A DNA stretch of 64,000 bases from Prevotella herbatica. GTDB lineage: Bacteria; Bacteroidota; Bacteroidia; Bacteroidales; Bacteroidaceae. Positions 1 through 64,000 of the stretch are shown one piece after another; within the stretch, counting starts at the first letter, position 1; every line of letters begins with the position of its first letter. The notes under the pieces are model-generated. The model searched no databases. It worked only from the letters and a program-made list of their open reading frames with translations, and had not been told where the DNA came from. The translations under genes were made by a program, and so were the position numbers. Where the stretch lies: NCBI RefSeq assembly GCF_017347605.1, contig NZ_AP024484.1:1951501-2015500 (forward strand), in the 5' to 3' direction.

Positions 1-166
1 TCAGTCCATAGCCAACTTTTATAGACATACCTGTCTCCGTATCTCCAGAGGTTTTGTCTATAAGAATTCCTCCTGATACATAAATGTTATGCTCAAACTT
101 CTTTTCCTGAGCATTTAGTGCTATGCTTGATAGCATTAATAAAGTAGTTAAAATAGCAATTTTCAT
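1..166 (-). CDS. Outer-membrane beta-barrel-like protein, N-terminal part only
   Basis: The reverse strand opens with an ATG at 166 and stays open to the window edge, giving 55 residues. The first 20 residues are a classic signal peptide (MKIAILTTLLMLSSIALNAQ, cleavage before or after the Gln), so the product is exported. The mature part starts with charged residues and then short alternating strands (HNIYVSGGILID, SIKVGYGL), the style of a small Bacteroidetes outer-membrane barrel. The rest is outside the window, so the family cannot be named. It lies 11 bases downstream of the murF stop on the same strand and could be co-transcribed with it. Confidence 0.6.
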   Translation of the reverse strand, partial: MKIAILTTLLMLSSIALNAQEKKFEHNIYVSGGILIDKTSGDTETGMSIKVGYGL

Positions 167-177
167 CTTTTTTTATA

Positions 178-1494
178 TTAAAGCAGTTCAGGTAACTGGA
201 ATAGTTTTATTCCGTTTGATCCCTTGATGAGTATGTAATATCCTTCTGGGCGTTTAATTGCGATTTCTTCTTTCACTTCTTCAACATTATTGAACTTGCG
301 GTAGTCTGTATTTGTTTTTCCGAATTCTTCACCAACAAGCCAAATCTCTTTGAATCCGTATTCCTTAAGTTGGTCTACTACTTTCTGATGCTCTGCATCC
401 GAAACCTCGCCAAGTTCACGCATATCGCCAAGGATAGCCATCTTCTTGTCAACATCCATCACTTTGAAATTCTCTATTGCGGCAGACATACTAGATGGAT
501 TGGCATTATAAGCGTCAACAATCAGCTTGTTGAACTTCGTAACATCAAGTTGACTTCTGTTATTGTCTGGAGTATAACCTTCCAATGCGCTGTTTATCTT
601 CTCGGCTTCCACCCCAAAATGAAGACCTATTGTTATCGCAGCTAGCATGTTATCCATGTTGTAAGCACCAATAAGATGAGTTTGTACCTCGTAGGTCTTT
701 GCTTTAGAATCAGTAGATGAAAGGTCAGTCCAGCTGAATTTCAAAAATGGCGCACAACTAATGACCTCACCCATAACATTGGCATCGTCAGTCTGCCCAT
801 AAGTTACAATACGGCTTAGTTCTCTTTTCTGTGCCATATCTACCAAGTCGTCATTGCTCTCGTTGAGAAACAATAAACAATCATGCGCTTTAAGAAAATC
901 GTACAGCTCTCCCTTTGTTGACTTTACACCTTCAAAACTTCCAAACCCAAGCAAATGGGCACGACCTACATTGGTAATCATTCCACATGTAGGTTCTACA
1001 TATTCAACAAGTTTCTTTATATCTCCAGGATGGCTTGCGCCCATTTCTACAACTGCAATATCGTTATTTTTGTCAAGGCGCAGCAAAGTCTTTGGTACGC
1101 CTACATCGTTATTGAAGTTGCCTTCTGTGTGCATGACATTATATTTTGTAGACAAAACAGCAGATACTAGCTCTTTAGTCGTTGTCTTACCGTTTGTACC
1201 AGTAATTCCAATAACGGGAATATCAAAATGTCTTCTGTGTTCTCTTGCTATTTCTTTGAAAGTTGTGAGACAGTCGTCTACGAGAATTATATTGTCGTTT
1301 CCATCCACAGCATATTCTTTTTCGTCTATGATGGCATAAGAACATCCCTTCTCAAGAGCAGCCTTGGCAAACTTGTTTCCGTTGAAAGACTCACCCTTCA
1401 ATGCGATGAAAATACTGTCTTTAGGACAATCCCTACTATCAGTAGTAATACAAGGATGCTGCTGGTAGATTTTGTACAATTCTTTTATATCCAT
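178..1494 (-). CDS. murF: UDP-N-acetylmuramoyl-tripeptide--D-alanyl-D-alanine ligase
   Basis: MurF adds D-Ala-D-Ala to UDP-MurNAc-tripeptide in the cytoplasm, the last soluble step of peptidoglycan precursor synthesis. The 438-residue product is full length. An N-terminal Mur domain carries TTDSRDCPKDSIFIALKGE. The ATP-binding loop GITGTNGKTTTKE lies near residues 96-108, the Mur ligase signature VVEMGASHPGDI near 148-159, and the C-terminal domain contains DAYNANPSSM and LGDMRELG. The start at 1494 gives the usual MurF N-terminus. The D-Ala-D-Ala ligase that feeds it (ddl) is also in this window at 18765. A TAACTTTG -7 element lies on the minus strand at 1520-1527, 26 bases upstream, without a clear TTTG -33 partner. 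Confidence 0.96.
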   Translation of the reverse strand: MDIKELYKIYQQHPCITTDSRDCPKDSIFIALKGESFNGNKFAKAALEKGCSYAIIDEKEYAVDGNDNIILVDDCLTTFKEIAREHRRHFDIPVIGITGTNGKTTTKELVSAVLSTKYNVMHTEGNFNNDVGVPKTLLRLDKNNDIAVVEMGASHPGDIKKLVEYVEPTCGMITNVGRAHLLGFGSFEGVKSTKGELYDFLKAHDCLLFLNESNDDLVDMAQKRELSRIVTYGQTDDANVMGEVISCAPFLKFSWTDLSSTDSKAKTYEVQTHLIGAYNMDNMLAAITIGLHFGVEAEKINSALEGYTPDNNRSQLDVTKFNKLIVDAYNANPSSMSAAIENFKVMDVDKKMAILGDMRELGEVSDAEHQKVVDQLKEYGFKEIWLVGEEFGKTNTDYRKFNNVEEVKEEIAIKRPEGYYILIKGSNGIKLFQLPELL

Positions 1495-1519
1495 GTCGTA
1501 TAAATTTCTTTAATGATTG

Positions 1520-1527
1520 CAAAGTTA
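1520..1527 (-). promoter_or_regulatory. Bacteroidetes -7 element for murF
   Basis: Reading the minus strand gives TAACTTTG followed by C, matching TAnnTTTG. No TTTG is found 19-21 bases upstream, so this is a partial promoter match. Confidence 0.5.
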
Positions 1528-1588
1528 CATTTTTTTCTTTTAAGATGAATAATCTGTTAATTATTTATTGCTAATATTGGAATTTTAA

Positions 1589-1620
1589 TTTGGATAATAG
1601 TCAAAAATATGATAACTTTG
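1589..1620 (+). promoter_or_regulatory. Bacteroidetes sigma-ABfr-type promoter for folP-cdaA
   Basis: TTTG at 1589-1592 is followed after exactly 20 bases by TAACTTTG at 1613-1620, a full match to the Bacteroidetes consensus. The expected transcription start, a few bases after the -7 element, falls at about 1624-1628, on top of the preferred folP start codon at 1627. The upstream in-frame ATG at 1609 sits inside the promoter. Confidence 0.75.
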
Positions 1621-1626
1621 CATGGT

Positions 1627-2478
1627 ATGAAACATATAGACTATACAATTAATGTTCGTGGAAGGTTGATAGACCTTTCGGCTCCCAAAGTAATGGGAAT
1701 ACTGAACTGCACACCTGACAGTTTTTATGTAGGAAGCAGGAAGCAGACTGAGCGTGAAATTCTGGAAAGATCCACTCAGATTGTGGAGCAGGGCGGTGAC
1801 ATTATTGATATAGGAGCATTCTCTACACGCCCTGGCGCAAAGGAGGTGAGTGAGGAAGATGAGACTGAAAGACTGAGATATGCACTTGGTATCGTAAGGC
1901 ATGAATATCCTGATATCCCAATTTCTGTTGATACTTACCGCCCACTTGTTGCAAGAAAGTGTATATCTGAATGGGGTGCTGATATAATAAACGATGTAAG
2001 TGAGGGCGGAATAACCGGTATCGTTAATACTCCGATAAGCGAAACTGGCAGTATGTTTGATGTTGTTGGCGAATTGAAAGTTCCATATATCTTGATGTCG
2101 GTAAAATCTAATATTCACGATATGATGATAGCCTTTGCCGAAGAGGTACAACAGTTGCGTGACCGAGGTGCAAAAGATATAATTCTTGACCCAGGTTTTG
2201 GCTTCGGAAAAACATTAGAGCAGAACTATGCTATTTATGCCGAAATGGAGAAACTGCAAGTGTTTGAACTCCCTATACTTGTTGGTATATCAAGAAAAAG
2301 TATGATTTTCAAATTGCTTGGTGGAGATCCTACTACGGCTCTAAACGGAACAACGATTCTCAACACGATCGCTTTACAGAAAGGCACTGGAATATTGCGA
2401 GTGCACGACGTAAAAGAAGCAATTGAAACTGTAAAGATTGTGTCTGAAATGCGGAGTCAACTCAAAGCTAACATATAA
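1627..2478 (+). CDS. folP: Dihydropteroate synthase
   Basis: FolP condenses p-aminobenzoate with 6-hydroxymethyl-dihydropterin diphosphate to give dihydropteroate in folate synthesis; it is the sulfonamide target. The TIM-barrel protein shows both family signatures: PKVMGILNCTPDSFY near the N-terminus and the IDIGAFSTRPGAKEV loop. ISVDTYRP, ILDPGFGFGKT and VGISRKS follow in the normal order. I choose the ATG at 1627 (283 residues; starts MKHIDYTINVRG) over the in-frame ATG at 1609, because 1609 lies inside the promoter and members of this family begin close to the VRGRLIDL strand. The gene is probably co-transcribed with cdaA, 12 bases downstream. If the predicted transcription start is right, the mRNA has almost no leader. 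Confidence 0.95.
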   Translation: MKHIDYTINVRGRLIDLSAPKVMGILNCTPDSFYVGSRKQTEREILERSTQIVEQGGDIIDIGAFSTRPGAKEVSEEDETERLRYALGIVRHEYPDIPISVDTYRPLVARKCISEWGADIINDVSEGGITGIVNTPISETGSMFDVVGELKVPYILMSVKSNIHDMMIAFAEEVQQLRDRGAKDIILDPGFGFGKTLEQNYAIYAEMEKLQVFELPILVGISRKSMIFKLLGGDPTTALNGTTILNTIALQKGTGILRVHDVKEAIETVKIVSEMRSQLKANI

Positions 2479-2490
2479 TAATATCTACAA

Positions 2491-3267
2491 ATGCCTTTTG
2501 AATTTGGAATAAAAGATATCATAGACATTTTTCTTGTCGCACTGATACTATACTACCTTTATCGATTGATGAAGGAAAGTCGCTCGTTGAATATATTTAT
2601 CGGTGTTATGGTTTTTGTTATCGTGTGGCTTTTTGTAAGTCAAGTGCTTGAAATGCGCTTGTTGGGGGCTATACTTGACAAACTCGTGAGTGTTGGCGTT
2701 ATAGCCATGATCGTACTTTTTCAAGAGGAAATACGAAAATTTCTTTATACACTTGGCGCACATCAGCGAATAAGACGATTCGCTCGTTTGTTCACGTCTA
2801 GTAAAAGGGATAAAGATATGGAAGCTACCCGAGTAACTATCATGCCAATCGTTATGGCTTGTATGAGTATGTCTAAAGGAAAGATAGGTGCTTTGATAGT
2901 TATAGAGCGAGGTGCGCCACTTGATGATATTGTTGATACTGGTGATGTGATAGATGCTAATATTAATCAGCGACTTATTGAAAACATATTTTTTAAGAAT
3001 TCTCCGCTTCATGATGGTGCGATGATTATATCTAATAAAAGAATCACTGCTGCTGGATGTATATTGCCAGTAAGTCATAATAGAGATATACCAAAAGAGC
3101 TGGGGCTGCGTCACCGTGCTGCTATGGGAATATGTCAGGAAAGTGACGCGATAGCTGTTGTTGTGAGTGAAGAAACCGGAAGAATTAGCGTAGCTGTAAA
3201 GGGACAGTTCCATTTAAGATTGTCAGCAGAGGAGCTTGAAAGTATTTTAACCCGCGAAATAGACTGA
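2491..3267 (+). CDS. cdaA: Membrane diadenylate cyclase (c-di-AMP synthase, CdaA type)
   Basis: CdaA makes the second messenger c-di-AMP from two ATP and usually controls osmotic and cell-wall balance. The 258-residue protein has two or three N-terminal membrane segments within residues 10-80 (IDIFLVALILYYLY, IFIGVMVFVIVWLFV, LVSVGVIAMIVLF). A DisA_N/DAC domain follows, with GALIVIERG near 131, the catalytic DGA motif in LHDGAMIIS near 175, and RHRAAMGI near 207. All key DAC residues are present. It lies 12 bases after folP and should share its promoter. No c-di-AMP phosphodiesterase is seen in the window. Confidence 0.95.
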   Translation: MPFEFGIKDIIDIFLVALILYYLYRLMKESRSLNIFIGVMVFVIVWLFVSQVLEMRLLGAILDKLVSVGVIAMIVLFQEEIRKFLYTLGAHQRIRRFARLFTSSKRDKDMEATRVTIMPIVMACMSMSKGKIGALIVIERGAPLDDIVDTGDVIDANINQRLIENIFFKNSPLHDGAMIISNKRITAAGCILPVSHNRDIPKELGLRHRAAMGICQESDAIAVVVSEETGRISVAVKGQFHLRLSAEELESILTREID

Positions 3268-3307
3268 TTTTATATTTTTTTATCCTTAGCCAACTCCTTG
3301 TTTCAAT

Positions 3308-3325
3308 TAATTTTGCTAATTTTGC
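3308..3325 (+). promoter_or_regulatory. Tandem duplicated -7 element upstream of pta
   Basis: The 9-mer TAATTTTGC occurs twice head to tail (3308-3316 and 3317-3325). Each copy matches the TAnnTTTG -7 consensus. Neither has a perfect TTTG 19-21 bases upstream. The leader from here to the pta ATG is about 60 bases and AT-rich. Confidence 0.6.
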
Positions 3326-3391
3326 AAACTGTAAATAGCAATTTAAATATTTTATTTCGAAATTTATATATTATATACATATTAACAAACT

Positions 3392-4405
3392 ATGGACTTA
3401 TTACAGCAAATAGTTGCGCGCGCTAAAGCTGACAAGCAGCGCATCGTGCTCCCAGAAGCTGAGGAGGAGCGCACTTTAAGGGCAGCCGATAAAGTTTTGG
3501 CTGACGACATGGCAGAAATCATTTTGATTGGTAACCCAGACAACATCAAGAAACTCGCTAAAGAGTGGGGACTTGGAAGCATAGGCAAGGCTACTATTAT
3601 TGATCCAATGAACAACCCTAAGAGTGAAGAATATGCTGAAAAACTTGCAGAACTTCGCAAGAAAAAAGGTATGACAATTGAACAGGCTCGCGAGCTAGTT
3701 ACAAAAAATAATTTGTATCTTGGTTGTATGATTATAAAAACTGAAGGCGCTGATGGTCAGATAAGTGGTGCATTGAGCACTACAGGCGATACTCTTCGTC
3801 CTGCACTTCAGATAATCAAATGTGCACCAGGTGTTACATGTGTAAGTGGTGGATTACTTTTGTTCTCTCAGCAGAAAGAATTTGGAGAGAATGGTGTTCT
3901 TGTTATGGGTGACGTTGCAGTTACCCCTGTTCCAGACGCTAGGCAGCTTGCAGAGATAGCTGTTTGTACAGCTCAAACAGCAAAGACTATTGCTGGATTT
4001 GCAGAACCTCGTGTAGCAATGTTGAGTTTCTCAACAAAGGGAAGTGCTAAGCATGAGGTTGTTGACAAGGTCGTTGAGGCAACAAAAATAGCTCATGAAA
4101 TGGCTCCTGATTTGAAACTTGATGGTGAATTGCAGGCAGATGCAGCTCTTGTACCATCTGTTGCTGAGAAGAAAGCTCCTAACAGTGACATTGCAGGCAA
4201 GGCAAATGTTCTTATCGTTCCAAACCTTGAGGTTGGAAATATTGGTTACAAACTTGCACAGCGTTTAGGTAATGCCGTTGCAATTGGTCCTGTACTTCAG
4301 GGTATAGCCCGTCCTGTAAACGATCTTAGTCGTGGATGTACTGTTGATGATATCTATTACATGGTAGCTATTACAGCTTGTCAGGCTCAGGATGCAAAGA
4401 AATAA
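3392..4405 (+). CDS. pta: Phosphate acetyltransferase
   Basis: Pta converts acetyl-CoA and phosphate to acetyl phosphate, the first step of acetate production with substrate-level ATP gain. The 337-residue length fits the short single-domain PTA_PTB form, without the DRTGG regulatory domain of enterobacterial Pta. Visible landmarks are IVLPEAEEERTLRAADKV near residue 18, GALSTTGDTLRPALQIIK, FGENGVLVMGDVAVTPVPD, and ANVLIVPNLEVGNIGYKLAQRL near the C-terminus. It stands 20 bases upstream of ackA, the standard Pta-AckA pair for anaerobic acetate formation. A duplicated -7 element precedes it. Confidence 0.97.
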   Translation: MDLLQQIVARAKADKQRIVLPEAEEERTLRAADKVLADDMAEIILIGNPDNIKKLAKEWGLGSIGKATIIDPMNNPKSEEYAEKLAELRKKKGMTIEQARELVTKNNLYLGCMIIKTEGADGQISGALSTTGDTLRPALQIIKCAPGVTCVSGGLLLFSQQKEFGENGVLVMGDVAVTPVPDARQLAEIAVCTAQTAKTIAGFAEPRVAMLSFSTKGSAKHEVVDKVVEATKIAHEMAPDLKLDGELQADAALVPSVAEKKAPNSDIAGKANVLIVPNLEVGNIGYKLAQRLGNAVAIGPVLQGIARPVNDLSRGCTVDDIYYMVAITACQAQDAKK

Positions 4406-4425
4406 GAATCATTAAATCAAAATAT

Positions 4426-5634
4426 ATGAAAGTTTTAGTTCTTAACTGCGGAAGTTCTTCAATAAAATATAAGTTTTACAATATGGACGATGAGTCTGTA
4501 TTGGCACAAGGTGGTGTTGAGCGTATTGGTCTTGACAATGCATTTATTAAGGTAAAGCTTCCTAATGGGGAAAAAAAGCAGATAATGGCAGATCTTCCTA
4601 CACACAAGGAAGGCGTAAGCTTGGTGTTCAAGTGCCTGCTTGATTCTGAAATAGGTGCAATAAAGAGTCTTGACGAGATTGATGCAGTAGGCCATCGTAT
4701 CGTACAAGGTGGTGACAAATACAAACAGAGTATCATCGTAGATAAGAGCGTAGAAGACGGCATAGAGGAACTTTGCGATCTTGCACCTGTTCATAATGCA
4801 GGTCACTTGAAAGGTATTCGTGCTGTAGATTCATTAATGCCTACAACACCTCAGGTTTGTGTATTTGATAATGCTTTCCATAGCACAATGCCAGATTATG
4901 CATATCTTTATGCAGTACCTTATGAACTTTATCAAAAATATCACATACGTCGTTATGGTTTCCACGGAACGAGTCATCGTTATGTATCAAAGCGCGTTTG
5001 TGAGATGCTTGGTCTTGATATAAATAATTCTAAAATAATAACATGCCATATCGGTAATGGAGCAAGTGTTGCCGCCATACTTAATGGTAAGGTTATAGAT
5101 ACATCAATGGGACTTACTCCTCTTGCTGGTCTTATGATGGGTAGCCGTTGCGGTGATATAGACGCATCAGCTGTTACTTATATCATGGATAAGTTGAATA
5201 TGAAGCCACAGGAAATGGCAAACTATTTGAACAAGGAGAGTGGTGTGCTTGGTATTACCGGTATATCTAGTGATATGCGTGATATTGAAAACGCAGCTCG
5301 TGAAGGTAACGAACGTGCACAGCTTGCACTCAACATGTACAATTACCGCATAAAGAAATATATTGGTGCTTACGCTGCCGCTCTCGGTGGAGTTGACGCT
5401 ATTGTATGGACTGCCGGCGTAGGTGAAAACCAGACTGGTACACGCGAAGAGGCTTGTGCTAATCTAGAATATCTAGGCATAAAGATTGACGTCGAGAAGA
5501 ATGCTAAGATTCATGGTGATGAGGCTATAATCTCAACACCAGACAGTAAAGTAAAAGTTGTTGTTGTGCCAACAGATGAGGAAATTGTTATCGCTCGCGA
5601 TACAAAGGAACTCGTTGAGAAAGCAGGCAAGTAA
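4426..5634 (+). CDS. ackA: Acetate kinase
   Basis: AckA transfers phosphate from acetyl phosphate to ADP, giving acetate and ATP. The start at 4426 gives a 402-residue protein that begins with the first phosphate-binding strand MKVLVLNCGSSSIKYKF, as in other acetate kinases; the frame is open further upstream but that overlaps pta. The second signature YGFHGTSHRYVSK, the ATP-site strand ICHIGNGASVAAI-like segment (here ITCHIGNGASVAAI), DTSMGLTPLAGLMMGSRCGDID and the C-terminal GVGENQTGTRE segment are all present. The operon ends in a strong hairpin at 5654-5684. Confidence 0.97.
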   Translation: MKVLVLNCGSSSIKYKFYNMDDESVLAQGGVERIGLDNAFIKVKLPNGEKKQIMADLPTHKEGVSLVFKCLLDSEIGAIKSLDEIDAVGHRIVQGGDKYKQSIIVDKSVEDGIEELCDLAPVHNAGHLKGIRAVDSLMPTTPQVCVFDNAFHSTMPDYAYLYAVPYELYQKYHIRRYGFHGTSHRYVSKRVCEMLGLDINNSKIITCHIGNGASVAAILNGKVIDTSMGLTPLAGLMMGSRCGDIDASAVTYIMDKLNMKPQEMANYLNKESGVLGITGISSDMRDIENAAREGNERAQLALNMYNYRIKKYIGAYAAALGGVDAIVWTAGVGENQTGTREEACANLEYLGIKIDVEKNAKIHGDEAIISTPDSKVKVVVVPTDEEIVIARDTKELVEKAGK

Positions 5635-5653
5635 TTTAAGGATATACTACTAT

Positions 5654-5684
5654 AAGCCCTCTCCTTTAAGGAGTGGGCTTTTTT
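5654..5684 (+). terminator. Intrinsic terminator after ackA / leader hairpin of kdgK
   Basis: AAGCCC-TCTCC (5654-5664) pairs with GGAG(T)GGGCTT (5670-5680), followed by a T run. The T run ends 8 bases before the kdgK ATG at 5693, so the hairpin sits in the immediate upstream region of kdgK. Its 3' arm contains AAGGAG. Confidence 0.8.
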
Positions 5685-5692
5685 ATAATTAT

Positions 5693-6715
5693 ATGATGGA
5701 TAAGAAGATAGTTACTTTCGGAGAAATTCTTTTGCGCTTGTCAAAGGAAAATAATTCCCGCCTTTCTCAAGGGAGGCAGTTTAATGGTGATTTTGGAGGC
5801 TCTGAAGCTAATGTTGCTGTCTCTCTATCTGTGTTGGGAGATAATGTGGAGTATGTAACTCGTGTTCCTGATGGTCCTATTGGCAATGCGGCATTGATGC
5901 ATCTTCGTGAGTTTGGTCTTGACACAAGTCATATAGTAAAAGGTGGTGACCGCCTTGGTACATATTATTTTGAGTCGGCAGCATCTATGCGTAATTCCGT
6001 TGTTGTGTATGATCGCAACAATAGTTCCTTTTATAGTTTAAAGCATGGAGATATAGACTGGGCACCGATATTTGATGACGCAAAGATATTTCATTGCTCA
6101 GGTATTACATGTGCAATGAGCAAAGACGCTTTGGATACTACGTTTGATGCATTGGAACTCGCAGAGAGGATGGGAGTTGAAATTACATGTGATATCAACT
6201 ACCGCAAGAATCTTTGGCATTATCCTGGAGCAAACGCAAAGGCGACCCTCCATAAACTGATGGAATATAGTTCATTTATATTTGGTGATCAGAATGAATG
6301 GGAAGTAGGCAGTTCGTTGAAGCATATACCTTTTGAGGCAATTGATTCTTCGTATAAGATTGATGAGGATGCTTATATTGCTTATTTCAAGGAATTACAG
6401 AAGCAGTTTCCACGATGCAAGCGTATGTTGATAGCTTTGCGTAACCAAATCGCATCAAGTCATCATACTCTTACAGGAGTGCTTTATTCAGATGGTAAAC
6501 TGTATAAGACAAAAATATATGATATTAATCCTGTCGTAGATCCTATGGGATGTGGCGATGCTTTTGTCGCTGCATTTATTCATGCCCGTATGAAATGGGA
6601 TGATGATCAACGTTGTCTTGATTTCGCCATAGCTGCCTCTGCTATAAAAAATACCATTATTGGTGACCAGAATTTAGCAATAGAAGATGAAATAATAGAA
6701 GTGATGAATCACTAA
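5693..6715 (+). CDS. kdgK: PfkB-family sugar kinase, probable 2-keto-3-deoxygluconate kinase
   Basis: This is a ribokinase/PfkB-fold kinase that would phosphorylate 2-keto-3-deoxygluconate from uronic acid (pectin) breakdown, giving KDPG. From the ATG at 5693 it is 340 residues. The N-terminus is VTFGEILLRLSKENNSRL and the first PfkB region contains GGSEANVAVSLSVLG. ITCDINYRKNLW follows, then the C-terminal PfkB signature DPMGCGDAFVAAFI with the catalytic Asp. KdgK and fructokinase or tagatose kinase are hard to tell apart from sequence alone; the YRKNLW segment and the pectinase locus at 51.6 kb favour KdgK. The frame is open upstream into ackA, but the first Met codons after the terminator are at 5693 and 5696. 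Confidence 0.8.
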   Translation: MMDKKIVTFGEILLRLSKENNSRLSQGRQFNGDFGGSEANVAVSLSVLGDNVEYVTRVPDGPIGNAALMHLREFGLDTSHIVKGGDRLGTYYFESAASMRNSVVVYDRNNSSFYSLKHGDIDWAPIFDDAKIFHCSGITCAMSKDALDTTFDALELAERMGVEITCDINYRKNLWHYPGANAKATLHKLMEYSSFIFGDQNEWEVGSSLKHIPFEAIDSSYKIDEDAYIAYFKELQKQFPRCKRMLIALRNQIASSHHTLTGVLYSDGKLYKTKIYDINPVVDPMGCGDAFVAAFIHARMKWDDDQRCLDFAIAASAIKNTIIGDQNLAIEDEIIEVMNH

Positions 6716-6740
6716 CGATTTACTTCATTATATAATTTAA

Positions 6741-6786
6741 AAAGTCATACGATGAAAGGTTTAACCTTATCATGTATGACTTTTTT
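6741..6786. terminator. Bidirectional terminator between kdgK and the DUF6850 operon
   Basis: AAAGTCATAC at 6741-6750 pairs with GTATGACTTT (6774-6783), with an inner AAGG/CCTT stem. A-rich DNA on the left and a T run on the right mean it can serve the two convergent units. Confidence 0.8.
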
Positions 6787-6815
6787 GTTTTTAGCTAAAT
6801 ACTTATTGAAGTAGT

Positions 6816-8366
6816 CTAGTAGATAATTCCTACGCTGACTCCAAGTGTGTATTTGTTGTATGTTGTATTATCATATTTCTTAGTCTTCAGATAATCACCA
6901 TATATTTTGACAAACCAATTTGATGTAGTTCCCTTAATTGTTATAGGGTGCTCATAACTCAATTCTCCATGTACGAAACCATAGTCTACGGCATAATATT
7001 TCATATCAGGTAACAGAACACCTTGTGCGTATTCATTTGTATTGTCAGCCAGTTTGATACTGTTACGTGTGGAGAAACTATATCCTGCACTGAGGGCATA
7101 TCCAAATCCTGTGTTGCATAAGTTCATACCTTCCTCAAATGCGATGTTTAAGCGTCCGTATTTTAATTCTGAAGTATTAAGAAGATACTTATTGCTTACA
7201 TCATTATAGTTGGCTATGAATCCCATGTAAGCAAATATTCTGTCTTTATAAGGAATGTTCATTCTGTAATGTGCATCAAGATTTAGAACTCTTATCTGAT
7301 ACCGCTTATTAAATTTAATCTGGGTATCATATCTATATGAATTGAAACCTGTTAGGGAGTCTGTATTGATAATAAGTTTCTGTCTGTATTCATCAGCAAA
7401 TCCCTCTTCGTAAGTTGCTTTAAAGTCTATCTGATGAATTAATTTTCCAATTGTCAGTCTATTTTGTGACTGTAATCCATATATGTAATTGTAATAGTGA
7501 CCAGGGCTATACTTGTATACGCCCAGCACACTTTCACTTCCACGCTGGATGCTTATACTGTTTAGTGAATTTAAAACATAACCTTTATATCCATAAGATA
7601 ATTCTGTACCAAAGTTATGGTTTACCCATTCACGGCTGAAACCTCCGTAACCACCGATTGTTCCATTCGCATTCTCAAGTCCGCTCATCAAATAATACTT
7701 CAATGTAGCGTCAGTCTGCACGGTTGTTACATTCTGTATTTTCTCTTTGCGTCGGTTATACCATGCAGCAAGTCCTATACTGCTGTTGCCGAAGTTATAT
7801 ATTGCAGACGGAGTGAGTTTATATTCAAGAAGTTCTGATCTTGATCTTGGATCACGCAGACGACTTAAATCACCTAGGTTGTAATCAAGGCGTGCACCAA
7901 AGTTCCATTTCCCTAATCTGGTTGTACCAATAGCCGCAGTAAGATTTATATTCTGGAAATCGTAGTTTCCATATACTGACGAACCGCTGAAATAAGGGTC
8001 GCTATTGTATGGGCGAACAACGTCAGCCCAAGCACGATCTTTCGTTTTACCGTTGTTGAAATCAAACTTACCATATCCATAAAGGATTTTGGAAATCTTT
8101 TGATATCTTTCAGTAAAGAACTTTAGATTATGACTTGACGTACCTTCCTGAACACGGCGATAGTCACCACCGTTATATGAATAATCAAAGTTGGCTATTC
8201 CGTGGTTGGCAGTCATGTCTATACCTAGTCCTGCAGCATTGTCTGTATTGTGCCAAAGAGCTTTGGTATCAAGATACATGTATTTGCCACGGCTCATAAG
8301 GCTGTCTTGTGCAAAGACTGGATTTACAGCCAATGATATTATTAATAAAATATACTTATTCATCAT
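6816..8366 (-). CDS. DUF6850-family outer-membrane beta-barrel protein
   Basis: I choose the ATG at 8366, which gives 516 residues and a clean signal peptide (NKYILLIISLAVNPVFA, then QDS). The frame is open further upstream, but that would bury the signal peptide. The rest is a run of alternating aromatic/polar strands with turns (for example NFGARLDYNLGDLSRL, IGLAAWYNRRKEKIQ, YHYN-like loops) and ends in the strand TLGVSVGIIY, as expected for an integral outer-membrane barrel. It matches my memory of the Bacteroidetes family DUF6850; its function is unknown. Its start overlaps the stop of the DUF4876 gene (ATGATGAATAA), which points to translational coupling. It is the last gene of the three-gene operon. 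Confidence 0.75.
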   Translation of the reverse strand: MMNKYILLIISLAVNPVFAQDSLMSRGKYMYLDTKALWHNTDNAAGLGIDMTANHGIANFDYSYNGGDYRRVQEGTSSHNLKFFTERYQKISKILYGYGKFDFNNGKTKDRAWADVVRPYNSDPYFSGSSVYGNYDFQNINLTAAIGTTRLGKWNFGARLDYNLGDLSRLRDPRSRSELLEYKLTPSAIYNFGNSSIGLAAWYNRRKEKIQNVTTVQTDATLKYYLMSGLENANGTIGGYGGFSREWVNHNFGTELSYGYKGYVLNSLNSISIQRGSESVLGVYKYSPGHYYNYIYGLQSQNRLTIGKLIHQIDFKATYEEGFADEYRQKLIINTDSLTGFNSYRYDTQIKFNKRYQIRVLNLDAHYRMNIPYKDRIFAYMGFIANYNDVSNKYLLNTSELKYGRLNIAFEEGMNLCNTGFGYALSAGYSFSTRNSIKLADNTNEYAQGVLLPDMKYYAVDYGFVHGELSYEHPITIKGTTSNWFVKIYGDYLKTKKYDNTTYNKYTLGVSVGIIY

Positions 8367-9630
8367 ATTCGCGAATCTTGATAGTTGTAGAAGTTTGGAA
8401 ATCATTAATAGAGTTGTTGCCGTCCTGAAGAATCTTATGCCCGTCAGTTCCGCGACGTGTAGACGTCTTTCTATAAATCACCTCTCCATTATATCCATTT
8501 ATAGAATTAATATTTATATATCCGCCGTCAGTATCTCCTGACATGTGCTTTGTAGCAATGTCTATACCTGTAGCACTATATTTAAGGATATCAACTCCAT
8601 CAATGACATATTTCTTTGGGACAATACTATATAGCGTTCCACTTGTCTTTCCGTAGGCGTATGTTGTTTTGAAAGAAGCTACATTTTCTTTTGTGCGGAA
8701 GATTATAATACCGTTAGGACCACCATTTAATATATTCATTTTTGAAATACCGCTGAAAGAGGAGAATATAAGGTCCAAAGCGGGTGTGGCAGAATTGTTC
8801 ACGGTTTTACCTGTAACATCTTTAGCTTCATAATCAGCCGTAAGAAGATTAAATTCATGTACTCCGTTAACAGTGTGATCAATAGCACTGTTAGTTAATA
8901 TTATAGTTCCACCAGGGGCAATCATATGAGAAGATTTTGTAGGAATGCGGAATATCTGTTTGCATAACACTACGGAATCTTTGTAAACATCTTTGAGATT
9001 GGCAAGAGAATAGGCTGGCGTAGAATTAGTTTCTATAAGACCAAGATATAATCCTGATACGTCAATTTCACTGTTTGTCTGATTATATATTTCTAAAAAT
9101 TGACCAGCTGAATAATTCTTGTTGTTATTATCTTTTGAACCGGCATAGTACATCTTACTTATCAGAAGTGATGCACCTGCAACAAGATTAGTATTCAAGT
9201 TTATCTTGTCGGCAGACGTTATTAGTTGATTGTTGACATTCCCTGATATTGTTGCGAAATAGCCTTCACTTGCAACTTTACCTGTAGCTGCAGAGTATTC
9301 TGCTTGGTCAATATCCCATGATGCAGATATTGTGTAAACGTCTGGAATTATTTGATTAAACTCTGCCACTCCCTTATCGTCAGTTTTCGCAGTTAAAGTG
9401 TTGCCTGTGTTTGAGGTTAGCGTTACTGTGTGATCTGATAAGTTTCCACCCACGGTAAATTCTACAGGTGGATTTATTTGAATGTTAGTTGAAATAGCTT
9501 TAGCCTCGTCGTTATAGTCAACGCATCCCATCAGGAGTTGTGTGGGAATGAGCATCAATATATATAGCCATATGCTGCCGTTTGACAGAATATTTAAATG
9601 GCTCTTGTTATTCTTGTATATTTTGTTCAT
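8356..9630 (-). CDS. DUF4876-family lipoprotein
   Basis: A 424-residue protein with a lipoprotein signal: a hydrophobic stretch (WLYILMLIPTQLLMGC) puts the lipobox Cys near residue 36, preceded by an unusually long basic N-region. Residues about 50-105 look like a prealbumin/CarboxypepD_reg-type fold (VEFTVGGNLSDHTVTLTS, then DDKGVAEFNQIIPDVYTISAS). A later segment, GQFLEIYNQTNSEIDVSGLYLG, resembles lamin-tail-like domains. These fit the uncharacterised DUF4876 family. The protein is probably anchored at the cell surface next to the TonB receptor encoded 18 bases upstream. The ligand is unknown. Confidence 0.7.
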   Translation of the reverse strand: MNKIYKNNKSHLNILSNGSIWLYILMLIPTQLLMGCVDYNDEAKAISTNIQINPPVEFTVGGNLSDHTVTLTSNTGNTLTAKTDDKGVAEFNQIIPDVYTISASWDIDQAEYSAATGKVASEGYFATISGNVNNQLITSADKINLNTNLVAGASLLISKMYYAGSKDNNNKNYSAGQFLEIYNQTNSEIDVSGLYLGLIETNSTPAYSLANLKDVYKDSVVLCKQIFRIPTKSSHMIAPGGTIILTNSAIDHTVNGVHEFNLLTADYEAKDVTGKTVNNSATPALDLIFSSFSGISKMNILNGGPNGIIIFRTKENVASFKTTYAYGKTSGTLYSIVPKKYVIDGVDILKYSATGIDIATKHMSGDTDGGYININSINGYNGEVIYRKTSTRRGTDGHKILQDGNNSINDFQTSTTIKIREYDE

Positions 9631-9648
9631 ATCTGTATGACTTTATAA

Positions 9649-12429
9649 TTATAAATTGAAATAAAGCTCCACGCCATAGCTGAAAGTATTGGTGTTGCGC
9701 TGTGATAAAGTTGTTGTAGTGCTTGATTTCAGATACGGTTCATAATACATCATGTTGTTTACATATAATGATAAACCGCCAATATTTCCTAATTCTTTAG
9801 TTAATCTTCCAGAAAGGTTCCATGTGATAGGACTCTTTGTTGGAACGGCGTCACTAGGGTTTATGTTCAAGTCACTTATTTTTACGATGCTGGTATTACT
9901 AGGCATTGAAGAAAAGTATTTGCCAGTCATGTCAAGATAACCGCTTTGCATATCATTTGTGATATCGTGATAGGCAAGGTCTGGTGTGATATATCCTATA
10001 GGACTTGTTTTCGCAACAAAGCTCCTGCTGTAATCATACCATATTGCTTGTGCTGTGAAAGACGCTACCATTCGTAGACTTGGAATGTTAGTTACCAGAC
10101 GCAACGTGTTAATAAATCTGCGATACATGTTGTAGTCAAGACCAGACGGATATACTACTTTAAACGGAGTTGTGTTATAAGAGGAATAACTTGTTGGAAG
10201 GTTAACCACAGCCACACTTCTTGAATTCATATCGGTTGACCATGATTTTGTCTCCGAATATGCACCACTGAAGAATATTGATGTATTTATAGGTTTTATT
10301 TCACCTAACTCAAAATCAAATTCTATTCCTTTGTTTACAGTAGTGTTCGTATTGCCTACACGTCCGGTAGTCATGAATATCAAATCTTGTCGTGCAGGCG
10401 AATCATAATTGATTGTAGTTGCAGCACCTGGAGTGATAACAAGTCCGCTTTGAGCTGTATAAACATTACTTGCGTAAGTGAAATATTCTGTTGCAGAACC
10501 AAATCCGTTAGGAGTTTTATCTCTATAGGCAAGTAAACTGAGCTTTCTGTTACCAGGTAACTTTAAGTCAAGTCCAAGTTCTATCTTTGTTGTAGTGGCA
10601 TTTTTCAAACCTTTGCTGTATTCCACATTATACACTTGTGTATGATAAGCCAATAGTTGAGCAGCAGCATCATTCTGAGGCATATAGTTGGCTGCAACGC
10701 GGTCATCATATTTTCTGTCAGGATACAGATAGTCTAGTCCTGGCGTCTTACTATTCAAACCGATACCTCCACGAATATCCAACCATTTTGTAGCTGAGAA
10801 AGATAAGTTGATACGAGGAGAGAGAGAGGTTGTTGATACATTAGAAAACGGTTGCTGCGATGTGAAACGTAGTCCGATATTTGCACGAAGGTAATTAATC
10901 TTGTTTATATTCCAAGTAAAATTGTCTTCGGCATAAGCTGCTATTTGGTGTAGAGCGGGAATAGAAGAGAATGCTCGTGGACGTCCATTACTGTTTGGTC
11001 TGTATGGCAATGAATCGTTCTCATTATAATATCCCCTGCCGCTGTTCCAGTTTAAACTGTAGTCTGCGCCAATTTTAAAACTCTGTCTTGTTTTTCCTGC
11101 TTTGAAATAAAACGAATCGTTTATCTTTGCGAAAATGTTTCCAGGTCTGCTTTCAGTGATGCCTGTAGCCAGATAACTCTTTGTCATCCAAGGTACATTG
11201 TAGTATCCTGTTTGCATTGCTGTTATTATAGGTAATAACCCAGAACCACTAGAGATGTAACTAGTATTACTATTGTCAATCTTCGTCATGCTTACTCCTA
11301 ATGTATAAGATAGCGTACGCATGAAAAGTTTGTCTAATGACAGACGACCGTTGTGAGTAAGTCCGAAAGTATAGTTCTTGTTGCTGCTTGATGTGCCGTC
11401 GGCAATTGCATCTGGATCTTTACCGTTCCAATCTTTTGTGTACATGAAGCGTAGCTTCGTATCTGTGTGCCATTTTTTGCTAATGTCATAAGCATAACCT
11501 ATGTTTAGAGAATAACGTCCATAGCTACGTGTCTTCTGGCGTGGGTCGCTCCATGCCTTTGCATAATCAAAATTAAAGTTAAGTATTCCTGCCTTGTTAA
11601 GGTTGAATCCTTTGCCTAATGAATAGTTCTGCAGTTCTGGATTAACCTTACCCTTAAACTGCCAAGGCGTTACACCCATCTTGGAATGAACTATAACAAG
11701 TCCACTGGTTAGGTCGCCATATTCGGCTGAAGGAATTCCTCTTACAACCTCTACATTATCAATGTTGTCAGCACTTACCTGACGAAGGTCTGTACCCGTG
11801 AATGCTGTACTGGAAAAACCACCTTGTGTCATTGCTGCATTGTTTGACATTGGTACACCATCAATAATGATACTTGAACCAAAAGCACTTGTATTATTGT
11901 TTGATAATGTACGAAGTTGAAGATTGCTTTGCTGAGTCAAGTCAGTGTTTCCCATTTCCTTTCCAGGAATTAGCTGCATGATATCTGCAAGAGATGTAGC
12001 CTGCAAGTGGTCTATCGCCTGTCGCCCGATAACACTTGTCGTTGATGCTATGGATGATTTCTGGCGAGCCGTTACAACAACTTCTTTTAAAGCGAGAGAA
12101 GTTGGAGTCATTTGAATGGCTAGACTTAAATTTGACTTTACGTCAATAGTAGTTTGATATTTCTCATAACCAACATATGATATTTCAAGAACATATCTCC
12201 CTTGAGGAACATTCTTGAAAGAAGTCTTTCCGTCAACGTCTGTTATTGCGAATGATGAAAGTGGGTTAAGGTTACAGCTTGCCATCATAATAGCCTCATG
12301 GCTACCTTTTTCTGCCACTTTCAGGTTGACTGTGAATTTTGTATTGTTATTATTTGACTGCGCCGAAACATTTGTTGCGTACAGTATTAAAGTTAATAAC
12401 AAGACAATAATTGTTGTAGCTTTTTTCAT
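9649..12429 (-). CDS. TonB-dependent outer-membrane receptor with carboxypeptidase-like regulatory domain
   Basis: A 926-residue TonB-dependent transporter: signal peptide (ending NVSAQ near residue 24), a CarboxypepD_reg-like domain with FAITDVDGKTSFKNVPQGRYVLEISYVGY near 55-85, and a plug domain (VVVTARQKSSIASTTSVIGRQ onward, with IIIDGVPMSNNAAM and VRGIPSAEYGDLTSGLVIV). A 22-strand-type barrel follows and ends in SYGVELYFNL. It is not SusC-type: there is no SusD partner, and it is shorter. It heads the operon with the DUF4876 and DUF6850 genes, so the three probably form one uptake or surface system. A TATATTTG -7 element lies on the minus strand at 12492-12499. The cargo cannot be read from the sequence; siderophore, metal or peptide are all possible. 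Confidence 0.9.
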   Translation of the reverse strand: MKKATTIIVLLLTLILYATNVSAQSNNNNTKFTVNLKVAEKGSHEAIMMASCNLNPLSSFAITDVDGKTSFKNVPQGRYVLEISYVGYEKYQTTIDVKSNLSLAIQMTPTSLALKEVVVTARQKSSIASTTSVIGRQAIDHLQATSLADIMQLIPGKEMGNTDLTQQSNLQLRTLSNNNTSAFGSSIIIDGVPMSNNAAMTQGGFSSTAFTGTDLRQVSADNIDNVEVVRGIPSAEYGDLTSGLVIVHSKMGVTPWQFKGKVNPELQNYSLGKGFNLNKAGILNFNFDYAKAWSDPRQKTRSYGRYSLNIGYAYDISKKWHTDTKLRFMYTKDWNGKDPDAIADGTSSSNKNYTFGLTHNGRLSLDKLFMRTLSYTLGVSMTKIDNSNTSYISSGSGLLPIITAMQTGYYNVPWMTKSYLATGITESRPGNIFAKINDSFYFKAGKTRQSFKIGADYSLNWNSGRGYYNENDSLPYRPNSNGRPRAFSSIPALHQIAAYAEDNFTWNINKINYLRANIGLRFTSQQPFSNVSTTSLSPRINLSFSATKWLDIRGGIGLNSKTPGLDYLYPDRKYDDRVAANYMPQNDAAAQLLAYHTQVYNVEYSKGLKNATTTKIELGLDLKLPGNRKLSLLAYRDKTPNGFGSATEYFTYASNVYTAQSGLVITPGAATTINYDSPARQDLIFMTTGRVGNTNTTVNKGIEFDFELGEIKPINTSIFFSGAYSETKSWSTDMNSRSVAVVNLPTSYSSYNTTPFKVVYPSGLDYNMYRRFINTLRLVTNIPSLRMVASFTAQAIWYDYSRSFVAKTSPIGYITPDLAYHDITNDMQSGYLDMTGKYFSSMPSNTSIVKISDLNINPSDAVPTKSPITWNLSGRLTKELGNIGGLSLYVNNMMYYEPYLKSSTTTTLSQRNTNTFSYGVELYFNL

Positions 12430-12491
12430 CTTTACTTAATACTATTAGAAAATGTTATATTACTGAATACTAATCTTTTTGTTATATTTTG

Positions 12492-12499
12492 CAAATATA
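12492..12499 (-). promoter_or_regulatory. -7 element for the TonB receptor operon
   Basis: The minus strand reads TATATTTGC, a match to TAnnTTTG, 63 bases upstream of the receptor ATG. No TTTG -33 partner at the usual distance. Confidence 0.45.
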
Positions 12500-12626
12500 T
12501 TAAAATTTATTAATATCGACAATACCTTATTGTAGGTATTTTTGTACTTAATGCTGTTTTTAACGTTTTGTTTTTGGAAAATTCTCTTTTTATGCTTGAT
12601 AATGTTACCAAAAAATAGCTAATGTT

Positions 12627-12657
12627 TTTGTAGGTTTCAAATATTATATTAACTTTG
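12627..12657 (+). promoter_or_regulatory. Bacteroidetes-type promoter for the DUF59-lpxH pair
   Basis: TTTG at 12627-12630, a 19-base spacer, then TAACTTTG at 12650-12657. The expected start is about 12663, some 18 bases before the ATG at 12681. Confidence 0.8.
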
Positions 12658-12680
12658 CAAGAAACCATAAGGGAATATTT

Positions 12681-13001
12681 ATGACACAGACAGAAAAGAC
12701 CAAGATAGAAGAGCATATCGTAGATGTACTAAAAACTGTTTACGATCCGGAGATACCTGTAAATATATGGGACTTGGGTATGATATACAAAATAGAAGTT
12801 CAAGACGATGCTAGTGTGGAACTGGATATGACATTTACTGCACCAAATTGTCCTGCTGCTGATTTTATCCTTGAGGATGTTCGTACGAAGGTTGAAAGTG
12901 TAGACAGTGTTACTTCTGCTAATGTTAATCTCGTTTTTGAACCTGCTTGGGATCAAAGTATGATGACGGAAGAAGCTCGTGTAGAACTGGGCTTTGAATG
13001 A
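12681..13001 (+). CDS. DUF59/MIP18-family Fe-S cluster assembly protein (SufT/PaaD-like)
   Basis: A 106-residue single-domain MIP18 (DUF59) protein. The hallmark VYDPEIPVNIWDLGMIYKIE lies near residues 19-38. The conserved Cys is in TFTAPNCPAADF near residue 54, and VNLVFEPAWDQSMM is near the C-terminus. In other bacteria such proteins help deliver or mature Fe-S clusters alongside the SUF system; no suf genes are in this window. It has its own promoter and overlaps or abuts the LpxH-like gene, so the two are likely co-transcribed. Confidence 0.88.
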   Translation: MTQTEKTKIEEHIVDVLKTVYDPEIPVNIWDLGMIYKIEVQDDASVELDMTFTAPNCPAADFILEDVRTKVESVDSVTSANVNLVFEPAWDQSMMTEEARVELGFE

Positions 13002-13026
13002 TAATAGAAATTTAGATAAAGTGATT

Positions 13027-13794
13027 ATGAGAAAGAATGTTTATTTTCTCTCAGATGCCCATCTTGGATCATTGGCAATAGAGCATCCTCGTATGCAGGA
13101 AAGACGCCTTGTTCGGTTTCTTGATAGCATAAAAGATAAAGCTTCTGCTATATATCTATTGGGAGATATGTTTGACTTTTGGGATGAATATCGTTATGTT
13201 GTGCCAAAAGGATATACACGTTTCTTGGGTAAATTGAGCGAACTATCAGACAGTGGAGTGGAAATTCATTTCTTTACGGGTAATCATGATCTTTGGACTT
13301 ATGGATATCTTGAGGAAGAGTGTGGACTGATTGTTCACAAGAAACCCGTTACAACAGAAATATATGGAAAAGTGTTTTTCCTAGCTCATGGCGATGGACT
13401 CGGAGATCCTGATAATAAATTCAAGATATTAAGGAAAATTTTTCATAACCGTACGTGCCAGAAGTTGCTTAATTCTTTTCATCCTCGTTGGGGGATGTCT
13501 TTGGGATTAAACTGGGCAAAGCATAGTCGCATAAAGCGTATTGATGGCAAAGAGGTTCCTTTTATGGGTGAGGATAAGGAGTATCTTGTACAATTCACTA
13601 ATGAATATATGACTACTCATAATGATATAGATTATTTTATCTATGGTCATCGACATATAGAATTGGATTTGAATTTGAGCAAGAAAGTTAGAATGCTTAT
13701 TCTCGGTGACTGGATATGGCAGTTCACTTATGCCGTATTTGACGGTGAGCACATGTTTCTGGAACAATATGTAGAAGGTGAGACCGAGTTTTAA
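13027..13794 (+). CDS. lpxH: UDP-2,3-diacylglucosamine diphosphatase (LpxH-like metallophosphoesterase)
   Basis: A calcineurin-type metallophosphoesterase with the full metal ligand set: SDAHLG, LGDMFDFWDE, GNHD, LAHGDGLGD and YGHRHIE. LpxH removes UMP from UDP-2,3-diacylglucosamine to give lipid X in lipid A synthesis at the inner membrane. The ATG at 13027 gives 255 residues starting MRKNVYFLSDAHLG, the usual length and N-terminus. A TTG at 12994 and a GTG at 13021 are upstream in frame; the TTG would overlap the DUF59 gene by 8 bases. It is convergent with radC across only 18 bases. Confidence 0.87.
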   Translation: MRKNVYFLSDAHLGSLAIEHPRMQERRLVRFLDSIKDKASAIYLLGDMFDFWDEYRYVVPKGYTRFLGKLSELSDSGVEIHFFTGNHDLWTYGYLEEECGLIVHKKPVTTEIYGKVFFLAHGDGLGDPDNKFKILRKIFHNRTCQKLLNSFHPRWGMSLGLNWAKHSRIKRIDGKEVPFMGEDKEYLVQFTNEYMTTHNDIDYFIYGHRHIELDLNLSKKVRMLILGDWIWQFTYAVFDGEHMFLEQYVEGETEF

Positions 13795-13812
13795 AGCGCG
13801 GTTTTATCTTTT

Positions 13813-14541
13813 TTACAATTTGCCGCTTTCACGATATGAATAATATTTCCCGTCTGTTATTATAACGTGATCAAGGAAATATATACGCATTAATTCGCAT
13901 GCATTTTTAACTCGTTTAGTCAGTTGGTCATCTGGTCCGCTTGGGAATGGATTGTTACTTGGATGATTGTGACATATAGCAATAACAGTGGCATTGCAGA
14001 GTAAAGCCTCTTTCAATATTATTCTAATGTCTACAGCAGTTTCGCTTATTCCTCCATGACTGATACGCATAACCTTTATCAGTTTGTAGTTTTGATTAAG
14101 CATGATTGCCCATGCTTCCTCAATATCAAGGTCTTGCATTCTAGGATGCATATAGTCATATATTGCGGATGCTGAACTTATGTTATGGCGTTCTTCTGCT
14201 TTTTCTAAAGATCGCCTTTTTCCAAGTTCACATGCTGCTAGAATCGTTATCGCCTTAGCAGGCCCCAATCCATTATATTTCTCTAGCTGCTGAATGCTGA
14301 GTTTCCCTAATGTGTTCAGATTGTTGTTGCAATCGTTTAAAACTCGTTTCATTAAGTCGACAGCACTCTCGTTGGTGTTTCCGCTTCCAATCAGAATACC
14401 TAATAATTCAGCATTACTGAGTGAGTTGGCGCCAAGTCTTTCTAGTTTTTCTCGTGGGCGATCTTCAAGTGCCCAATTGGTTATAGTTAGTTTTTCCACT
14501 TCTTTATTTGTAGAATGTTTTTTTGTATGCGCTGAATTCAT
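13813..14541 (-). CDS. radC: RadC-family JAB/JAMM protein
   Basis: The 242-residue protein has the RadC layout: an N-terminal helix-hairpin-helix region (LSNAELLGILIGSGN, then LEKYNGLGPAKAITILAACELGKR) and a C-terminal JAMM/MPN domain with the metal motif ICHNHPSNNPFPSGPDD near residues 190-206. ISHGGISETAVDIRIILKEAL precedes it. A DNA repair role was once proposed, but the true activity of RadC proteins is unsettled. The only reasonable Met start (14541) overlaps the 3' end of the glycosyltransferase gene by 38 bases; no alternative Met exists before the conserved core. Confidence 0.92.
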   Translation of the reverse strand: MNSAHTKKHSTNKEVEKLTITNWALEDRPREKLERLGANSLSNAELLGILIGSGNTNESAVDLMKRVLNDCNNNLNTLGKLSIQQLEKYNGLGPAKAITILAACELGKRRSLEKAEERHNISSASAIYDYMHPRMQDLDIEEAWAIMLNQNYKLIKVMRISHGGISETAVDIRIILKEALLCNATVIAICHNHPSNNPFPSGPDDQLTKRVKNACELMRIYFLDHVIITDGKYYSYRESGKL

Positions 14542-15553
14542 CTTTTCCTCTTACGCAACGTTTCCACCATGAATTAATGAAACCGCAACCATAGCCCGTT
14601 AGTTGTACGTAAGCGGCGACTATACTCAGCAGTCCCACTTTTATGCTATTATTAACCTTTGTGGAGTCAGCGAAAATTAGTAAGCAATACAGCATTATAG
14701 GCAGGGCTGCACATAAAGTCATGATGCAACCTGTTGTTTGCCATTTCCCTTCAACTGAGGTCAGCATCGTAATGATTCCTGTAATACATAATGTAAAAAG
14801 GAAAATCATCCCAACAGTGAACACCATTGGTAATAGATGTACAAGTTTCAGTGATTCAGGATATTTCTTATATAGGTTTATACGAGCTATACCGCTGTTG
14901 AAAACCTGTCTCCAGAATTTATTGAAGTCTGTGCGTCGTTTGTGCCAAACCCATGCCTCAGGAAATAGTCTACATTTATATCCAGACTTGAAAATGCGTA
15001 TGCTGAAATCTATATCTTCGCCGAAACGCATATCGCTAAAGCCGTTTAACTTACTGTAAACATCTCGCTTTATTCCCATGTTGAATGAGCGTGGATAAAA
15101 TTTATCTAGTTTCTTCTTTCCACCGCGTATTCCTCCTGTTGTGAAAAAGCTTGTCATGGAATATGATATAGCTTTTTGCGTGTTGGTAAATGAATCGTGT
15201 GCGCGATCGGGACCTCCGAAAGCATCAGTATCATTGCTGTTGATTTCATCGTCAATGGCTTTGATATAGTTTGATGGTAGCACTACGTCACTGTCAAGAA
15301 TTATTAGATATTCACCATTAGCTCTCTCCGCTCCGTAGTTCCTACTTTGCCCAGGACCACTGTTCTCTTTCATGAAATACTTTAAGTCAAGTTTTTCAGA
15401 ATACTTGTCGCAAACATCTTTGCATGTAATCTTTGAACCGTCTTCGACAATAACGACTTCAAAGTTTGTCAAAGTCTGTATTGTTAGGCTTTCAAGTTGT
15501 TCGTCAACTTCGTTAGGGCGATTGAAAACAGGTATTATTATGGAGTATTTCAT
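14504..15553 (-). CDS. Family 2 glycosyltransferase with C-terminal membrane segments
   Basis: A 349-residue GT-A fold enzyme: MKYSIIIPVFNRPNEVDEQL at the N-terminus, VIVEDGS, and the metal/sugar-nucleotide motif LDSDVV near residue 90. FGEDIDFSIRIFKSGYKC supplies the ED catalytic region. Three hydrophobic segments (VHLLPMVFTVGMIFLFTLC, CIMTLCAALPIMLYCLLIFA, KVGLLSIVAAYVQLTGYGC) anchor it in the membrane, active site in the cytoplasm. It probably adds a sugar to a lipid-linked glycan. It lies between the efp terminator and radC. The donor and acceptor are unknown. Confidence 0.85.
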   Translation of the reverse strand: MKYSIIIPVFNRPNEVDEQLESLTIQTLTNFEVVIVEDGSKITCKDVCDKYSEKLDLKYFMKENSGPGQSRNYGAERANGEYLIILDSDVVLPSNYIKAIDDEINSNDTDAFGGPDRAHDSFTNTQKAISYSMTSFFTTGGIRGGKKKLDKFYPRSFNMGIKRDVYSKLNGFSDMRFGEDIDFSIRIFKSGYKCRLFPEAWVWHKRRTDFNKFWRQVFNSGIARINLYKKYPESLKLVHLLPMVFTVGMIFLFTLCITGIITMLTSVEGKWQTTGCIMTLCAALPIMLYCLLIFADSTKVNNSIKVGLLSIVAAYVQLTGYGCGFINSWWKRCVRGKDEFSAYKKTFYK

Positions 15554-15595
15554 AATTTATATATATAGAGTAACCAAGGTGCATAAAAGCAAAAA

Positions 15596-15654
15596 GGTAA
15601 AAAAGTAAACATTTTATGGTAGTATTTTTACTCCCACGTATTTACTTTTTCACC
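15596..15654. terminator. Terminator-like inverted repeat between efp and the glycosyltransferase
   Basis: GGTAAAAAAGTAAA (15596-15609) pairs with TTTACTTTTTCACC (15641-15654), 13 of 14 positions. An inner GGTAGTA/TACTCCC stem extends the hairpin. On the minus strand, T-rich DNA follows the hairpin, which fits termination of efp transcription. Confidence 0.65.
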
Positions 15655-15674
15655 TCTAAGTATTTGATTTTTAA

Positions 15675-16241
15675 TTATTCCTTTACGCGGCTTAAATAAC
15701 TTCCGTCACGTGTGTCAACCTGAATAAGGTCACCTTCGTTGATGAACAGAGGTACACGAACTTCAACACCAGTTTCAAGAGTTGCAGGCTTTGTTGCGTT
15801 TGTTGCAGTATCACCCTTGATTCCTGGCTCGCTGTGAGCAACATGAAGATTAGTCTTTACAGGCATTTCAGCAAGTAGAATCGTGCCATCAGAAGTATCA
15901 GTAACAACTTCAACGATGTCGCTTTCTTTCATGAAGTCAACACCAGTAATCTGCTGCTTTCCTACAGGAATTTGCTCAAAAGTCTCTTGGTTCATAAGAA
16001 TCATTCCGGTAGTGTCTTCATAAAGATATTGATAAGGACGGCGCTCAACGCGAACATCCTCAAGTTTGAAACCAACCTGGAAAGTACGCTCCAGTACGCG
16101 ACCATCAGCAACATTCTTTAGTTTGGTTATCATAACAGTGTTACCTTTTCCTGGCTTCCTGTGCTGAAAGTCAATACAAGTCCAAATCTTACCGTCCATG
16201 CGAATACATGTACCGATCTTAATTTCTTGTGAATTAATCAT
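15675..16241 (-). CDS. efp: Translation elongation factor P
   Basis: EF-P binds between the P and E sites and relieves stalling at polyproline runs. The 188-residue protein has the usual three OB-like domains. Domain I carries the loop HRKPGKGNTV with the tip residue Lys32, the position that is modified or functional in other EF-Ps. YLYEDTTGMILMNQETFEQI and the C-terminal VRVPLFINEGDLIQVDTRDGSYLSR signature are present. No EpmA/EpmB-like genes are nearby. A minus-strand -7 element (TAACTTTG) lies at 16310-16317. The gene is divergent from rpmH. Confidence 0.97.
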   Translation of the reverse strand: MINSQEIKIGTCIRMDGKIWTCIDFQHRKPGKGNTVMITKLKNVADGRVLERTFQVGFKLEDVRVERRPYQYLYEDTTGMILMNQETFEQIPVGKQQITGVDFMKESDIVEVVTDTSDGTILLAEMPVKTNLHVAHSEPGIKGDTATNATKPATLETGVEVRVPLFINEGDLIQVDTRDGSYLSRVKE

Positions 16242-16309
16242 TATTGTATTTTTAATGTTTATAATTTCTAAAAACGTTTGATGCAGTGTTTATAACTGAA
16301 TTTCGGCTG

Positions 16310-16317
16310 CAAAGTTA
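16310..16317 (-). promoter_or_regulatory. -7 element for efp
   Basis: The minus strand reads TAACTTTGC, with a weak ATTG 22 bases upstream. It lies 69 bases upstream of the efp ATG and 52 bases from the divergent rpmH promoter. Confidence 0.5.
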
Positions 16318-16368
16318 CTATATTTTTATAAAAAAACATCAATTTGCAACTTAAAAATCTCTTAATTC

Positions 16369-16399
16369 TTTGGTATTTCGAAAATTATGAGTAATTTTG
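16369..16399 (+). promoter_or_regulatory. Bacteroidetes-type promoter for rpmH
   Basis: TTTG at 16369-16372, a 19-base spacer and TAATTTTG at 16392-16399, a full consensus match. The implied rpmH leader is about 145 bases and contains a GGAG-rich patch and a CGGA-tagc-TCCG hairpin near 16497-16508. Confidence 0.8.
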
Positions 16400-16552
16400 C
16401 AACCCAAAAGGTTTAAACTTGACTTTACTAAAGTGTAGATATTATACTTTGAAGTGTTTTTGACTTTTAATTCAGAAGTGGAGGAATTGCATGCGCGGAT
16501 AGCTCCGACATCATTTACAAGCAATAAAATAACAAAATAAATACGTAAAAAA

Positions 16553-16708
16553 ATGAAAAGAACATTTCAGCCTCACAACCGCCGTCGTGTAAACAAGCAC
16601 GGTTTCCGCGAGAGAATGGCAACAAAGAATGGTCGTCGTGTATTGGCATCTCGCCGTGCTCGTGGTCGCAAGAAATTAACTGTATCTAGCGAGAACCACG
16701 GTAAATAA
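16553..16708 (+). CDS. rpmH: Ribosomal protein bL34
   Basis: A 51-residue, very basic protein with the bL34 sequence pattern: [19 protein letters not shown] at the start and [16 protein letters not shown] in the second half. It is a structural part of the 50S subunit. The coding region is short, so it is easily missed by length-based gene calls. A strong terminator follows at 16734. The dnaA/rnpA neighbours seen beside rpmH in many bacteria are absent here, as is common in Bacteroidetes. Confidence 0.97.
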
Positions 16709-16733
16709 TCCGTTGTTGGTCGCAGATCACGAT

Positions 16734-16771
16734 AAAAAGCAGCAAAGAAAGTAATTTCCTTGCTGCTTTTT
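16734..16771 (+). terminator. Intrinsic terminator after rpmH
   Basis: AAAAAGCAGCAA pairs with TTGCTGCTTTTT around a GAAA/TTTC inner stem; the T-rich 3' arm provides the release signal. Confidence 0.88.
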
Positions 16772-16851
16772 GTGTTATAAAGTCTTATATATTTAACTAG
16801 CGTTGGAACAGAGTTGCACTTGTAATAATAAATAAAAACTTTGTTATTTAT

Positions 16852-16882
16852 TTTGTTCTTCTCTCAACTTGCATTATCTTTG
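16852..16882 (+). promoter_or_regulatory. Bacteroidetes-type promoter for the PASTA-rluD-ddl operon
   Basis: TTTG at 16852-16855, a 19-base spacer, then TATCTTTG at 16875-16882. The leader to the ATG at 16976 is about 85 bases. Confidence 0.8.
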
Positions 16883-16975
16883 CATAAGATAAGGCTGTAC
16901 TCGGCGAAGCATTCAAGTTAATTTGATGTATTTAACTCGCTTGCAATATCTTAGCAATTAAATTAATGTATATAA

Positions 16976-17674
16976 ATGGAGTCATCAGAATTCGTCAAGA
17001 AGTTTAAAAGCTGGTATCTGTGGAAGAATCTTCTAGCCATGGCTACTGTTGTTGTTGCGCTTTGCTTGGGTGTAAAGTTCGGACTTGATGTATATACACA
17101 TCATGGACAGTCTATTCCTATTCCTAATGTTAAGCATAAATTGTTTAGCGATGCAGAACGTATTCTTGATGATGCAGGACTGAAAATTGTAGTCAGTGAC
17201 ACTGGATACGTAAAGAACCTTCCTCCTGATTGTATCCTAGGACAGACTCCTGGACCTGGTGAAAGAGTTAAGGAAGGGCATGTCATATATGTAACTGTTA
17301 ACTCTCCTCATACTCCAACGATAACTCTTCCTGATGTTATTGATAACAGTTCTCTTAGAGAGGCGATGGCTAAGTTGACTTCTATGGGATTTAAACTTGG
17401 TATGCCGCAGTACATATCTGGTGAGAAAGACTGGGTATATGGTATTCTTGTTCGTGGTCATCATGTGATGGCTGGTGATAGAATTTCTGTTGATGATAAA
17501 CTTATCATCCAGGTTGGTAATGGTAAGAGAGATGCTGCTGATTCTGTTGATTATGTAGACCCGACTAGTTCTGATGTTGATGAGAGTAATGGAGATGTAG
17601 ATGGATTTGAAGTTGTGCCAGGCTCGGAAACTACGGAACCGGAACATTCCGAATCAAATAAGACAACACCTTAA
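16976..17674 (+). CDS. Membrane-anchored PASTA-domain protein
   Basis: The 232-residue protein has one N-terminal membrane helix (NLLAMATVVVALCLGVKFGLD, about residues 18-38). Two PASTA repeats follow on the periplasmic side: IPIPNVKHKLFSDAERILDDA to VKEGHVIYVTVN, and ITLPDVIDNSSLREAMAKL to DDKLIIQVGNG. An acidic, Ser/Thr-rich tail ends it. PASTA domains bind peptidoglycan or related ligands in other bacteria, where they are often fused to Ser/Thr kinases; no kinase domain is present here. It is 10 bases upstream of rluD and probably in one operon with rluD and ddl, which fits a cell-wall link. Confidence 0.88.
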   Translation: MESSEFVKKFKSWYLWKNLLAMATVVVALCLGVKFGLDVYTHHGQSIPIPNVKHKLFSDAERILDDAGLKIVVSDTGYVKNLPPDCILGQTPGPGERVKEGHVIYVTVNSPHTPTITLPDVIDNSSLREAMAKLTSMGFKLGMPQYISGEKDWVYGILVRGHHVMAGDRISVDDKLIIQVGNGKRDAADSVDYVDPTSSDVDESNGDVDGFEVVPGSETTEPEHSESNKTTP

Positions 17675-17684
17675 AGAATAATAA

Positions 17685-18749
17685 ATGATTGAAGATATAA
17701 ACGAAATTGAAGAATTTGAAACAGATGATCAACAACTCTATGAACATTGGAAGATAGAAGTTGATCCAGGGCAGACTCAGGTACGTATTGATAAGTTTCT
17801 TTCAGAAAAGAATCCGTATCAGAGTCGTAATCGAATTCAGCAGGCTGCCGAAGCCGGGTTTATCCGTGTGAACGGAATGCCGGTTAAAAGTAACTATAAA
17901 GTACGTCCTAATGACGTGATAACTCTTGTACTTGATCGTCCTAAGCATGATACAAGTATCGTTGCAGAGGATATTCCGCTAGATATCGCTTATGAAGATG
18001 ACGATGTCATGGTTGTTAATAAAAAGGCTGGCATGGTAGTTCATCCTGGAGCAGGGAATTTCACGGGGACTCTCATAAACGCTATAGCATGGTATTTGAA
18101 GGATTTAGAGGGCTTTGATGCAAATGATCCTGAAGTTGGACTTGTTCACCGAATAGATAAGGACACAAGTGGACTTATTTTGGTTGCTAAAACTGCTGCT
18201 GCTAAGACCGCTTTGGGCAAACAATTTTTCAACAAGACCACACACCGTAGCTATAATGCACTGGTATGGGGAAATGTTGTCGAAGACGAAGGAAGAATAG
18301 AAGGAAATGTTGCTCGTGATCCTAAAAACAGATTGAGAATGAAGGTATTTCCTACCGATAGTGGAATTGGCAAAACTGCTGTAACTCATTATAAAGTTCT
18401 CGAACGCTTTGGATATACTACTCTTGTTGAATGTATACTAGAAACAGGACGCACACATCAGATACGTGCTCACATGAAAAATATCGGTCATCCTCTGTTT
18501 GCAGATGAGACTTATGGGGGCAATGAAATTCTTCGTGGCCAACGCAGCGGTACATATAAAGCTTTTATTCAGAATTGCTTTAAACTTTGTCCTCGTCAGG
18601 CTCTGCATGCCAAGACATTGGGCTTTGTTCACCCCACAACAGGAAAGCAGATGGACTTTGATTCTGAATGGCCTGCTGATTTCAGTAGTCTCATAGAAAA
18701 GTGGAGAGGTTACATAAAAGGGACTACACAAGATACTTTTGCAGAATAA
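17685..18749 (+). CDS. rluD: RluA/RluD-family 23S rRNA pseudouridine synthase
   Basis: It converts specific uridines to pseudouridine, for RluD in helix 69 of 23S rRNA. The 354-residue protein has an S4 RNA-binding domain (IDKFLSEKNPYQSRNRIQQ to YKVRPNDVITLVLD, about residues 32-88). The pseudouridine synthase domain carries the catalytic Asp in HRIDKDTSGL near residue 157. VNKKAGMVVHPG and TGRTHQIRAHMKNIGHPLFAD are also typical. The N-terminal acidic 25 residues are not conserved in my memory of the family. RluD and RluC/A specificity is hard to separate without alignment. Confidence 0.9.
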   Translation: MIEDINEIEEFETDDQQLYEHWKIEVDPGQTQVRIDKFLSEKNPYQSRNRIQQAAEAGFIRVNGMPVKSNYKVRPNDVITLVLDRPKHDTSIVAEDIPLDIAYEDDDVMVVNKKAGMVVHPGAGNFTGTLINAIAWYLKDLEGFDANDPEVGLVHRIDKDTSGLILVAKTAAAKTALGKQFFNKTTHRSYNALVWGNVVEDEGRIEGNVARDPKNRLRMKVFPTDSGIGKTAVTHYKVLERFGYTTLVECILETGRTHQIRAHMKNIGHPLFADETYGGNEILRGQRSGTYKAFIQNCFKLCPRQALHAKTLGFVHPTTGKQMDFDSEWPADFSSLIEKWRGYIKGTTQDTFAE

Positions 18750-18764
18750 AAAATATATAATAAA

Positions 18765-19760
18765 ATGGAAAATTTAAAGAGAAACATAGCCATTGTATGT
18801 GGTGGCGATTCATCAGAGCACGACGTATCTCTGCGCTCTGCTCAGGGATTGTACTCTTTCTTCGACAAAGAACGTTACAATATTTATATTGTTGATGTAA
18901 AGGGTACGGATTGGCATATAAACTTTGATAACGGCGATACTGCTGAAATAGACAAGAATGATTTCTCGTTTGTTATGGCTGGTAAATCTGTTTATTTTGA
19001 TTATGCTTATATCACTATTCATGGACAACCTGGAGAAAATGGAGTAATGCAAGGTTATTTTGACCTTATACATCTGCCTTATTCTACAAGTGGAGTTCTT
19101 GTTGAAGCGATGACATTTGATAAGTTTGTGCTAAACAACTATCTTCGTGGCTTTGGGGTAAAGGTTGCAAATAGTCTTTTGTTGCGTCGTGGTGAACAGT
19201 ATGATGAAGCTGAAATTAGCGAGAAAATAGGTATGCCTTGCTTTGTAAAGCCAGCTGCTGATGGTAGTAGCTTTGGAGTCTCAAAGGTAAAGAATGCTGA
19301 TCAGCTTGCTCCTGCACTTCGAGTTGCTTTTATGCAGAGCGACGAGGTGATGATCGAAGGCTTCTTGGAAGGAATCGAAATTTCTCAGGGCGTATACAAG
19401 ACTAAGAATAAGTCTGTAGTTCTACCTGCAACAGAAGTCGTTACAAACAATGAATTTTTTGACTACGATGCCAAATATAATGGTCAAGTTCAAGAAATCA
19501 CTCCTGCACGTCTTAATCCAGAGACAGCAGCTAAAGTTGCTGAAGAGACAAATCGCATCTATGACATTCTTCATGCAAACGGTATCATTCGCATAGATTA
19601 TATTATATCTAAGGATAAAGAAGGAAACGATGTTGTGAATATGCTTGAAATCAATACTACTCCAGGTATGACAGCAACAAGCTTTATTCCTCAGCAGGTT
19701 CGTGCAGCAGGTCTTGAGATAAAGAGCGTGCTTAGCGATATAGTTGAAAATCAATTCTGA
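18765..19760 (+). CDS. ddl: D-alanine--D-alanine ligase
   Basis: Ddl joins two D-Ala with ATP, making the dipeptide used by MurF (encoded at 178-1494). The 331-residue ATP-grasp protein shows IAVVCGGDSSEHDVSLRS-like N-terminus (IAIVCGGDSSEHDVSLRSAQ), HGQPGENGVMQGYFDL and the ATP-grasp segment CFVKPADGSS-like (CFVKPAADGSSFGVSKV). The C-terminal NTTPGMTATSFIPQQ holds metal and substrate ligands. It sits 15 bases after rluD and 4 bases before the next ATG, so it is co-transcribed with both. Confidence 0.96.
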   Translation: MENLKRNIAIVCGGDSSEHDVSLRSAQGLYSFFDKERYNIYIVDVKGTDWHINFDNGDTAEIDKNDFSFVMAGKSVYFDYAYITIHGQPGENGVMQGYFDLIHLPYSTSGVLVEAMTFDKFVLNNYLRGFGVKVANSLLLRRGEQYDEAEISEKIGMPCFVKPAADGSSFGVSKVKNADQLAPALRVAFMQSDEVMIEGFLEGIEISQGVYKTKNKSVVLPATEVVTNNEFFDYDAKYNGQVQEITPARLNPETAAKVAEETNRIYDILHANGIIRIDYIISKDKEGNDVVNMLEINTTPGMTATSFIPQQVRAAGLEIKSVLSDIVENQF

Positions 19761-19764
19761 AAAT

Positions 19765-20916
19765 ATGATTATACCAAAAGAGTTCGATGATATACGCCCT
19801 TGGGAGGAAGAAGATCTCCCGATGGCGTATGACAGATTGCTTTCAAATGAACAGTTTAAAAGCGTTTTAGCTTATTTGTATCCAGGTGTTCCATTTGATG
19901 TCGTTGCCAAGAAAATGCGCAGTTGCAAAAATGGTCATGAGTTTCAATTGGCTTTTAGTTATGATTTTGTGAAAAACGTTCTCAAGAAGGGTAGTACTGG
20001 ATGTGAGATGGATTCTCAAAATATTGATAACACAAAGCGCTACACATTTGTAAGCAATCACCGTGACATCGTACTCGACTCTGCTATATTGGATAAGTTG
20101 CTTATTGATGCTAAATTCACTACCACATGTGAGATCGCTATTGGTGACAACCTTCTTTCGCTTCCGTGGATAAAAGATGTGGTTAGAGTTAACAAGAGCT
20201 TTATTGTTGAACGTGGATTACCTATGCGTCAGATGCTAATGTCAAGTAAACTATTATCTGATTATATGCATTTTGCCATCAATGAGAAGCATGAAAATAT
20301 ATGGATTGCACAGCGTGAAGGTAGGGCTAAGGATAGCAATGATCGTACTCAGGAAGCTCTTCTAAAGATGATGGCTATGGGCGGAAATGGCAGCATTGTA
20401 GAACGTCTTAAAAATTTGCATATCGTTCCTCTTGCTATATCTTATGAATATGATCCTTGTGATTTTCTTAAGGCGCGTGAGTTTCAACTGAAACGTGATG
20501 TTGAAGGTTGGAAGAAAGAGCCTCAGGATGATATCGTGAGTATGCAGACTGGTATCATAGGATATAAGGGACACGTACATTACCAATGTGCTAAGTGCAT
20601 AGATGATTTTCTTGATACAATAATGCCTGATGTTCCAAAAACTGATATTTATAGAATTGTTGCTGAACATATTGATAAAGCTATATATAATGGTTATATG
20701 CTTTATCCGGGTAACTATGTAGCTCTGGATATTCTTAATGGTTCTGCAGACTTCGCTGGTAAGTTCTATACTCCTGAACAGAAGGCCCAGTTTGAAACTT
20801 ATATAGCTGATCAGCTCGCAAAGATAGAACTTCCGTCTAAGGACGAAGACTTCCTTCGTGAACGTATGCTTACAATGTATGCTAACCCATTGAGAAATTA
20901 TTTATCCGCAAGATGA
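19765..20916 (+). CDS. Glycerol-3-phosphate/lysophosphatidate-type acyltransferase
   Basis: A 383-residue PlsC-like acyltransferase. The block-I motif reads SNHRDIVLDSA, with His and Asp separated by five residues rather than the usual four; I recall this form in Bacteroidetes homologues. AIGDNLLSLPWI, IWIAQREGRAKDSNDRTQ and LHIVPLAISYEYDPCD correspond to later blocks. It lies in the cytoplasm or at the inner membrane and probably acylates a glycerophospholipid or related lipid. I use the ATG at 19765, giving MIIPKEFDDIRPWEEEDLP; an upstream TTG at 19744 would overlap ddl by 17 bases. The 3' end overlaps the next gene by 4 bases. Confidence 0.82.
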   Translation: MIIPKEFDDIRPWEEEDLPMAYDRLLSNEQFKSVLAYLYPGVPFDVVAKKMRSCKNGHEFQLAFSYDFVKNVLKKGSTGCEMDSQNIDNTKRYTFVSNHRDIVLDSAILDKLLIDAKFTTTCEIAIGDNLLSLPWIKDVVRVNKSFIVERGLPMRQMLMSSKLLSDYMHFAINEKHENIWIAQREGRAKDSNDRTQEALLKMMAMGGNGSIVERLKNLHIVPLAISYEYDPCDFLKAREFQLKRDVEGWKKEPQDDIVSMQTGIIGYKGHVHYQCAKCIDDFLDTIMPDVPKTDIYRIVAEHIDKAIYNGYMLYPGNYVALDILNGSADFAGKFYTPEQKAQFETYIADQLAKIELPSKDEDFLRERMLTMYANPLRNYLSAR

Positions 20917-21581
20917 AAAGAAACTTTATTATAATAAGTGTATTAGTAGCGTTTACTCTTTTTGGATGTAAGGAAGATAACTACGATAGCGGAGATGGAA
21001 AGTATTCATATCTCAAGGCTGATTTCGTTGAGGCACATACTATTTCTGCAAAAGAGATAAACTATGTGAAAACTGATGACGGTGATTCTTTGGTGCTAAG
21101 TCCGCATGTTTCTGCAGACTGGGCTGCGAAGTCTGACTCAGATTATCGTGCGCTGCTATATTATTATAATAATGTAGGCAATAATACAACAAAAGCATAC
21201 AGTATTTCGCGTGTGCCTGTTGTTGCATATCACTCTCAAAGTGATTTTAAGGAAATACATACCGATCCTGTTAACTTTGAAAGTGCATGGGTCAGTACAA
21301 ATCGCAAATACCTTAATATAGGCTTTTATGTCAAGACAGGTCAACAGGATGCATCTACTAATTCTCAAACCATCTCAATTATTAATGATGGGGTGGTATC
21401 AAAGTCTGATGGCACACATGAACTGTGTCTTCGTATGTATCATGACCAAAACGGTGTTCCTGAATATTATTCTACTAAAGGCTATATAAGTATTCCTATA
21501 GCTAATTTGCCAAAAGGCTATATTATACATCTTTCCATAAACACGTATAATGGAATAATTACGAAGGATTTTGAGATTTAA
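20913..21581 (+). CDS. NigD-like lipoprotein
   Basis: A 222-residue predicted lipoprotein: FIIISVLVAFTLFGC puts the lipobox Cys near residue 19. The mature region (DGKYSYLKADFVEAHTISAKEINYVKTDDGDSL) resembles the N-terminal OB-like domain of NigD-like proteins, followed by a beta-rich C-terminal domain. NigD was named for a bacteriocin locus, but the many NigD-like proteins of Bacteroidales have no proven function. It overlaps the acyltransferase stop by 4 bases (ATGA), so it is the last gene of the PASTA operon. Confidence 0.78.
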   Translation: MKRNFIIISVLVAFTLFGCKEDNYDSGDGKYSYLKADFVEAHTISAKEINYVKTDDGDSLVLSPHVSADWAAKSDSDYRALLYYYNNVGNNTTKAYSISRVPVVAYHSQSDFKEIHTDPVNFESAWVSTNRKYLNIGFYVKTGQQDASTNSQTISIINDGVVSKSDGTHELCLRMYHDQNGVPEYYSTKGYISIPIANLPKGYIIHLSINTYNGIITKDFEI

Positions 21582-21637
21582 TTTTTTTATATCATAATAA
21601 TCCTACCATTGTTATAGCCTATATAGAACAATAAGCA

Positions 21638-23365
21638 ATGAAACATCTTGTAATATTAATAATAATATGTATTTGCCTTATAGGTTGTACCAATAATGCA
21701 CATAATGAAGAGTGGAGTAAAATAGATACTTGCATTCATAACTCTGATACAACAGCATTGACGTTATTACGTAAGATAGGTCGTAATAAAGCTGATTTCA
21801 CAAAAGCTGATAAAATGAGATATGAATTGTTGCTTGCCAGTGCACACAATAAGTTCTTTATCTCGCTGAAATCAGACAGTACCATGACTGATGTCGTTGA
21901 TTACTATTTGGAGAATGGCAATGCCAATGAGCGTATGAAAGCGACATTTCTTCTAGGATGTGTATATCGTGACATGGGAGATACTCCTCTTGCAATTAAG
22001 TATTATGAAGATGCAATAAAGTATGCTGACATATCGAATAAAGACTGCGACTTTTATACCTTGTCAAGAATTTATGGACAGATGGGAGGTATATTTGAAG
22101 AACAAGACTCGTATAATATTATGCTTTCTTATTTTAAACTTGCTAGTAAATATGCATTCATAGCAAAAGATACATTAGGAGCTTTGTCATACTATAAAGA
22201 TAAAGGCATGGCATATTATTTAATGGGGAAGTACGATTCTGTTTTTATAACAAATAAAAATGTACGTGATTTGTATCGTAGATATGGATATAAAGAATTA
22301 GCTGTTCTACCTTCTGATATAGAAATTTACATTTATCTTTTAAAAAAACAGTTTGTTAAGGCAAAATACTACATGGATATTTCTCATAAGTATTTTAGCA
22401 AAACAAATATAAATACTAATGAAAATGGTATTAATGAATATTATAAAGGGCTCTATTATTTAGGTATTAATAAAATTGACTCTGCAAAATATTTTTTTGA
22501 ACACGAACTTTATACTTATAATGATTATAATAACAAGCAAGCGGCAGCTAAAGGATTATTCAATTTATATAAAAAAGAGAAGGAAGCTGATTCTATAGTA
22601 AAATATAGTGAACTATGGAACAGTGCTGTTGATTCATCTTATGCACATATGTCCACGCGACATTTGCAACAGATGCATGCCATTTTTAATTATAGCATGT
22701 ATAAGGATCTGGCACAACAGAAAGAGTACCAACTGAAAATTCGAACAGCGCTTATTATTGTTATTATAATAGTGCTATTTTTACTTTTCCTAATCTTTTA
22801 TATGCGAAATAGACTTCGTTTCAATAAAATAAAAGAACAAAATACAAGTTATGCATTTGATATCCTTACGCTGCGAAATAGAGAACAAGAATTATCACGC
22901 ACTCTTAAAAAGAAAGATTCACTAAATAATGAGTTTATAGATCGGCTTCACAATGAGATAGAGAGTCTGCAAGAAAAGCTATCATTACAGCAAAGTGATA
23001 AGTTGCGTCCTGATCAATGGGGAATGCGTGATGCTTTTTTCAATGCTCCTATTGTGAATTATTTGCATGCACTATCTCAAAAGGGTCAACAAGCTTCATA
23101 TTCGGATATTAAAAATTTGCGCTTACATTTTGAGAAATATGATAATGCGTTTTTGTCATTTCTTATAACTAAGGGAAGTGTATTAAAAGAGCGTGAGTTT
23201 AGCCTTTGCCTTTTGACAAGATTAAGATTCTTACCTTCAGAAATGGCATGTTTATTAGATGTTTCTCCACAAGTTATAACTAATATTCGTGCTAAATTAC
23301 TGTTATCTCTTTACAACTTAAAAGGTGGAGCACAAAGTTTTGATGAGAAAATTAGAAAATCATAA
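21638..23365 (+). CDS. Membrane-anchored TPR protein with C-terminal helix-turn-helix (candidate regulator)
   Basis: A 575-residue protein typical of a Bacteroidales regulator class. The N-terminus is lipoprotein-like (IIICICLIGC, Cys17). Residues about 40-330 are helical TPR-type repeats (for example MKATFLLGCVYRDMGDTPLAIKYYEDAIKYAD). One membrane helix lies at about 369-391, then a coiled coil of some 60 residues. The C-terminal 70 residues contain LLTRLRFLPSEMACLLDVSPQVITNIRAKLL, which looks like a LuxR/sigma-type helix-turn-helix near residues 525-560. This implies a sensor outside and a DNA-binding end inside. The DUF3244 gene just downstream is a likely target. The ligand is unknown. 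Confidence 0.75.
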   Translation: MKHLVILIIICICLIGCTNNAHNEEWSKIDTCIHNSDTTALTLLRKIGRNKADFTKADKMRYELLLASAHNKFFISLKSDSTMTDVVDYYLENGNANERMKATFLLGCVYRDMGDTPLAIKYYEDAIKYADISNKDCDFYTLSRIYGQMGGIFEEQDSYNIMLSYFKLASKYAFIAKDTLGALSYYKDKGMAYYLMGKYDSVFITNKNVRDLYRRYGYKELAVLPSDIEIYIYLLKKQFVKAKYYMDISHKYFSKTNINTNENGINEYYKGLYYLGINKIDSAKYFFEHELYTYNDYNNKQAAAKGLFNLYKKEKEADSIVKYSELWNSAVDSSYAHMSTRHLQQMHAIFNYSMYKDLAQQKEYQLKIRTALIIVIIIVLFLLFLIFYMRNRLRFNKIKEQNTSYAFDILTLRNREQELSRTLKKKDSLNNEFIDRLHNEIESLQEKLSLQQSDKLRPDQWGMRDAFFNAPIVNYLHALSQKGQQASYSDIKNLRLHFEKYDNAFLSFLITKGSVLKEREFSLCLLTRLRFLPSEMACLLDVSPQVITNIRAKLLLSLYNLKGGAQSFDEKIRKS

Positions 23366-23473
23366 TCAAACTCTGTTTTTGTATATCGCTCATTATCAGT
23401 GATATACAAAAAACGTGTAAAATATGTAAAGGTTAAAATCAATAATATCTAAGTCCTTTCTTCTCATTTTTAA

Positions 23474-23481
23474 TATATTTG
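23474..23481 (+). promoter_or_regulatory. -7 element for the DUF3244 gene
   Basis: TATATTTG followed by C matches the -7 consensus, 28 bases before the ATG at 23509. No TTTG -33 is present, which would fit a promoter needing an activator. Confidence 0.5.
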
Positions 23482-23508
23482 CACTACAAAATAATAACGC
23501 AAATAATT

Positions 23509-23877
23509 ATGAAAAGGCTTTTAACTTTCTTTTTTTTCATTTGTACTGCGACTATATCTGTAGTGGCAAATAATGGGGTGAATGGTTATGTAATTGATTT
23601 GACATGTACGGTTATAGATCCAAGACCTACACCTGTCACTCGTGCACCTCAAGCAATGCCGATTGTTAGTGTTGAAGGAAATACATTGTTTTTAAATAAT
23701 AGCTTTTTTCAAGATATAGTTGTTCAAATACAAGATAATCAAGGAGATATTGTTTATTGTGTAAATGTACCATATGGAATAAATTCTATTGCAATTCCAA
23801 CATCACTATCAGATGGAGAATATCAACTGTTTTTGAAAACGTCAACGCAAATATATGAAGGGACTCTAATACTATAA
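23509..23877 (+). CDS. Small secreted DUF3244-type protein
   Basis: From the ATG at 23509 the product is 122 residues, with a signal peptide (KRLLTFFFFICTATISVVA). The mature part is beta-rich and ends LSDGEYQLFLKTSTQIYEGTLIL, similar in style to DUF3244/T9SS-tail-like immunoglobulin folds (FFQDIVVQIQDNQGDIVYCVN, then SDGEYQLFLKT). The frame is open for another 10 residues upstream, but the -7 element at 23474-23481 and the signal peptide favour 23509. It follows the TPR regulator gene by 143 bases, an arrangement I recall from other Bacteroidales. It is probably exported; function unknown. Confidence 0.7.
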   Translation: MKRLLTFFFFICTATISVVANNGVNGYVIDLTCTVIDPRPTPVTRAPQAMPIVSVEGNTLFLNNSFFQDIVVQIQDNQGDIVYCVNVPYGINSIAIPTSLSDGEYQLFLKTSTQIYEGTLIL

Positions 23878-24020
23878 TAAGTATTCTTCAGAATATGTAA
23901 ATAGTACGCATCATTTGGTAGAAACCAGTAGTTGTATAATGAACAGTGAAATGATGATAAATAGTTATTCGCTCGGTTTATAAGCTTTCAAAACTGGTGA
24001 TAACATAGACTTACTTAACC

Positions 24021-24034
24021 TATATATATATATA
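24021..24034. repeat. TA dinucleotide run
   Basis: Seven TA units in the gap between the DUF3244 gene and the next terminator. A low-complexity tract that may vary in length. Confidence 0.6.
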
Positions 24035-24047
24035 CATTTAAAAAGTG

Positions 24048-24096
24048 AATATTCTGGCAGGAAGTGATGAAAATCCTTTCTGTCGGATATTTTTTT
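24048..24096 (+). terminator. Hairpin with T run, 170 bases downstream of the DUF3244 gene
   Basis: The left arm at about 24049-24063 pairs with the right arm at about 24077-24091 over about 15 bp with one bulged T and a few G-U pairs, followed by a T run. It sits well away from the DUF3244 stop, leaving a long 3' untranslated stretch, and just before the -7 element of the next gene. Confidence 0.65.
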
Positions 24097-24121
24097 AAAT
24101 GGAAACAGCTGTTTCTTTTTA

Positions 24122-24129
24122 TAACTTTG
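24122..24129 (+). promoter_or_regulatory. -7 element for the lipoprotein gene at 24173
   Basis: TAACTTTG matches the -7 consensus, about 44 bases before the ATG. No TTTG -33 partner is seen. Confidence 0.5.
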
Positions 24130-24172
24130 TTTTGTATAAATACATGAGCAATAAATAGACTAAGATAAAAAA

Positions 24173-25090
24173 ATGAAATTAAGAATGATTTTATGCACCT
24201 CCATTTTGATGGCGATGTTATCTTCTTGTAGTGAAGATGAAAAAATAGACAACAGACCACAGACAAAGCAGACTGTAAAAACGGACTCCGTTAAGGCTGA
24301 CAGTACTAGTGGTTCTTTGGACTGGTCTCATCTAGAAAACGTGAAGCCATTAGACTATAATTTTTCTACAGCGCGCATACCTGTGTACGATGTAAGTTAT
24401 AATAATATTTATGTAGGTAACATATTATACGTAGATGCATCGACATTACAATCCCCTAAATTTGTTAGTGGTATTAATTATTTGGAAAAGTTAGATATAA
24501 TGTGTGAATATGATGCAAACTTTTTATCAGTAACAGACCTGCCGTCTTATGAAGTTACCCATAATATAATAAATAAACTTCCTAATGATTTTGAACAAAA
24601 CCAAGTTTTTAGTACCTCATCTCCAGAAAAACTAAACTCTCTTAAAGCTCTTCATTTTTATAGTGAAGCCAAATTTGGAATGCCTTTGGATGAAGTCATC
24701 TTCTCAGATGGATATAAAAATCATTTAAACGATAATCGTAAATTCCAGCTTTATAGGCTTTATCAGAGTGTCTGTCAAGTGTTCATGGATTATCCTAAGG
24801 GTAAACTGTTAAGCAATAATTTTTCTGATGAAGAGAAGACTAATATGGGGATTATTAGTGATATTAATATTGGCAAAACGGCCTATATGATTATTGACAG
24901 TGATAATAATTGTGTGATTATCACGTTCGAATCTGATGGCAAAGCTATTATTACTAGAGGTGGGATAGATCTTAAATCATCTTTCTCAACATTATTCAAC
25001 CAACAGAAATTAAGAATGATTGATTATAATATTCTGAGGCTTTCTGATTATGCAATAGCTGAATTAAAATACCATGTAGATATGCGTTGA
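24173..25090 (+). CDS. Lipoprotein of unknown function
   Basis: A 305-residue predicted lipoprotein with lipobox LMAMLSSC (Cys near residue 19), followed by a low-complexity charged linker rich in Lys, Asp, Thr and Ser (residues about 22-50) that would space the protein from the membrane. The rest is a mixed alpha/beta domain with no motif that I recognise. It has its own -7 element and is preceded by a terminator, so it appears to be a single-gene unit. It ends where the gene-free island of 25.1-26.3 kb begins. An accessory gene is likely, given its position next to the repeat island. Confidence 0.6.
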   Translation: MKLRMILCTSILMAMLSSCSEDEKIDNRPQTKQTVKTDSVKADSTSGSLDWSHLENVKPLDYNFSTARIPVYDVSYNNIYVGNILYVDASTLQSPKFVSGINYLEKLDIMCEYDANFLSVTDLPSYEVTHNIINKLPNDFEQNQVFSTSSPEKLNSLKALHFYSEAKFGMPLDEVIFSDGYKNHLNDNRKFQLYRLYQSVCQVFMDYPKGKLLSNNFSDEEKTNMGIISDINIGKTAYMIIDSDNNCVIITFESDGKAIITRGGIDLKSSFSTLFNQQKLRMIDYNILRLSDYAIAELKYHVDMR

Positions 25091-25120
25091 TTGCATTTCT
25101 CTACCAGAAAAAGTTTTTTT

Positions 25121-25191
25121 AATGTCATTAATGTCACTTTGTCACAACCCCTTTGTTTATAAGGGATGAACGAGTGACATTAAGTGACATT
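25121..25191. repeat. Nested inverted repeat with AATGTCA/TGACATT arms
   Basis: The left arm 25121-25138 and the right arm 25173-25191 are complementary apart from a one-base indel. The loop holds a second stem, CCCTT (25149-25153) with AAGGG (25161-25165). There is no T run, so this is not a simple terminator. Confidence 0.75.
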
Positions 25192-25443
25192 ATCGGGATA
25201 AAAGTGGCATTAAACTGCAAATCATACCTACTTTTTGCGTTTTTTTTCGCAATTATGCTATTTACAAAAATGGTTCATCCGACAAATTGGTTGAACTAAG
25301 CATATAATACTTTTTCAAGTCACTTTGTATTGCCATATTTTTTTTGTCGAGTTTTTAATGCTGTTTCCTACATGTTTTTGCGAAACACATTGTTATACAA
25401 TATGTTAGCTAATGTATATAAGTCCGTTCTTATACATTTTAGG

Positions 25444-25510
25444 GAGTGATTAGGCCCTAATCACTCTATTGTCCTACATGCTTTGCAGAGTGATTAGGGT
25501 CTAATCACTC
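25444..25510. repeat. Pair of 23-bp palindromes
   Basis: GAGTGATTAGG-C-CCTAATCACTC at 25444-25466 and GAGTGATTAG-ggt-CTAATCACTC at 25488-25510, 44 bp apart start to start. Both have arms of 10-11 bp and almost the same sequence, as expected for operator sites or paired hairpins. Confidence 0.85.
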
Positions 25511-25885
25511 AAAGACGCACCGAAAAAGGCGATTTTATTTTTGTTGTGCTTCATACATTTACTTATAATAGGATTTGACTATAAACAATCACAGTTATAC
25601 TTACTGACTCACTATACATTTTGTTAAGCTGTTACTGATAATCATTATTGTTTCAGAAATCCTTTACTGAAAAGGTTGGCATATCAAAATGCCATATAAA
25701 TTCGTTTGTTTTTAAAATTTATTTACAAATAGGAACGACATTTCTAGATATATAATTCTCAAGAAAGGCATTGCTGTGATTTGTGTTACTGCCAGAGACA
25801 CGGCTTAATGGCGTGACTAAAAAAGCGATTTTGGTATTGTGGTTTGATCAAATTCCATCGTTTTAGGTACAAATACGTGCTTATA

Positions 25886-25988
25886 ATGTAGGAACAATGT
25901 AGGAAAGATGTAGGAAAATGCACTCTTATACATTAGGTAAACAATTGATAGGTAGGTGCTTAAGTCAAAAATGTAGGTAATGTAGGTA
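25886..25988. repeat. Short tandem repeats of ATGTAGG
   Basis: Three 11-bp units (ATGTAGGAAnn, starting at 25886, 25897 and 25908) and, further on, two 9-bp units (ATGTAGGTA at 25971 and 25980). The inverse CCTACAT occurs in the left half of the island near 25367 and 25473. Confidence 0.8.
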
Positions 25989-26264
25989 ACTTTTCTTTTT
26001 TTTCAGGAATCTTTTTCTAGTTAAAGGATAAAACTCTCCATAAATAACCCTTGTTTGTAAGTCGTTTCACACTTGCTCTATTAAAAACTAAACTTTTAAT
26101 TACCTTGATTTTATTGGCGCTTTTTCATGATTTCCTTAACTCTTTGCGCAAAATAAAAAGCATTTAAGGAATATATAATATCATTATATCTATCAACCGA
26201 TTTGTCGGATGAACCACTAAAATGTATATTTGTACTTATAAAGTTTTATTCATAAAATAAAAAA

Positions 26265-26288
26265 AAGCGAGATTAAGTAATCTCGCTT
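26265..26288 (-). terminator. Intrinsic terminator of the argF'-aldolase unit
   Basis: AAGCGAGATTA (26265-26275) and TAATCTCGCTT (26278-26288) form a perfect 11-bp stem with a 2-base gap. The A run at 26253-26264 becomes a U run on the minus strand. It overlaps the last codons of the aldolase gene. Confidence 0.88.
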
Positions 26289-27295
26289 AGTATCTTTAGA
26301 TCTTCATCTGTTGTAGCCCATGAAGTTACAAAACGGCAAACGAAATTCTTTGCGTCATAAGGCTCCCAATGAGTAAACATAACTTGTTGTTCAAGTTCTA
26401 TCATCTTATCATTTGGAACTATGACAAACTGCTGATTAGTTGGTGAGTCAAGAAAGAACTTATAGCCCTTTTTCGCAAACAACTGCTTCATCTTTTCTGC
26501 CATTTCAATTGCATGTTTTGAAATATCAAGATAAAGGTTGTCGGTAAACAATGCATCAAACTGTATGCCGATAAGTCTGCCTTTAGCCATTAATGCCCCA
26601 TGCTGCTTTATCGTAGTGAAGAAATGCTTTGGTGCTTTATTCGGGAATACTACAGCTTCTCCGCACAATGCTCCAACCTTTGTTCCGCCAATGTAGAATA
26701 CATCACAATGTGAAGCAATGAATTTGAGGTCAATATCACTTTTAAGCGACATTATTCCATAGCCCATTCTGGCTCCGTCAATAAACAAGTGGAGTCCGTG
26801 CTCTTTACAAACTTTGTATATATTGCTTATTTCTTCTGCTGAATATATAGTACCGTATTCTGTAGGATAAGTAATATATACCATTCCTGGCTGCGCAAGA
26901 TGTTCTGTGCTTTCATCATTCACAAACCAGTTCATGTAATCACTTAATTCCTTTGCGCTCATCTTGCCATCATGGGCAGGAAGGTCAATTACCTTATGAC
27001 CTGTAAATTCAACGGCTCCAGCCTCATGAATGTTGATGTGTCCTGTCTTTGCCGAAATAACAGCTTCGTAGCTTTGTAGCATACCATCAATCACAGTCAT
27101 GTTGGTCTGTGTTCCTCCGCTAAGGAAATAAATCTCAGCTTCTGGTGCATTGCATACATTGCGGATCTTTTCTTTAGCTGAATCGCTCCATTCGTCGAAT
27201 CCGTAAGTAAGGCTTTGTTTAGAGTTTGTCTCTAGCAAGTGCTGCAAAACTTTTGGGTGAGCACCGTTATTATAGTCACATTCAAAAGATATCAT
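26273..27295 (-). CDS. PLP-dependent low-specificity threonine aldolase-like enzyme
   Basis: A fold-type I PLP enzyme of the beta-eliminating lyase/threonine aldolase group, which would cleave L-threonine or allo-threonine to glycine and acetaldehyde. From the ATG at 27295 it has 340 residues, starting FECDYNNGAHPKVLQHL. The PLP region is seen in FLSGGTQTNMTVI, LFIDGARMGYGI (Asp for the pyridine ring) and DVFYIGGTKVGALCGEAVVF, whose GGTKVG holds the Schiff-base Lys. The upstream ATG at 27325 would overlap argF' by 14 bases and add 10 residues that look non-homologous. It is the last gene of the proB-proA-argF' run. Confidence 0.85.
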   Translation of the reverse strand: MISFECDYNNGAHPKVLQHLLETNSKQSLTYGFDEWSDSAKEKIRNVCNAPEAEIYFLSGGTQTNMTVIDGMLQSYEAVISAKTGHINIHEAGAVEFTGHKVIDLPAHDGKMSAKELSDYMNWFVNDESTEHLAQPGMVYITYPTEYGTIYSAEEISNIYKVCKEHGLHLFIDGARMGYGIMSLKSDIDLKFIASHCDVFYIGGTKVGALCGEAVVFPNKAPKHFFTTIKQHGALMAKGRLIGIQFDALFTDNLYLDISKHAIEMAEKMKQLFAKKGYKFFLDSPTNQQFVIVPNDKMIELEQQVMFTHWEPYDAKNFVCRFVTSWATTDEDLKILSEIT

Positions 27296-27311
27296 ATAAT
27301 CATTCTTATTA

Positions 27312-28274
27312 TTATAAACTTTCAAGCATACGCTTAATTACAACCTCTGCACTAATCTCACGATTGGCAGCTTCTGGTATAACTAAACTATGGTCGCTTT
27401 CTATTACATCATCAGTAACGATAAGTCCTCTTCTAACAGGCAGACAATGCATGAAATAACCATTATTGGTCCAGCTCATGTGTTCAGTGTCTACAGTCCA
27501 AGAAGGGTCACTGTTGATAATCTTTCCGTAATCAGCAGGATTGGTTACACCAGGACAACTCCAGTTCTTCGCATAGATAAAATCAGCATTATCAAAAGCC
27601 TTTTTCTGGTTGTATTCAATCTTTGCGTTACCAGCAAATTTCGGGTCAAGTTCGTATCCCTCTGGGTGAGTGATTACAAAATCCACATCTGCAGCATTCA
27701 TCCATTGTGCAAAACTATTTGGAACAGCTTGTGGAAGACTCTTACAATGAGGAGCCCAAGAAAGAACAACTTTAGGACGAGTTGTTTGCTTATATTCCTC
27801 AATAGTGAAGAGGTCGGCAAAAGCTTGCAAAGGGTGAACTGTTGATGTCTCCATTGCAAAAACTGGGCGTCCGCTGTATTTCACGAATTGGTTTACAATT
27901 GTTTCAGCATAATCATAATCTCTGTCGCTAAGCCCTGCAAATGAACGGATGCCGATGATATCGCAATAGCTTCCCATTACAGGGATGGCCTCAAGAAGAT
28001 GTTCACTCTTGTCTCCGTCCATAATCACTCCACGTTCCGTTTCTAGTTTCCATGCACCTGCATTGACATCAAGCACAATCACGTTGACGCCAAGATTCAT
28101 CGCTGCTTTTTGAGTTGACAGACGTGTTCGCAATGAATTATTAAAGAATATCATCAGCAAGGTCTTATTCTTGCCGAGTTCTTGATAACCGAAACGGTTG
28201 TTTTTTATTTCTTTTGCCTCAGCCAAAGCATCGTTAAGATTCCCGAGGTCTTCTACATTAAAAAAAGTCTTCAT
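27312..28274 (-). CDS. argF': N-acylornithine carbamoyltransferase (Bacteroidetes ArgF')
   Basis: It transfers a carbamoyl group to N-succinyl- or N-acetyl-ornithine in arginine synthesis. The 320-residue protein closely follows the Bacteroides fragilis enzyme as I remember it: FFNNSLRTRLSTQKAAMNLG (carbamoyl phosphate loop), AGAWKLETERGVIMDGDK, MHCLPVRRG, PEAANREISAEVV. The residue at position 90, just after MDGDK, is Ser; I recall Pro in the succinylornithine enzyme and Glu at the matching position in acetylornithine enzymes. It sits 12 bases after proA, away from the main arg operon but in the same gene block. Confidence 0.92.
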   Translation of the reverse strand: MKTFFNVEDLGNLNDALAEAKEIKNNRFGYQELGKNKTLLMIFFNNSLRTRLSTQKAAMNLGVNVIVLDVNAGAWKLETERGVIMDGDKSEHLLEAIPVMGSYCDIIGIRSFAGLSDRDYDYAETIVNQFVKYSGRPVFAMETSTVHPLQAFADLFTIEEYKQTTRPKVVLSWAPHCKSLPQAVPNSFAQWMNAADVDFVITHPEGYELDPKFAGNAKIEYNQKKAFDNADFIYAKNWSCPGVTNPADYGKIINSDPSWTVDTEHMSWTNNGYFMHCLPVRRGLIVTDDVIESDHSLVIPEAANREISAEVVIKRMLESL

Positions 28275-28286
28275 ATTCTATTGATT

Positions 28287-29534
28287 TTATGATCTTATCT
28301 GTCCGTGTCCCTCAATAATCCATTTGTAGGTTGTTATTTCCTCAAGTGCCATTGGCCCACGTGCCCCCAACTTCTGAGTACTGATGCCTATCTCTGCTCC
28401 AAGTCCGAACTGCGAACCGTCTGTGAAACTTGTTGGAACATTTATGTAAACGCAAGCAGCATCAACCAATGTCTGGAATTTGTGCTGTGCCTCAGTGTCT
28501 TCAGATATGATACACTCACTGTGTCCGCTGCCGTATTTGGAAATATGCTGAATTGCTTCATCAAGAGAATCGACGGTTTTGATACCCATTTGCATGCTTA
28601 ACCATTCTGTATCCCAGATGTCTTCATTTATTTCTTTCAGAAGAGATTCTGGATAGTGTCCGATTAAAGCGTTGAATGCTTTTTCGTCAGCATGGATAAG
28701 CACTTTGTTCTCAGCAAGTTTACTACATATTTCAGGCAAGTAGTTCAACCTGTTACTGTTTATAATAAGAGTATCTAAAGAATTGCAGACACTGCATCTG
28801 CGACATTTGGCATTATTGATAATGTCTTTGGCAATGCCAACGTCTCCACTTTCATCAAAGTAGCAGTGAACAACTCCTGCACCAGTTTCTATAACAGGAA
28901 TCTTAGCAGTGTCGCGTACAAAGTTAATCAGTCGCTTACTTCCTCGTGGAATGCATAAATCTATGTATCCTACCGCTGTAAGCATTTCGGCAGTAGCTTC
29001 ATGAGTAGCTGGTAGTAATTCCACCACAGAAGTATTGATATTGAATTTCCTTAGTACTTCGTGTATAATTCTGATTGCAGCCTTGTTGGATTCATCTGCA
29101 TCTTTGCTACCTTTCAAAATACAAGCATTGCCGCTTTTGAAACAAAGTGAAAATACATCGAAAGTCACGTTAGGGCGAGCTTCATAAATCATTCCAATCA
29201 CACCAAACGGTACACTTATCCTACGCAAATGAAGTCCATTGTCAAGCGTTTTCTCTTTTAGAATCTTTTCTAAAGGAGAGGGGAGTGTGCTAACGTGTCT
29301 CATGTCGGCAGCAATATCGTGCAGACGTATTTCATTGAGTTGAAGGCGGTCGTACATAGAATCGTCTTTGTCCATGCGAGCCAAATCAAGTGCGTTGTCT
29401 GCTATCAGCTGCGGAATATTGTTTTCAATACCGTCGGCAACAGCCAATAGTATATCATTGCGCTTCTCGTCGCTGATGGTAGCGAGCGTCTTGCTTGCTT
29501 CCTTTACTCTCTTGAATGTATTTGTAAGTTCCAT
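28287..29534 (-). CDS. proA: Gamma-glutamyl phosphate reductase
   Basis: ProA reduces gamma-glutamyl phosphate with NADPH to glutamate semialdehyde, the second step of proline synthesis. The 415-residue aldehyde-dehydrogenase-fold protein shows VPFGVIGMIYEARPNVT (about 105-121), NACILKGSKDADESNKA, and the catalytic Cys in AKCRRCSVCNSLDTLII. VPTSFTDGSQFGLGAEIGIST near the C-terminus is typical. It starts 6 bases after the proB stop, so the pair is co-translated from one message; proC lies further upstream in the same block. Confidence 0.96.
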   Translation of the reverse strand: MELTNTFKRVKEASKTLATISDEKRNDILLAVADGIENNIPQLIADNALDLARMDKDDSMYDRLQLNEIRLHDIAADMRHVSTLPSPLEKILKEKTLDNGLHLRRISVPFGVIGMIYEARPNVTFDVFSLCFKSGNACILKGSKDADESNKAAIRIIHEVLRKFNINTSVVELLPATHEATAEMLTAVGYIDLCIPRGSKRLINFVRDTAKIPVIETGAGVVHCYFDESGDVGIAKDIINNAKCRRCSVCNSLDTLIINSNRLNYLPEICSKLAENKVLIHADEKAFNALIGHYPESLLKEINEDIWDTEWLSMQMGIKTVDSLDEAIQHISKYGSGHSECIISEDTEAQHKFQTLVDAACVYINVPTSFTDGSQFGLGAEIGISTQKLGARGPMALEEITTYKWIIEGHGQIRS

Positions 29535-29540
29535 AGCTGT

Positions 29541-30614
29541 TTACTGTTCCATGTACAAATAATCATAGTGTATAAGAGGTTTTAAGTCGTGTACGCCGAT
29601 ATTTTCCTTTGCTTCAGAAGCCGAATATCCGCTTCTGCCTACGGCGATAATGTCGTTGTTGCTTCCCACTACATTTATAATATCGTTCTCCTCAAAGTCA
29701 CCTTCAATAGAAGTTACTCCGACAAGCAAAAGACTCACCGCTTTGTCACCTTTCAGAGCATCTTCGGCATTCTTGTTTATATGAATAATGCCCTTTGCGA
29801 AACTCTCGCTATGAGCAATCCACTTCTTAACCTGCGATGCAGGGTTTGGATTAGGACGGAATTCCGTGTGCATAGTCTCTTGAGGCTTTGTGGCTATGTC
29901 TATAAGAATATTGTTTGTCTTTCCGTTTGCGATAATAACCCTTATACCTTCTTCGGCTACTTTCTTAGCTATATTCGTCTTTGTAATCATACCACCGCGT
30001 CCGAATCCGCTTTTGCTATCTTGAATGTATTCGCCAAGATCACGGTCATAGTTAACCAACGGTATAACTCGCGTGTTAGAGCTCTTAGGATCACCGTTGA
30101 AAATGCCGTCTACATTGCTCAGAATAATTAATGTGTCAGCATCCATCATAGAGGCGATAAGTCCAGACAGTTCGTCATTATCAGTAAACATCAACTCGGT
30201 AACACTCACTGTGTCGTTCTCGTTTACAATAGGAATAACATTGTTTTCAAGCATTACCGTCATGCAAGCACGTTGATTCAGATACTCACCACGAGTGGAA
30301 AAACTATCTTTCATGGTGAGCACCTGACCTACATGCATGTTGTATTCACGAAACAAATCGTAGTAAAGTCCAACGAGTTTCACCTGACCTATTGCCGAAT
30401 AAAGCTGTCTTTGCCCCACAGAATCCAGTTTGCGATTGACTTTAAGTTCATCACGACCGCAAGCCATTGCTCCCGAAGAAACAAGGATTACCTCAAAGCC
30501 GTTGCGCTTCATCCATACAATCTGGTCTACTATGGCAGACATCCTCGTGACATCAAGTTTTCCATCGTCGCGGGTAAGCACGTTGCTACCCACCTTTACT
30601 ACAATTCTTTTCAT
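29541..30614 (-). CDS. proB: Glutamate 5-kinase
   Basis: ProB phosphorylates glutamate at the start of proline synthesis and is commonly feedback-inhibited by proline. The ATG at 30614 gives 357 residues starting MKRIVVKVGSNVLTRDDGKL, the expected N-terminus; the frame continues upstream into the acyl-CoA synthetase gene but that extension is not homologous. VLVSSGAMACGRDEL-like (VILVSSGAMACGRDE), IPIVNENDTVS, SNVDGIFNGDP and GFGRGGMITKTNIAKK mark the amino-acid kinase fold. The C-terminal 80 residues (FAKGIIHINKNAEDALKGDKA onward) fit a PUA domain. Confidence 0.95.
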   Translation of the reverse strand: MKRIVVKVGSNVLTRDDGKLDVTRMSAIVDQIVWMKRNGFEVILVSSGAMACGRDELKVNRKLDSVGQRQLYSAIGQVKLVGLYYDLFREYNMHVGQVLTMKDSFSTRGEYLNQRACMTVMLENNVIPIVNENDTVSVTELMFTDNDELSGLIASMMDADTLIILSNVDGIFNGDPKSSNTRVIPLVNYDRDLGEYIQDSKSGFGRGGMITKTNIAKKVAEEGIRVIIANGKTNNILIDIATKPQETMHTEFRPNPNPASQVKKWIAHSESFAKGIIHINKNAEDALKGDKAVSLLLVGVTSIEGDFEENDIINVVGSNNDIIAVGRSGYSASEAKENIGVHDLKPLIHYDYLYMEQ

Positions 30615-30633
30615 GTTGTCTCTATCTCTATAT

Positions 30634-32310
30634 CTATTGTTTATTGTCCTTTTGCCGAATTTCAACTCGACGAATCTTGCCAGAAATTGTCTTTGGCAAT
30701 TCATCAACAAACTCAATGATACGAGGGTATTTGTAAGGAGCAGTCTCATGCTTCACATGATCCTGTAATTCCTTTATCAAGTCGTCGCCGGCTTTATCCT
30801 TGTATTCATCTGAAAGTACGACTGTTGCTTTGACCACCATACCACGTATTGGGTCTGGTACACCTGTTATTGCACATTCTACAACGGCAGGATGAAGCAT
30901 CAGTGCATTCTCTACCTCGAACGGGCCTATACGATAACCAGAACTCTTTATTACGTCGTCTGTGCGACCAACAAACCAAAAGTAACTGTCCTGATCTCTC
31001 CAAGCCATGTCTCCTGTGTGATAAACACCGTCGTGCCATGCTTCTTTGGTTCTTTCCTCGTCACGGTAATAACCCTTAAACAATCCTAAAGGTTTCTCAT
31101 CACCTATGAGTATGCATATTTCGCCCTTCTCACCGTCTTCACATTCCGTGCCGTCAGGTCTTAATAGTCTTACGTCGTATTGAGGATTAGGTTTACCCAT
31201 AGAACCTGGTCTTGGTTCTACCCAAGGGAATGTGCCTAATGTCATCGTTGTCTCGGTCTGTCCGAATCCCTCGTATATAGTAACTCCAGTCAGTTCCTTG
31301 AACTTGTCTGCAACAGAAGGATTCATTGCTTCTCCAGCTGTTGTGCACCATTCCAAACTGCTCAAGTCATATTTTGAGAAGTCCTCACGTATGATGAAAC
31401 GATAAATGGTAGGTGGTGCACAGAAAGAAGTGATGTGATATTTTTCAATCTGTCTCATTATCTTCTCTGCTGTAAATTTCTCATGATCATATACGAATAC
31501 AGCAGCACCCGCAAACCATTGTCCGTAGAGTTTACCCCATACAGCTTTACCCCAACCTGTATCAGCAACAGTAAGATGAAGGCTATTTTCGTTTAGATTA
31601 TGCCAAAAAACTCCTGTTGTTAGGTGTCCGAGTGCATATAGATAATCATGAGCAACCATCTTTGGTTCGCCACTTGTTCCGCTGGTGAAATACATCAGCA
31701 TAGTGTCCTCGTTGGTGTTCACGTTTTCTGGGCGTTTGAATTCAGGAGCATTTATCCATTCCTTATGCCAGTCGTGGAATCCTTCTGGTATAGGTTTATC
31801 ATATTCTGACATTGAATTTACTGCTACAAGCAGTTTCACGGATGGACTTTCAGACATTGCGCTTTGAATCTGTGTCGTTACATATTCGTCGTTAGCACAT
31901 ATAATTGCCTTTATGCTCGCACTCTCGTTGCGATAGATAATATCTTGCTTTGTCAGCATGTGAGTAGCAGGAATAGCAATAGCGCCTATTTTGCACAAAG
32001 CCATCATTGATAGCCACCACTGATAATGTCGTTTCAGAATAAGCATCACTTTATCACCTCTGCCTATTCCTAGGCTCATGAGATAAGCTGCAGTGCGATC
32101 TGTTTGTTCCTTAAATTCCTTAAAGGTTGTTCTTACTTCTTCGCCACGCTCGCTTGTCCATAGTAGAGCAAGTTTATCTGGCCTTTCCTCAGCCAAAGCG
32201 TCCATTACATTATATGCGAAGTTAAAATTCTCGGGTATTTTGAAATGCAGATTCTTTTCGAAGTCTTCTTCAGACACGAACGAAGTCTGTGTTAAAAATC
32301 TTTCTAACAT
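30634..32310 (-). CDS. AMP-forming acyl-CoA synthetase
   Basis: A 558-residue ANL-superfamily enzyme that activates a carboxylic acid with ATP and CoA. Landmarks are the P-loop-like MYFTSGTSGEPKMVAHDYLY (about residues 185-205), YEGFGQTETTM, the YHTGDMAWRDQDSYFWFVGRTDDVIKSSGYRI-type hinge, and the C-terminal catalytic Lys in PKTISGKIRRVEIR. The length and motifs resemble medium-chain/acetyl-type synthetases rather than the 650-residue Acs. It lies 14 bases after the XRE-cupin regulator gene; I recall the same regulator-synthetase pair in other Bacteroidales. The substrate (acetate, propionate, a branched acid or other) cannot be fixed from sequence. Confidence 0.88.
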   Translation of the reverse strand: MLERFLTQTSFVSEEDFEKNLHFKIPENFNFAYNVMDALAEERPDKLALLWTSERGEEVRTTFKEFKEQTDRTAAYLMSLGIGRGDKVMLILKRHYQWWLSMMALCKIGAIAIPATHMLTKQDIIYRNESASIKAIICANDEYVTTQIQSAMSESPSVKLLVAVNSMSEYDKPIPEGFHDWHKEWINAPEFKRPENVNTNEDTMLMYFTSGTSGEPKMVAHDYLYALGHLTTGVFWHNLNENSLHLTVADTGWGKAVWGKLYGQWFAGAAVFVYDHEKFTAEKIMRQIEKYHITSFCAPPTIYRFIIREDFSKYDLSSLEWCTTAGEAMNPSVADKFKELTGVTIYEGFGQTETTMTLGTFPWVEPRPGSMGKPNPQYDVRLLRPDGTECEDGEKGEICILIGDEKPLGLFKGYYRDEERTKEAWHDGVYHTGDMAWRDQDSYFWFVGRTDDVIKSSGYRIGPFEVENALMLHPAVVECAITGVPDPIRGMVVKATVVLSDEYKDKAGDDLIKELQDHVKHETAPYKYPRIIEFVDELPKTISGKIRRVEIRQKDNKQ

Positions 32311-32324
32311 TTTCTAATTCTTAT

Positions 32325-32879
32325 TTAGTTTACAACACAAAGAAATTTAGCCGGTTCATTTTCCAGCGCTCTCATGCAGTGAGGTACTTTAGCATCAAAG
32401 TAGATGCTATCACCTTTTTTAAGAACTAGAACTTTCTCGTCGATAGTGAGTTCCAACACGCCTTCAAGTACAAAGTCAAATTCCTGACCGTCGTGCGTGT
32501 TCTTATTATTTTTCTTGTTTCCTGGCATTGGATCTACCTGCACGAGGAATGGATCCATTTTCCTTCCTTTGAATCCGCTTGCAAGAGTCTGATACATGTA
32601 TTTGTCTCCACGATCAATTTCGGGAGCCTGTTTGTCTCTTGTAAGATAGTAACTGTTCATGCGTGGTTCTTCTCCGAAAAGGAGAACATCCAAGTCAATT
32701 CCGTAACGTTTTGAAATTTTTGATAGTCGATAGACTGAAGGGTCAGCTTCGCCAGCCTCAATCTTTAAGTAGTGCTCAACGGTTATTCCGCAGAGTTTTG
32801 CAACTTCTTCTTTAGGAATGTTTAGCACATCGCGAAGACCTCTCAGTCTCTCTCCAATTTGTTTTATTGATTCTTCCAT
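32325..32879 (-). CDS. XRE-family regulator with cupin domain
   Basis: A 184-residue two-domain regulator: an N-terminal helix-turn-helix (IGERLRGLRDVLNIPKEEVAKLCGITVEHYLKIE, about residues 7-42) and a C-terminal cupin barrel (VQVDPMPGNKKNNKNTHDGQEFDFVLEGVLELTI, then GDSIYFDAKVPHCMRAL) with the usual HxxxE-type metal positions. Such proteins sense small metabolites and act on nearby genes. The acyl-CoA synthetase 14 bases downstream is the likely partner. A -7 element (TAATTTTG, minus strand, 32908-32915) lies 28 bases upstream, so this gene starts a second unit after the arginine operon. Confidence 0.88.
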   Translation of the reverse strand: MEESIKQIGERLRGLRDVLNIPKEEVAKLCGITVEHYLKIEAGEADPSVYRLSKISKRYGIDLDVLLFGEEPRMNSYYLTRDKQAPEIDRGDKYMYQTLASGFKGRKMDPFLVQVDPMPGNKKNNKNTHDGQEFDFVLEGVLELTIDEKVLVLKKGDSIYFDAKVPHCMRALENEPAKFLCVVN

Positions 32880-32907
32880 AATTAATGGGTTGATAATTTC
32901 GTTACGC

Positions 32908-32915
32908 CAAAATTA
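32908..32915 (-). promoter_or_regulatory. -7 element for the XRE-cupin/acyl-CoA synthetase unit
   Basis: The minus strand reads TAATTTTG, 29 bases before the ATG. No TTTG -33 at the usual spacing. Confidence 0.45.
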
Positions 32916-33030
32916 CGAAAACTTTTGCTATTAATGTATTTCAAGAGCGTTTAATTTCCAAGCAATGCCAATTAAAGTTTTAATTATGCTCAAATGCTCA
33001 TGAATGTGCAATCTTTTATTGCCTTATATT

Positions 33031-33816
33031 CTATTTAAGACCAGCCTTCAGTCCACGAATCACAGCACTTGTAAATCCAGCGTGTTCCATTTCGTTTAGT
33101 CCCTTAATGGTTAGTCCACCAGGTGTTGTAACTTTGTCGATTTCTGCTTCTGGGTGATTACCATTAGCTTGAAGTAGTTCTACTGCTCCTTTTACCGTCT
33201 GCAACACTATGTCTTTGGCAATGTCAGCCTTAAATCCAAGTTCAACTCCACCCTCAGAAGCAGCCCTAAAATATCTCATTGCATATGCAATACCGCAACT
33301 TGCTAGTGTTGTTCCTGCACCAAGATGCTGTTCATCGGTAAGATAAGTCTGTCCAACATTATCAAATATACCTTTCACCATGTTTGTCTGCTCATCACTG
33401 GCATTACATGGTACAATGAAAGTCATACTAGCTTTTACTGCTATTGCTATGTTTGGAATTATCTGGAATATAGCTGGTTTTTCTTCACCCTTTGCAGCCC
33501 ATTCAAACAGTTGTGCGGAAGAAATTGCAGCAGCCATGTTAATAATAATCTGCTTTTTGTAATCAAGTATAGGTTTAATTTCTTCTATTACTTTTTCTAC
33601 AAGCCAAGGTTTCACTACAATAGCCACGATGTCTGCGTCTATAGCGGCAACCGTGTTGTCTGTAGTTATGCTTGCGCCCATAGAGGCGAATTTCTCAAGT
33701 TTGTCTGTATGTGGGTTCGCAACGGTAATGTCGGCTGCATTTATGCTGTCGCTTTTCAGCAATCCTTCAGCAAATGCTCCACCCATTGCGCCAGCGCCAA
33801 TTATTGATATTTTCAT
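33031..33816 (-). CDS. proC: Pyrroline-5-carboxylate reductase
   Basis: ProC reduces pyrroline-5-carboxylate to proline, the last step of the pathway begun by proB and proA in this block. The 261-residue protein has an N-terminal Rossmann loop (ISIIGAGAMGGAFAEGLL) and the mid-domain VVKPWLVEKVIEEI. The family signature region reads EAEIDKVTTPGGLTIKGLNEMEHAGFTSAVIRGL near the C-terminus, somewhat shortened. It is 7 bases after argD, so proline and arginine genes share a transcript. Confidence 0.93.
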   Translation of the reverse strand: MKISIIGAGAMGGAFAEGLLKSDSINAADITVANPHTDKLEKFASMGASITTDNTVAAIDADIVAIVVKPWLVEKVIEEIKPILDYKKQIIINMAAAISSAQLFEWAAKGEEKPAIFQIIPNIAIAVKASMTFIVPCNASDEQTNMVKGIFDNVGQTYLTDEQHLGAGTTLASCGIAYAMRYFRAASEGGVELGFKADIAKDIVLQTVKGAVELLQANGNHPEAEIDKVTTPGGLTIKGLNEMEHAGFTSAVIRGLKAGLK

Positions 33817-33823
33817 GATGTTC

Positions 33824-34966
33824 CTATAATTCGTTTAACACTGTTTCAAAACGTTGTATGAAGTCATCCACATTGTCTCTTGTGAGACATAATGGTGGCA
33901 GAATTCTTAAAATGTCGGTTGATGCGCAACCTGTGAAACAATGCTGCTCGTAGATTAGTTTGTTTCTTACTTCCTTATGCGGAATATCAAGAACAACACC
34001 AACCATAAGACCTTGTCCGCGTACACTCTTGATATGTGTTGTACGTTGCTGAAGCTGTTTAAGTTCATCCATGAGATATTCACCCACTAAGTGAGCATTT
34101 TCAACAAGTCCTTCGTTCTCAAACACGTCTAGTACAGCAAGAGCTGCTGTACATGCCAGGTGGTTACCTCCGAAAGTGGTTCCAAGTTGTCCGTAGACAG
34201 GTTCAAAGTCTGGTGATATAAGTATACCGCCCATTGGAAATCCGTTGCCGATACCTTTGGCTACAGATATTATGTCAGGACGAATACCCAGCCATTGATG
34301 AGCGAAGAATTTTCCACTTCGTCCGTAGCCGCATTGTATTTCGTCACAAATAAGTATAGAGCCGTATTTTTTGCAGGCTTTCTGCAATCCCTGTGCAAAT
34401 TCAGGCGTAACCATGTTAACGCCACCTACACCCTGAATACATTCTAATATACATGCACATACATCACCTTTTGCTAGTTCTTTTTCCCACGCTTCAAGGT
34501 CGTTGAGTGGAAGAAACGTGACATGATTATTATCGTTTATTGGAGCTATGATTTTCGGATTGTTAGTCACCTCCACGGCTAGAGATGTTCGTCCGTGAAA
34601 AGCCTTCTCAAAAGAGAGCACACGCTTGCGACCGTTTTTAAAAGAAGCTAGTTTCAATGCGTTCTCGTTGGCTTCTGCACCGCTGTTGATAAGGAAAAAC
34701 TGATAGTCTTCATATCCGCTTATCTTTCCAAGTCGTTCAGCCAGTTCCACTTGTAACTTGTTAATTACAGAGTTGCTGTAGAAACCAAGAGTATTAAGCT
34801 GCTTTGTCATCATCTCAACGTAGTGAGGATGGCAGTGCCCGATACTGATTACGGCATGTCCACCGTAAAGATCAAGATATTCCTGACCTTTGTCGTCCCA
34901 AACATTTACTCCTTTACCTTTGACTATATTTATGTCAAAAAGCGGATACACATCAAATAATTTCAT
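33824..34966 (-). CDS. argD: N-acylornithine aminotransferase
   Basis: ArgD transfers an amino group from glutamate to N-acylglutamate semialdehyde, giving N-acylornithine. The 380-residue class III PLP aminotransferase shows LDLYGGHAVISIGHCHPH, FINSGAEANENALKLA-like (FLINSGAEANENALKLA), LICDEIQCGYGRSGKFFAHQ with the PLP Asp, and ISVAKGIGNGFPMGGILI with the Schiff-base Lys. A clear Shine-Dalgarno-like AAGGAGAG lies about 6 bases upstream of the ATG, unusual for this phylum. It follows argC by 17 bases. Confidence 0.95.
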   Translation of the reverse strand: MKLFDVYPLFDINIVKGKGVNVWDDKGQEYLDLYGGHAVISIGHCHPHYVEMMTKQLNTLGFYSNSVINKLQVELAERLGKISGYEDYQFFLINSGAEANENALKLASFKNGRKRVLSFEKAFHGRTSLAVEVTNNPKIIAPINDNNHVTFLPLNDLEAWEKELAKGDVCACILECIQGVGGVNMVTPEFAQGLQKACKKYGSILICDEIQCGYGRSGKFFAHQWLGIRPDIISVAKGIGNGFPMGGILISPDFEPVYGQLGTTFGGNHLACTAALAVLDVFENEGLVENAHLVGEYLMDELKQLQQRTTHIKSVRGQGLMVGVVLDIPHKEVRNKLIYEQHCFTGCASTDILRILPPLCLTRDNVDDFIQRFETVLNEL

Positions 34967-34983
34967 ATTTTTCTCTCCTTATA

Positions 34984-35985
34984 TTAAAATGCAGAAGGCT
35001 TTAGTTTCAAGCCTGTCGTCTGGTCAATGCCAAACATAATATTCATATTCTGTACAGCCTGTCCAACAGCGCCTTTCAATAGATTATCTATGCAGGATGT
35101 AACTAGCAATTTATTATCAATCTTTTCGCAGTGCACTAGGGCCTTGTTGGTGTTTACGACCTGCTTTAGATCTAGTGGCTTGTCTACATAATGCGTAAAT
35201 TTTGCATTCTTGTAGAATTCCTTATATCCATTTACAATCGTGTCGATATCAACATCAGTCTTTATGACTTCAGTTGCAAAAATTCCTCTAGCAAAATCGC
35301 CACGATAGGGGATGAAGTCAATGCTAGCATCAAGATAGCTTTGTACTTGCTTTAAGCTTTCCCTTATTTCGGGTATATGTTGATGTTTAAAGGCTTTGTA
35401 TATGCTTATGTTGTTGTTACGCCAAGAAAAATGAGTAGTTGATCCTGGCTTTTGTCCAGCTCCAGTGCTGCCTGTTATGGCATTCACTGCTACATCATCG
35501 TTTATTAATTGCATATTTGCAGCTGGAAGTAGTCCCAACTGTATGCAAGTTGCGAAGCATCCTGGATTAGCTACATGATTTGCATGTGCAATCTTATTTT
35601 CATTTATTTCAGGAAGTCCGTAAACGAAGTCATGAGATTTGGAAGTTGGATGCTGTGTGTGAACATTATTCTCAGGGTGTAATCTAAAGTCCTGTGCTAA
35701 GTCAATCACCTTTACTCCTTCAGGAATATCATGCTCGCTCATGTAGGCTTCACTTTTTCCGTGTCCAAAACAGAAAAATACTACGTCAACTTTATCAAAA
35801 TCTGTTTCTGCAGTAAACTCTAAGTCTGTTTCTCCATATAATCCTTCATGAACGTCGGCAACAAGGTTACCGGCATTACTTTCACTGTTGTCAAAAACAA
35901 TTTTAGCCTCAGGGTGATTTAGCAGAAGGCGAATAAGTTCGCCTCCTGTATAGCCTGCAGCTCCAAGTATTCCAATTCTAATCAT
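34984..35985 (-). CDS. argC: N-acyl-gamma-glutamyl-phosphate reductase
   Basis: ArgC reduces N-acylglutamyl phosphate with NADPH. The 333-residue protein starts with a Rossmann loop (IGILGAAGYTGGELIRLLLNHPE). The catalytic Cys is in VANPGCFATCIQLGLLP near residue 145, and the substrate region includes ITGSTGAGQKPG and HFSWRNNN. It starts 2 bases after the pspC stop and precedes argD. The kinase step (argB) that must come before it is not in this window. Confidence 0.95.
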   Translation of the reverse strand: MIRIGILGAAGYTGGELIRLLLNHPEAKIVFDNSESNAGNLVADVHEGLYGETDLEFTAETDFDKVDVVFFCFGHGKSEAYMSEHDIPEGVKVIDLAQDFRLHPENNVHTQHPTSKSHDFVYGLPEINENKIAHANHVANPGCFATCIQLGLLPAANMQLINDDVAVNAITGSTGAGQKPGSTTHFSWRNNNISIYKAFKHQHIPEIRESLKQVQSYLDASIDFIPYRGDFARGIFATEVIKTDVDIDTIVNGYKEFYKNAKFTHYVDKPLDLKQVVNTNKALVHCEKIDNKLLVTSCIDNLLKGAVGQAVQNMNIMFGIDQTTGLKLKPSAF

Positions 35986-35987
35986 AT

Positions 35988-36179
35988 CTAATATTTCCTA
36001 GGTACAATCAACCATGCAATTATGTACAGAATCACACCGCTGAAAATTGTTGTTACGGTGAAAAACGCATACACAAGTCTTACTAATGTGGGGTCAAGGT
36101 CAAAAAACTCTGCTATTCCACCACATACTCCAGCAATAACACGATCGCTTGAACGATAAATTTTTCTTTCGTTTGACAT
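35988..36179 (-). CDS. Small PspC-domain membrane protein
   Basis: A 63-residue PspC-domain protein: KIYRSSDRVIAGVCGGIAEF, FDLDPTLVRLVYAFFTV and a C-terminal membrane helix (IFSGVILYIIAWLIVP). In Enterobacteria PspC works in the envelope stress response with PspA/PspB; here only the domain is present and no other psp gene is seen. It lies between argG and argC with 2 bases to argC, so it is part of the arginine transcript, perhaps as a passenger. There are 104 bases between it and argG. Confidence 0.85.
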   Translation of the reverse strand: MSNERKIYRSSDRVIAGVCGGIAEFFDLDPTLVRLVYAFFTVTTIFSGVILYIIAWLIVPRKY

Positions 36180-36283
36180 ACTTCTTTTCTTTTTATGTTT
36201 ATTTTTATTATAGACGTTTGATTAATTAGAAAAGTTGCAGTCATATACTTTATTTATATAAATAATCTCGCTTGAGGTAGATA

Positions 36284-37483
36284 TTATCTCATTTCGTCTG
36301 GATGCATCCCGTAGTAAACTCTTAAAGGAGTGGAACTTACCTTTATAAATCCCTTTGCATCTTCGGCTGTCCATCCGTGCTGCATTTCTCCATACTCTCC
36401 CAGTTTAGACTTTGTTAGGTCATCTTTTGAGTCTATTCCCACGGTTTGGAAACCATAAGGACGTAGTTTTAGGATTGCTGTACCGTTAACGTTGCGTTGT
36501 GATGATATCATCATAGCCTCTATGTCTGGCATTACTGGTTCTAGATATTGGCTCTCGTGTAGGAACATTCCATACCAATTGCCTATCTGGTCTTTCCAAT
36601 ATTGCTGCCATTTACTCAAAGTGCTTTTTTCTAGCAATCTGTGAGCTTCAATTATAAGTTTAGGGGCTGCTGCTTCAAAACCAACACGTCCTTTAATTCC
36701 GATAATTGTATCGCCAACATTACAATCTCTGCCAATAGCATAAGCTGCACCAATTTCTTCAATTTTTTGGATTGCCTGTATCTTGTCAGAGAATATTTCT
36801 CCGTTTACGGCTGTAATCTCACCTTTCTCGAAAGTAATTTTTAGTTCGCTCTCATCTTCATTTGTAACATGTTTCAGATAAGCTTCTTCAGGAAGCCCCT
36901 GTGTTGGATCAAGAATTTCGCCACCACATATACTTGTTCCCCAAATTCCAACGTTGTAGCTGTATTTAAGTTTGGTAAAGTCGGCAAAGAAGCCATGCTC
37001 GTTCAGATAGTCCACTTCTTCCTTTCTGCTTAAAGCCTTGTCACGTGTCAGTGTGATAATCTCTACACCTGGTGCCATTACTAGGAACGTCATATCGAAA
37101 CGTATCTGGTCGTTACCAGCACCGGTGCTGCCATGGGCTATTGCGTCAGCACCAATCTCGTTGGCATATCTTGCTGTAGCGATAGCTTGAAAAATACGCT
37201 CAGAACTTACTGATATGGGGTAGCAGTTGTTACGCATTACATTACCGAAAATCATGTATTTAAGACTTTTCTCGTAATATTCGTTCGTAACGTCAAGTGT
37301 GATATATTTCACGGCGCCCAACTTATATGCGTTTTCTTCATTGCTCTTCAGTTGTTTTTCGCTGAAACCGCCTGTGTTTGCGCATGCTGCATAAACGTCC
37401 CATCCGTCTTGGGTGAGTTTCATAACTGTATATGATGTGTCAAGGCCTCCTGAAAAGGCGACAACTACTTTCTTTTTTGCCAT
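36284..37483 (-). CDS. argG: Argininosuccinate synthase
   Basis: ArgG joins citrulline and aspartate with ATP, giving argininosuccinate. The 399-residue protein begins with the N-type ATP loop KKVVVAFSGGLDTSYTVMKL. The second signature GADAIAHGSTGAGNDQIRFDMTF lies near residue 115. GRDCNVGDTIIGIKGRVGFEAAAP further on is typical of the shorter, type-2-like argininosuccinate synthases. argininosuccinate lyase (argH) is not in the window. It lies 18 bases after the acetyltransferase gene. Confidence 0.95.
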   Translation of the reverse strand: MAKKKVVVAFSGGLDTSYTVMKLTQDGWDVYAACANTGGFSEKQLKSNEENAYKLGAVKYITLDVTNEYYEKSLKYMIFGNVMRNNCYPISVSSERIFQAIATARYANEIGADAIAHGSTGAGNDQIRFDMTFLVMAPGVEIITLTRDKALSRKEEVDYLNEHGFFADFTKLKYSYNVGIWGTSICGGEILDPTQGLPEEAYLKHVTNEDESELKITFEKGEITAVNGEIFSDKIQAIQKIEEIGAAYAIGRDCNVGDTIIGIKGRVGFEAAAPKLIIEAHRLLEKSTLSKWQQYWKDQIGNWYGMFLHESQYLEPVMPDIEAMMISSQRNVNGTAILKLRPYGFQTVGIDSKDDLTKSKLGEYGEMQHGWTAEDAKGFIKVSSTPLRVYYGMHPDEMR

Positions 37484-37501
37484 AATTCTTTACTTTAATA
37501 A

Positions 37502-38092
37502 TCAGTCATTTATATTCTTGATTCTCTCCAATACGTCTGCTGGAAGCTTTGCGGGTAAATCCCGTTCTGGGTCGAAGAGCATAGCTGTACAAATACAGTA
37601 ACGACGATTTGTGCGGTGTAGCACGTCGGAGTTTATACATCCCTCGCATCCTCTCCAGAAACTCTCGTCATCTGTAAGGTCATTGAATGTGACAGGAAGA
37701 TATCCGAGTTGTGTATTCATCTTCATTACAGCTGAACCGCTTGTAAGAGAGAATATCTTTGCGTGTGGCCATCGCTTTCTAGCTAAAGTGAATGTTACAT
37801 TCTTGATTTTTTTTGCAAGTCCAAGACCACGAAAGTCAGGATGGACTATCAATCCTGATGTTGTTACATATTGTTTGTTTCCCCAGGTCTCAATATAACT
37901 GAACCCTGCAAACTTATCACCTTGGAGGGCAATAACCGCTTTGGTTTCCCTCATCTTTGTTGCAACGTATTCTGGTGAACGCTTAGCGATACCAGTTCCG
38001 CGCACTTTAGCTGCTTCCGCAATAGTTTCTAGTATGATGTCGACGTACTTGATATGGCTTTCGTCGGCAACCATCACCTTGATTTCTTCCAT
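37502..38092 (-). CDS. GNAT acyltransferase, probable N-acylglutamate synthase of the arginine pathway
   Basis: A 196-residue GNAT protein with the acyl-CoA-binding motif VHPDFRGLGLAKKIKNVTF near residues 83-101. It lies second in the arginine operon, between argR and argG. In Bacteroides thetaiotaomicron a diverged GNAT protein in the corresponding position has been assigned, from mutant fitness data, as the missing N-acylglutamate (probably N-succinylglutamate) synthase. By synteny this gene is the same; the assignment here is inference. The C-terminal half is Cys-rich (GCEGCINSD, RRYCICTAM), which is unusual for GNATs and may bind metal. Confidence 0.75.
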   Translation of the reverse strand: MEEIKVMVADESHIKYVDIILETIAEAAKVRGTGIAKRSPEYVATKMRETKAVIALQGDKFAGFSYIETWGNKQYVTTSGLIVHPDFRGLGLAKKIKNVTFTLARKRWPHAKIFSLTSGSAVMKMNTQLGYLPVTFNDLTDDESFWRGCEGCINSDVLHRTNRRYCICTAMLFDPERDLPAKLPADVLERIKNIND

Positions 38093-38167
38093 TTCTTTAC
38101 TCTTCTGTATTCATTTCCCATACTGATTTATGTTCAGTGGGATCATCATGTTTTGGTCTCTTTCTTC

Positions 38168-38638
38168 TTAGAGACTTATAATTCCGTTAAGACTCTCTTT
38201 AACATCTTCTGGAGTTGCGCCTTCTTTTATTACTATAAATATGGTATCGTCGCCAGCAATAGTTCCGATAATCTGTGGAATATCGCTACTATCTATATTA
38301 TATGCGATACTACTGGCATAACCAGGGCGTGTCTTGATAATACCCATATTACCAGAAAAGTTAATAGAAACAAATCCTGGAGTTTGCATCATCTCTGTTG
38401 GTGACAATGGCTTGTGTATGCGTTTGTACATTGTTTCATTTGGCAGTACGTAGACATATTTGCCATTCATGCTTGCTGCTTTTGCAACTTTCAACTGCTT
38501 GAGGTCTCGGCTCAATGTAGCCTGGGTTAGAAGGAATCCCTCAACTTTGAGTGCCTGCAACACTTCTTCCTGATTACTTAGCTCCTTACTTGAAATGAGC
38601 ATCTTCAGGGCTTCTAATCTGCTAGCTTTTACTTTCAT
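38168..38638 (-). CDS. argR: Arginine repressor
   Basis: ArgR is an arginine-sensing hexameric repressor. The 156-residue protein has an N-terminal winged helix (ALKMLISSKELSNQEEVLQALKVEGFLLTQATLSRDLKQL, about residues 10-49) and a C-terminal oligomerisation/arginine domain ending IIGTIAGDDTIFIVIKEG, with the conserved GDDT. It is first in the arginine operon. An ARG-box-like site lies 5 bases upstream of its start, downstream of a consensus promoter, so autorepression of the whole operon is likely. Confidence 0.95.
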   Translation of the reverse strand: MKVKASRLEALKMLISSKELSNQEEVLQALKVEGFLLTQATLSRDLKQLKVAKAASMNGKYVYVLPNETMYKRIHKPLSPTEMMQTPGFVSINFSGNMGIIKTRPGYASSIAYNIDSSDIPQIIGTIAGDDTIFIVIKEGATPEDVKESLNGIISL

Positions 38639-38642
38639 AACG

Positions 38643-38656
38643 TGTATTTTTATTCA
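38643..38656. promoter_or_regulatory. ARG-box-like operator
   Basis: TGTATTTTTATTCA matches the ArgR box core TGAATwwwwATTCA in 13 of 14 positions. It lies between the argR promoter and the argR start codon, where a bound repressor would block initiation or early elongation. Confidence 0.7.
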
Positions 38657-38668
38657 ACTTTATGTTTG

Positions 38669-38700
38669 CAAATATACAACTTTATGTATTAACTTCCAAA
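38669..38700 (-). promoter_or_regulatory. Bacteroidetes-type promoter for the argR operon
   Basis: On the minus strand TTTG (38697-38700), a 20-base spacer and TATATTTG (38669-38676). The expected start is near 38662, just upstream of the ARG-box-like site. Confidence 0.8.
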
Positions 38701-38986
38701 TAAATTTGCATAAAAATAATGTAAAGGGTGCTATTTTGTCATTTTTAGTCGCTTTTTAGACATAAATATACACGCATATTGTATATTTACACTTGTAATA
38801 GTTATGCATTATTCGTATAATGCCATCTAAATTATCTCTTTTCTCACAAGTTATCTTTTGTATTAATTATTAAGCTAATTCTTATCATTCCTTCTAATAA
38901 AAAATCAGTATCACTTGTTAAAAGCATTTTAATAAATGGTATAAATATAGTTTATAGCGTACTTTGTAGGGTAGATAGCATTGCAT
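38701..38986. other. AT-rich intergenic stretch without a gene
   Basis: No credible coding frame. It contains an 18-bp palindrome, GCATTAT-TCGT-ATAATGC (38806-38823), and an exact 13-mer TTGCATAAAAATA at 38706-38718 that recurs at 38981-38993. The 13-mer resembles a half ARG box (TGCATAAAA). Nothing else is recognised. Confidence 0.55.
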
Positions 38987-39025
38987 AAAAATAGGGAGAA
39001 TGTTTAAACACTCTCCCTATTTTTA
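38987..39025. terminator. Strong hairpin terminator after the M23 peptidase gene
   Basis: AAAAATAGGGAGA (38987-38999) pairs with TCTCCCTATTTTT (39012-39024) around a loop holding GTTTAAAC. Both sides carry the run needed for release, so it can work in both directions; the M23 gene on the minus strand is the likely user. Confidence 0.85.
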
Positions 39026-39098
39026 TTTAATACCTAAGTTAATCTTAGGTTGGATAATTCTTAAATGTATCTTTATATAATAAAGTGAAAAATTTGTC

Positions 39099-40049
39099 TT
39101 ATGAATATCTTAGGATTTGTCCTGGGCGTACGTGAGATTTTGAACTTAAGTGGTTCAGCTGGCAAATCTTATCAATACTAACACCACGTTTTTTAGAAAT
39201 AGACTGTATTGTTTCACCAGCCTTAACCTTGTGATAGAGTATTTCAGCACTGTTTTCCTTAATATGCCCACTATATCTGCCTGGTTCGCCATCCTGTACT
39301 AGATCACGTGTGTAGCCACCGTTTCCAATCTTACCACGAATACGTGTAGCATCAGCAGATTCTCTGTCGTATGTATTTGAATTATAAACGAAATAGTCTC
39401 CTGTAACATCCTGATTGCGGAAATCAAACATTAATGCAGGATTAAGAGCAACTCCACATAGACGAGTTTCAAAGTGTAGGTGTGAACCGGTACTTCTACC
39501 CGTATTTCCACCTAATCCAATAACTTCTCCTGCTCTTACTGTCTGGTTTTCGGAAACTAGTTGCTCTGAAAGATGTCCGTAAATAGTTTCCAATCCGTTA
39601 GGGTGCCTAATAACAATGTATTTTCCATAGCCTGCGGCTTCGTATCTAACAATTCTTACTTTTCCGCTGAATGCAGCGCGAATAGAGTCACCGATATAAA
39701 CCTTTATGTCAAGTCCCTTATGTGGGCGTCCCCAACGGCTTCCGAAGTTGCTTGTTACAACTCTACTTGGGGTAGGCATACAAAAATGTCTTAAATCAAT
39801 TTTAAAAGAATCAGGCATTTCAGTTCTGTGATGTGCGTATCTGTTGTCCCAATCATTATATAAGTCTGCTGCTGGGGACTGAACTTTTTCTCGTTCAATA
39901 ATACTCTTCAATGCCAATGTGTCCACTGCTTTCAACTTGCGGTCTATCGGAGCCTGACGTGCCAAGAGGTCTTGACCGTGGGATGGTATTGCCGTTAGCG
40001 CAAACAATGCGACTATATAAAATTTACTAATATTCTTTTTTAAATTCAT
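39099..40049 (-). CDS. Secreted M23 metallopeptidase with LysM domain
   Basis: A 316-residue exported peptidase with a signal peptide (FYIVALFALTAIPSHGQ, end near residue 26). The M23 (lysostaphin-like) domain lies at about 100-220, with zinc ligands in HKGLDIKV (HxxxD) and HLHFETRL (HxH). YGHLSEQL is also present. A LysM domain ends the protein (YHKVKAGETIQSISKKRGVSIDKICQLNHL to GQILRYS, about residues 270-316), binding peptidoglycan. The catalytic set is complete, so it should be an active endopeptidase involved in wall growth or division. A TATCTTTG -7 element lies on the minus strand at 40154-40161. Confidence 0.92.
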   Translation of the reverse strand: MNLKKNISKFYIVALFALTAIPSHGQDLLARQAPIDRKLKAVDTLALKSIIEREKVQSPAADLYNDWDNRYAHHRTEMPDSFKIDLRHFCMPTPSRVVTSNFGSRWGRPHKGLDIKVYIGDSIRAAFSGKVRIVRYEAAGYGKYIVIRHPNGLETIYGHLSEQLVSENQTVRAGEVIGLGGNTGRSTGSHLHFETRLCGVALNPALMFDFRNQDVTGDYFVYNSNTYDRESADATRIRGKIGNGGYTRDLVQDGEPGRYSGHIKENSAEILYHKVKAGETIQSISKKRGVSIDKICQLNHLSSKSHVRPGQILRYS

Positions 40050-40153
40050 AATCTGATTCTTAGGTTTAAAACCAATGATGGATCAATAAAAATTAATCCA
40101 AATGGAATTAACGATGTACGGAAAATGAGCACCGTTAAATATCAAAAGCGTTA

Positions 40154-40161
40154 CAAAGATA
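40154..40161 (-). promoter_or_regulatory. -7 element for the M23 peptidase gene
   Basis: The minus strand reads TATCTTTG about 105 bases upstream of the ATG; the nearest TTTG is only 12 bases further, so the match is partial. Confidence 0.4.
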
Positions 40162-40268
40162 ACAAAAATATTGCAAAGTTGTTTCTCTATTAACGTATTT
40201 TATTGCACTTTTAACAATCTGTTTGCTACCGTTGGATAGCAATTCAGCCCCCTAAGAATCAATGTATG

Positions 40269-42371
40269 CTACGATATTGCAGCCCAATTCACATTAGTTT
40301 TTCTTAACTCTTTTAGTCTGTTCCAAAGCATTTTGTATTCTACTTTTTCACATGTGGGGTCATTATCTATTATTTTTTGAGCCTCATCACGTGCCATTTG
40401 CACTATCTGACCATCACGAGCGATGTCTGCTATTTTAAGATCGAAAGCTATTCCGCTTTGCTGTGTTCCTTCAAGATCTCCAGGACCACGTAGCTTTAAG
40501 TCAGCTTCTGCAATTCTGAATCCATCGTTTGTGTCGCACATAATGTCTATTCGCTTGCGCGTTTCCTCACTAAGTTTGTAACTTGTTACGAGAATGCAGA
40601 AAGACTGTTTTGCACCACGACCAACGCGTCCACGAAGCTGATGTAGTTGAGAAAGTCCGAATCTTTGTGCATCAAGAATTACCATTACCGATGCGTTGGG
40701 AACATTTACTCCCACTTCGATAACCGTTGTCGCAACAAGAATTTGAGTATTCCCGTTTACGAATTTGCGCATTTCTTCTTCCTTCTCTTTAGATTTCATC
40801 TTGCCATGCACCTTGCTTATATTGAACTCTGGAAATATTTCTTTAAGCGATTCATAACCGTTTTCCAGATTCTTGAGGTCGGTCTTCTCATTTTCTTTGA
40901 TCAAAGGAAATACGATGTAAACCTGTCTTCCTTGGTTAATCTGTTGGCGTATTCCACTATACAGACTTGTCATCTGTGTGTCAAATTTGTGCGTTGTTAT
41001 TATAGGCTTTCTTCCTGGTGGAAGCTCATCTATTACGCTCACGTCAAGATCACCATAGATGGTCATAGCCAAAGTCCTAGGAATTGGGGTTGCAGTCATG
41101 ACTAGCATGTGTGGAGGATTCTCGCTTTTAGCCCATAGTCTAGCCCTTTGTGCCACTCCGAAACGATGTTGCTCATCGACGATAGCTAAGCCGAGATGTG
41201 CGAATTGCACAGTATCTTCTATCACAGCGTGTGTTCCAATAAGTATTTTCACATCGCCGTTTACTAATCCTTCTAAAACATTTTTTCGTTTTTTTCCTTT
41301 GACGATTCCTGTAAGAAGTTCCACGCGGATGTCCATTCCTGCAAGAAATTCCTTTATGGTATTGAAGTGTTGTTCAGCTAGTATTTCGGTAGGTGCCATA
41401 ATGCACGTCTGAAAATTGTTGTCAATAGCGATAAGCATTGAGAGTAGGGCTACTAATGTTTTACCTGATCCAACGTCACCTTGCAACAGTCTGTTCATCT
41501 GTCTTCCACCAGCCATGTCAGCTCGAATCTCGTGCATCACCCTTTTTTGGGCTCCTGTGAGTTCAAACTTCAGATTATTCTTGTAAAAATAGTTGAAATT
41601 GCTGCCTACGTGTTGGAATATGTAACCACGATATTTGCGACGATGGTCACTTGCATATCTTAATATGTTGAGTTGAACATAAAACAGTTCCTCGAATTTC
41701 AGTCTTAATTGTGCATGTTGCAGTTCGCCAATGCTCTTTGGATAATGGATGTCCCTGAAAGCATTTTCACGTCCGAGAAGATGTAACGGTACGGTTATGA
41801 ATGGTGGAAGTGTTTCAGGCAAAGAACCTTCAGGAATTTTAGCAATCAGTGTTTTTGTTATTTTTTCTATTGCACGGCTTGTCATTCCGCAGTTCTTCAT
41901 CTTCTCTGTAGTAGAGTAATATGGTTGCATTCCCATTTCAGAAAGCTGCAGATCCTCTGTCTTTTCTATCTCTGGGTGAGCAAACTGATATCGTCCACCA
42001 TATACTGTGGGCTTGCCGAACACAATGTATTCAATGCCAACCTTATATGTCTTATATATATATTGTGTGCCGCGAAACCATACTAAGTCAACAACTCCAT
42101 GACCGTCGGAGAAATGAGCCACGATGCGCTTTCGTCTAGCACCCATTGCAAATTCCTCAAAACTAAGTATTCTTCCCTTTATCTGAACGAAAGGCATTGC
42201 ACCGTTAAGTTCGTTAATATGATATATCTTGCTGCGATCCACATATTTATATGGATAGCATTCCAGAAGGTCACGCCACGTTGCAATATTAAGTTCTTTA
42301 CTCAATATATCTTTTCGTTTCGGACCCACTCCGGGCAGATACATTATGTCTTGATCTAGAATACCAGTCAA
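40269..42371 (-). CDS. recG: ATP-dependent DNA helicase RecG
   Basis: RecG reverses stalled replication forks and branch-migrates Holliday junctions. The 700-residue protein has the N-terminal wedge/OB domain (DIMYLPGVGPKRKDIL at the start; VQIKGRILSFEEF) and two helicase lobes: Walker A LLQGDVGSGKTLVALL (near 290), DEQH box AIVDEQHRFGVAQR, MTATPIPRTLAMTIYGDLDVS, then VIEVGVNVPNASVMVI, HQLRGRVGRG and the C-terminal LRGPGDLEGTQQSGI. It follows ispD by 12 bases on the same strand. Confidence 0.97.
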   Translation of the reverse strand: MTGILDQDIMYLPGVGPKRKDILSKELNIATWRDLLECYPYKYVDRSKIYHINELNGAMPFVQIKGRILSFEEFAMGARRKRIVAHFSDGHGVVDLVWFRGTQYIYKTYKVGIEYIVFGKPTVYGGRYQFAHPEIEKTEDLQLSEMGMQPYYSTTEKMKNCGMTSRAIEKITKTLIAKIPEGSLPETLPPFITVPLHLLGRENAFRDIHYPKSIGELQHAQLRLKFEELFYVQLNILRYASDHRRKYRGYIFQHVGSNFNYFYKNNLKFELTGAQKRVMHEIRADMAGGRQMNRLLQGDVGSGKTLVALLSMLIAIDNNFQTCIMAPTEILAEQHFNTIKEFLAGMDIRVELLTGIVKGKKRKNVLEGLVNGDVKILIGTHAVIEDTVQFAHLGLAIVDEQHRFGVAQRARLWAKSENPPHMLVMTATPIPRTLAMTIYGDLDVSVIDELPPGRKPIITTHKFDTQMTSLYSGIRQQINQGRQVYIVFPLIKENEKTDLKNLENGYESLKEIFPEFNISKVHGKMKSKEKEEEMRKFVNGNTQILVATTVIEVGVNVPNASVMVILDAQRFGLSQLHQLRGRVGRGAKQSFCILVTSYKLSEETRKRIDIMCDTNDGFRIAEADLKLRGPGDLEGTQQSGIAFDLKIADIARDGQIVQMARDEAQKIIDNDPTCEKVEYKMLWNRLKELRKTNVNWAAIS

Positions 42372-42383
42372 AATATATATATA

Positions 42384-43064
42384 TTATTTTTGTTGTGCTT
42401 TCAACAAAGCCTCTGCAACGATGATGTCAAAAGGCGTTGTGATCTTAATGTTTTCTCGGTTTCCTTCTACCATTGTGGCTTGGCAGCCAAGAGACTCCAC
42501 GACTGATGCATCATCTGTAAATGACTCTTGATAATCAGCATTGTATGCTTGCTTCAGCAGTTGTATGTCAAACACCTGTGGCGTTTGAACTACCCTATAG
42601 TCGCTACGCATAACATTCTTCCCACCACCTTGCTTATCCACATATCTTATAGTGTCAGTAACAGGAAGTACAGGAATCGCAGCGAAGTCGTCTCTTGCCG
42701 TTTCAAAACAATTGTCAATGACCTCTTTTGATACGAAAGGTCTCACTCCATCGTGAATACCTGTAACTCCAATTTCTTCGTCAGGAATTGCAGCCAGTCC
42801 GTTTCGTGAAGAGTCAAAGCGAGTTTCACCACCGTTAACAATTGTGTGGTTTACTTCAAAGCTGTGTTCTATGCACAGTTGCTTCCAATATTCCTGCTGG
42901 CTTTGCGGAAGAACAAGAATGATTCCTAATTCAGAATTGTATTCGTGAAATTTCTCAATTGTGCGCATGAGGATAGGTTTACCACCTATAGGAATAAACT
43001 GTTTTGGAATATCAGTTCCCATCCTCATGCCTTTGCCTCCTGCAACGATAATAATGTAATCCAT
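42384..43064 (-). CDS. ispD: 2-C-methyl-D-erythritol 4-phosphate cytidylyltransferase
   Basis: IspD makes CDP-methylerythritol in the MEP route to isoprenoids. The 226-residue protein starts with the nucleotide-binding loop IIIVAGGKGMRMGTDIPKQF, and shows GGETRFDSSRNGL, GIHDGVRPFVSKEVID and FTDDASVVESLG followed by ENIKITTPFDI, all standard IspD blocks. It starts 3 bases after pfpI and is followed by recG, with a shared promoter upstream of pfpI. Confidence 0.95.
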   Translation of the reverse strand: MDYIIIVAGGKGMRMGTDIPKQFIPIGGKPILMRTIEKFHEYNSELGIILVLPQSQQEYWKQLCIEHSFEVNHTIVNGGETRFDSSRNGLAAIPDEEIGVTGIHDGVRPFVSKEVIDNCFETARDDFAAIPVLPVTDTIRYVDKQGGGKNVMRSDYRVVQTPQVFDIQLLKQAYNADYQESFTDDASVVESLGCQATMVEGNRENIKITTPFDIIVAEALLKAQQK

Positions 43065-43067
43065 CGC

Positions 43068-43634
43068 TTACTTATTCATTAAGTGGGCGTATTGCATCTT
43101 CTCCTGTAGGTCTTCGGTTGCCTTTTCGCCAACGAAGAAGCTAAGAATCTTATAAGCGTATGGCAATGTTGCTGCAGGTCCTTCACCAGTGATTATATTA
43201 CCATCTATCTGGAACAGTTCTGCTGTATAATGTGCATCAATCATATATTTCTGAAAGCCTGGTGAGCATGTTGCTTTTTTATTTTTTAGTAGTCCCAATC
43301 CTCCAAGTACCATTGGGGCGGCACATATAGCACCTATTCGTTTACCTTTTGCATTTTGTTCAAGCAAAGCCTTTTTCAACAGTTTATGATTGTTGAGGTT
43401 TGTTGCCCCAGGCATTCCTCCGGGCAAAAGCATCATGTCGGCATCGTCGAAGTTGCTAATGTCTTCAAATTTCAAGTCAGCCTTGATTGTGACTCCATGA
43501 GAAGTCTCAACAAGTTCACTACCCGTAATACTTACGGTTTTAATGTCCACACCGCCTCTTCTGAGGATGTCAACAGGAGCCAGTCCTTCGATTTCTTCGA
43601 AGCCGTCTGCCAAAAATTCATATACTTTTGCCAT
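43068..43634 (-). CDS. DJ-1/PfpI-family protein
   Basis: A 188-residue DJ-1 superfamily protein of the ThiJ/YajL type. The nucleophile elbow reads AICAAPMVLGGLGLL, with the conserved Cys near residue 104. An early Glu (FEEIEGLAPVDILRRGG) and the PGGMPGATNL segment complete the usual site. Relatives act as chaperones, glyoxalases or deglycases; the exact role is open. It is first in the pfpI-ispD-recG operon and is transcribed away from nadK through an overlapping promoter region. Confidence 0.88.
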   Translation of the reverse strand: MAKVYEFLADGFEEIEGLAPVDILRRGGVDIKTVSITGSELVETSHGVTIKADLKFEDISNFDDADMMLLPGGMPGATNLNNHKLLKKALLEQNAKGKRIGAICAAPMVLGGLGLLKNKKATCSPGFQKYMIDAHYTAELFQIDGNIITGEGPAATLPYAYKILSFFVGEKATEDLQEKMQYAHLMNK

Positions 43635-43653
43635 AGTTCTTAATTATTTTCTT

Positions 43654-43692
43654 TATATTTGCAAAAATAATAATAAAAATTGAAACAACAAA
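43654..43692. promoter_or_regulatory. Overlapping opposed promoters for pfpI (minus) and nadK (plus)
   Basis: Minus strand: TTTG (43689-43692), 19-base spacer, TATTTTTG (43662-43669), a full match. Plus strand: TATATTTG (43654-43661), with TTTG at 43627-43630 at a long 23-base spacer. The two -7 elements touch, so each transcript would start across the other's -7 site. Confidence 0.65.
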
Positions 43693-43697
43693 ATATT

Positions 43698-44525
43698 ATG
43701 TCTGAACGTAAATTGGTATTTGCTGTTTTTGGCAATGAATGCAAGTGTGCCGAGATTGCACAATATATTGAGAGAATAGAGAAGCATTTAGGCTGCCATA
43801 ATGCTGACGTACTGATAGAGCCTGTTGATTTCGATAATGCCGACTACGTGATATCTCTTGGCGGAGATGGAACGTTTCTTCGTGCTGCCAGCAGAGTTGG
43901 TGACCGTCAAATTCCAATTATCGGTGTGAACATGGGAAGATTAGGATTCCTTGCCGATGTTTTGCCTAGTGAGATTGAAGAGACGCTTGATAAAATGTTA
44001 GCAGGAAATTATATGATAGAAGATCACACTGTGATAAAAATGGAGACTGACGGTGAACCTATTATGGGTAGTCCGTTTGCACTCAACGATATTGCGGTGC
44101 TGAAACTCGACTCTGCATCTATGATCAGCATCCGGTCTCATATTAATGGAGATTTCTTGGTTAATTATCAGGCAGATGGACTTGTAATTTCCACCCCTAC
44201 AGGTAGTACAGCCTATAATCTTTCTAATGGTGGTCCAATAATTGTTCCTCAAAGCGGTAGTCTCTGTATTACTCCTGTTGCGCCACATAGTCTTAATATT
44301 CGCCCAATAGTAATTAATGATACCAGCGTGATTGAACTTGAAGTGGAATCACGTTCACATAACTTCCTCGTTGCTATTGACGGAAGAAGCGAAAAGCTTG
44401 ATGAATGTACAAAACTCAAAATAATGAAGGCTCCGTATTGCGTAAAGATTGTGAAGTTAAAAAATAAACGATACTTCTCTACGCTACACGAGAAAATGAT
44501 GTGGGGAGCAGATACCAGACAGTAG
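43698..44525 (+). CDS. nadK: NAD kinase
   Basis: NadK phosphorylates NAD to NADP. From the ATG at 43698 it has 275 residues. The NAD-kinase signature [11 protein letters not shown] is near residue 60; [38 protein letters not shown] and [16 protein letters not shown] follow in order. A TTG at 43680 is in frame upstream, but [15 protein letters not shown] is the natural N-terminus. It overlaps the promoter region shared with pfpI and precedes the ABC exporter gene by 25 bases. Confidence 0.95.
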
Positions 44526-44550
44526 TCTGTCTCATAGAATATTTAATGCA

Positions 44551-46221
44551 ATGAAATTAAAGAAACTACTCCGCATACCAGATTATAAATATGACACGAA
44601 AACTCTGCTGAAATGGCTTTGGCAGGCTTGGAAAGGCAATCAGTTGCAAGCTGTGCTTAATGCTTCTATTGGTCTGCTTTCTGTCGGTGTTAGCCTAGCT
44701 CAGGTGTGGGCAGTTAAGCATGCGATTGATGTTGCTAGTGGTACGTTGGGTGGTAATATCTATTGGTCTGTGGGTATAATAGCCATGTTCATGTTGTGTG
44801 ATTTTGCATTAAATATTTCGGGAATATGGATAAAGAATATCCTTGGAATAAAAGCGCAGAATAAAATGCAGCAACGAGTTCTCGACCGCATCCTGCGCTC
44901 ACAATGGCATGGAAGAGAAAGCCATCATTCCGGAGACGTGCTAAATAGACTAGAGTTTGATGTTAACAATGTTGTTACATTTCTCACCGAAACTATTCCA
45001 AATACTTTGTCGGTGATTGCCATGTTTCTAGGTGCATTCTTTTATCTGTTCTCAATGGATAAAATCCTGGCAGTAATTGTAATAGCCATATTTCCAATGT
45101 TTCTTGCTGTGAGCAAGATTTATGTTGGGCAGATGAGACGACTAACGCGTAAAGTGCGCGACAGCGATAGTAAGGTGCAAAGTGTATTGCAGGAAACTAT
45201 TCAAAATCGCATGCTTATAAAAACTCTTGAGAGTGATGACGTGATGGTTGATAGATTGGAGAACACCCAAAGCGAACTAAGACAGAATGTAGTAAAGCGT
45301 ACTAAGTTTAATCTTTTCAGCAATCTCATTGTAAACTTCGGTTTTGCTTTCGGTTATCTTTTTGCATTTCTTTGGGCTGCACTAAGAATGTCTCTGCATA
45401 CATTGACATTTGGAGGAATGACGGCTTTTCTGCAATTAGTTAATAAAATACAGACTCCAGCAAGAAGTCTAACAAAGTTAGTTCCTGACTTTGTCAGTGT
45501 GTTTACAGCTGTTGAACGATTGATGGAATTGGAGGAAGATCCACTGGAGGAGCAAGGTGAACCTGTTGAAATAAAGTCGCCTTGTGGAATAAAATTGGAA
45601 AATGTTAGTTACGGATATTCAGATAAGGATGGAAACGTGATAGATAATCTCAGCTTTGATTTCATTCCTGGTAGTTGTACCGCTATACTCGGAGAGACTG
45701 GAGCCGGGAAAACGACTCTTGTACGTTTAATATTGGCGTTGCTGCAACCTCAATCTGGTTCTGTTTCTATTTACAATAAACTGCAATCTCAGTCACTTTC
45801 GCCATGCCATCGTTGTAATTTCGTGTATGTCCCGCAGGGTAATACGCTCATGAGTGGTACGATTCGAGACAATCTTCGTTTGGGGAAATTAAATGCTACA
45901 GATGAAGAAATGCAGGAGGCACTGCATAAAAGTTGTGCTGACTTTGTGGAGGATTTGCCTGACGGACTAAACACGCTCTGCTCAGAACAGGGTGCCGGAT
46001 TAAGTGAAGGACAAGCCCAGCGCATTGCAATCGCAAGAAGTTTGCTACGTGACCGTTCTATAATGCTTTTTGATGAGGCTACTAGTGCTCTGGATCCTGA
46101 TACAGAACGTCAGCTTCTTCGCAACATATTAGCATGTCATGATAAGACAGTGATCTTTATCACACATCGTCCGGCAGTTATGAATTATTGTGATCAAACG
46201 TTGAAAATAGAGAAAATATAA
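44551..46221 (+). CDS. ABC exporter, fused membrane and ATPase domains
   Basis: A 556-residue half-transporter of the MsbA/MDR type. The membrane domain (residues about 20-310) contains six hydrophobic segments, including FAFGYLFAFLWAAL. The ATPase domain carries Walker A LGETGAGKTTLVRLIL (near 385), the Q-loop region, signature LSEGQAQRIAIARSLL with the unusual LSEGQ in place of LSGGQ, Walker B IMLFDEATSAL, and the H-loop in FITHRPA. It would export lipids or small molecules as a homodimer. It follows nadK by 25 bases, perhaps co-transcribed. Confidence 0.88.
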   Translation: MKLKKLLRIPDYKYDTKTLLKWLWQAWKGNQLQAVLNASIGLLSVGVSLAQVWAVKHAIDVASGTLGGNIYWSVGIIAMFMLCDFALNISGIWIKNILGIKAQNKMQQRVLDRILRSQWHGRESHHSGDVLNRLEFDVNNVVTFLTETIPNTLSVIAMFLGAFFYLFSMDKILAVIVIAIFPMFLAVSKIYVGQMRRLTRKVRDSDSKVQSVLQETIQNRMLIKTLESDDVMVDRLENTQSELRQNVVKRTKFNLFSNLIVNFGFAFGYLFAFLWAALRMSLHTLTFGGMTAFLQLVNKIQTPARSLTKLVPDFVSVFTAVERLMELEEDPLEEQGEPVEIKSPCGIKLENVSYGYSDKDGNVIDNLSFDFIPGSCTAILGETGAGKTTLVRLILALLQPQSGSVSIYNKLQSQSLSPCHRCNFVYVPQGNTLMSGTIRDNLRLGKLNATDEEMQEALHKSCADFVEDLPDGLNTLCSEQGAGLSEGQAQRIAIARSLLRDRSIMLFDEATSALDPDTERQLLRNILACHDKTVIFITHRPAVMNYCDQTLKIEKI

Positions 46222-46278
46222 ATATATTTATGTGTCTAAGGCAACTTTTTGCCAAAGTCTCACGTCTAATGAAAGAAT

Positions 46279-46998
46279 ATGATTCACTTAAAAGACATCA
46301 ATAAGACCTACCGTGGAGCACAGCCGTTGCATGTGCTTAAAGGCATCAACCTTGATATTGAGGAGGGAGAGTTTGTCTCTATAATGGGAGCTTCTGGCTC
46401 TGGAAAGTCTACGTTACTCAATATTCTTGGTATTCTCGACAACTATGATGGGGGCGAGTATTTTCTCGGCGATACATTGATAAAAGATCTCTCAGAGACT
46501 CGTGCCGCAGAATATCGCAACCGCATGATTGGATTTATCTTTCAAAGTTTTAATCTTATTGGATTCAAAACTGCTGTTGAAAATGTAGAGCTACCTTTAT
46601 TTTATCAGGGTGTTGGACGAAAGAAAAGACACCAGTTGGCAATGGAATACCTTGAACGATTGGGTCTGTTGCCCTGGGCAGAACATTATCCTAATGAAAT
46701 GTCAGGTGGACAAAAGCAGCGTGTGGCAATAGCCCGTGCGCTAATAACCCAACCACGAATAATTCTAGCTGATGAACCAACAGGAGCTTTGGATAGCAAG
46801 ACTTCTGTTGAGGTGATGCAATTGCTGAAGAAACTCAATGAAGAAGAACACAAAACGATTGTTGTGGTAACACATGAGAGTGGAGTTGCCAATGAAACAA
46901 ATAAGATTGTGCACATTACTGATGGACTTATTGGTAAGATAGAGGAAAATCTTGATCATCACGCTTCGCCATTTGGAATAAATGGAGTGATGAAATAA
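46279..46998 (+). CDS. MacB/LolD-type ABC transporter ATPase
   Basis: A 239-residue stand-alone ATPase with Walker A MGASGSGKSTLLNILGILD, the LolD/MacB-family region EYRNRMIGFIFQSFNLIG, signature MSGGQKQRVAIARALI, Walker B ILADEPTGALDSKTS and the H-loop in VTHESG. It powers mechanotransmission-type exporters. Downstream are a broken permease, an intact permease and a HlyD-like adaptor in the same direction, the common Bacteroidetes MacAB-like set. The gap to the permease remnant is 13 bases. Confidence 0.92.
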   Translation: MIHLKDINKTYRGAQPLHVLKGINLDIEEGEFVSIMGASGSGKSTLLNILGILDNYDGGEYFLGDTLIKDLSETRAAEYRNRMIGFIFQSFNLIGFKTAVENVELPLFYQGVGRKKRHQLAMEYLERLGLLPWAEHYPNEMSGGQKQRVAIARALITQPRIILADEPTGALDSKTSVEVMQLLKKLNEEEHKTIVVVTHESGVANETNKIVHITDGLIGKIEENLDHHASPFGINGVMK

Positions 46999-47011
46999 AT
47001 TGTGATTGCCT

Positions 47012-47627
47012 ATGCGTGATATTATAACTGAAATATGGTCTACTGCCAAGCGCAACAAACTGCGTACCGCACTTACCGGCTTTGCTGTTGCGTGGGGAAT
47101 CTTTATGCTTATATTCCTTCTTGGTGCTGGTAATGGACTTATCAATGCCACTGAACAAAACTCTGGTAAATTCCTTTCAAACTCTATGGTTGTTTATGGT
47201 GGAAGAACTTCCAAGGCTTACAAGGGATTGAAGGAAGGCCGTAGCATTGCTCTTAACAATAGGGATATGAAAACCACTGATGAAAGCTTTCGTGCAAATG
47301 TTGACAAGATGGGCGCAAGTATTCAGCAGAATGGTGTGAACATTTCTGTTGGCGATAATTATATCAGTACAACTTTGAGTGGAGTCTATCCAAATGAACA
47401 GCAAATTAATAAGATAGAAATGCTTCACGGCAGATATGTAAATGATATTGATAATTCCAATTCCAGAAAAGTTCTTGTTTTGAGTGAGGATCAAGCCAAA
47501 GAACTAATGCCAGGACATATTGAAGACCTTATAGGAAGATATGATTATAGCTGGTACGGTAGCTGGACTTATTCCAGCACGTAAGGCGGCTAAAATACGA
47601 CCTATTGAGGCATTAAGGGCAGAGTAA
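47012..47627 (+). pseudogene. MacB-type ABC permease with an internal deletion and frameshift
   Basis: The frame from the ATG at 47012 gives a normal permease N-terminus (TAKRNKLRTALTGFAVAWGIF, then the periplasmic part to ELMPGHIEDLIG) but stops at 47584 after about 190 residues. In another frame, from about 47540 to the TAA at 47627, lies a normal permease C-terminus: MIIAGTVAGLIPARKAAKIR followed by PIEALRAE. The intact sister gene just downstream has 414 residues, so about 200 residues with most of the membrane helices are lost at a junction near 47530-47545. Only the first membrane helix remains, so the product cannot be a working permease. TTG at 47006 is an alternative start. Confidence 0.88.
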
Positions 47628-47628
47628 T

Positions 47629-48873
47629 ATGAGATTAGACTTTGATACATACAAGGAAATCCTTGATACGCTGACGCGAAACAAGAGCCGTTCGTTTCTT
47701 ACCGGATTCGGAGTGTTCTGGGGCGTGTTTATGCTTGTGGGACTTATTGGAGGCGGTAGTGGACTGAAAGAAATACTATCTAATAATTTCGAGGGTTTTG
47801 CCACAAATTCTGCAATCGTCTTTGCCCAACCTACCACAAAACCCTATGACGGTTATCGTAAAGGGCGTAAATGGAATATGGATTATAACGATGTTAAAAG
47901 GTTGAAGGCTCAGGTGCCTGAACTAGACATTGTAACACCTATGCTTAGTGGATGGGGCAGTAAAGTAACCTTTAAAGATAAAAAAACGTCTTGCTCTGTA
48001 AAGGGCTTACTTCCAGATTACGCAAAGGTTGAATCTCCAAAAATTTATTATGGCAGATACCTTAATTCAATGGATATGCAACAGCACCGTAAGGTGTGCG
48101 TACTTGGAAAGAAAATCTATAAGAATCTCTTTCCTGGAGGAGGTAATCCTTGTGGACAACTGGTGAGAATAGACTCTATTTACTATAGTGTTGTTGGAAT
48201 TGACTACAGCTCCGGAAACATGAGCATCAATGGTAGGGCAGAGGAGAGCGTTGTTATTCCGCTAACTCTGATGCAGAAGGCTTATAATTATGGTAATCAG
48301 GTTCACCTCATTTGTGTAACAGCTAAACGTGGTGTAAAGATGAGTACAATTACTCAGAAGATGAGAGATGTGATAGCTCGTTCGCATTCTGTTTCTCCGT
48401 CTGATGAGAAGGCGATAACTGTATTTAATACAGAGGTCATGTTTGGAATGCTCGATAATCTGTTTTCGGGTGTCAACTTCCTTATATGGCTTGTCGGCAT
48501 AGGTACTCTACTTGCGGGTGCTATTGGTGTTTCCAATATTATGATGGTTACTGTGCGCGAACGTACTATAGAAATTGGTATTCGACGTGCAATAGGTGCG
48601 ACACCAAAGAGCATACTTGGACAGATTATCAGTGAGAGTATTATTCTGACTTCAGTAGCTGGTATGAGTGGCATCTTTTTCGCAGTAGTGATTTTGCAAT
48701 TAGCAGAAATGGCCAATACAACAGATGGCATTGTGACTTCACATTTCCAAATAGGCTTCTGGACTGCTATTGGTGCGGTCGTGATTCTCAGTATCCTTGG
48801 CGTACTTGCTGGATTGGCTCCTGCTTTCAGGGCAATGTCAATCAAACCGGTTGACGCCATGCGTGACGAATAA
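47629..48873 (+). CDS. MacB-type ABC permease (FtsX fold)
   Basis: A 414-residue permease: one N-terminal membrane helix (FLTGFGVFWGVFMLVGLIGG), a MacB periplasmic domain (residues about 50-270), and three C-terminal helices beginning FLIWLVGIGTLLAGAIGVSNIMMV, with the FtsX-type REIGIRRA-like cytoplasmic motif (RERTIEIGIRRAIGATPKSI). It ends FRAMSIKPVDAMRDE. It starts 1 base after the broken permease gene's stop codon and belongs with the ATPase at 46279 and the adaptor at 48904. Confidence 0.92.
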   Translation: MRLDFDTYKEILDTLTRNKSRSFLTGFGVFWGVFMLVGLIGGGSGLKEILSNNFEGFATNSAIVFAQPTTKPYDGYRKGRKWNMDYNDVKRLKAQVPELDIVTPMLSGWGSKVTFKDKKTSCSVKGLLPDYAKVESPKIYYGRYLNSMDMQQHRKVCVLGKKIYKNLFPGGGNPCGQLVRIDSIYYSVVGIDYSSGNMSINGRAEESVVIPLTLMQKAYNYGNQVHLICVTAKRGVKMSTITQKMRDVIARSHSVSPSDEKAITVFNTEVMFGMLDNLFSGVNFLIWLVGIGTLLAGAIGVSNIMMVTVRERTIEIGIRRAIGATPKSILGQIISESIILTSVAGMSGIFFAVVILQLAEMANTTDGIVTSHFQIGFWTAIGAVVILSILGVLAGLAPAFRAMSIKPVDAMRDE

Positions 48874-48903
48874 TTTATAATAAGAAATCAAGCATAAGAA
48901 TAT

Positions 48904-50028
48904 ATGAAAAAGTATTTTAAGTTTATTGTCGCAGGCATTATTGCTTTGCTTTTTATAGGAACATTTGTTTTCCTTTGGGCTAAGTCACGTCCACAGGCTG
49001 TGGAATATGATGAGTTTACCCCTACCGTGAGAGATATCCGAAAGACAACTGTCGTTACTGGAAAGATTGAACCAAGAAACGAGGTGAATGTAAAACCACA
49101 GATTAGTGGTATCATTACCCAGTTGATGAAGGAAGCTGGTCAGACGGTACAGGCTGGTGAGATAATTGCTAAGATAAAAGTAATTCCGGATATGGGGCAA
49201 CTCAGTAGTGCGCAAGCTCGCGTCCGTCTTGCTGGTGTAAATATAAAGCAAACGAAGATTGATTATCTGCGTGAGAAAGCACTCTTTGATAAGGGACTCG
49301 TAAGCGCAGACGAATATGATAAGATTCGCCAATCTTATCGTCAGTCACAAGAGGAAGTAAGAGCTTCATCTGATAATTTGGAAGTTGTGCGTGACGGTGT
49401 TTCTCGTAGTAACGCCAATACAAGTTCAACGCTCATACGCTCAACGATCAGTGGTCTAGTGCTTAATGTTCCTGTGAAAGTAGGAAATACAGTTATTTTG
49501 AGTAATACTTTTAATGACGGAACAACTATTGCAACTGTTGCCAACATGAACGATCTTATATTCCGTGGAAATATTGACGAAACTGAAGTAGGAAGTCTTG
49601 TCACGGGAATGCCAATGAAGATTACTATTGGTGCTTTGCAGGATGAAAAGCTTGAAGCCAATCTTGAATATATTTCTCCTAAGGCTGTTGAAAGTAATGG
49701 TGCTAACCAGTTTGAATTAAAGGCAGCTGTAAGAGGTGTCGATGGTAATAAAATTCGCTCAGGTTATAGTGCCAATGCAGAGATTGTACTTGCTCAGGCA
49801 AACCATGTGTTGTCTGTTCCTGAGAGTGCTATTGAGTTTCAGGGAAATGCTACCTATGTTTATGTCATTAAGATGGTTGGCAAAAACAAGACTTATGAGC
49901 GCCGCCGTGTTGTTACTGGTCTAAGTGATGGTATAAATATTGAAATAAAGAGTGGCATCACTTTGAAGGATAAAATACGTGGTCCAAAGAAAGTCGCTGA
50001 TACTCCTGAGGATTCAGAAGACAAATAG
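48904..50028 (+). CDS. HlyD/MacA-type periplasmic adaptor
   Basis: A 374-residue membrane-fusion protein with an N-terminal membrane anchor (FIVAGIIALLFIGTFVFLW). The biotinyl-lipoyl-like domain is split around a helical hairpin: RNEVNVKPQISGIITQLMKEAGQTVQAGEIIAKI, then LREKALFDKGLVSADEYDK and TLIRSTISGLVLNVPVKVGNTV. A beta-barrel domain follows. It links the inner-membrane MacB-like transporter to an outer-membrane channel; no TolC-like gene follows here. The unit ends at the terminator at 50054-50090. Confidence 0.92.
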   Translation: MKKYFKFIVAGIIALLFIGTFVFLWAKSRPQAVEYDEFTPTVRDIRKTTVVTGKIEPRNEVNVKPQISGIITQLMKEAGQTVQAGEIIAKIKVIPDMGQLSSAQARVRLAGVNIKQTKIDYLREKALFDKGLVSADEYDKIRQSYRQSQEEVRASSDNLEVVRDGVSRSNANTSSTLIRSTISGLVLNVPVKVGNTVILSNTFNDGTTIATVANMNDLIFRGNIDETEVGSLVTGMPMKITIGALQDEKLEANLEYISPKAVESNGANQFELKAAVRGVDGNKIRSGYSANAEIVLAQANHVLSVPESAIEFQGNATYVYVIKMVGKNKTYERRRVVTGLSDGINIEIKSGITLKDKIRGPKKVADTPEDSEDK

Positions 50029-50053
50029 TAGACTATAAGGCGTATTAATAACT

Positions 50054-50090
50054 AAATTCTTGTAAATTCTTAAAGAGTTTACAAGAATTT
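50054..50090 (+). terminator. Intrinsic terminator of the efflux operon
   Basis: AAATTCTTGTAAA and TTTACAAGAATTT form a perfect 13-bp stem around an 11-base loop, followed by a T-rich run. Confidence 0.9.
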
Positions 50091-50148
50091 TTGTTTTTGG
50101 TCACATGGTAAGGTCGTCTAATAATATTTATGTGATACAGCCAAAGAT

Positions 50149-50233
50149 GTAGCTTCGTGGCTAAAAATCAAGGGTTCTTCGTCAGTTAGTGTGTCTTCTC
50201 TGTGTTTTTTGTGTTTTTTAGCTACGAAGCTAC
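50149..50233. repeat. Long local hairpin at the left edge of the second island
   Basis: GTAGCTTCGTGGCTAAAAA (50149-50167) is complementary to 50215-50233 in 18 of 19 positions. The right arm of this hairpin is part of the island's left terminal repeat, so it can pair locally or with the far end near 51.1 kb. Confidence 0.8.
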
Positions 50234-50723
50234 GGTAACTCTCGCAAAGCCCATAAACAAAGGGGAAACGATACGCAGCTTGTAGAATCTAGCTACGATA
50301 AGCTACGTTCTAGCTACGTCTACTAGTGTTGTTTTAACGATGAAATGTATTCTATGAGTGAATTTGTCAAAGAAACGTTAGCTGCATCAGAAGAATAGAG
50401 GATGTTTAAATTGATGCTGTAAACGAAAGCAGAATTATCAAGCTTGTTTAAATGTTCTGCAGAATTCCGCTGAATTCTCGGCAAAGATACAGCAAAATTT
50501 TGTCCATGCAATCAGATTTAGGTTAGCCTGTTAGCCAAAGTTTAAACTACTGGGTGCTATACATCATAATACATGTGCGTGCGGATGCGCACACTCTGGG
50601 TTTTTCGTAAAAACAAGTGCCGAAGTGTCTATCCATTGAGCCTCAATTTGTTAGAATACTTTTCAAGTGGTATTAAGCGTCGGTTATTTGTCGGTAAAAT
50701 ATGAGGAAGATTTTCTTCATTTC

Positions 50724-50807
50724 GCATTGCGTTTTACGAAGAATTACGATGCGTTTTGCTATGTTTTGCAATCCGTTCTACGAAGAAATGCATTGCGTTT
50801 TACGAAG
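50724..50807. repeat. Direct repeats of an 18-mer
   Basis: GCATTGCGTTTTACGAAG occurs exactly at 50724-50741 and 50790-50807, with degenerate copies between (GATGCGTTTTGC, CCGTTCTACGAAGAA). The period of the exact copies is 66 bp. Confidence 0.85.
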
Positions 50808-50862
50808 TAATAGGAGGCGAAATATCGTAGGAACGTTTGCATTTCTATATGGAATTAGTTGT

Positions 50863-50878
50863 GTTTCTATATAGAAAC
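50863..50878. repeat. 16-bp perfect palindrome GTTTCTATATAGAAAC
   Basis: A perfect palindrome in the core of the second island; possible protein-binding site. Confidence 0.7.
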
Positions 50879-51171
50879 GCATGTAAAATCCGATATTTGA
50901 CCGTCAAATCACCGTCACTTTATTTAGTCAAATTCGTCGATAAAATATTGATAATCATTATGTTGACACTTCGACACTTATATTTTTCAAAACCCTAAGT
51001 GCGCGTGTGTGTACGTACATTAATATATGCACAGAAATAGTAACGTAGCTAAGACGTAGCTCATCGTAGCTAATTTGACCTAGCTACGTATCGTTTTTCC
51101 CAGTGTTTATAGGCATTGCGAGAGTTACCGTAGCTTCGTAGCTAAAAAACACAAAAAACACAGAGAAGACA

Positions 51172-51605
51172 GCCTAAATGTATAAGATTTAAATTGTCAC
51201 AGATAAATCTAAACTCTAAATAGTTAATTTATAATATGTTACACTAAAAGCTAATCTTTTTAAGTGAGCATTAGTGTTAACGAATATGTTGAATGTCAAT
51301 ATTTTGAGTTGTATTTAACGACAATAAAGTATCTATACTCCATTCCCAAAATTGACGAAGAACCAAATTATGGGATAGGCATAGCCATACGATGATGGCT
51401 CACCAAATAAATGCAATGATATTTCTTTTATGTAAGTTGACAAGCCTTGATTTTAAGTACTATTCATCTTTAAATCCATCTGTAGTTTTTTTATACTTTA
51501 GTTATATTTTTACTGTTCATGTTTGTTTTACTAACGTTATTAAATTATCACCTAATTTCTCTCAATAACCAATATTTTGTTGTAAATGAAGAAAAACGCA
51601 AAAAG
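51172..51605. other. AT-rich leader region before the glycan locus
   Basis: No credible coding frame and no strong hairpin. A search by eye for promoter elements found only the promoter at 51606-51638. Confidence 0.5.
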
Positions 51606-51638
51606 TTTGTTGCATTTTTAAAAAAATTGTTATCTTTG
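51606..51638 (+). promoter_or_regulatory. Bacteroidetes-type promoter for the GH28 gene at 51663
   Basis: TTTG at 51606-51609, 21-base spacer, TATCTTTG at 51631-51638. The implied leader is about 20 bases. Confidence 0.78.
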
Positions 51639-51662
51639 TCACCAAACTATCAACATTTGTCC

Positions 51663-53000
51663 ATGATTCGCATTACGAGGAAAACATTTTTACTAACAAC
51701 AATATTCCTTGTCTTGGCACTTTTCGTCAAGGCAGAGAGTGTTTATAACGTAATGTCTTATGGTGCAAAAGGTAATGGTGTTGCCGATGATGCTTCTGCG
51801 ATACAAAGAGCAATCGATAAATGTGAGCAAAGTGGTGGTGGAATAGTTTTGTTCCCATCCAATCATGTTTTTATTTCAGGTCCATTCCAGTTAAAGTCAA
51901 ATGTAGAACTTCATCTTGAGGCAACAGCTACGCTGAAGGCCAATCCTGACGAGACGGTCTATCGTATAAGCGCATTTGGAAAGAATCAAGGTGAGGGCAT
52001 GTTGTGGATATGGGCAAACAATGCCGATAATATTTCTATCACAGGGAAGGGATGTATTCATGGAAACGGAATAAGTTTCATGGGCAAGGAGCTTAATGAT
52101 AGTTATGAATTAAAGCCTGTGACAACTTTTGATCCTCGTCCCCATGTTCTTAGCCTTACAGATGTTCGCAATCTCACTATAAAGGATGTTACAATACGTG
52201 AAGGCGCATATTGGACAGTGCATCTTATAGGATGTGACGGTGCTGTGATTGACGGAATAAACCTACTAAACAACTTGAAAATCCGTAATGGCGACGGAAT
52301 AGATATTGACCATAGTAAGAACATTCGTATTGCCAATTGCCACATTACAAGCGGTGATGATGCTATTTGCCTGAAAAATAGACGTGAGTTTCAGCAATAT
52401 GGTTCCTGTCATGATATCGTGGTTACCAACTGTGTAATGGCAAGTCGCAGCTGCACTGTGAAGATTGGGTCTGAAAATGTGGATTCCATTTACAATGTTA
52501 CTGTTGATAACTGTATAATTAAAGGCAGCAATCGCGGACTTGGCATACAGAATCGTGACGAAGGGACCGTTACGAATGTGATGTTCTCTAATATCATCCT
52601 AGACTGCAAATTGTGGAGTGACGTGTGGTGGGGTAAGGCTGAACCTATCTATGTTACCAGTTATCCACGTGCCAACGGTAACAACAAGGACGCTAACTGG
52701 CGATTTCCAAAGGGACAGACAGAAGGTCGCTCTGGAGAAGTGAGCAATATTTACTTTAATAATATTGTAGCAACATCAGAAAATGGATGTTTTATTGGTG
52801 GAGACACAAAAGACAAGGTGAACAACATTCATTTTAATAATGTAGTACTGAAAAAAACAAGGCAAACCAAATATGACACGGGCATTTATGATAAACGACC
52901 ATGTCGTGGAGATGGCTATATATATAATAATCTGGATGCTGTAGTGACGGAGAACGTTACAACATTGGATACAACAGGCGTGAAAGCCTATGGATTCTAA
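51663..53000 (+). CDS. Secreted family 28 glycoside hydrolase (polygalacturonase-like)
   Basis: A right-handed beta-helix pectinase. The ATG at 51663 gives 445 residues with a signal peptide (KTFLLTTIFLVLALFVKA). The open frame extends 48 residues upstream, but that part has no signal and crosses the promoter. GH28 landmarks: YGAKGNGVADDASAIQRAID at the N-terminus, then NGDGIDIDHSKNIRI and SGDDAICLKNR with the catalytic Asp set. The usual GHG segment reads SRSCTVKIGSE instead, as in rhamnogalacturonan- or exo-type members. Substrate is probably a galacturonic-acid-containing pectin; the exact linkage is open. Confidence 0.88.
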   Translation: MIRITRKTFLLTTIFLVLALFVKAESVYNVMSYGAKGNGVADDASAIQRAIDKCEQSGGGIVLFPSNHVFISGPFQLKSNVELHLEATATLKANPDETVYRISAFGKNQGEGMLWIWANNADNISITGKGCIHGNGISFMGKELNDSYELKPVTTFDPRPHVLSLTDVRNLTIKDVTIREGAYWTVHLIGCDGAVIDGINLLNNLKIRNGDGIDIDHSKNIRIANCHITSGDDAICLKNRREFQQYGSCHDIVVTNCVMASRSCTVKIGSENVDSIYNVTVDNCIIKGSNRGLGIQNRDEGTVTNVMFSNIILDCKLWSDVWWGKAEPIYVTSYPRANGNNKDANWRFPKGQTEGRSGEVSNIYFNNIVATSENGCFIGGDTKDKVNNIHFNNVVLKKTRQTKYDTGIYDKRPCRGDGYIYNNLDAVVTENVTTLDTTGVKAYGF

Positions 53001-53063
53001 TTTTTTTGACGTATCTTAATCTAATCGAAATATAAAATTATGATTGCTGTAATATTACAGTGA

Positions 53064-53071
53064 TACTTTTG
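53064..53071 (+). promoter_or_regulatory. -7 element upstream of susC
   Basis: TACTTTTG matches TAnnTTTG, 38 bases before the ATG. An ATTG 17 bases further upstream is a weak -33 candidate. Confidence 0.45.
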
Positions 53072-53108
53072 CACCTAAAATGATACAATAACTTTTTAAC
53101 AGACAATT

Positions 53109-56108
53109 ATGCGTAGAGTACAAAACCAAATTCGGAGAAACTGTAAGCGAGTCATCGTCTCAGCTTTACTTCTATTTTTAAGTACAATAGCATTTGCACA
53201 AAGTAAAATTACAGGTACCGTAAAGGATGCCAGTGGTGAACCGCTTATCGGTGTAAGTGTTGTTGAAGTCGGAACAACAAACGGAACTGTTACCGACATT
53301 GACGGTAACTATGTGTTGAATGTAAAGCCTGGAGCAAAGCTCAGGGTTTCTTATGTTGGATTTAATCCACAGGAAATAAAAGCTGGCAATAATAGTCAGA
53401 TTATATTAAAAGAAGACAATAAGACTCTTAATGAGGTCGTTGTAGTTGGTTACGGTACAATGCGCCGTAAGGACGTAACAAGTTCTATCACTACAGTTAA
53501 GTCAGAAGATTTGAATGTCGGTGTTTTCTCTGATGCAGCAAGTATGTTGCAGGGAAAAGTAGCCGGTTTGGTTGTAACATCAAGTGCTGACCCTAATGGT
53601 TCTCCTAGTATAACTCTTCGTGGTGCATCATCATTGCGTACAGGAGATGCTATGCAGCCTTATTATGTAATTGATGGTATTCCTGGTGTAGACATCTCTA
53701 TGGTTGCTCCTGATGATATTGAGAGTATTGATGTACTTCGTGATGCTACTGCTACAGCCATTTATGGTTCAAAAGCTGCTAACGGTGTTATTATCATTAC
53801 GACCAAAAGTGGTAAGAATGGTAAAGATAGAACAAACGTAACATATTCTGGCTATGTAGCTTTTGACAATGCATTAAAGACCTTGGATATGGCTACTGCT
53901 GATGATATTCGTAATTATGTAACGGCCAACAAGTTGGATTATGCCTATGATGGTAAATCAAGTACAGACTGGCAAAAGCAAGTCCTTCGCACAGGTGTTA
54001 GCCATAATCATAATTTGTCTATTAACGGAGGTTCAAATAAGACCACTTATATGGCTAGTGTAAACTTTGCTAATCGTGAGGGTGTTGTTGAGGGATCAAG
54101 TATGAATCGTTTGAATTTGCGTTCTTTGATTACAACAAAAGTTCTCAAAGACCGTTTGGAACTGTCTGCAGGTGTAAATAGCCTATACGCAAAGCATAAG
54201 GGTGTAGCCAATGGATGGGATGGTGAGTCTGTCCTTGATGCGATGAACTATTATAATCCAACATTGCCTGTTACAAATACAGATGGAACATGGTCTGAAG
54301 GTTCTGGTTCGCAAAATTATAATCCACTTTCTTTGATTAATGAGGATACTTCTGAGACAATGTATAAACGTATGCAGTTTATTGGCAAGGCAAGTCTTAA
54401 GATTATGGATGGCTTTGTTTGGAATATGAACTATTCTTATGATAATATGCAGAGTACATATAGTTCGTATGATTCTCATAATTCTCAGCTTCCAGGATTG
54501 AAAGATTACAATGGTCGTGCAACTCGTAATACATATTTTAATAATTCACAGACTTTTGAAACTTTTGGAAACTATGATAAGACATTCAATAAGGTTCATA
54601 AGCTATCATTGATGGCTGGTTATTCTTGGGAAGAGAAAAATAATAATGACGGTTTCGGTCTAACTGTTCACAACTTCTTTGATGATAATTTGAAATGGAA
54701 CAATCTGACTTACGCAGGTACTATTGATGGAATGCCTGCTGTTCAAAGTGGAACAAAAGAAACGATTCGTAATATTTCTTTCTATGGTCGTTTAAGTTAT
54801 TCTTATAATAGCAAGTATATGCTACAGGCTACTGTCCGTCGTGATGGTTCTTCTGTATTTGGTAGTGGTCATCAATGGGGAACATTCCCTTCTGTAAGTG
54901 CAGCTTGGAATATTACAGAGGAGTCATTCATGAAAAACCAAAAGGTATTCTCTAACTTAAAACTTCGTGTCGGCTATGGTGTAAGTGGTAATGCACTTGG
55001 ATTTGGCGCTTATTCTGCAGTAAGTACTTATGGTTCATCAGGTTCTTATTTTACATATAATGGAAATAGCTATGTGACACTAGGTGCAACAAAGTTGGCT
55101 AATCCAGATTTGAAATGGGAGACAACTGGTATGTTGAATATTGGTTTAGACTATGCTTTAGCTGGTGGTCGTATCAATGGATCTATTGAATTCTATAATA
55201 AGAAAACAAAAGATTTGATTTGGAATTATCCAGTATCTTCTTTCATTTATCCTTTTGGAACAATTCAGGCTAATGTCGGCGAAATAACAAATAAAGGTGT
55301 TGAATTCTCTTTGAACGCAACAGCAATAAAGACTAAGAATTTCACTTGGAATACAACTCTTAACTTGTCACATAATGTGAACAAGGTAAATAAGTTGTCA
55401 AATGATTATTATCAGACATCTACATTTGCACAGGGTGATCCTCGTGTAGCTGGCGTTTCAGCAAATGGTTATACTCAGCGTATTATGGAAGGGGAACCTC
55501 TTGGTACATTCTATACTTATGAGTTTGCTGGTTATGATGCTAATGGCAAGTCAACATACTATGTTCATGATGAAGCGACAGGCAAGCGTACTGGTGAAGT
55601 AACAAATTCTCCAGCATACAAGGACCGTACTATTACAGGTTGTGCACAGCCTAAGTTGAATCTCGGTTTAAACAATACTTTCAACTATAAGAATTGGAAT
55701 GCTGATATGTTCTTTACCGGTGTATTTGGCAATAAAATATACAATGGTTCACGTGCTCATTACACAGCTCCAGATTTCTTCTCTGGTGGTAAGAATGTAT
55801 TGAAGGAATATGTTACTTCTCGTCCTGTTACAGATAACCTTTCAAATATACCATCTGATCGCTATCTTGAGAATGGAAGTTATCTTCGCTTGCAAAGTCT
55901 TTCACTTGGTTACACATTCCATAAGTTTAATGATTGGATTCAGTCAGCGCAGGTTTATGTAACTTGCAATAACGTGTTTACCATTACAAGTTATAAGGGT
56001 CTTGACCCAGAAGTTAATTTGGGTGGAATTGATCCAGGTGTAGATTATCGTTGGAACAATTATCCTCACACACGTACATTCTTGATTGGTATGAAAGTCA
56101 ATTTCTAA
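53109..56108 (+). CDS. susC: SusC-like TonB-dependent glycan transporter
   Basis: A 999-residue SusC/RagA-type outer-membrane protein: signal peptide (VIVSALLLFLSTIAFAQ), CarboxypepD_reg-like domain (KITGTVKDASGEPLIGVSV), the SusC signature region LNEVVVVGYGTMRRKDVTSSI, the plug (LRGASSLRTGDAMQPYYVIDGIPG, TAIYGSKAANGVIIITTKSG) and a large barrel ending THTRTFLIGMKVNF-like (PHTRTFLIGMKVNF). It imports oligosaccharides made at the surface, with the SusD lipoprotein encoded 18 bases downstream as lid. Confidence 0.96.
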   Translation: MRRVQNQIRRNCKRVIVSALLLFLSTIAFAQSKITGTVKDASGEPLIGVSVVEVGTTNGTVTDIDGNYVLNVKPGAKLRVSYVGFNPQEIKAGNNSQIILKEDNKTLNEVVVVGYGTMRRKDVTSSITTVKSEDLNVGVFSDAASMLQGKVAGLVVTSSADPNGSPSITLRGASSLRTGDAMQPYYVIDGIPGVDISMVAPDDIESIDVLRDATATAIYGSKAANGVIIITTKSGKNGKDRTNVTYSGYVAFDNALKTLDMATADDIRNYVTANKLDYAYDGKSSTDWQKQVLRTGVSHNHNLSINGGSNKTTYMASVNFANREGVVEGSSMNRLNLRSLITTKVLKDRLELSAGVNSLYAKHKGVANGWDGESVLDAMNYYNPTLPVTNTDGTWSEGSGSQNYNPLSLINEDTSETMYKRMQFIGKASLKIMDGFVWNMNYSYDNMQSTYSSYDSHNSQLPGLKDYNGRATRNTYFNNSQTFETFGNYDKTFNKVHKLSLMAGYSWEEKNNNDGFGLTVHNFFDDNLKWNNLTYAGTIDGMPAVQSGTKETIRNISFYGRLSYSYNSKYMLQATVRRDGSSVFGSGHQWGTFPSVSAAWNITEESFMKNQKVFSNLKLRVGYGVSGNALGFGAYSAVSTYGSSGSYFTYNGNSYVTLGATKLANPDLKWETTGMLNIGLDYALAGGRINGSIEFYNKKTKDLIWNYPVSSFIYPFGTIQANVGEITNKGVEFSLNATAIKTKNFTWNTTLNLSHNVNKVNKLSNDYYQTSTFAQGDPRVAGVSANGYTQRIMEGEPLGTFYTYEFAGYDANGKSTYYVHDEATGKRTGEVTNSPAYKDRTITGCAQPKLNLGLNNTFNYKNWNADMFFTGVFGNKIYNGSRAHYTAPDFFSGGKNVLKEYVTSRPVTDNLSNIPSDRYLENGSYLRLQSLSLGYTFHKFNDWIQSAQVYVTCNNVFTITSYKGLDPEVNLGGIDPGVDYRWNNYPHTRTFLIGMKVNF

Positions 56109-56126
56109 TTATAAAGAGAAAATAAT

Positions 56127-57734
56127 ATGAATACAAATATAAAATTATTATTTGCAACTGGCATCCTGACTCTTGCTGTTGGTTGTACTGACTTGGATGT
56201 TCCTGTAGCGTCTCAATATACAACATATCCAAGTAGTGAAATCGCTGTCCAGGGCAAACTGGCCAATATATATTTCAAAATGAGGGATTGCTTTGGCCGT
56301 CGATATATGGAAGCACAGGCTCTTTCAAGTGATGAAGAAACTGCGGTCGCATATAATGGTGGTTGGGTAGATGGTTTTGCCTATGCTCATCCTAGTCTTC
56401 ATGATTACACTTATGAGGATGCAACACTAGACTGGATGAGTGTTCTTGGAGAAGGGACTGTAACTGCAAATGAAGTTATCAATAGTGGTGCTGATGTCAA
56501 ATATGTTGCCCCAGCCCGTGCTATGCGTGCTTTCTTTGAATTTATAATGATGGATTGTTGGGGTGATGCTCCTATCATTGATAAGACCGTAACAGGTATT
56601 GATATTCGTGACCGTCAGCCTCGTGCCGATGTTGCAAGATATATAGAAAAAGAGCTTCTAGCAATAATTCCAGACCTTCCTACAGAAGTGAATGGAGATA
56701 ATTATGGAAAGCCTTCTAAATATATGGCTGAGGCTCTGCTTGCAAAGTTGTATATCAACTGGCCTGTTTATACTGCTGCGTCAGTAGATCAATATGATGC
56801 TGCAACCGCAAAGAATGAGAAATTGGATGACTGTATCAAAATTTGTGATGATATCATTAAATCAGGTAAGTTTAATCTTGGTTCAATGGCTTATCGCTTT
56901 AAATTTGCGCCAAATAACTCAGATTTGAAGGTTGAGGATTTTATTTATGCAATGCCTTATGACACATATACAGCAACAGGTATGCAATATGGTCGTTCAC
57001 ATTCATATAAGGATGTAAAGAGCATGAATCCTAGCTATTATGGCATGAACCTGTCTAATTCTGGTGGTGGTTACATGACTATGACTCCAGAATTCGCAAG
57101 TTTGTTTAATCTACCTGGTGATGAACGCAATAATTGTATCATCGGTGACACGGTTCATGTATACAATCCAACAACACTTTTGCCTACAAGTAAAGTGGCT
57201 CTTGATAAATCAGGTAATCCATTGGTTCTGACAAAGAGTATTACTTTGATAAAGCAAGATGAAACTCTTGATGTAGGTGATAATTTAACAGGATGGCGTC
57301 AAGGCTATCGTCCAATAAAGTTCTTTGTAACTAATGATGATTTTAAGAATGGACGTAACCAGTCTAATGACTTGCCAATATTCCGTTATGCAGACATCTT
57401 GTTGGAAAAGGCTGAAGCTATCACACGTGGTGGAACACCAACAAATGGTGAGACAGCGCAGAGTTTGTTCAATCAGATTCGTTCTTATGTAAAGGCTCCA
57501 ACAATAGATCATAATCCAACCCTCCAGGAAATATATGAAGAGCGTGGACGTGAGTTCTTTGATGAGAATTGGCGCCGTAATGATATGATTCGTTTCGGTC
57601 ATTTTGAAGATGAGTATTTCCCTCATTATAAGGGATTCCCAGGTGCAAACTTTGATAAGACTCACCGTATATTCCCAATTCAAAAGAAAGATTTTGATGT
57701 GAATCCACGATGGAAACAGAACGCAGGTTATTAA
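56127..57734 (+). CDS. susD: SusD-like glycan-binding lipoprotein
   Basis: A 535-residue RagB/SusD protein: lipobox in GILTLAVGC (Cys near residue 20), N-terminal SusD helices (ARAMRAFFEFIMMDCWGDAPII) and the C-terminal SusD signature region (RYADILLEKAEAITRGG, EIYEERGREFFDENWRRNDMIRFG, IFPIQKKDFDVNPRWKQNAGY). It forms the SusCD complex with the preceding protein and binds the incoming oligosaccharide. A terminator follows. Confidence 0.96.
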   Translation: MNTNIKLLFATGILTLAVGCTDLDVPVASQYTTYPSSEIAVQGKLANIYFKMRDCFGRRYMEAQALSSDEETAVAYNGGWVDGFAYAHPSLHDYTYEDATLDWMSVLGEGTVTANEVINSGADVKYVAPARAMRAFFEFIMMDCWGDAPIIDKTVTGIDIRDRQPRADVARYIEKELLAIIPDLPTEVNGDNYGKPSKYMAEALLAKLYINWPVYTAASVDQYDAATAKNEKLDDCIKICDDIIKSGKFNLGSMAYRFKFAPNNSDLKVEDFIYAMPYDTYTATGMQYGRSHSYKDVKSMNPSYYGMNLSNSGGGYMTMTPEFASLFNLPGDERNNCIIGDTVHVYNPTTLLPTSKVALDKSGNPLVLTKSITLIKQDETLDVGDNLTGWRQGYRPIKFFVTNDDFKNGRNQSNDLPIFRYADILLEKAEAITRGGTPTNGETAQSLFNQIRSYVKAPTIDHNPTLQEIYEERGREFFDENWRRNDMIRFGHFEDEYFPHYKGFPGANFDKTHRIFPIQKKDFDVNPRWKQNAGY

Positions 57735-57751
57735 ACCTTACATAAAAGATT

Positions 57752-57790
57752 GATAGGGGTAGAAAAAATCTGCCCCTATTATTTATTTAG
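57752..57790 (+). terminator. Terminator after susD
   Basis: ATAGGGGTAGA pairs with TCTGCCCCTAT (57753-57763 with 57769-57779, one G-T pair), then a T-rich run. It may limit, rather than abolish, expression of the downstream genes. Confidence 0.75.
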
Positions 57791-57813
57791 AAAATACTAT
57801 TAATGCTATATTT

Positions 57814-58551
57814 ATGAAAAAAACTATTATTTATTTATGTGCTGTTTGCGGTTTGCTGTCACTAGCACAACCTATATCTGCTAATGAAATAAATGAAAAC
57901 GCAGATACAACAAACATTATGCTGGTAAAGCAATATGGAAGTTTCATTAAGGATGGACGCCCTGTACAATATTGTGCAGATAAAGGTTTGTTGATTATCG
58001 TTTCTCCAGGAAATGATTATACTAAACCTGTGATTGTTTTGCGCAACAAAACGGGTAAGGCTTTTGATTTTAAACCAGAGGGTATAAGTGTTCATGCTCT
58101 TGCAATGAAAGGCGTGAAGAGTAAGGACACACGTTATCTTACTACTGCGAAATACATTAAGGATGGAGGAAAAAAAGAAAATGTAGAAAGAGATTCTTTG
58201 CCAATCTATTCATATTCAAAATACATAAGTAAAGTACGTAACCAGCAAGCTTGGGGAAATGTACTTGGTGGACTGGCTGATGGTGCTATTGATGCAATGA
58301 CCTATACTCCTCAGTCAACTACTGATAGAATACTGTTGGATCAGAATAATGAACAGCGTTATAAAGAAAACGCTAAGGAAGATGAAGCCCAGATTAAGAA
58401 AATCGTAGACGGTTATTGGAAAGAAAATACGATATTCAATAATACTGAACATTCTGGCTTTATCGCTTTTAAAGGTGTAAAAACTGATAATATTATTTAT
58501 TCAATATCAGTAAATGGTGAGAAGTATGAATTTACATTCTATTTCAACTAA
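57814..58551 (+). CDS. Secreted protein of unknown function in the glycan locus
   Basis: A 245-residue exported protein with a signal peptide (IIYLCAVCGLLSLAQPISA). No known catalytic motif is visible. It has a segment rich in small residues (WGNVLGGLADGAIDAMTY, about residues 148-165) that could insert or pack against a membrane, and a beta-rich C-terminus ending SISVNGEKYEFTFYFN. It stands between susD, after a terminator, and the second GH28 gene, which overlaps its 3' end by 26 bases. A TATATTTA (one mismatch to the -7 consensus) precedes its ATG closely. Candidate surface glycan-binding or assembly protein; unproven. Confidence 0.6.
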   Translation: MKKTIIYLCAVCGLLSLAQPISANEINENADTTNIMLVKQYGSFIKDGRPVQYCADKGLLIIVSPGNDYTKPVIVLRNKTGKAFDFKPEGISVHALAMKGVKSKDTRYLTTAKYIKDGGKKENVERDSLPIYSYSKYISKVRNQQAWGNVLGGLADGAIDAMTYTPQSTTDRILLDQNNEQRYKENAKEDEAQIKKIVDGYWKENTIFNNTEHSGFIAFKGVKTDNIIYSISVNGEKYEFTFYFN

Positions 58552-60031
58552 GGGAATATTGCTATTTTTTATTTGCCTATTCATGGGTGATAATGTATCG
58601 TATGCAATAGTTCTTAATACGACAAAATTAAAGATAGCCAATGACGGCAATACATTATGCACGCTGCAATTGCAGCGTGCAATTGATAGAGTCTGTAATA
58701 ATGGTGGTGGCAGACTAGATGTTACTCCTGGTAAATATCTTACTGGGAGTATAATGCTTAAAAGCGGAGTGGAACTGCATCTCATGAGTGGTGCTGTGAT
58801 TCTAGGCAGTACAAATCCAAAAGACTATTATTCAATTAAAGCCCAACCTATAGCAGACAAGCGCAATGATAATTCAAACATTGCGCTTGTGTTGGCTTAT
58901 AACGCTGAAAATATAAGCGTTACTGGTAATGGTACTATTGATGGTCAGGGATTGATGCTTGCACTGAATATAGACAGCCTTTATCATAAGGGAATGCTGA
59001 AAGATAATAATTATAATGTCAGGCGAATGCGCCCTAGCGAACAGGTACGCCCAAAGCTATTCTATTTCTATAAATCAAATAATGTCACAGTTTCTGATTT
59101 GTGTTTGAAAAATAGTGCGTGCTGGGGATTGTCGTTTGATCTTTGTGTTAATTTGAATCTTAAGAATCTCAATATTACTAATTGTGCATACTGGAATAAT
59201 GACGGTATTGATATTGATGATTGCCAGCATGTTAAGATCGCTGATTGTGATATTAATTCAGCAGACGATGCAATCTGTCTGAAATCTTATCATGCAAATT
59301 CTTCTTGTGTAGATGTTGATGTTCAGCGTTGTAATTTGCGTAGCAGTGCTAGTGGTGTGAAGTTTGGCACAGCTTCTTGGGGAGGTTTTAGTAATATTCA
59401 TGTGGCCGATATAAAGGTCTTTGATACTTTCCGTTCGGCAATAGCTATTGAAAGTGTTGACGGAGGCAGTATTGACAGTGTATGTGTTGAGCGGATTAAT
59501 GCTGTTAATACAGGTAATGCGATCTTTCTCAGACTTGGTCAGCGTGCAGGAAGTAAAAACGGTAGTATGAAAAACATTATTCTTCGTGATATTACTTGCA
59601 CTGTACCTTTTGAAAGACCCGATAAAAATTATGACCTTCGTGGTCCGGAAGTTGATTTTTTCCATAACCCTTTTCCAAGTAGCATTTGCGGAATACCAGG
59701 CAACAAGATACAAAACGTTATGCTTGAGAATATCAATATAGTTTATCCAGGTAGGGCCACAAAGGGAATGGCTTATGTTCCGTTGTGGCGTGCTGATAAG
59801 ATAGACGAGCAGATAATGTCGTATCCAGAATTCTCAATGTTTGGAGAACTTCCTTCATGGGGCTTTTATGTGAGGCATGTTTCAGGGATTACTTTCAGTA
59901 ATGTGAAATTGTCACTTGCTGATAATGATTTCCGTCCAGCATTTGTATTTGAAGATGCTGCCAACGTTACATTGAAAGACGTTACATTTCCAGGAGACAA
60001 AAGCCGCCAAATATATTTCGTTGACAAATAA
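58526..60031 (+). CDS. Second family 28 glycoside hydrolase
   Basis: A 501-residue beta-helix hydrolase from the ATG at 58526, with signal peptide (GILLFFICLFMGDNVSYA). An ATG at 58514 is also in frame. GH28 landmarks are NGGGRLDVTPGKYLTGSI and VELHLMSGAVILGS near the N-terminus, then WNNDGIDIDDCQHVKI and SADDAICLKS with the catalytic Asp residues. The third position reads SASGVKFGTASWGG in place of GHG. It differs clearly from the first GH28 (about 500 residues versus 445), suggesting a different linkage in the same substrate. It overlaps the preceding gene by 26 bases and is followed 8 bases later by GH92. Confidence 0.85.
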   Translation: MNLHSISTKGILLFFICLFMGDNVSYAIVLNTTKLKIANDGNTLCTLQLQRAIDRVCNNGGGRLDVTPGKYLTGSIMLKSGVELHLMSGAVILGSTNPKDYYSIKAQPIADKRNDNSNIALVLAYNAENISVTGNGTIDGQGLMLALNIDSLYHKGMLKDNNYNVRRMRPSEQVRPKLFYFYKSNNVTVSDLCLKNSACWGLSFDLCVNLNLKNLNITNCAYWNNDGIDIDDCQHVKIADCDINSADDAICLKSYHANSSCVDVDVQRCNLRSSASGVKFGTASWGGFSNIHVADIKVFDTFRSAIAIESVDGGSIDSVCVERINAVNTGNAIFLRLGQRAGSKNGSMKNIILRDITCTVPFERPDKNYDLRGPEVDFFHNPFPSSICGIPGNKIQNVMLENINIVYPGRATKGMAYVPLWRADKIDEQIMSYPEFSMFGELPSWGFYVRHVSGITFSNVKLSLADNDFRPAFVFEDAANVTLKDVTFPGDKSRQIYFVDK

Positions 60032-60039
60032 ATTATTTT

Positions 60040-62607
60040 ATGCGCCGTATTCAGTTTATTATATCATTGTTTTTTGCGTTGTCTATTCATGCGCAATACA
60101 CTAAGTTTGTAGATCCTAAAATAGGCAGTGAAGGACAAGGACGTGTCTTTATAGGTCCGTCAATGCCGTATGGGATGGTTAAGCCTGGTCCTGATTGTGT
60201 ATCAATGCCAAATGCTGGTTGGGAGAAAATGCCTGAAGCCGTAAAGGGATTCAGTCAGACTCATGTTAGCGGAACAGGTGGTGGACAGAAATATGGCAAT
60301 ATTCTTATCCAACCATTCAAGGGATCAATTCAGAAAACAGAATATCCTCAGCATCGCAGTGCAGAGACAATGTCATTGGGATATTATTCGTGTGATTATA
60401 TCGAAGGTCCTCACACCGAAATTACTACTAGCGAACGTTGTGCAATCTATCGTTTCAGTGGACTTGACGGTCTGTTTGTTGATGCGCATACCTTCCTAGG
60501 TATAGACACCATTCCCGATAAACGTGAGGCGCAGCAGTTTGTTGGCAGTGAGGTAAATATAAATGGCGAATATGAAATAACAGGATACTCCACAGTTAGA
60601 GGAGGTTGGAATAATGGTGGACCCTATACAGTGTATTTCTGTCTTAGAAGCGATGTGCCGTTTAAGAAGAGCATGACCCAAGATAACAAATATGCGTGGG
60701 TGATGTTTGATAAACCACGTGTGAATATAAAAATTGGAATATCTTTCGTTTCAACAGACAAGGCAAGGCAGAATATCGTTAGTTGTGGATTTGATGATCA
60801 ATTGGCGCATCTTCGCAGTACGTGGAATGGTTTGCTCTCAAAAATTAAAATAAATGCATCTGAATTGCAGTCACGAATGTTCTATACTGCACTTTATCAT
60901 ACAATGCTGATGCCTGTAGACCGAAGCGGTGAAAATCCTAATTGGACGGCTGTTCCGTATTATGATGATTACTATGCAATATGGGATACCTATCGCACTT
61001 CGTCTCCGCTTATCACACTCCTGTCTCCACAAAGGCAGCGTGATATCGTGAACTCGCTTATAAACATATATGACAACGAAGGCTACATGCCAGATGCACG
61101 AAGTGGAAACTGTAACGGAAGAACACAGGGTGGAAGCAATGCAGATATTGTAATTGCCGACGCATTTGCTAAGGGACTCTCTGGTATAGACTATGAACAT
61201 GCATTCAAGGCAATGATAAAAGATGCCGAAGTGGCTCCCATTGATGCTGAGAAGGAAGGACGTGGAGGAATTGCAGAATATAATTCATTGGGGTATATCC
61301 CTTATGGAATAGACCGTGCTGGAAACAGAACCGTTGAATACAGTTATGATGACTGGTGTATTGCGCAAGTAGCAAAAGGGTTAGGATACAAAGCTCTCTA
61401 TGATAAATATATCAAGCGCTCAGGCAACTGGCGTAATCTATGGCGTAGTGATTATCAGTGGCATGGAATGCGTGGATTTATTATGCCTCGTGATGCCGAT
61501 GGTAATTGGCTGGATTCTGTCGTATGGGGTAAATCCAAAGTCTATCATCCGCTCATTCCATATACTCCTGATACGAAGGTCGCACCGTGGTATATTCCTT
61601 GGTGGGGAACATTCTTTTATGAGGCGCTTTCTGCAGAATATAGTTTAAGCATTCCTCATTATGTAAAAGGGCTTATTGAAGCTTGTGGAGGTAAAGACAG
61701 GTTTGTAAAGCGACTCGATACATTTTTTGAAAACAATCATTATAATGTGGCTAATGAACCAAGTTTTATGACCCCTTATCTGTATCATTGGGCAGATAGA
61801 CCAGAACTTAGTTGCGAGCGTATCAGACAGATTATACATGATAATTACAGTGATCGTCCTGATGGTCTTCCTGGTAATGACGATAGTGGGGCAATGTCTT
61901 CATGGTTAGTCTGGAATATGTTGGGACTTTATCCTGTTGCAGGTCAGAATCTTTATCTTGTAGGTTCACCGCTTATAAAGTCGTATTCAATAGATTTGCC
62001 AAATGGCAGAACATTGAACGTTGACGCAAAAGGCAATAGATGGAAAATGAAATTCATCAGGCATGAGGATATTCTTAAAGGAGGAACATTGCACTTGCCT
62101 GATCATAATGCGTTGGCAAAGTCACCGAAAACGAAAGAAGCAGAAAGAACACGTGCTTTTAACCTATCACCAAGTGCAACAACACATCTTTGTAAATTCG
62201 TTCTTAATAGGCAGTATCGAAACTGGATTGTCAAGTGTGATTTATCAAATAACGATACATTGCAACTTTTATGTAATAACTCGCTCTATTGCATTCCAAA
62301 GACAGTAATCGAGAATGCAGAAGGATTCTGTTGGTATAGTCCACAGAAAGGTAGTGATATTTATAAATGCAATGAAACATTTCTTTTTATTTCATTCAAA
62401 GCCTTGAGTGAATTAAAACGTGACGGCATGTTTGTATATAATGGGATTACATGGCGAAAGATTAATGCTGACGCAAATATCATTACAGTTAAGGCTGATG
62501 TAGACGGCACGGTAATGAAAATATCTACATCGGCAGAATTGCCATGGGTGGTTGAAATGCGCAATAACCCATTGGGAATAGATTGGAATCTGGAATTAAA
62601 TGATTAA
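60040..62607 (+). CDS. Family 92 glycoside hydrolase (alpha-mannosidase type)
   Basis: GH92 enzymes are calcium-dependent exo-alpha-mannosidases. The 855-residue protein has a short signal peptide (FIISLFFALSIHAQ) and the GH92 blocks VDPKIGSEGQGRVFIGPSMP and YGMVKPGPDC near the start, SQTHVSGTGGGQKYGNILI, IWDTYRTSSPLITLLSP, SGNCNGRTQGGSNADIVIAD, and GNDDSGAMSSWLVWNMLGLYP near residue 610. It is longer than the usual 740-790 residues: about 130 extra C-terminal residues after the catalytic domain look beta-rich and may be an accessory domain. It sits in a locus otherwise pointing to pectin. Confidence 0.85.
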   Translation: MRRIQFIISLFFALSIHAQYTKFVDPKIGSEGQGRVFIGPSMPYGMVKPGPDCVSMPNAGWEKMPEAVKGFSQTHVSGTGGGQKYGNILIQPFKGSIQKTEYPQHRSAETMSLGYYSCDYIEGPHTEITTSERCAIYRFSGLDGLFVDAHTFLGIDTIPDKREAQQFVGSEVNINGEYEITGYSTVRGGWNNGGPYTVYFCLRSDVPFKKSMTQDNKYAWVMFDKPRVNIKIGISFVSTDKARQNIVSCGFDDQLAHLRSTWNGLLSKIKINASELQSRMFYTALYHTMLMPVDRSGENPNWTAVPYYDDYYAIWDTYRTSSPLITLLSPQRQRDIVNSLINIYDNEGYMPDARSGNCNGRTQGGSNADIVIADAFAKGLSGIDYEHAFKAMIKDAEVAPIDAEKEGRGGIAEYNSLGYIPYGIDRAGNRTVEYSYDDWCIAQVAKGLGYKALYDKYIKRSGNWRNLWRSDYQWHGMRGFIMPRDADGNWLDSVVWGKSKVYHPLIPYTPDTKVAPWYIPWWGTFFYEALSAEYSLSIPHYVKGLIEACGGKDRFVKRLDTFFENNHYNVANEPSFMTPYLYHWADRPELSCERIRQIIHDNYSDRPDGLPGNDDSGAMSSWLVWNMLGLYPVAGQNLYLVGSPLIKSYSIDLPNGRTLNVDAKGNRWKMKFIRHEDILKGGTLHLPDHNALAKSPKTKEAERTRAFNLSPSATTHLCKFVLNRQYRNWIVKCDLSNNDTLQLLCNNSLYCIPKTVIENAEGFCWYSPQKGSDIYKCNETFLFISFKALSELKRDGMFVYNGITWRKINADANIITVKADVDGTVMKISTSAELPWVVEMRNNPLGIDWNLELND

Positions 62608-62612
62608 TTTTG
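62582..62612 (+). promoter_or_regulatory. Promoter candidate for the phosphatase gene
   Basis: ATTG (62582-62585), 19-base spacer, TAATTTTG (62605-62612). The -7 element overlaps the GH92 stop codon; the expected leader to the ATG at 62639 is about 20 bases. Confidence 0.55.
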
Positions 62613-62638
62613 CAACCTAACTACATTATGTCCTCTTT

Positions 62639-64000
62639 ATGAAAAAGGCCCTATCTTTATTGTTACTGCTTTTATGCTTCGTCAGTCTTTCTTATGCTCA
62701 GAAGTCACGAGAGCAGATGGGCGGTGTTTACTATGCATACCCAGTTCCGCAAAATATCACGTACTCAAAAGTTCCTGAAGGCTATCATGCATTCTATATT
62801 TCGCATTATGGTCGTCATGGTTCACGTTGGCTGCCATCAGACTCACGCTACGAATGGGTGAATAGTCAGTTTGCTGACGATTCTAATCTCACTAAGTTGG
62901 GAAAGAGCCTTAAAAAACGACTTGCAAAAGTTTGGAAGAATGCCATGGGTAATGGTGGAAAACTCACTGCTCTTGGTGCTTCGCAGCATTGCGGTATTGC
63001 CGATAGAATGTATGCAAACTTTCCCGAAGTCTTTAACGGAAATAAAGTAACAGCCCACGCTAGTATTGTTGGGCGATGCGTTAAAAGTATGCAGGTGTTC
63101 AGTGACGAATTGAATAAATTGATGATAGGAAAGGCAATTGTTGAACAAACTGCCGATTCTGCTGATATGGCTTGGATTGCTTACGACTCACCAGAAATGA
63201 AGGTTCTCTCGTCACGAACAAAAGTTAAGGCTTATATCAATGGACAGCGTTTTGCTGCTGCATTGTTTAAAGATCCTTCAAAGATATCAGATCCAGATAA
63301 ATTGATGGGAGAGATTCATGCTATTGCTTCTGATATGCAGGATGTTGAATTGAAGATAAGGTTTGATGATGTTATAAACGATGAAGAATGTCGTGCCGTA
63401 TACGAACAGAACAATGAGCGTATGTGGATTTGCAATGGTCAGTCTCCTGATAATTACAGTGCACCTTCACGTTCTGCATTTAGCCTTTGGAATGATATTG
63501 AGACTAAGGCTGATAATGCTGTTGCAAATGGTAATACGTCTGCTGACCTCAGATTCGGACACGATACAGCATTGTATCATCTAATGTCGCTTCTAGGTAT
63601 TTCAACTCTTTCTGATGAACGTGTTGATAAGATGGACGAGGTCGTTCCTATGGCTGCAAACTTGCAAATGATATTTTATACCAATGGTAAAAATGTAATT
63701 GTGAAGCTGATGCTTAATGAGCATGAAGTGAAACTATTTGGACTGCGCCAGGAAAGTCCTTACTTTCAGTGGGATGCTTTAAAGAAGTATGTGCATAAGA
63801 GAATGCAGAATGCTTTGTTACATAAACAGATTGAGGCTATCAACACAATGGTTGGAACGGACTTCTCTGTTACCAGTAATTCCACTTATGGTAGGGGTAA
63901 AGAGGAACATGGACAGACTCTGCCTGCTGCATTTGAACCTAATGGAATGAACTTCTGGACTCCGCAGACACAAGATACAGAACAGAAATGTCTTGCTCCT
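62639..64000 (+). CDS. Histidine acid phosphatase (phytase-like), C-terminus beyond the window
   Basis: The frame from ATG 62639 stays open to the window end (454 codons), so the gene is partial. It begins with a signal peptide (ALSLLLLLLCFVSLSYAQ). The histidine phosphatase motif ISHYGRHGSRWLP near residues 55-67 supplies the catalytic His and Arg. A second Arg lies in ASIVGRCVKSMQVF, and the HD dyad is in LRFGHDTALYHL near 305. This family removes phosphate from phytate and other phosphate esters in the periplasm or at the surface. The HD dyad points to the classical acid phosphatase/phytase form rather than the HAE form of MINPP. It is the last gene seen in the glycan locus. Confidence 0.85.
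   Translation, partial: MKKALSLLLLLLCFVSLSYAQKSREQMGGVYYAYPVPQNITYSKVPEGYHAFYISHYGRHGSRWLPSDSRYEWVNSQFADDSNLTKLGKSLKKRLAKVWKNAMGNGGKLTALGASQHCGIADRMYANFPEVFNGNKVTAHASIVGRCVKSMQVFSDELNKLMIGKAIVEQTADSADMAWIAYDSPEMKVLSSRTKVKAYINGQRFAAALFKDPSKISDPDKLMGEIHAIASDMQDVELKIRFDDVINDEECRAVYEQNNERMWICNGQSPDNYSAPSRSAFSLWNDIETKADNAVANGNTSADLRFGHDTALYHLMSLLGISTLSDERVDKMDEVVPMAANLQMIFYTNGKNVIVKLMLNEHEVKLFGLRQESPYFQWDALKKYVHKRMQNALLHKQIEAINTMVGTDFSVTSNSTYGRGKEEHGQTLPAAFEPNGMNFWTPQTQDTEQKCLAP

Follow-up and report, generated by a model that had tools for sequence, protein, structure and literature searches.

A long MITE-like intergenic family with IS4/DUF4372-type tips and two core types in Prevotella herbatica

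The BrickBuilt MITE of Porphyromonas gingivalis consists of 23-nt tandem repeats in a leader-repeat-tail arrangement with small inverted ends, and its tips match the IS5-family elements ISPg1 and ISPg9 (PMC4596501). Prokaryotic MITEs in general have TIRs, are AT-rich, non-coding, intergenic, multi-copy and narrow in host range, and usually measure 50–1000 bp (PMC4596501). The element described here has all of these general properties, but with both outer ends it reaches ~1.2 kb, beyond a length limit that is a matter of convention rather than mechanism, and its core appears to be swapped between loci. It has TIRs, dispersed and mostly intergenic copies, no functional transposase or conserved ORF, and tips in common with an autonomous IS.

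The closest design is that of BrickBuilt. Both elements are intergenic and transposase-free, occur in ~20 or more copies per genome, have short terminal tips in common with IS elements of the same genome, carry internal tandem repeats that span roughly two helical turns (23 nt in BrickBuilt, 22 bp and degenerate here), and have internal promoter activity or a prediction of it, in the Prevotella element a prediction (PMC4596501). However, the tips of the Prevotella element are of IS4/DUF4372 type and those of BrickBuilt of IS5 type (PMC4596501), and the Prevotella element has in addition a heptamer-bearing TIR of up to ~235 bp, a nested inverted repeat, a central palindrome and two apparently exchangeable cores. 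It does not fit the BrickBuilt pattern of a 23-nt tandem repeat with leader, tail and IS5-type tips. With IS4-family DUF4372-DDE insertion sequences, of which we found an intact one (L220, MAG G041) and a decayed one (L178, this genome), it has terminal tips in common that match local variants in the two genomes; unlike them it has no transposase, and only the ~19-bp tips are common to both. It represents a new family, MITE-like and long, whose tips are of IS4/DUF4372 type. We consider it probable that this non-autonomous family is old and that its copies are kept alike by recombination. Bacterial MITEs are usually pictured as static relics; here old orthologous insertions appear to swap an internal block and keep their flanks, and the concerted evolution of dispersed bacterial noncoding DNA becomes directly measurable.

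Structure and limits of the window copy

The window is the whole stretch analysed, 64,000 nucleotides at positions 1951501–2015500 of a single-contig genome of 3,524,789 bases. To the left of the island lies a gene for an HlyD-type membrane-fusion protein, to its right one for a glycosyl hydrolase of family 28; the neighbouring gene gives Segatella paludivivens DSM 17968 as the nearest named relative (98% at the protein level). The ends of the island are perfectly inverted (50192–50247 against 51116–51171, 56/56 complementary), and inverted likeness persists inward (50176–50268/51095–51187, 88%; 50266–50319/51043–51096, 81%). AGCTACG starts at 50220, 50228, 50291, 50301 and 50312 in the left arm and its reverse complement CGTAGCT at 51044, 51055, 51065, 51129 and 51137 in the right arm, with the spacings of 8, 10 and 11 mirrored between the arms. 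Nested inside is a second inverted pair with a 15-bp stem (50615–50629/50965–50979) and a 72% match in its flank (50573–50604/50989–51020). The core holds two 18-mer direct repeats (50837–50854 and 50859–50876, 83% identity), a 16-bp perfect palindrome, GTTTCTATATAGAAAC, and a 22-bp periodicity across 50700–50890 (autocorrelation 0.485 at 22 and 0.497 at 44; 99% shuffle limit 0.398). A conserved ORF was found neither in the window copy nor in the family copies or their consensus. One short consensus frame resembling SEFVKEPLAASEELR looked protein-like and was rejected, its start not being conserved and immediate stops occurring in nearly all copies. The preliminary description had reported the perfect ends, the inward similarity, the five mirrored heptamers per arm, the nested pair, the 18-mers with the palindrome and the lack of genes, and all of these were recovered.

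Its right boundary at 51171 did not hold. In an alignment of the 34 copies with their flanks, similarity extends right to about 51271, and the element ends at about 51276 with an IS-like tip (Table 1). Seven copies (L003, L006, L007, L014, L020, L030 and L032) carry an inverted copy of this right outer part on the left, giving a full element of ~1.2 kb with TIRs of up to ~235 bp. The window copy has lost the left outer part of its TIR, and copy ends are widely eroded.

Table 1. Coordinates of features of the element in the window copy
Feature	Position	Strand	Remark
Reported island: inner TIR arms and core	50192..51171		One of ~34 near-full copies in the genome
Right outer TIR (~105 bp)	51172..51276		34-copy alignment; left counterpart lost in window copy
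IS-like tip TTTTAAGTGAGCATTAGTG (consensus TTTTAAGTGGACACTAGTG)	51258..51276	+	Same kind as IS4/DUF4372 ends
Left TIR arm with 5 AGCTACG heptamers	50192..50320		Self-comparison
Right TIR arm with 5 CGTAGCT heptamers	51043..51171		Self-comparison
Conserved block, predicted Prevotella-type promoter module, leftward	50421..50545	-	Conservation and consensus
Predicted Bacteroidetes -7 box TATCTTTG	50482..50489	-	TAnnTTTG; TTG ~20 bp upstream
Apparently exchangeable core, type A in window copy	50535..51005		Type B at orthologous S. paludivivens loci
Nested inverted repeat, left arm, stem AAGTGCCGAAGTGTC (50615-50629)	50573..50645		Self-comparison
Nested inverted repeat, right arm, stem GACACTTCGACACTT (50965-50979)	50931..51020		Self-comparison
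22-bp direct repeats, degenerate, resembling TTTTACGAAGAATTGCATTGCG; in core type A	50700..50816		Periodicity
Central perfect palindrome GTTTCTATATAGAAAC	50863..50878		Type B instead has GAGTGATAAGGCCCTTATCACTC
Outer inverted pair, left half GGTTCTTCGTCAGTT	50173..50187	+	Also at this site in S. paludivivens and in MAG G041 (left half)
Outer inverted pair, right half AATTGACGAAGAACC	51350..51364	-	Same site in S. paludivivens

The site of the window copy holds other repeats in two relatives. Quite different repeat elements occupy the same intergenic site in S. paludivivens (L040, ~7270–8130) and in MAG G041 (L041, ~7255), and inverted ends GGTTCTTCGTCAATTT lie there on both sides in S. paludivivens and on the left only in G041. 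This position appears to be a hot spot at which unrelated repeats replace each other. Within the S. paludivivens element (L040, ~7560–7720), differing near-palindromes stand ~22 bp apart (GTAATTTAATTAC, GTAATCTGATTAC and GTAATCGAATTAC), a series that resembles the core repeats in design and differs from them in sequence. The GGTTCTTCGTCA ends, similar to those of ISL3 elements, make a putative ISL3-type outer shell a lead.

Distribution of the family and its terminal tips

When the island was compared by blastn with its own 3.52-Mb genome, ~34 near-full copies (73–93% identical) and additional fragments were found, and further copies are present in S. paludivivens and two sister MAGs. Outside those relatives, no full-length or long match was obtained in ~395 other genomes of the genus (398-genome sample). 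An assembly artefact at the inverted ends is virtually impossible, because the structure recurs at 34 places in a genome assembled as one contig and again in three independent assemblies. The outcomes that the preliminary description had named as refuting it, a single copy lacking conservation in close relatives or such an artefact, are clearly not what was observed. A phage or plasmid origin was rejected, as the phage and plasmid collections gave no match to the element. A candidate autonomous relative inside 3380730–3383421 (L036) was also rejected, since what lies there is a gene for a 327-aa protein, no transposase, flanked by pieces of the element. The copies are nearly all intergenic, and their orientation towards neighbouring genes is random (11/10/7/6), for which reason a promoter serving the neighbouring gene was rejected.

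At nine sites, element-bearing counterparts with aligned flanks were identified in relatives, a count that is biased because loci L138–L149 were fetched as element-bearing. Free of this bias are the stretches of S. paludivivens taken from parts of contigs C1 and C2; there, L011, L024 and L034 were matched, L026 was partially matched and L008 had no counterpart. Since most comparable sites are occupied at the same place in a relative, the family is old and mostly fixed, and recent acquisition, one of the causes offered in the preliminary description, is not supported. Of the two signs of mobility that it had proposed, multiple copies were obtained; a clean empty site was not found in the relatives, the L008 site of S. 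paludivivens being free of the element and filled by 115 bp of other sequence.

The outermost sequence of the element is CACTAGTGTCCACTTAAAA. Allowing up to 3 mismatches, the 19-bp tip has 17 matches in its own genome, compared with 0 for a reversed control, and all but 2 of the 17 lie in family copies. One of the two exceptions (1491900) adjoins a DUF4372 remnant, and the other (2548249) borders a sequence of 390 bp in which one frame resembles the C-terminus of the intact transposase. The same genome carries a decayed DUF4372/DDE IS of 1319 bp (L178); CACTAGTGTCTCTTAAT forms its tip at either end, and its two flanks match at 8/9 bases. In the sister MAG G041 an IS of this kind is intact (L220) and encodes a 387-aa IS4 transposase (NF033592 at 275 bits, PF14294, PF01609); its tips end in TTTTAACGGGACACTAATG and TTTTAACGGGACAGCAATG, and the element copy L144, also from this MAG, carries the tip TTTTAACGGGACACTAGTG. 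This tip variant, common to the IS and the element within G041, is the best evidence that the element may be mobilised in trans. A DUF4372-type transposase probably spread the element in trans into intergenic sites, and the earlier proposal of a non-autonomous mobile element agrees with a multi-copy, gene-free family having tips that match an IS4/DUF4372 insertion sequence.

Against this, both tips are recognisable in only four copies (L006, L014, L020 and L030), and by eye none of the four has a clear target-site duplication; transposition itself is therefore inferred. In addition, the ~235-bp heptamer-bearing TIR far exceeds the IS tips, which do not account for it. The element is best read as long and MITE-like, moved in trans and now largely immobile: it would have spread mostly before the species split from S. 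paludivivens, and today the copies are largely fixed and the local transposase is a pseudogene.

Partial and recombined relatives of the element were also encountered. In another Prevotella species (L153, 1500–1597), the 98 bp at the outer end of the TIR, IS-like tip included, stand alone, the rest of the element being absent. S. paludivivens carries the nested inner element, with inverted arms, 22-bp repeats and GTTTCTATATAGAAAC, as a stand-alone unit free of the outer TIR (L212–L217), several of these loci having related, longer repeat arrays. At five other S. paludivivens loci (L207, L208, L209, L210 and L211), AGCTACG heptamer arms of the same layout are joined to other 22-bp repeat arrays. 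The joining of heptamer arms to other arrays suggests a larger superfamily of modular intergenic repeats.

Core types and copying between arms

Two types of core, completely different in the middle, were distinguished: type A is marked by the 22-bp repeats and GTTTCTATATAGAAAC, type B by GAGTGATAAGGCCCTTATCACTC or a close variant. In the P. herbatica genome 32 of the 34 cores are of type A, L034 is of type B, and L033 is a chimera with a first half of type B and a second half of type A. At two orthologous sites, L011 and L024, the core is A here and B in S. paludivivens. Between L011 and its counterpart P139, the flanks and the right arm are 0.88–1.0 alike between the species and the core drops to 0.08–0.76; the P139 core is 0.92–1.0 alike to other S. 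paludivivens loci. L024 and its counterpart P171 show the same switch. Six type B copies of S. paludivivens have common block edges near 50535 and 51005.

These patterns suggest that the core has been exchanged between dispersed loci; accordingly, two cores from one genome often resemble each other more closely than do the cores of a shared site in different species. The core was closer to own paralogues than to the orthologue for 33/33 paralogues at L011, 32/33 at L024 and 24/33 at L006. The corresponding count was 0/33 at L003, L031 and L034; with the core closest to the orthologue in 3 of 10 comparisons, exchange would be frequent and not universal. Right arms mostly track orthology (at L011, 0/33 own paralogues were closer than the orthologue). 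Recombination would keep the copies alike, the core between the nested inverted repeats moving between loci.

A plain decayed MITE family, in which the core is conserved only because the subfamilies descend from a recent common ancestor and loci exchange nothing, would fit the IS-type tips, the multiple ORF-free copies and the orthologous pairs that are closest to each other (L031, L034 and, for the core, L003). We consider this reading unlikely, because A/B differences occur at orthologous sites with matching flanks, six B copies share block edges, L033 is chimeric, L144 shows inverted copying (see below) and the degree of conservation varies along the element.

To explain the apparent core exchange, ordinary homologous recombination between copies is enough. 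It is quite unlikely that the nested inverted repeats instead delimit a true cassette, moved between arms by a specific mechanism other than homologous recombination, with the core serving as an operator array for the adjacent promoter; were this true, one core type could spread through existing copies and a switch of core type would rewire many loci at once.

The two TIR arms of one copy probably also copy each other. Agreement between arms of the same copy was 0.635 versus 0.587 for permuted pairs (p<0.0005), a difference to which shared subfamily ancestry contributes, and a left arm had its own right arm as the single closest in only 8 of 32 cases. The clearest case is L144, whose right side repeats the inner left arm in inverted form with 73/74 bp matching; other copies reach 72–78% there, with gaps. 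The perfect 56 bp of the window copy would then be due to a recent arm-to-arm event rather than to constraint. Gene conversion, another cause offered in the preliminary description, is supported, as probable copying of arms within a copy and of the core between loci.

Conservation, promoter block and repeat arrays

Across copies, conservation was highest in the promoter block (50431–50545, 0.92) and the two inner arms (0.90 and 0.93), followed by the palindrome region (0.88), and was lower in the TIR arms (0.84 and 0.81) and the outer TIR (0.66). The initial impression of conserved ends around a drifted inside is thus reversed over the 34 copies, which makes the perfect 56 bp an agreement of the two arms within the window copy and not an agreement across copies.

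Bacteroidetes promoters are of the -33/-7 type. The TATCTTTG block holds the sole TAnnTTTG of the 34-copy consensus; it reads leftward and, with the TTG upstream, agrees with this type. From the consensus match and the conservation we infer promoter activity, with transcription running leftward and leaving the element. The core lies upstream of this block and, with its 22-bp repeats and palindrome, may act as a binding array. In this way, a conserved promoter would have interchangeable palindrome and repeat arrays beside it at many places in a single genome.

High conservation of the promoter block and both inner arms relative to the TIR parts might instead mark the core as the gene of a functional noncoding or regulatory RNA under selection, housed in a mobile element or domesticated from one, with the TATCTTTG block as its promoter and the nested hairpins as its structure. 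In keeping with this, folding of the core is far superior to that of column-shuffled alignments (z about -10 for either strand), and other Prevotella have the same promoter-like module. However, the fold signal is equal on the two strands (z -9.8 and -10.8), as inverted repeats in DNA must produce, and the only predicted promoter points away from the core. The predicted leftward transcript folds modestly (50480–50300, z -1.9; -4.7 with the TIR). Changes in the inner stem are mostly one-sided within the P. herbatica genome; paired changes in the stem flank distinguish A from B, and copying between arms would give the same. No Rfam family scored above its gathering score, the sub-threshold ones being TD-1 and SpF43, and the A and B cores are wholly unlike in the middle. 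We consider an RNA gene quite unlikely.

For a structured RNA or a protein-binding array inside the element, the two other options of the preliminary description, there are pointers in the conserved promoter block, in the good folding of the core on either strand and in the heptamer, 22-bp and palindrome arrays, which look like putative binding sites; these do not favour one option over the other. A further alternative is that the element as a whole is a dispersed protein-binding array with a nucleoid, chromosome-organising or regulatory role, in which the heptamers, 22-bp repeats and palindromes are the sites and A and B are alternative specificities. The heptamers at 10 and 11 bp and the 22-bp repeats keep helical phase, a perfect palindrome centres both A and B cores, ~34 copies are spread around the chromosome, and S. 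paludivivens has, at other loci, related modules of repeats and palindrome that occur by themselves. We nevertheless find it very unlikely, as the ends of the copies are widely eroded, most of the genus is free of the element, and subterminal repeats are also common as transposase-binding sites.

A promoter-like module related to the conserved block (...CGCCGAGTACAGCCTTATCTTATGCAAAGATAATGC...) is also present elsewhere in the window, at 16875–16929. Modules of the CGCCGAGTACAGCCTTATCTTATGCAAAGATAATGC type were found as well near L032 and in other Prevotella (L154 and L155).
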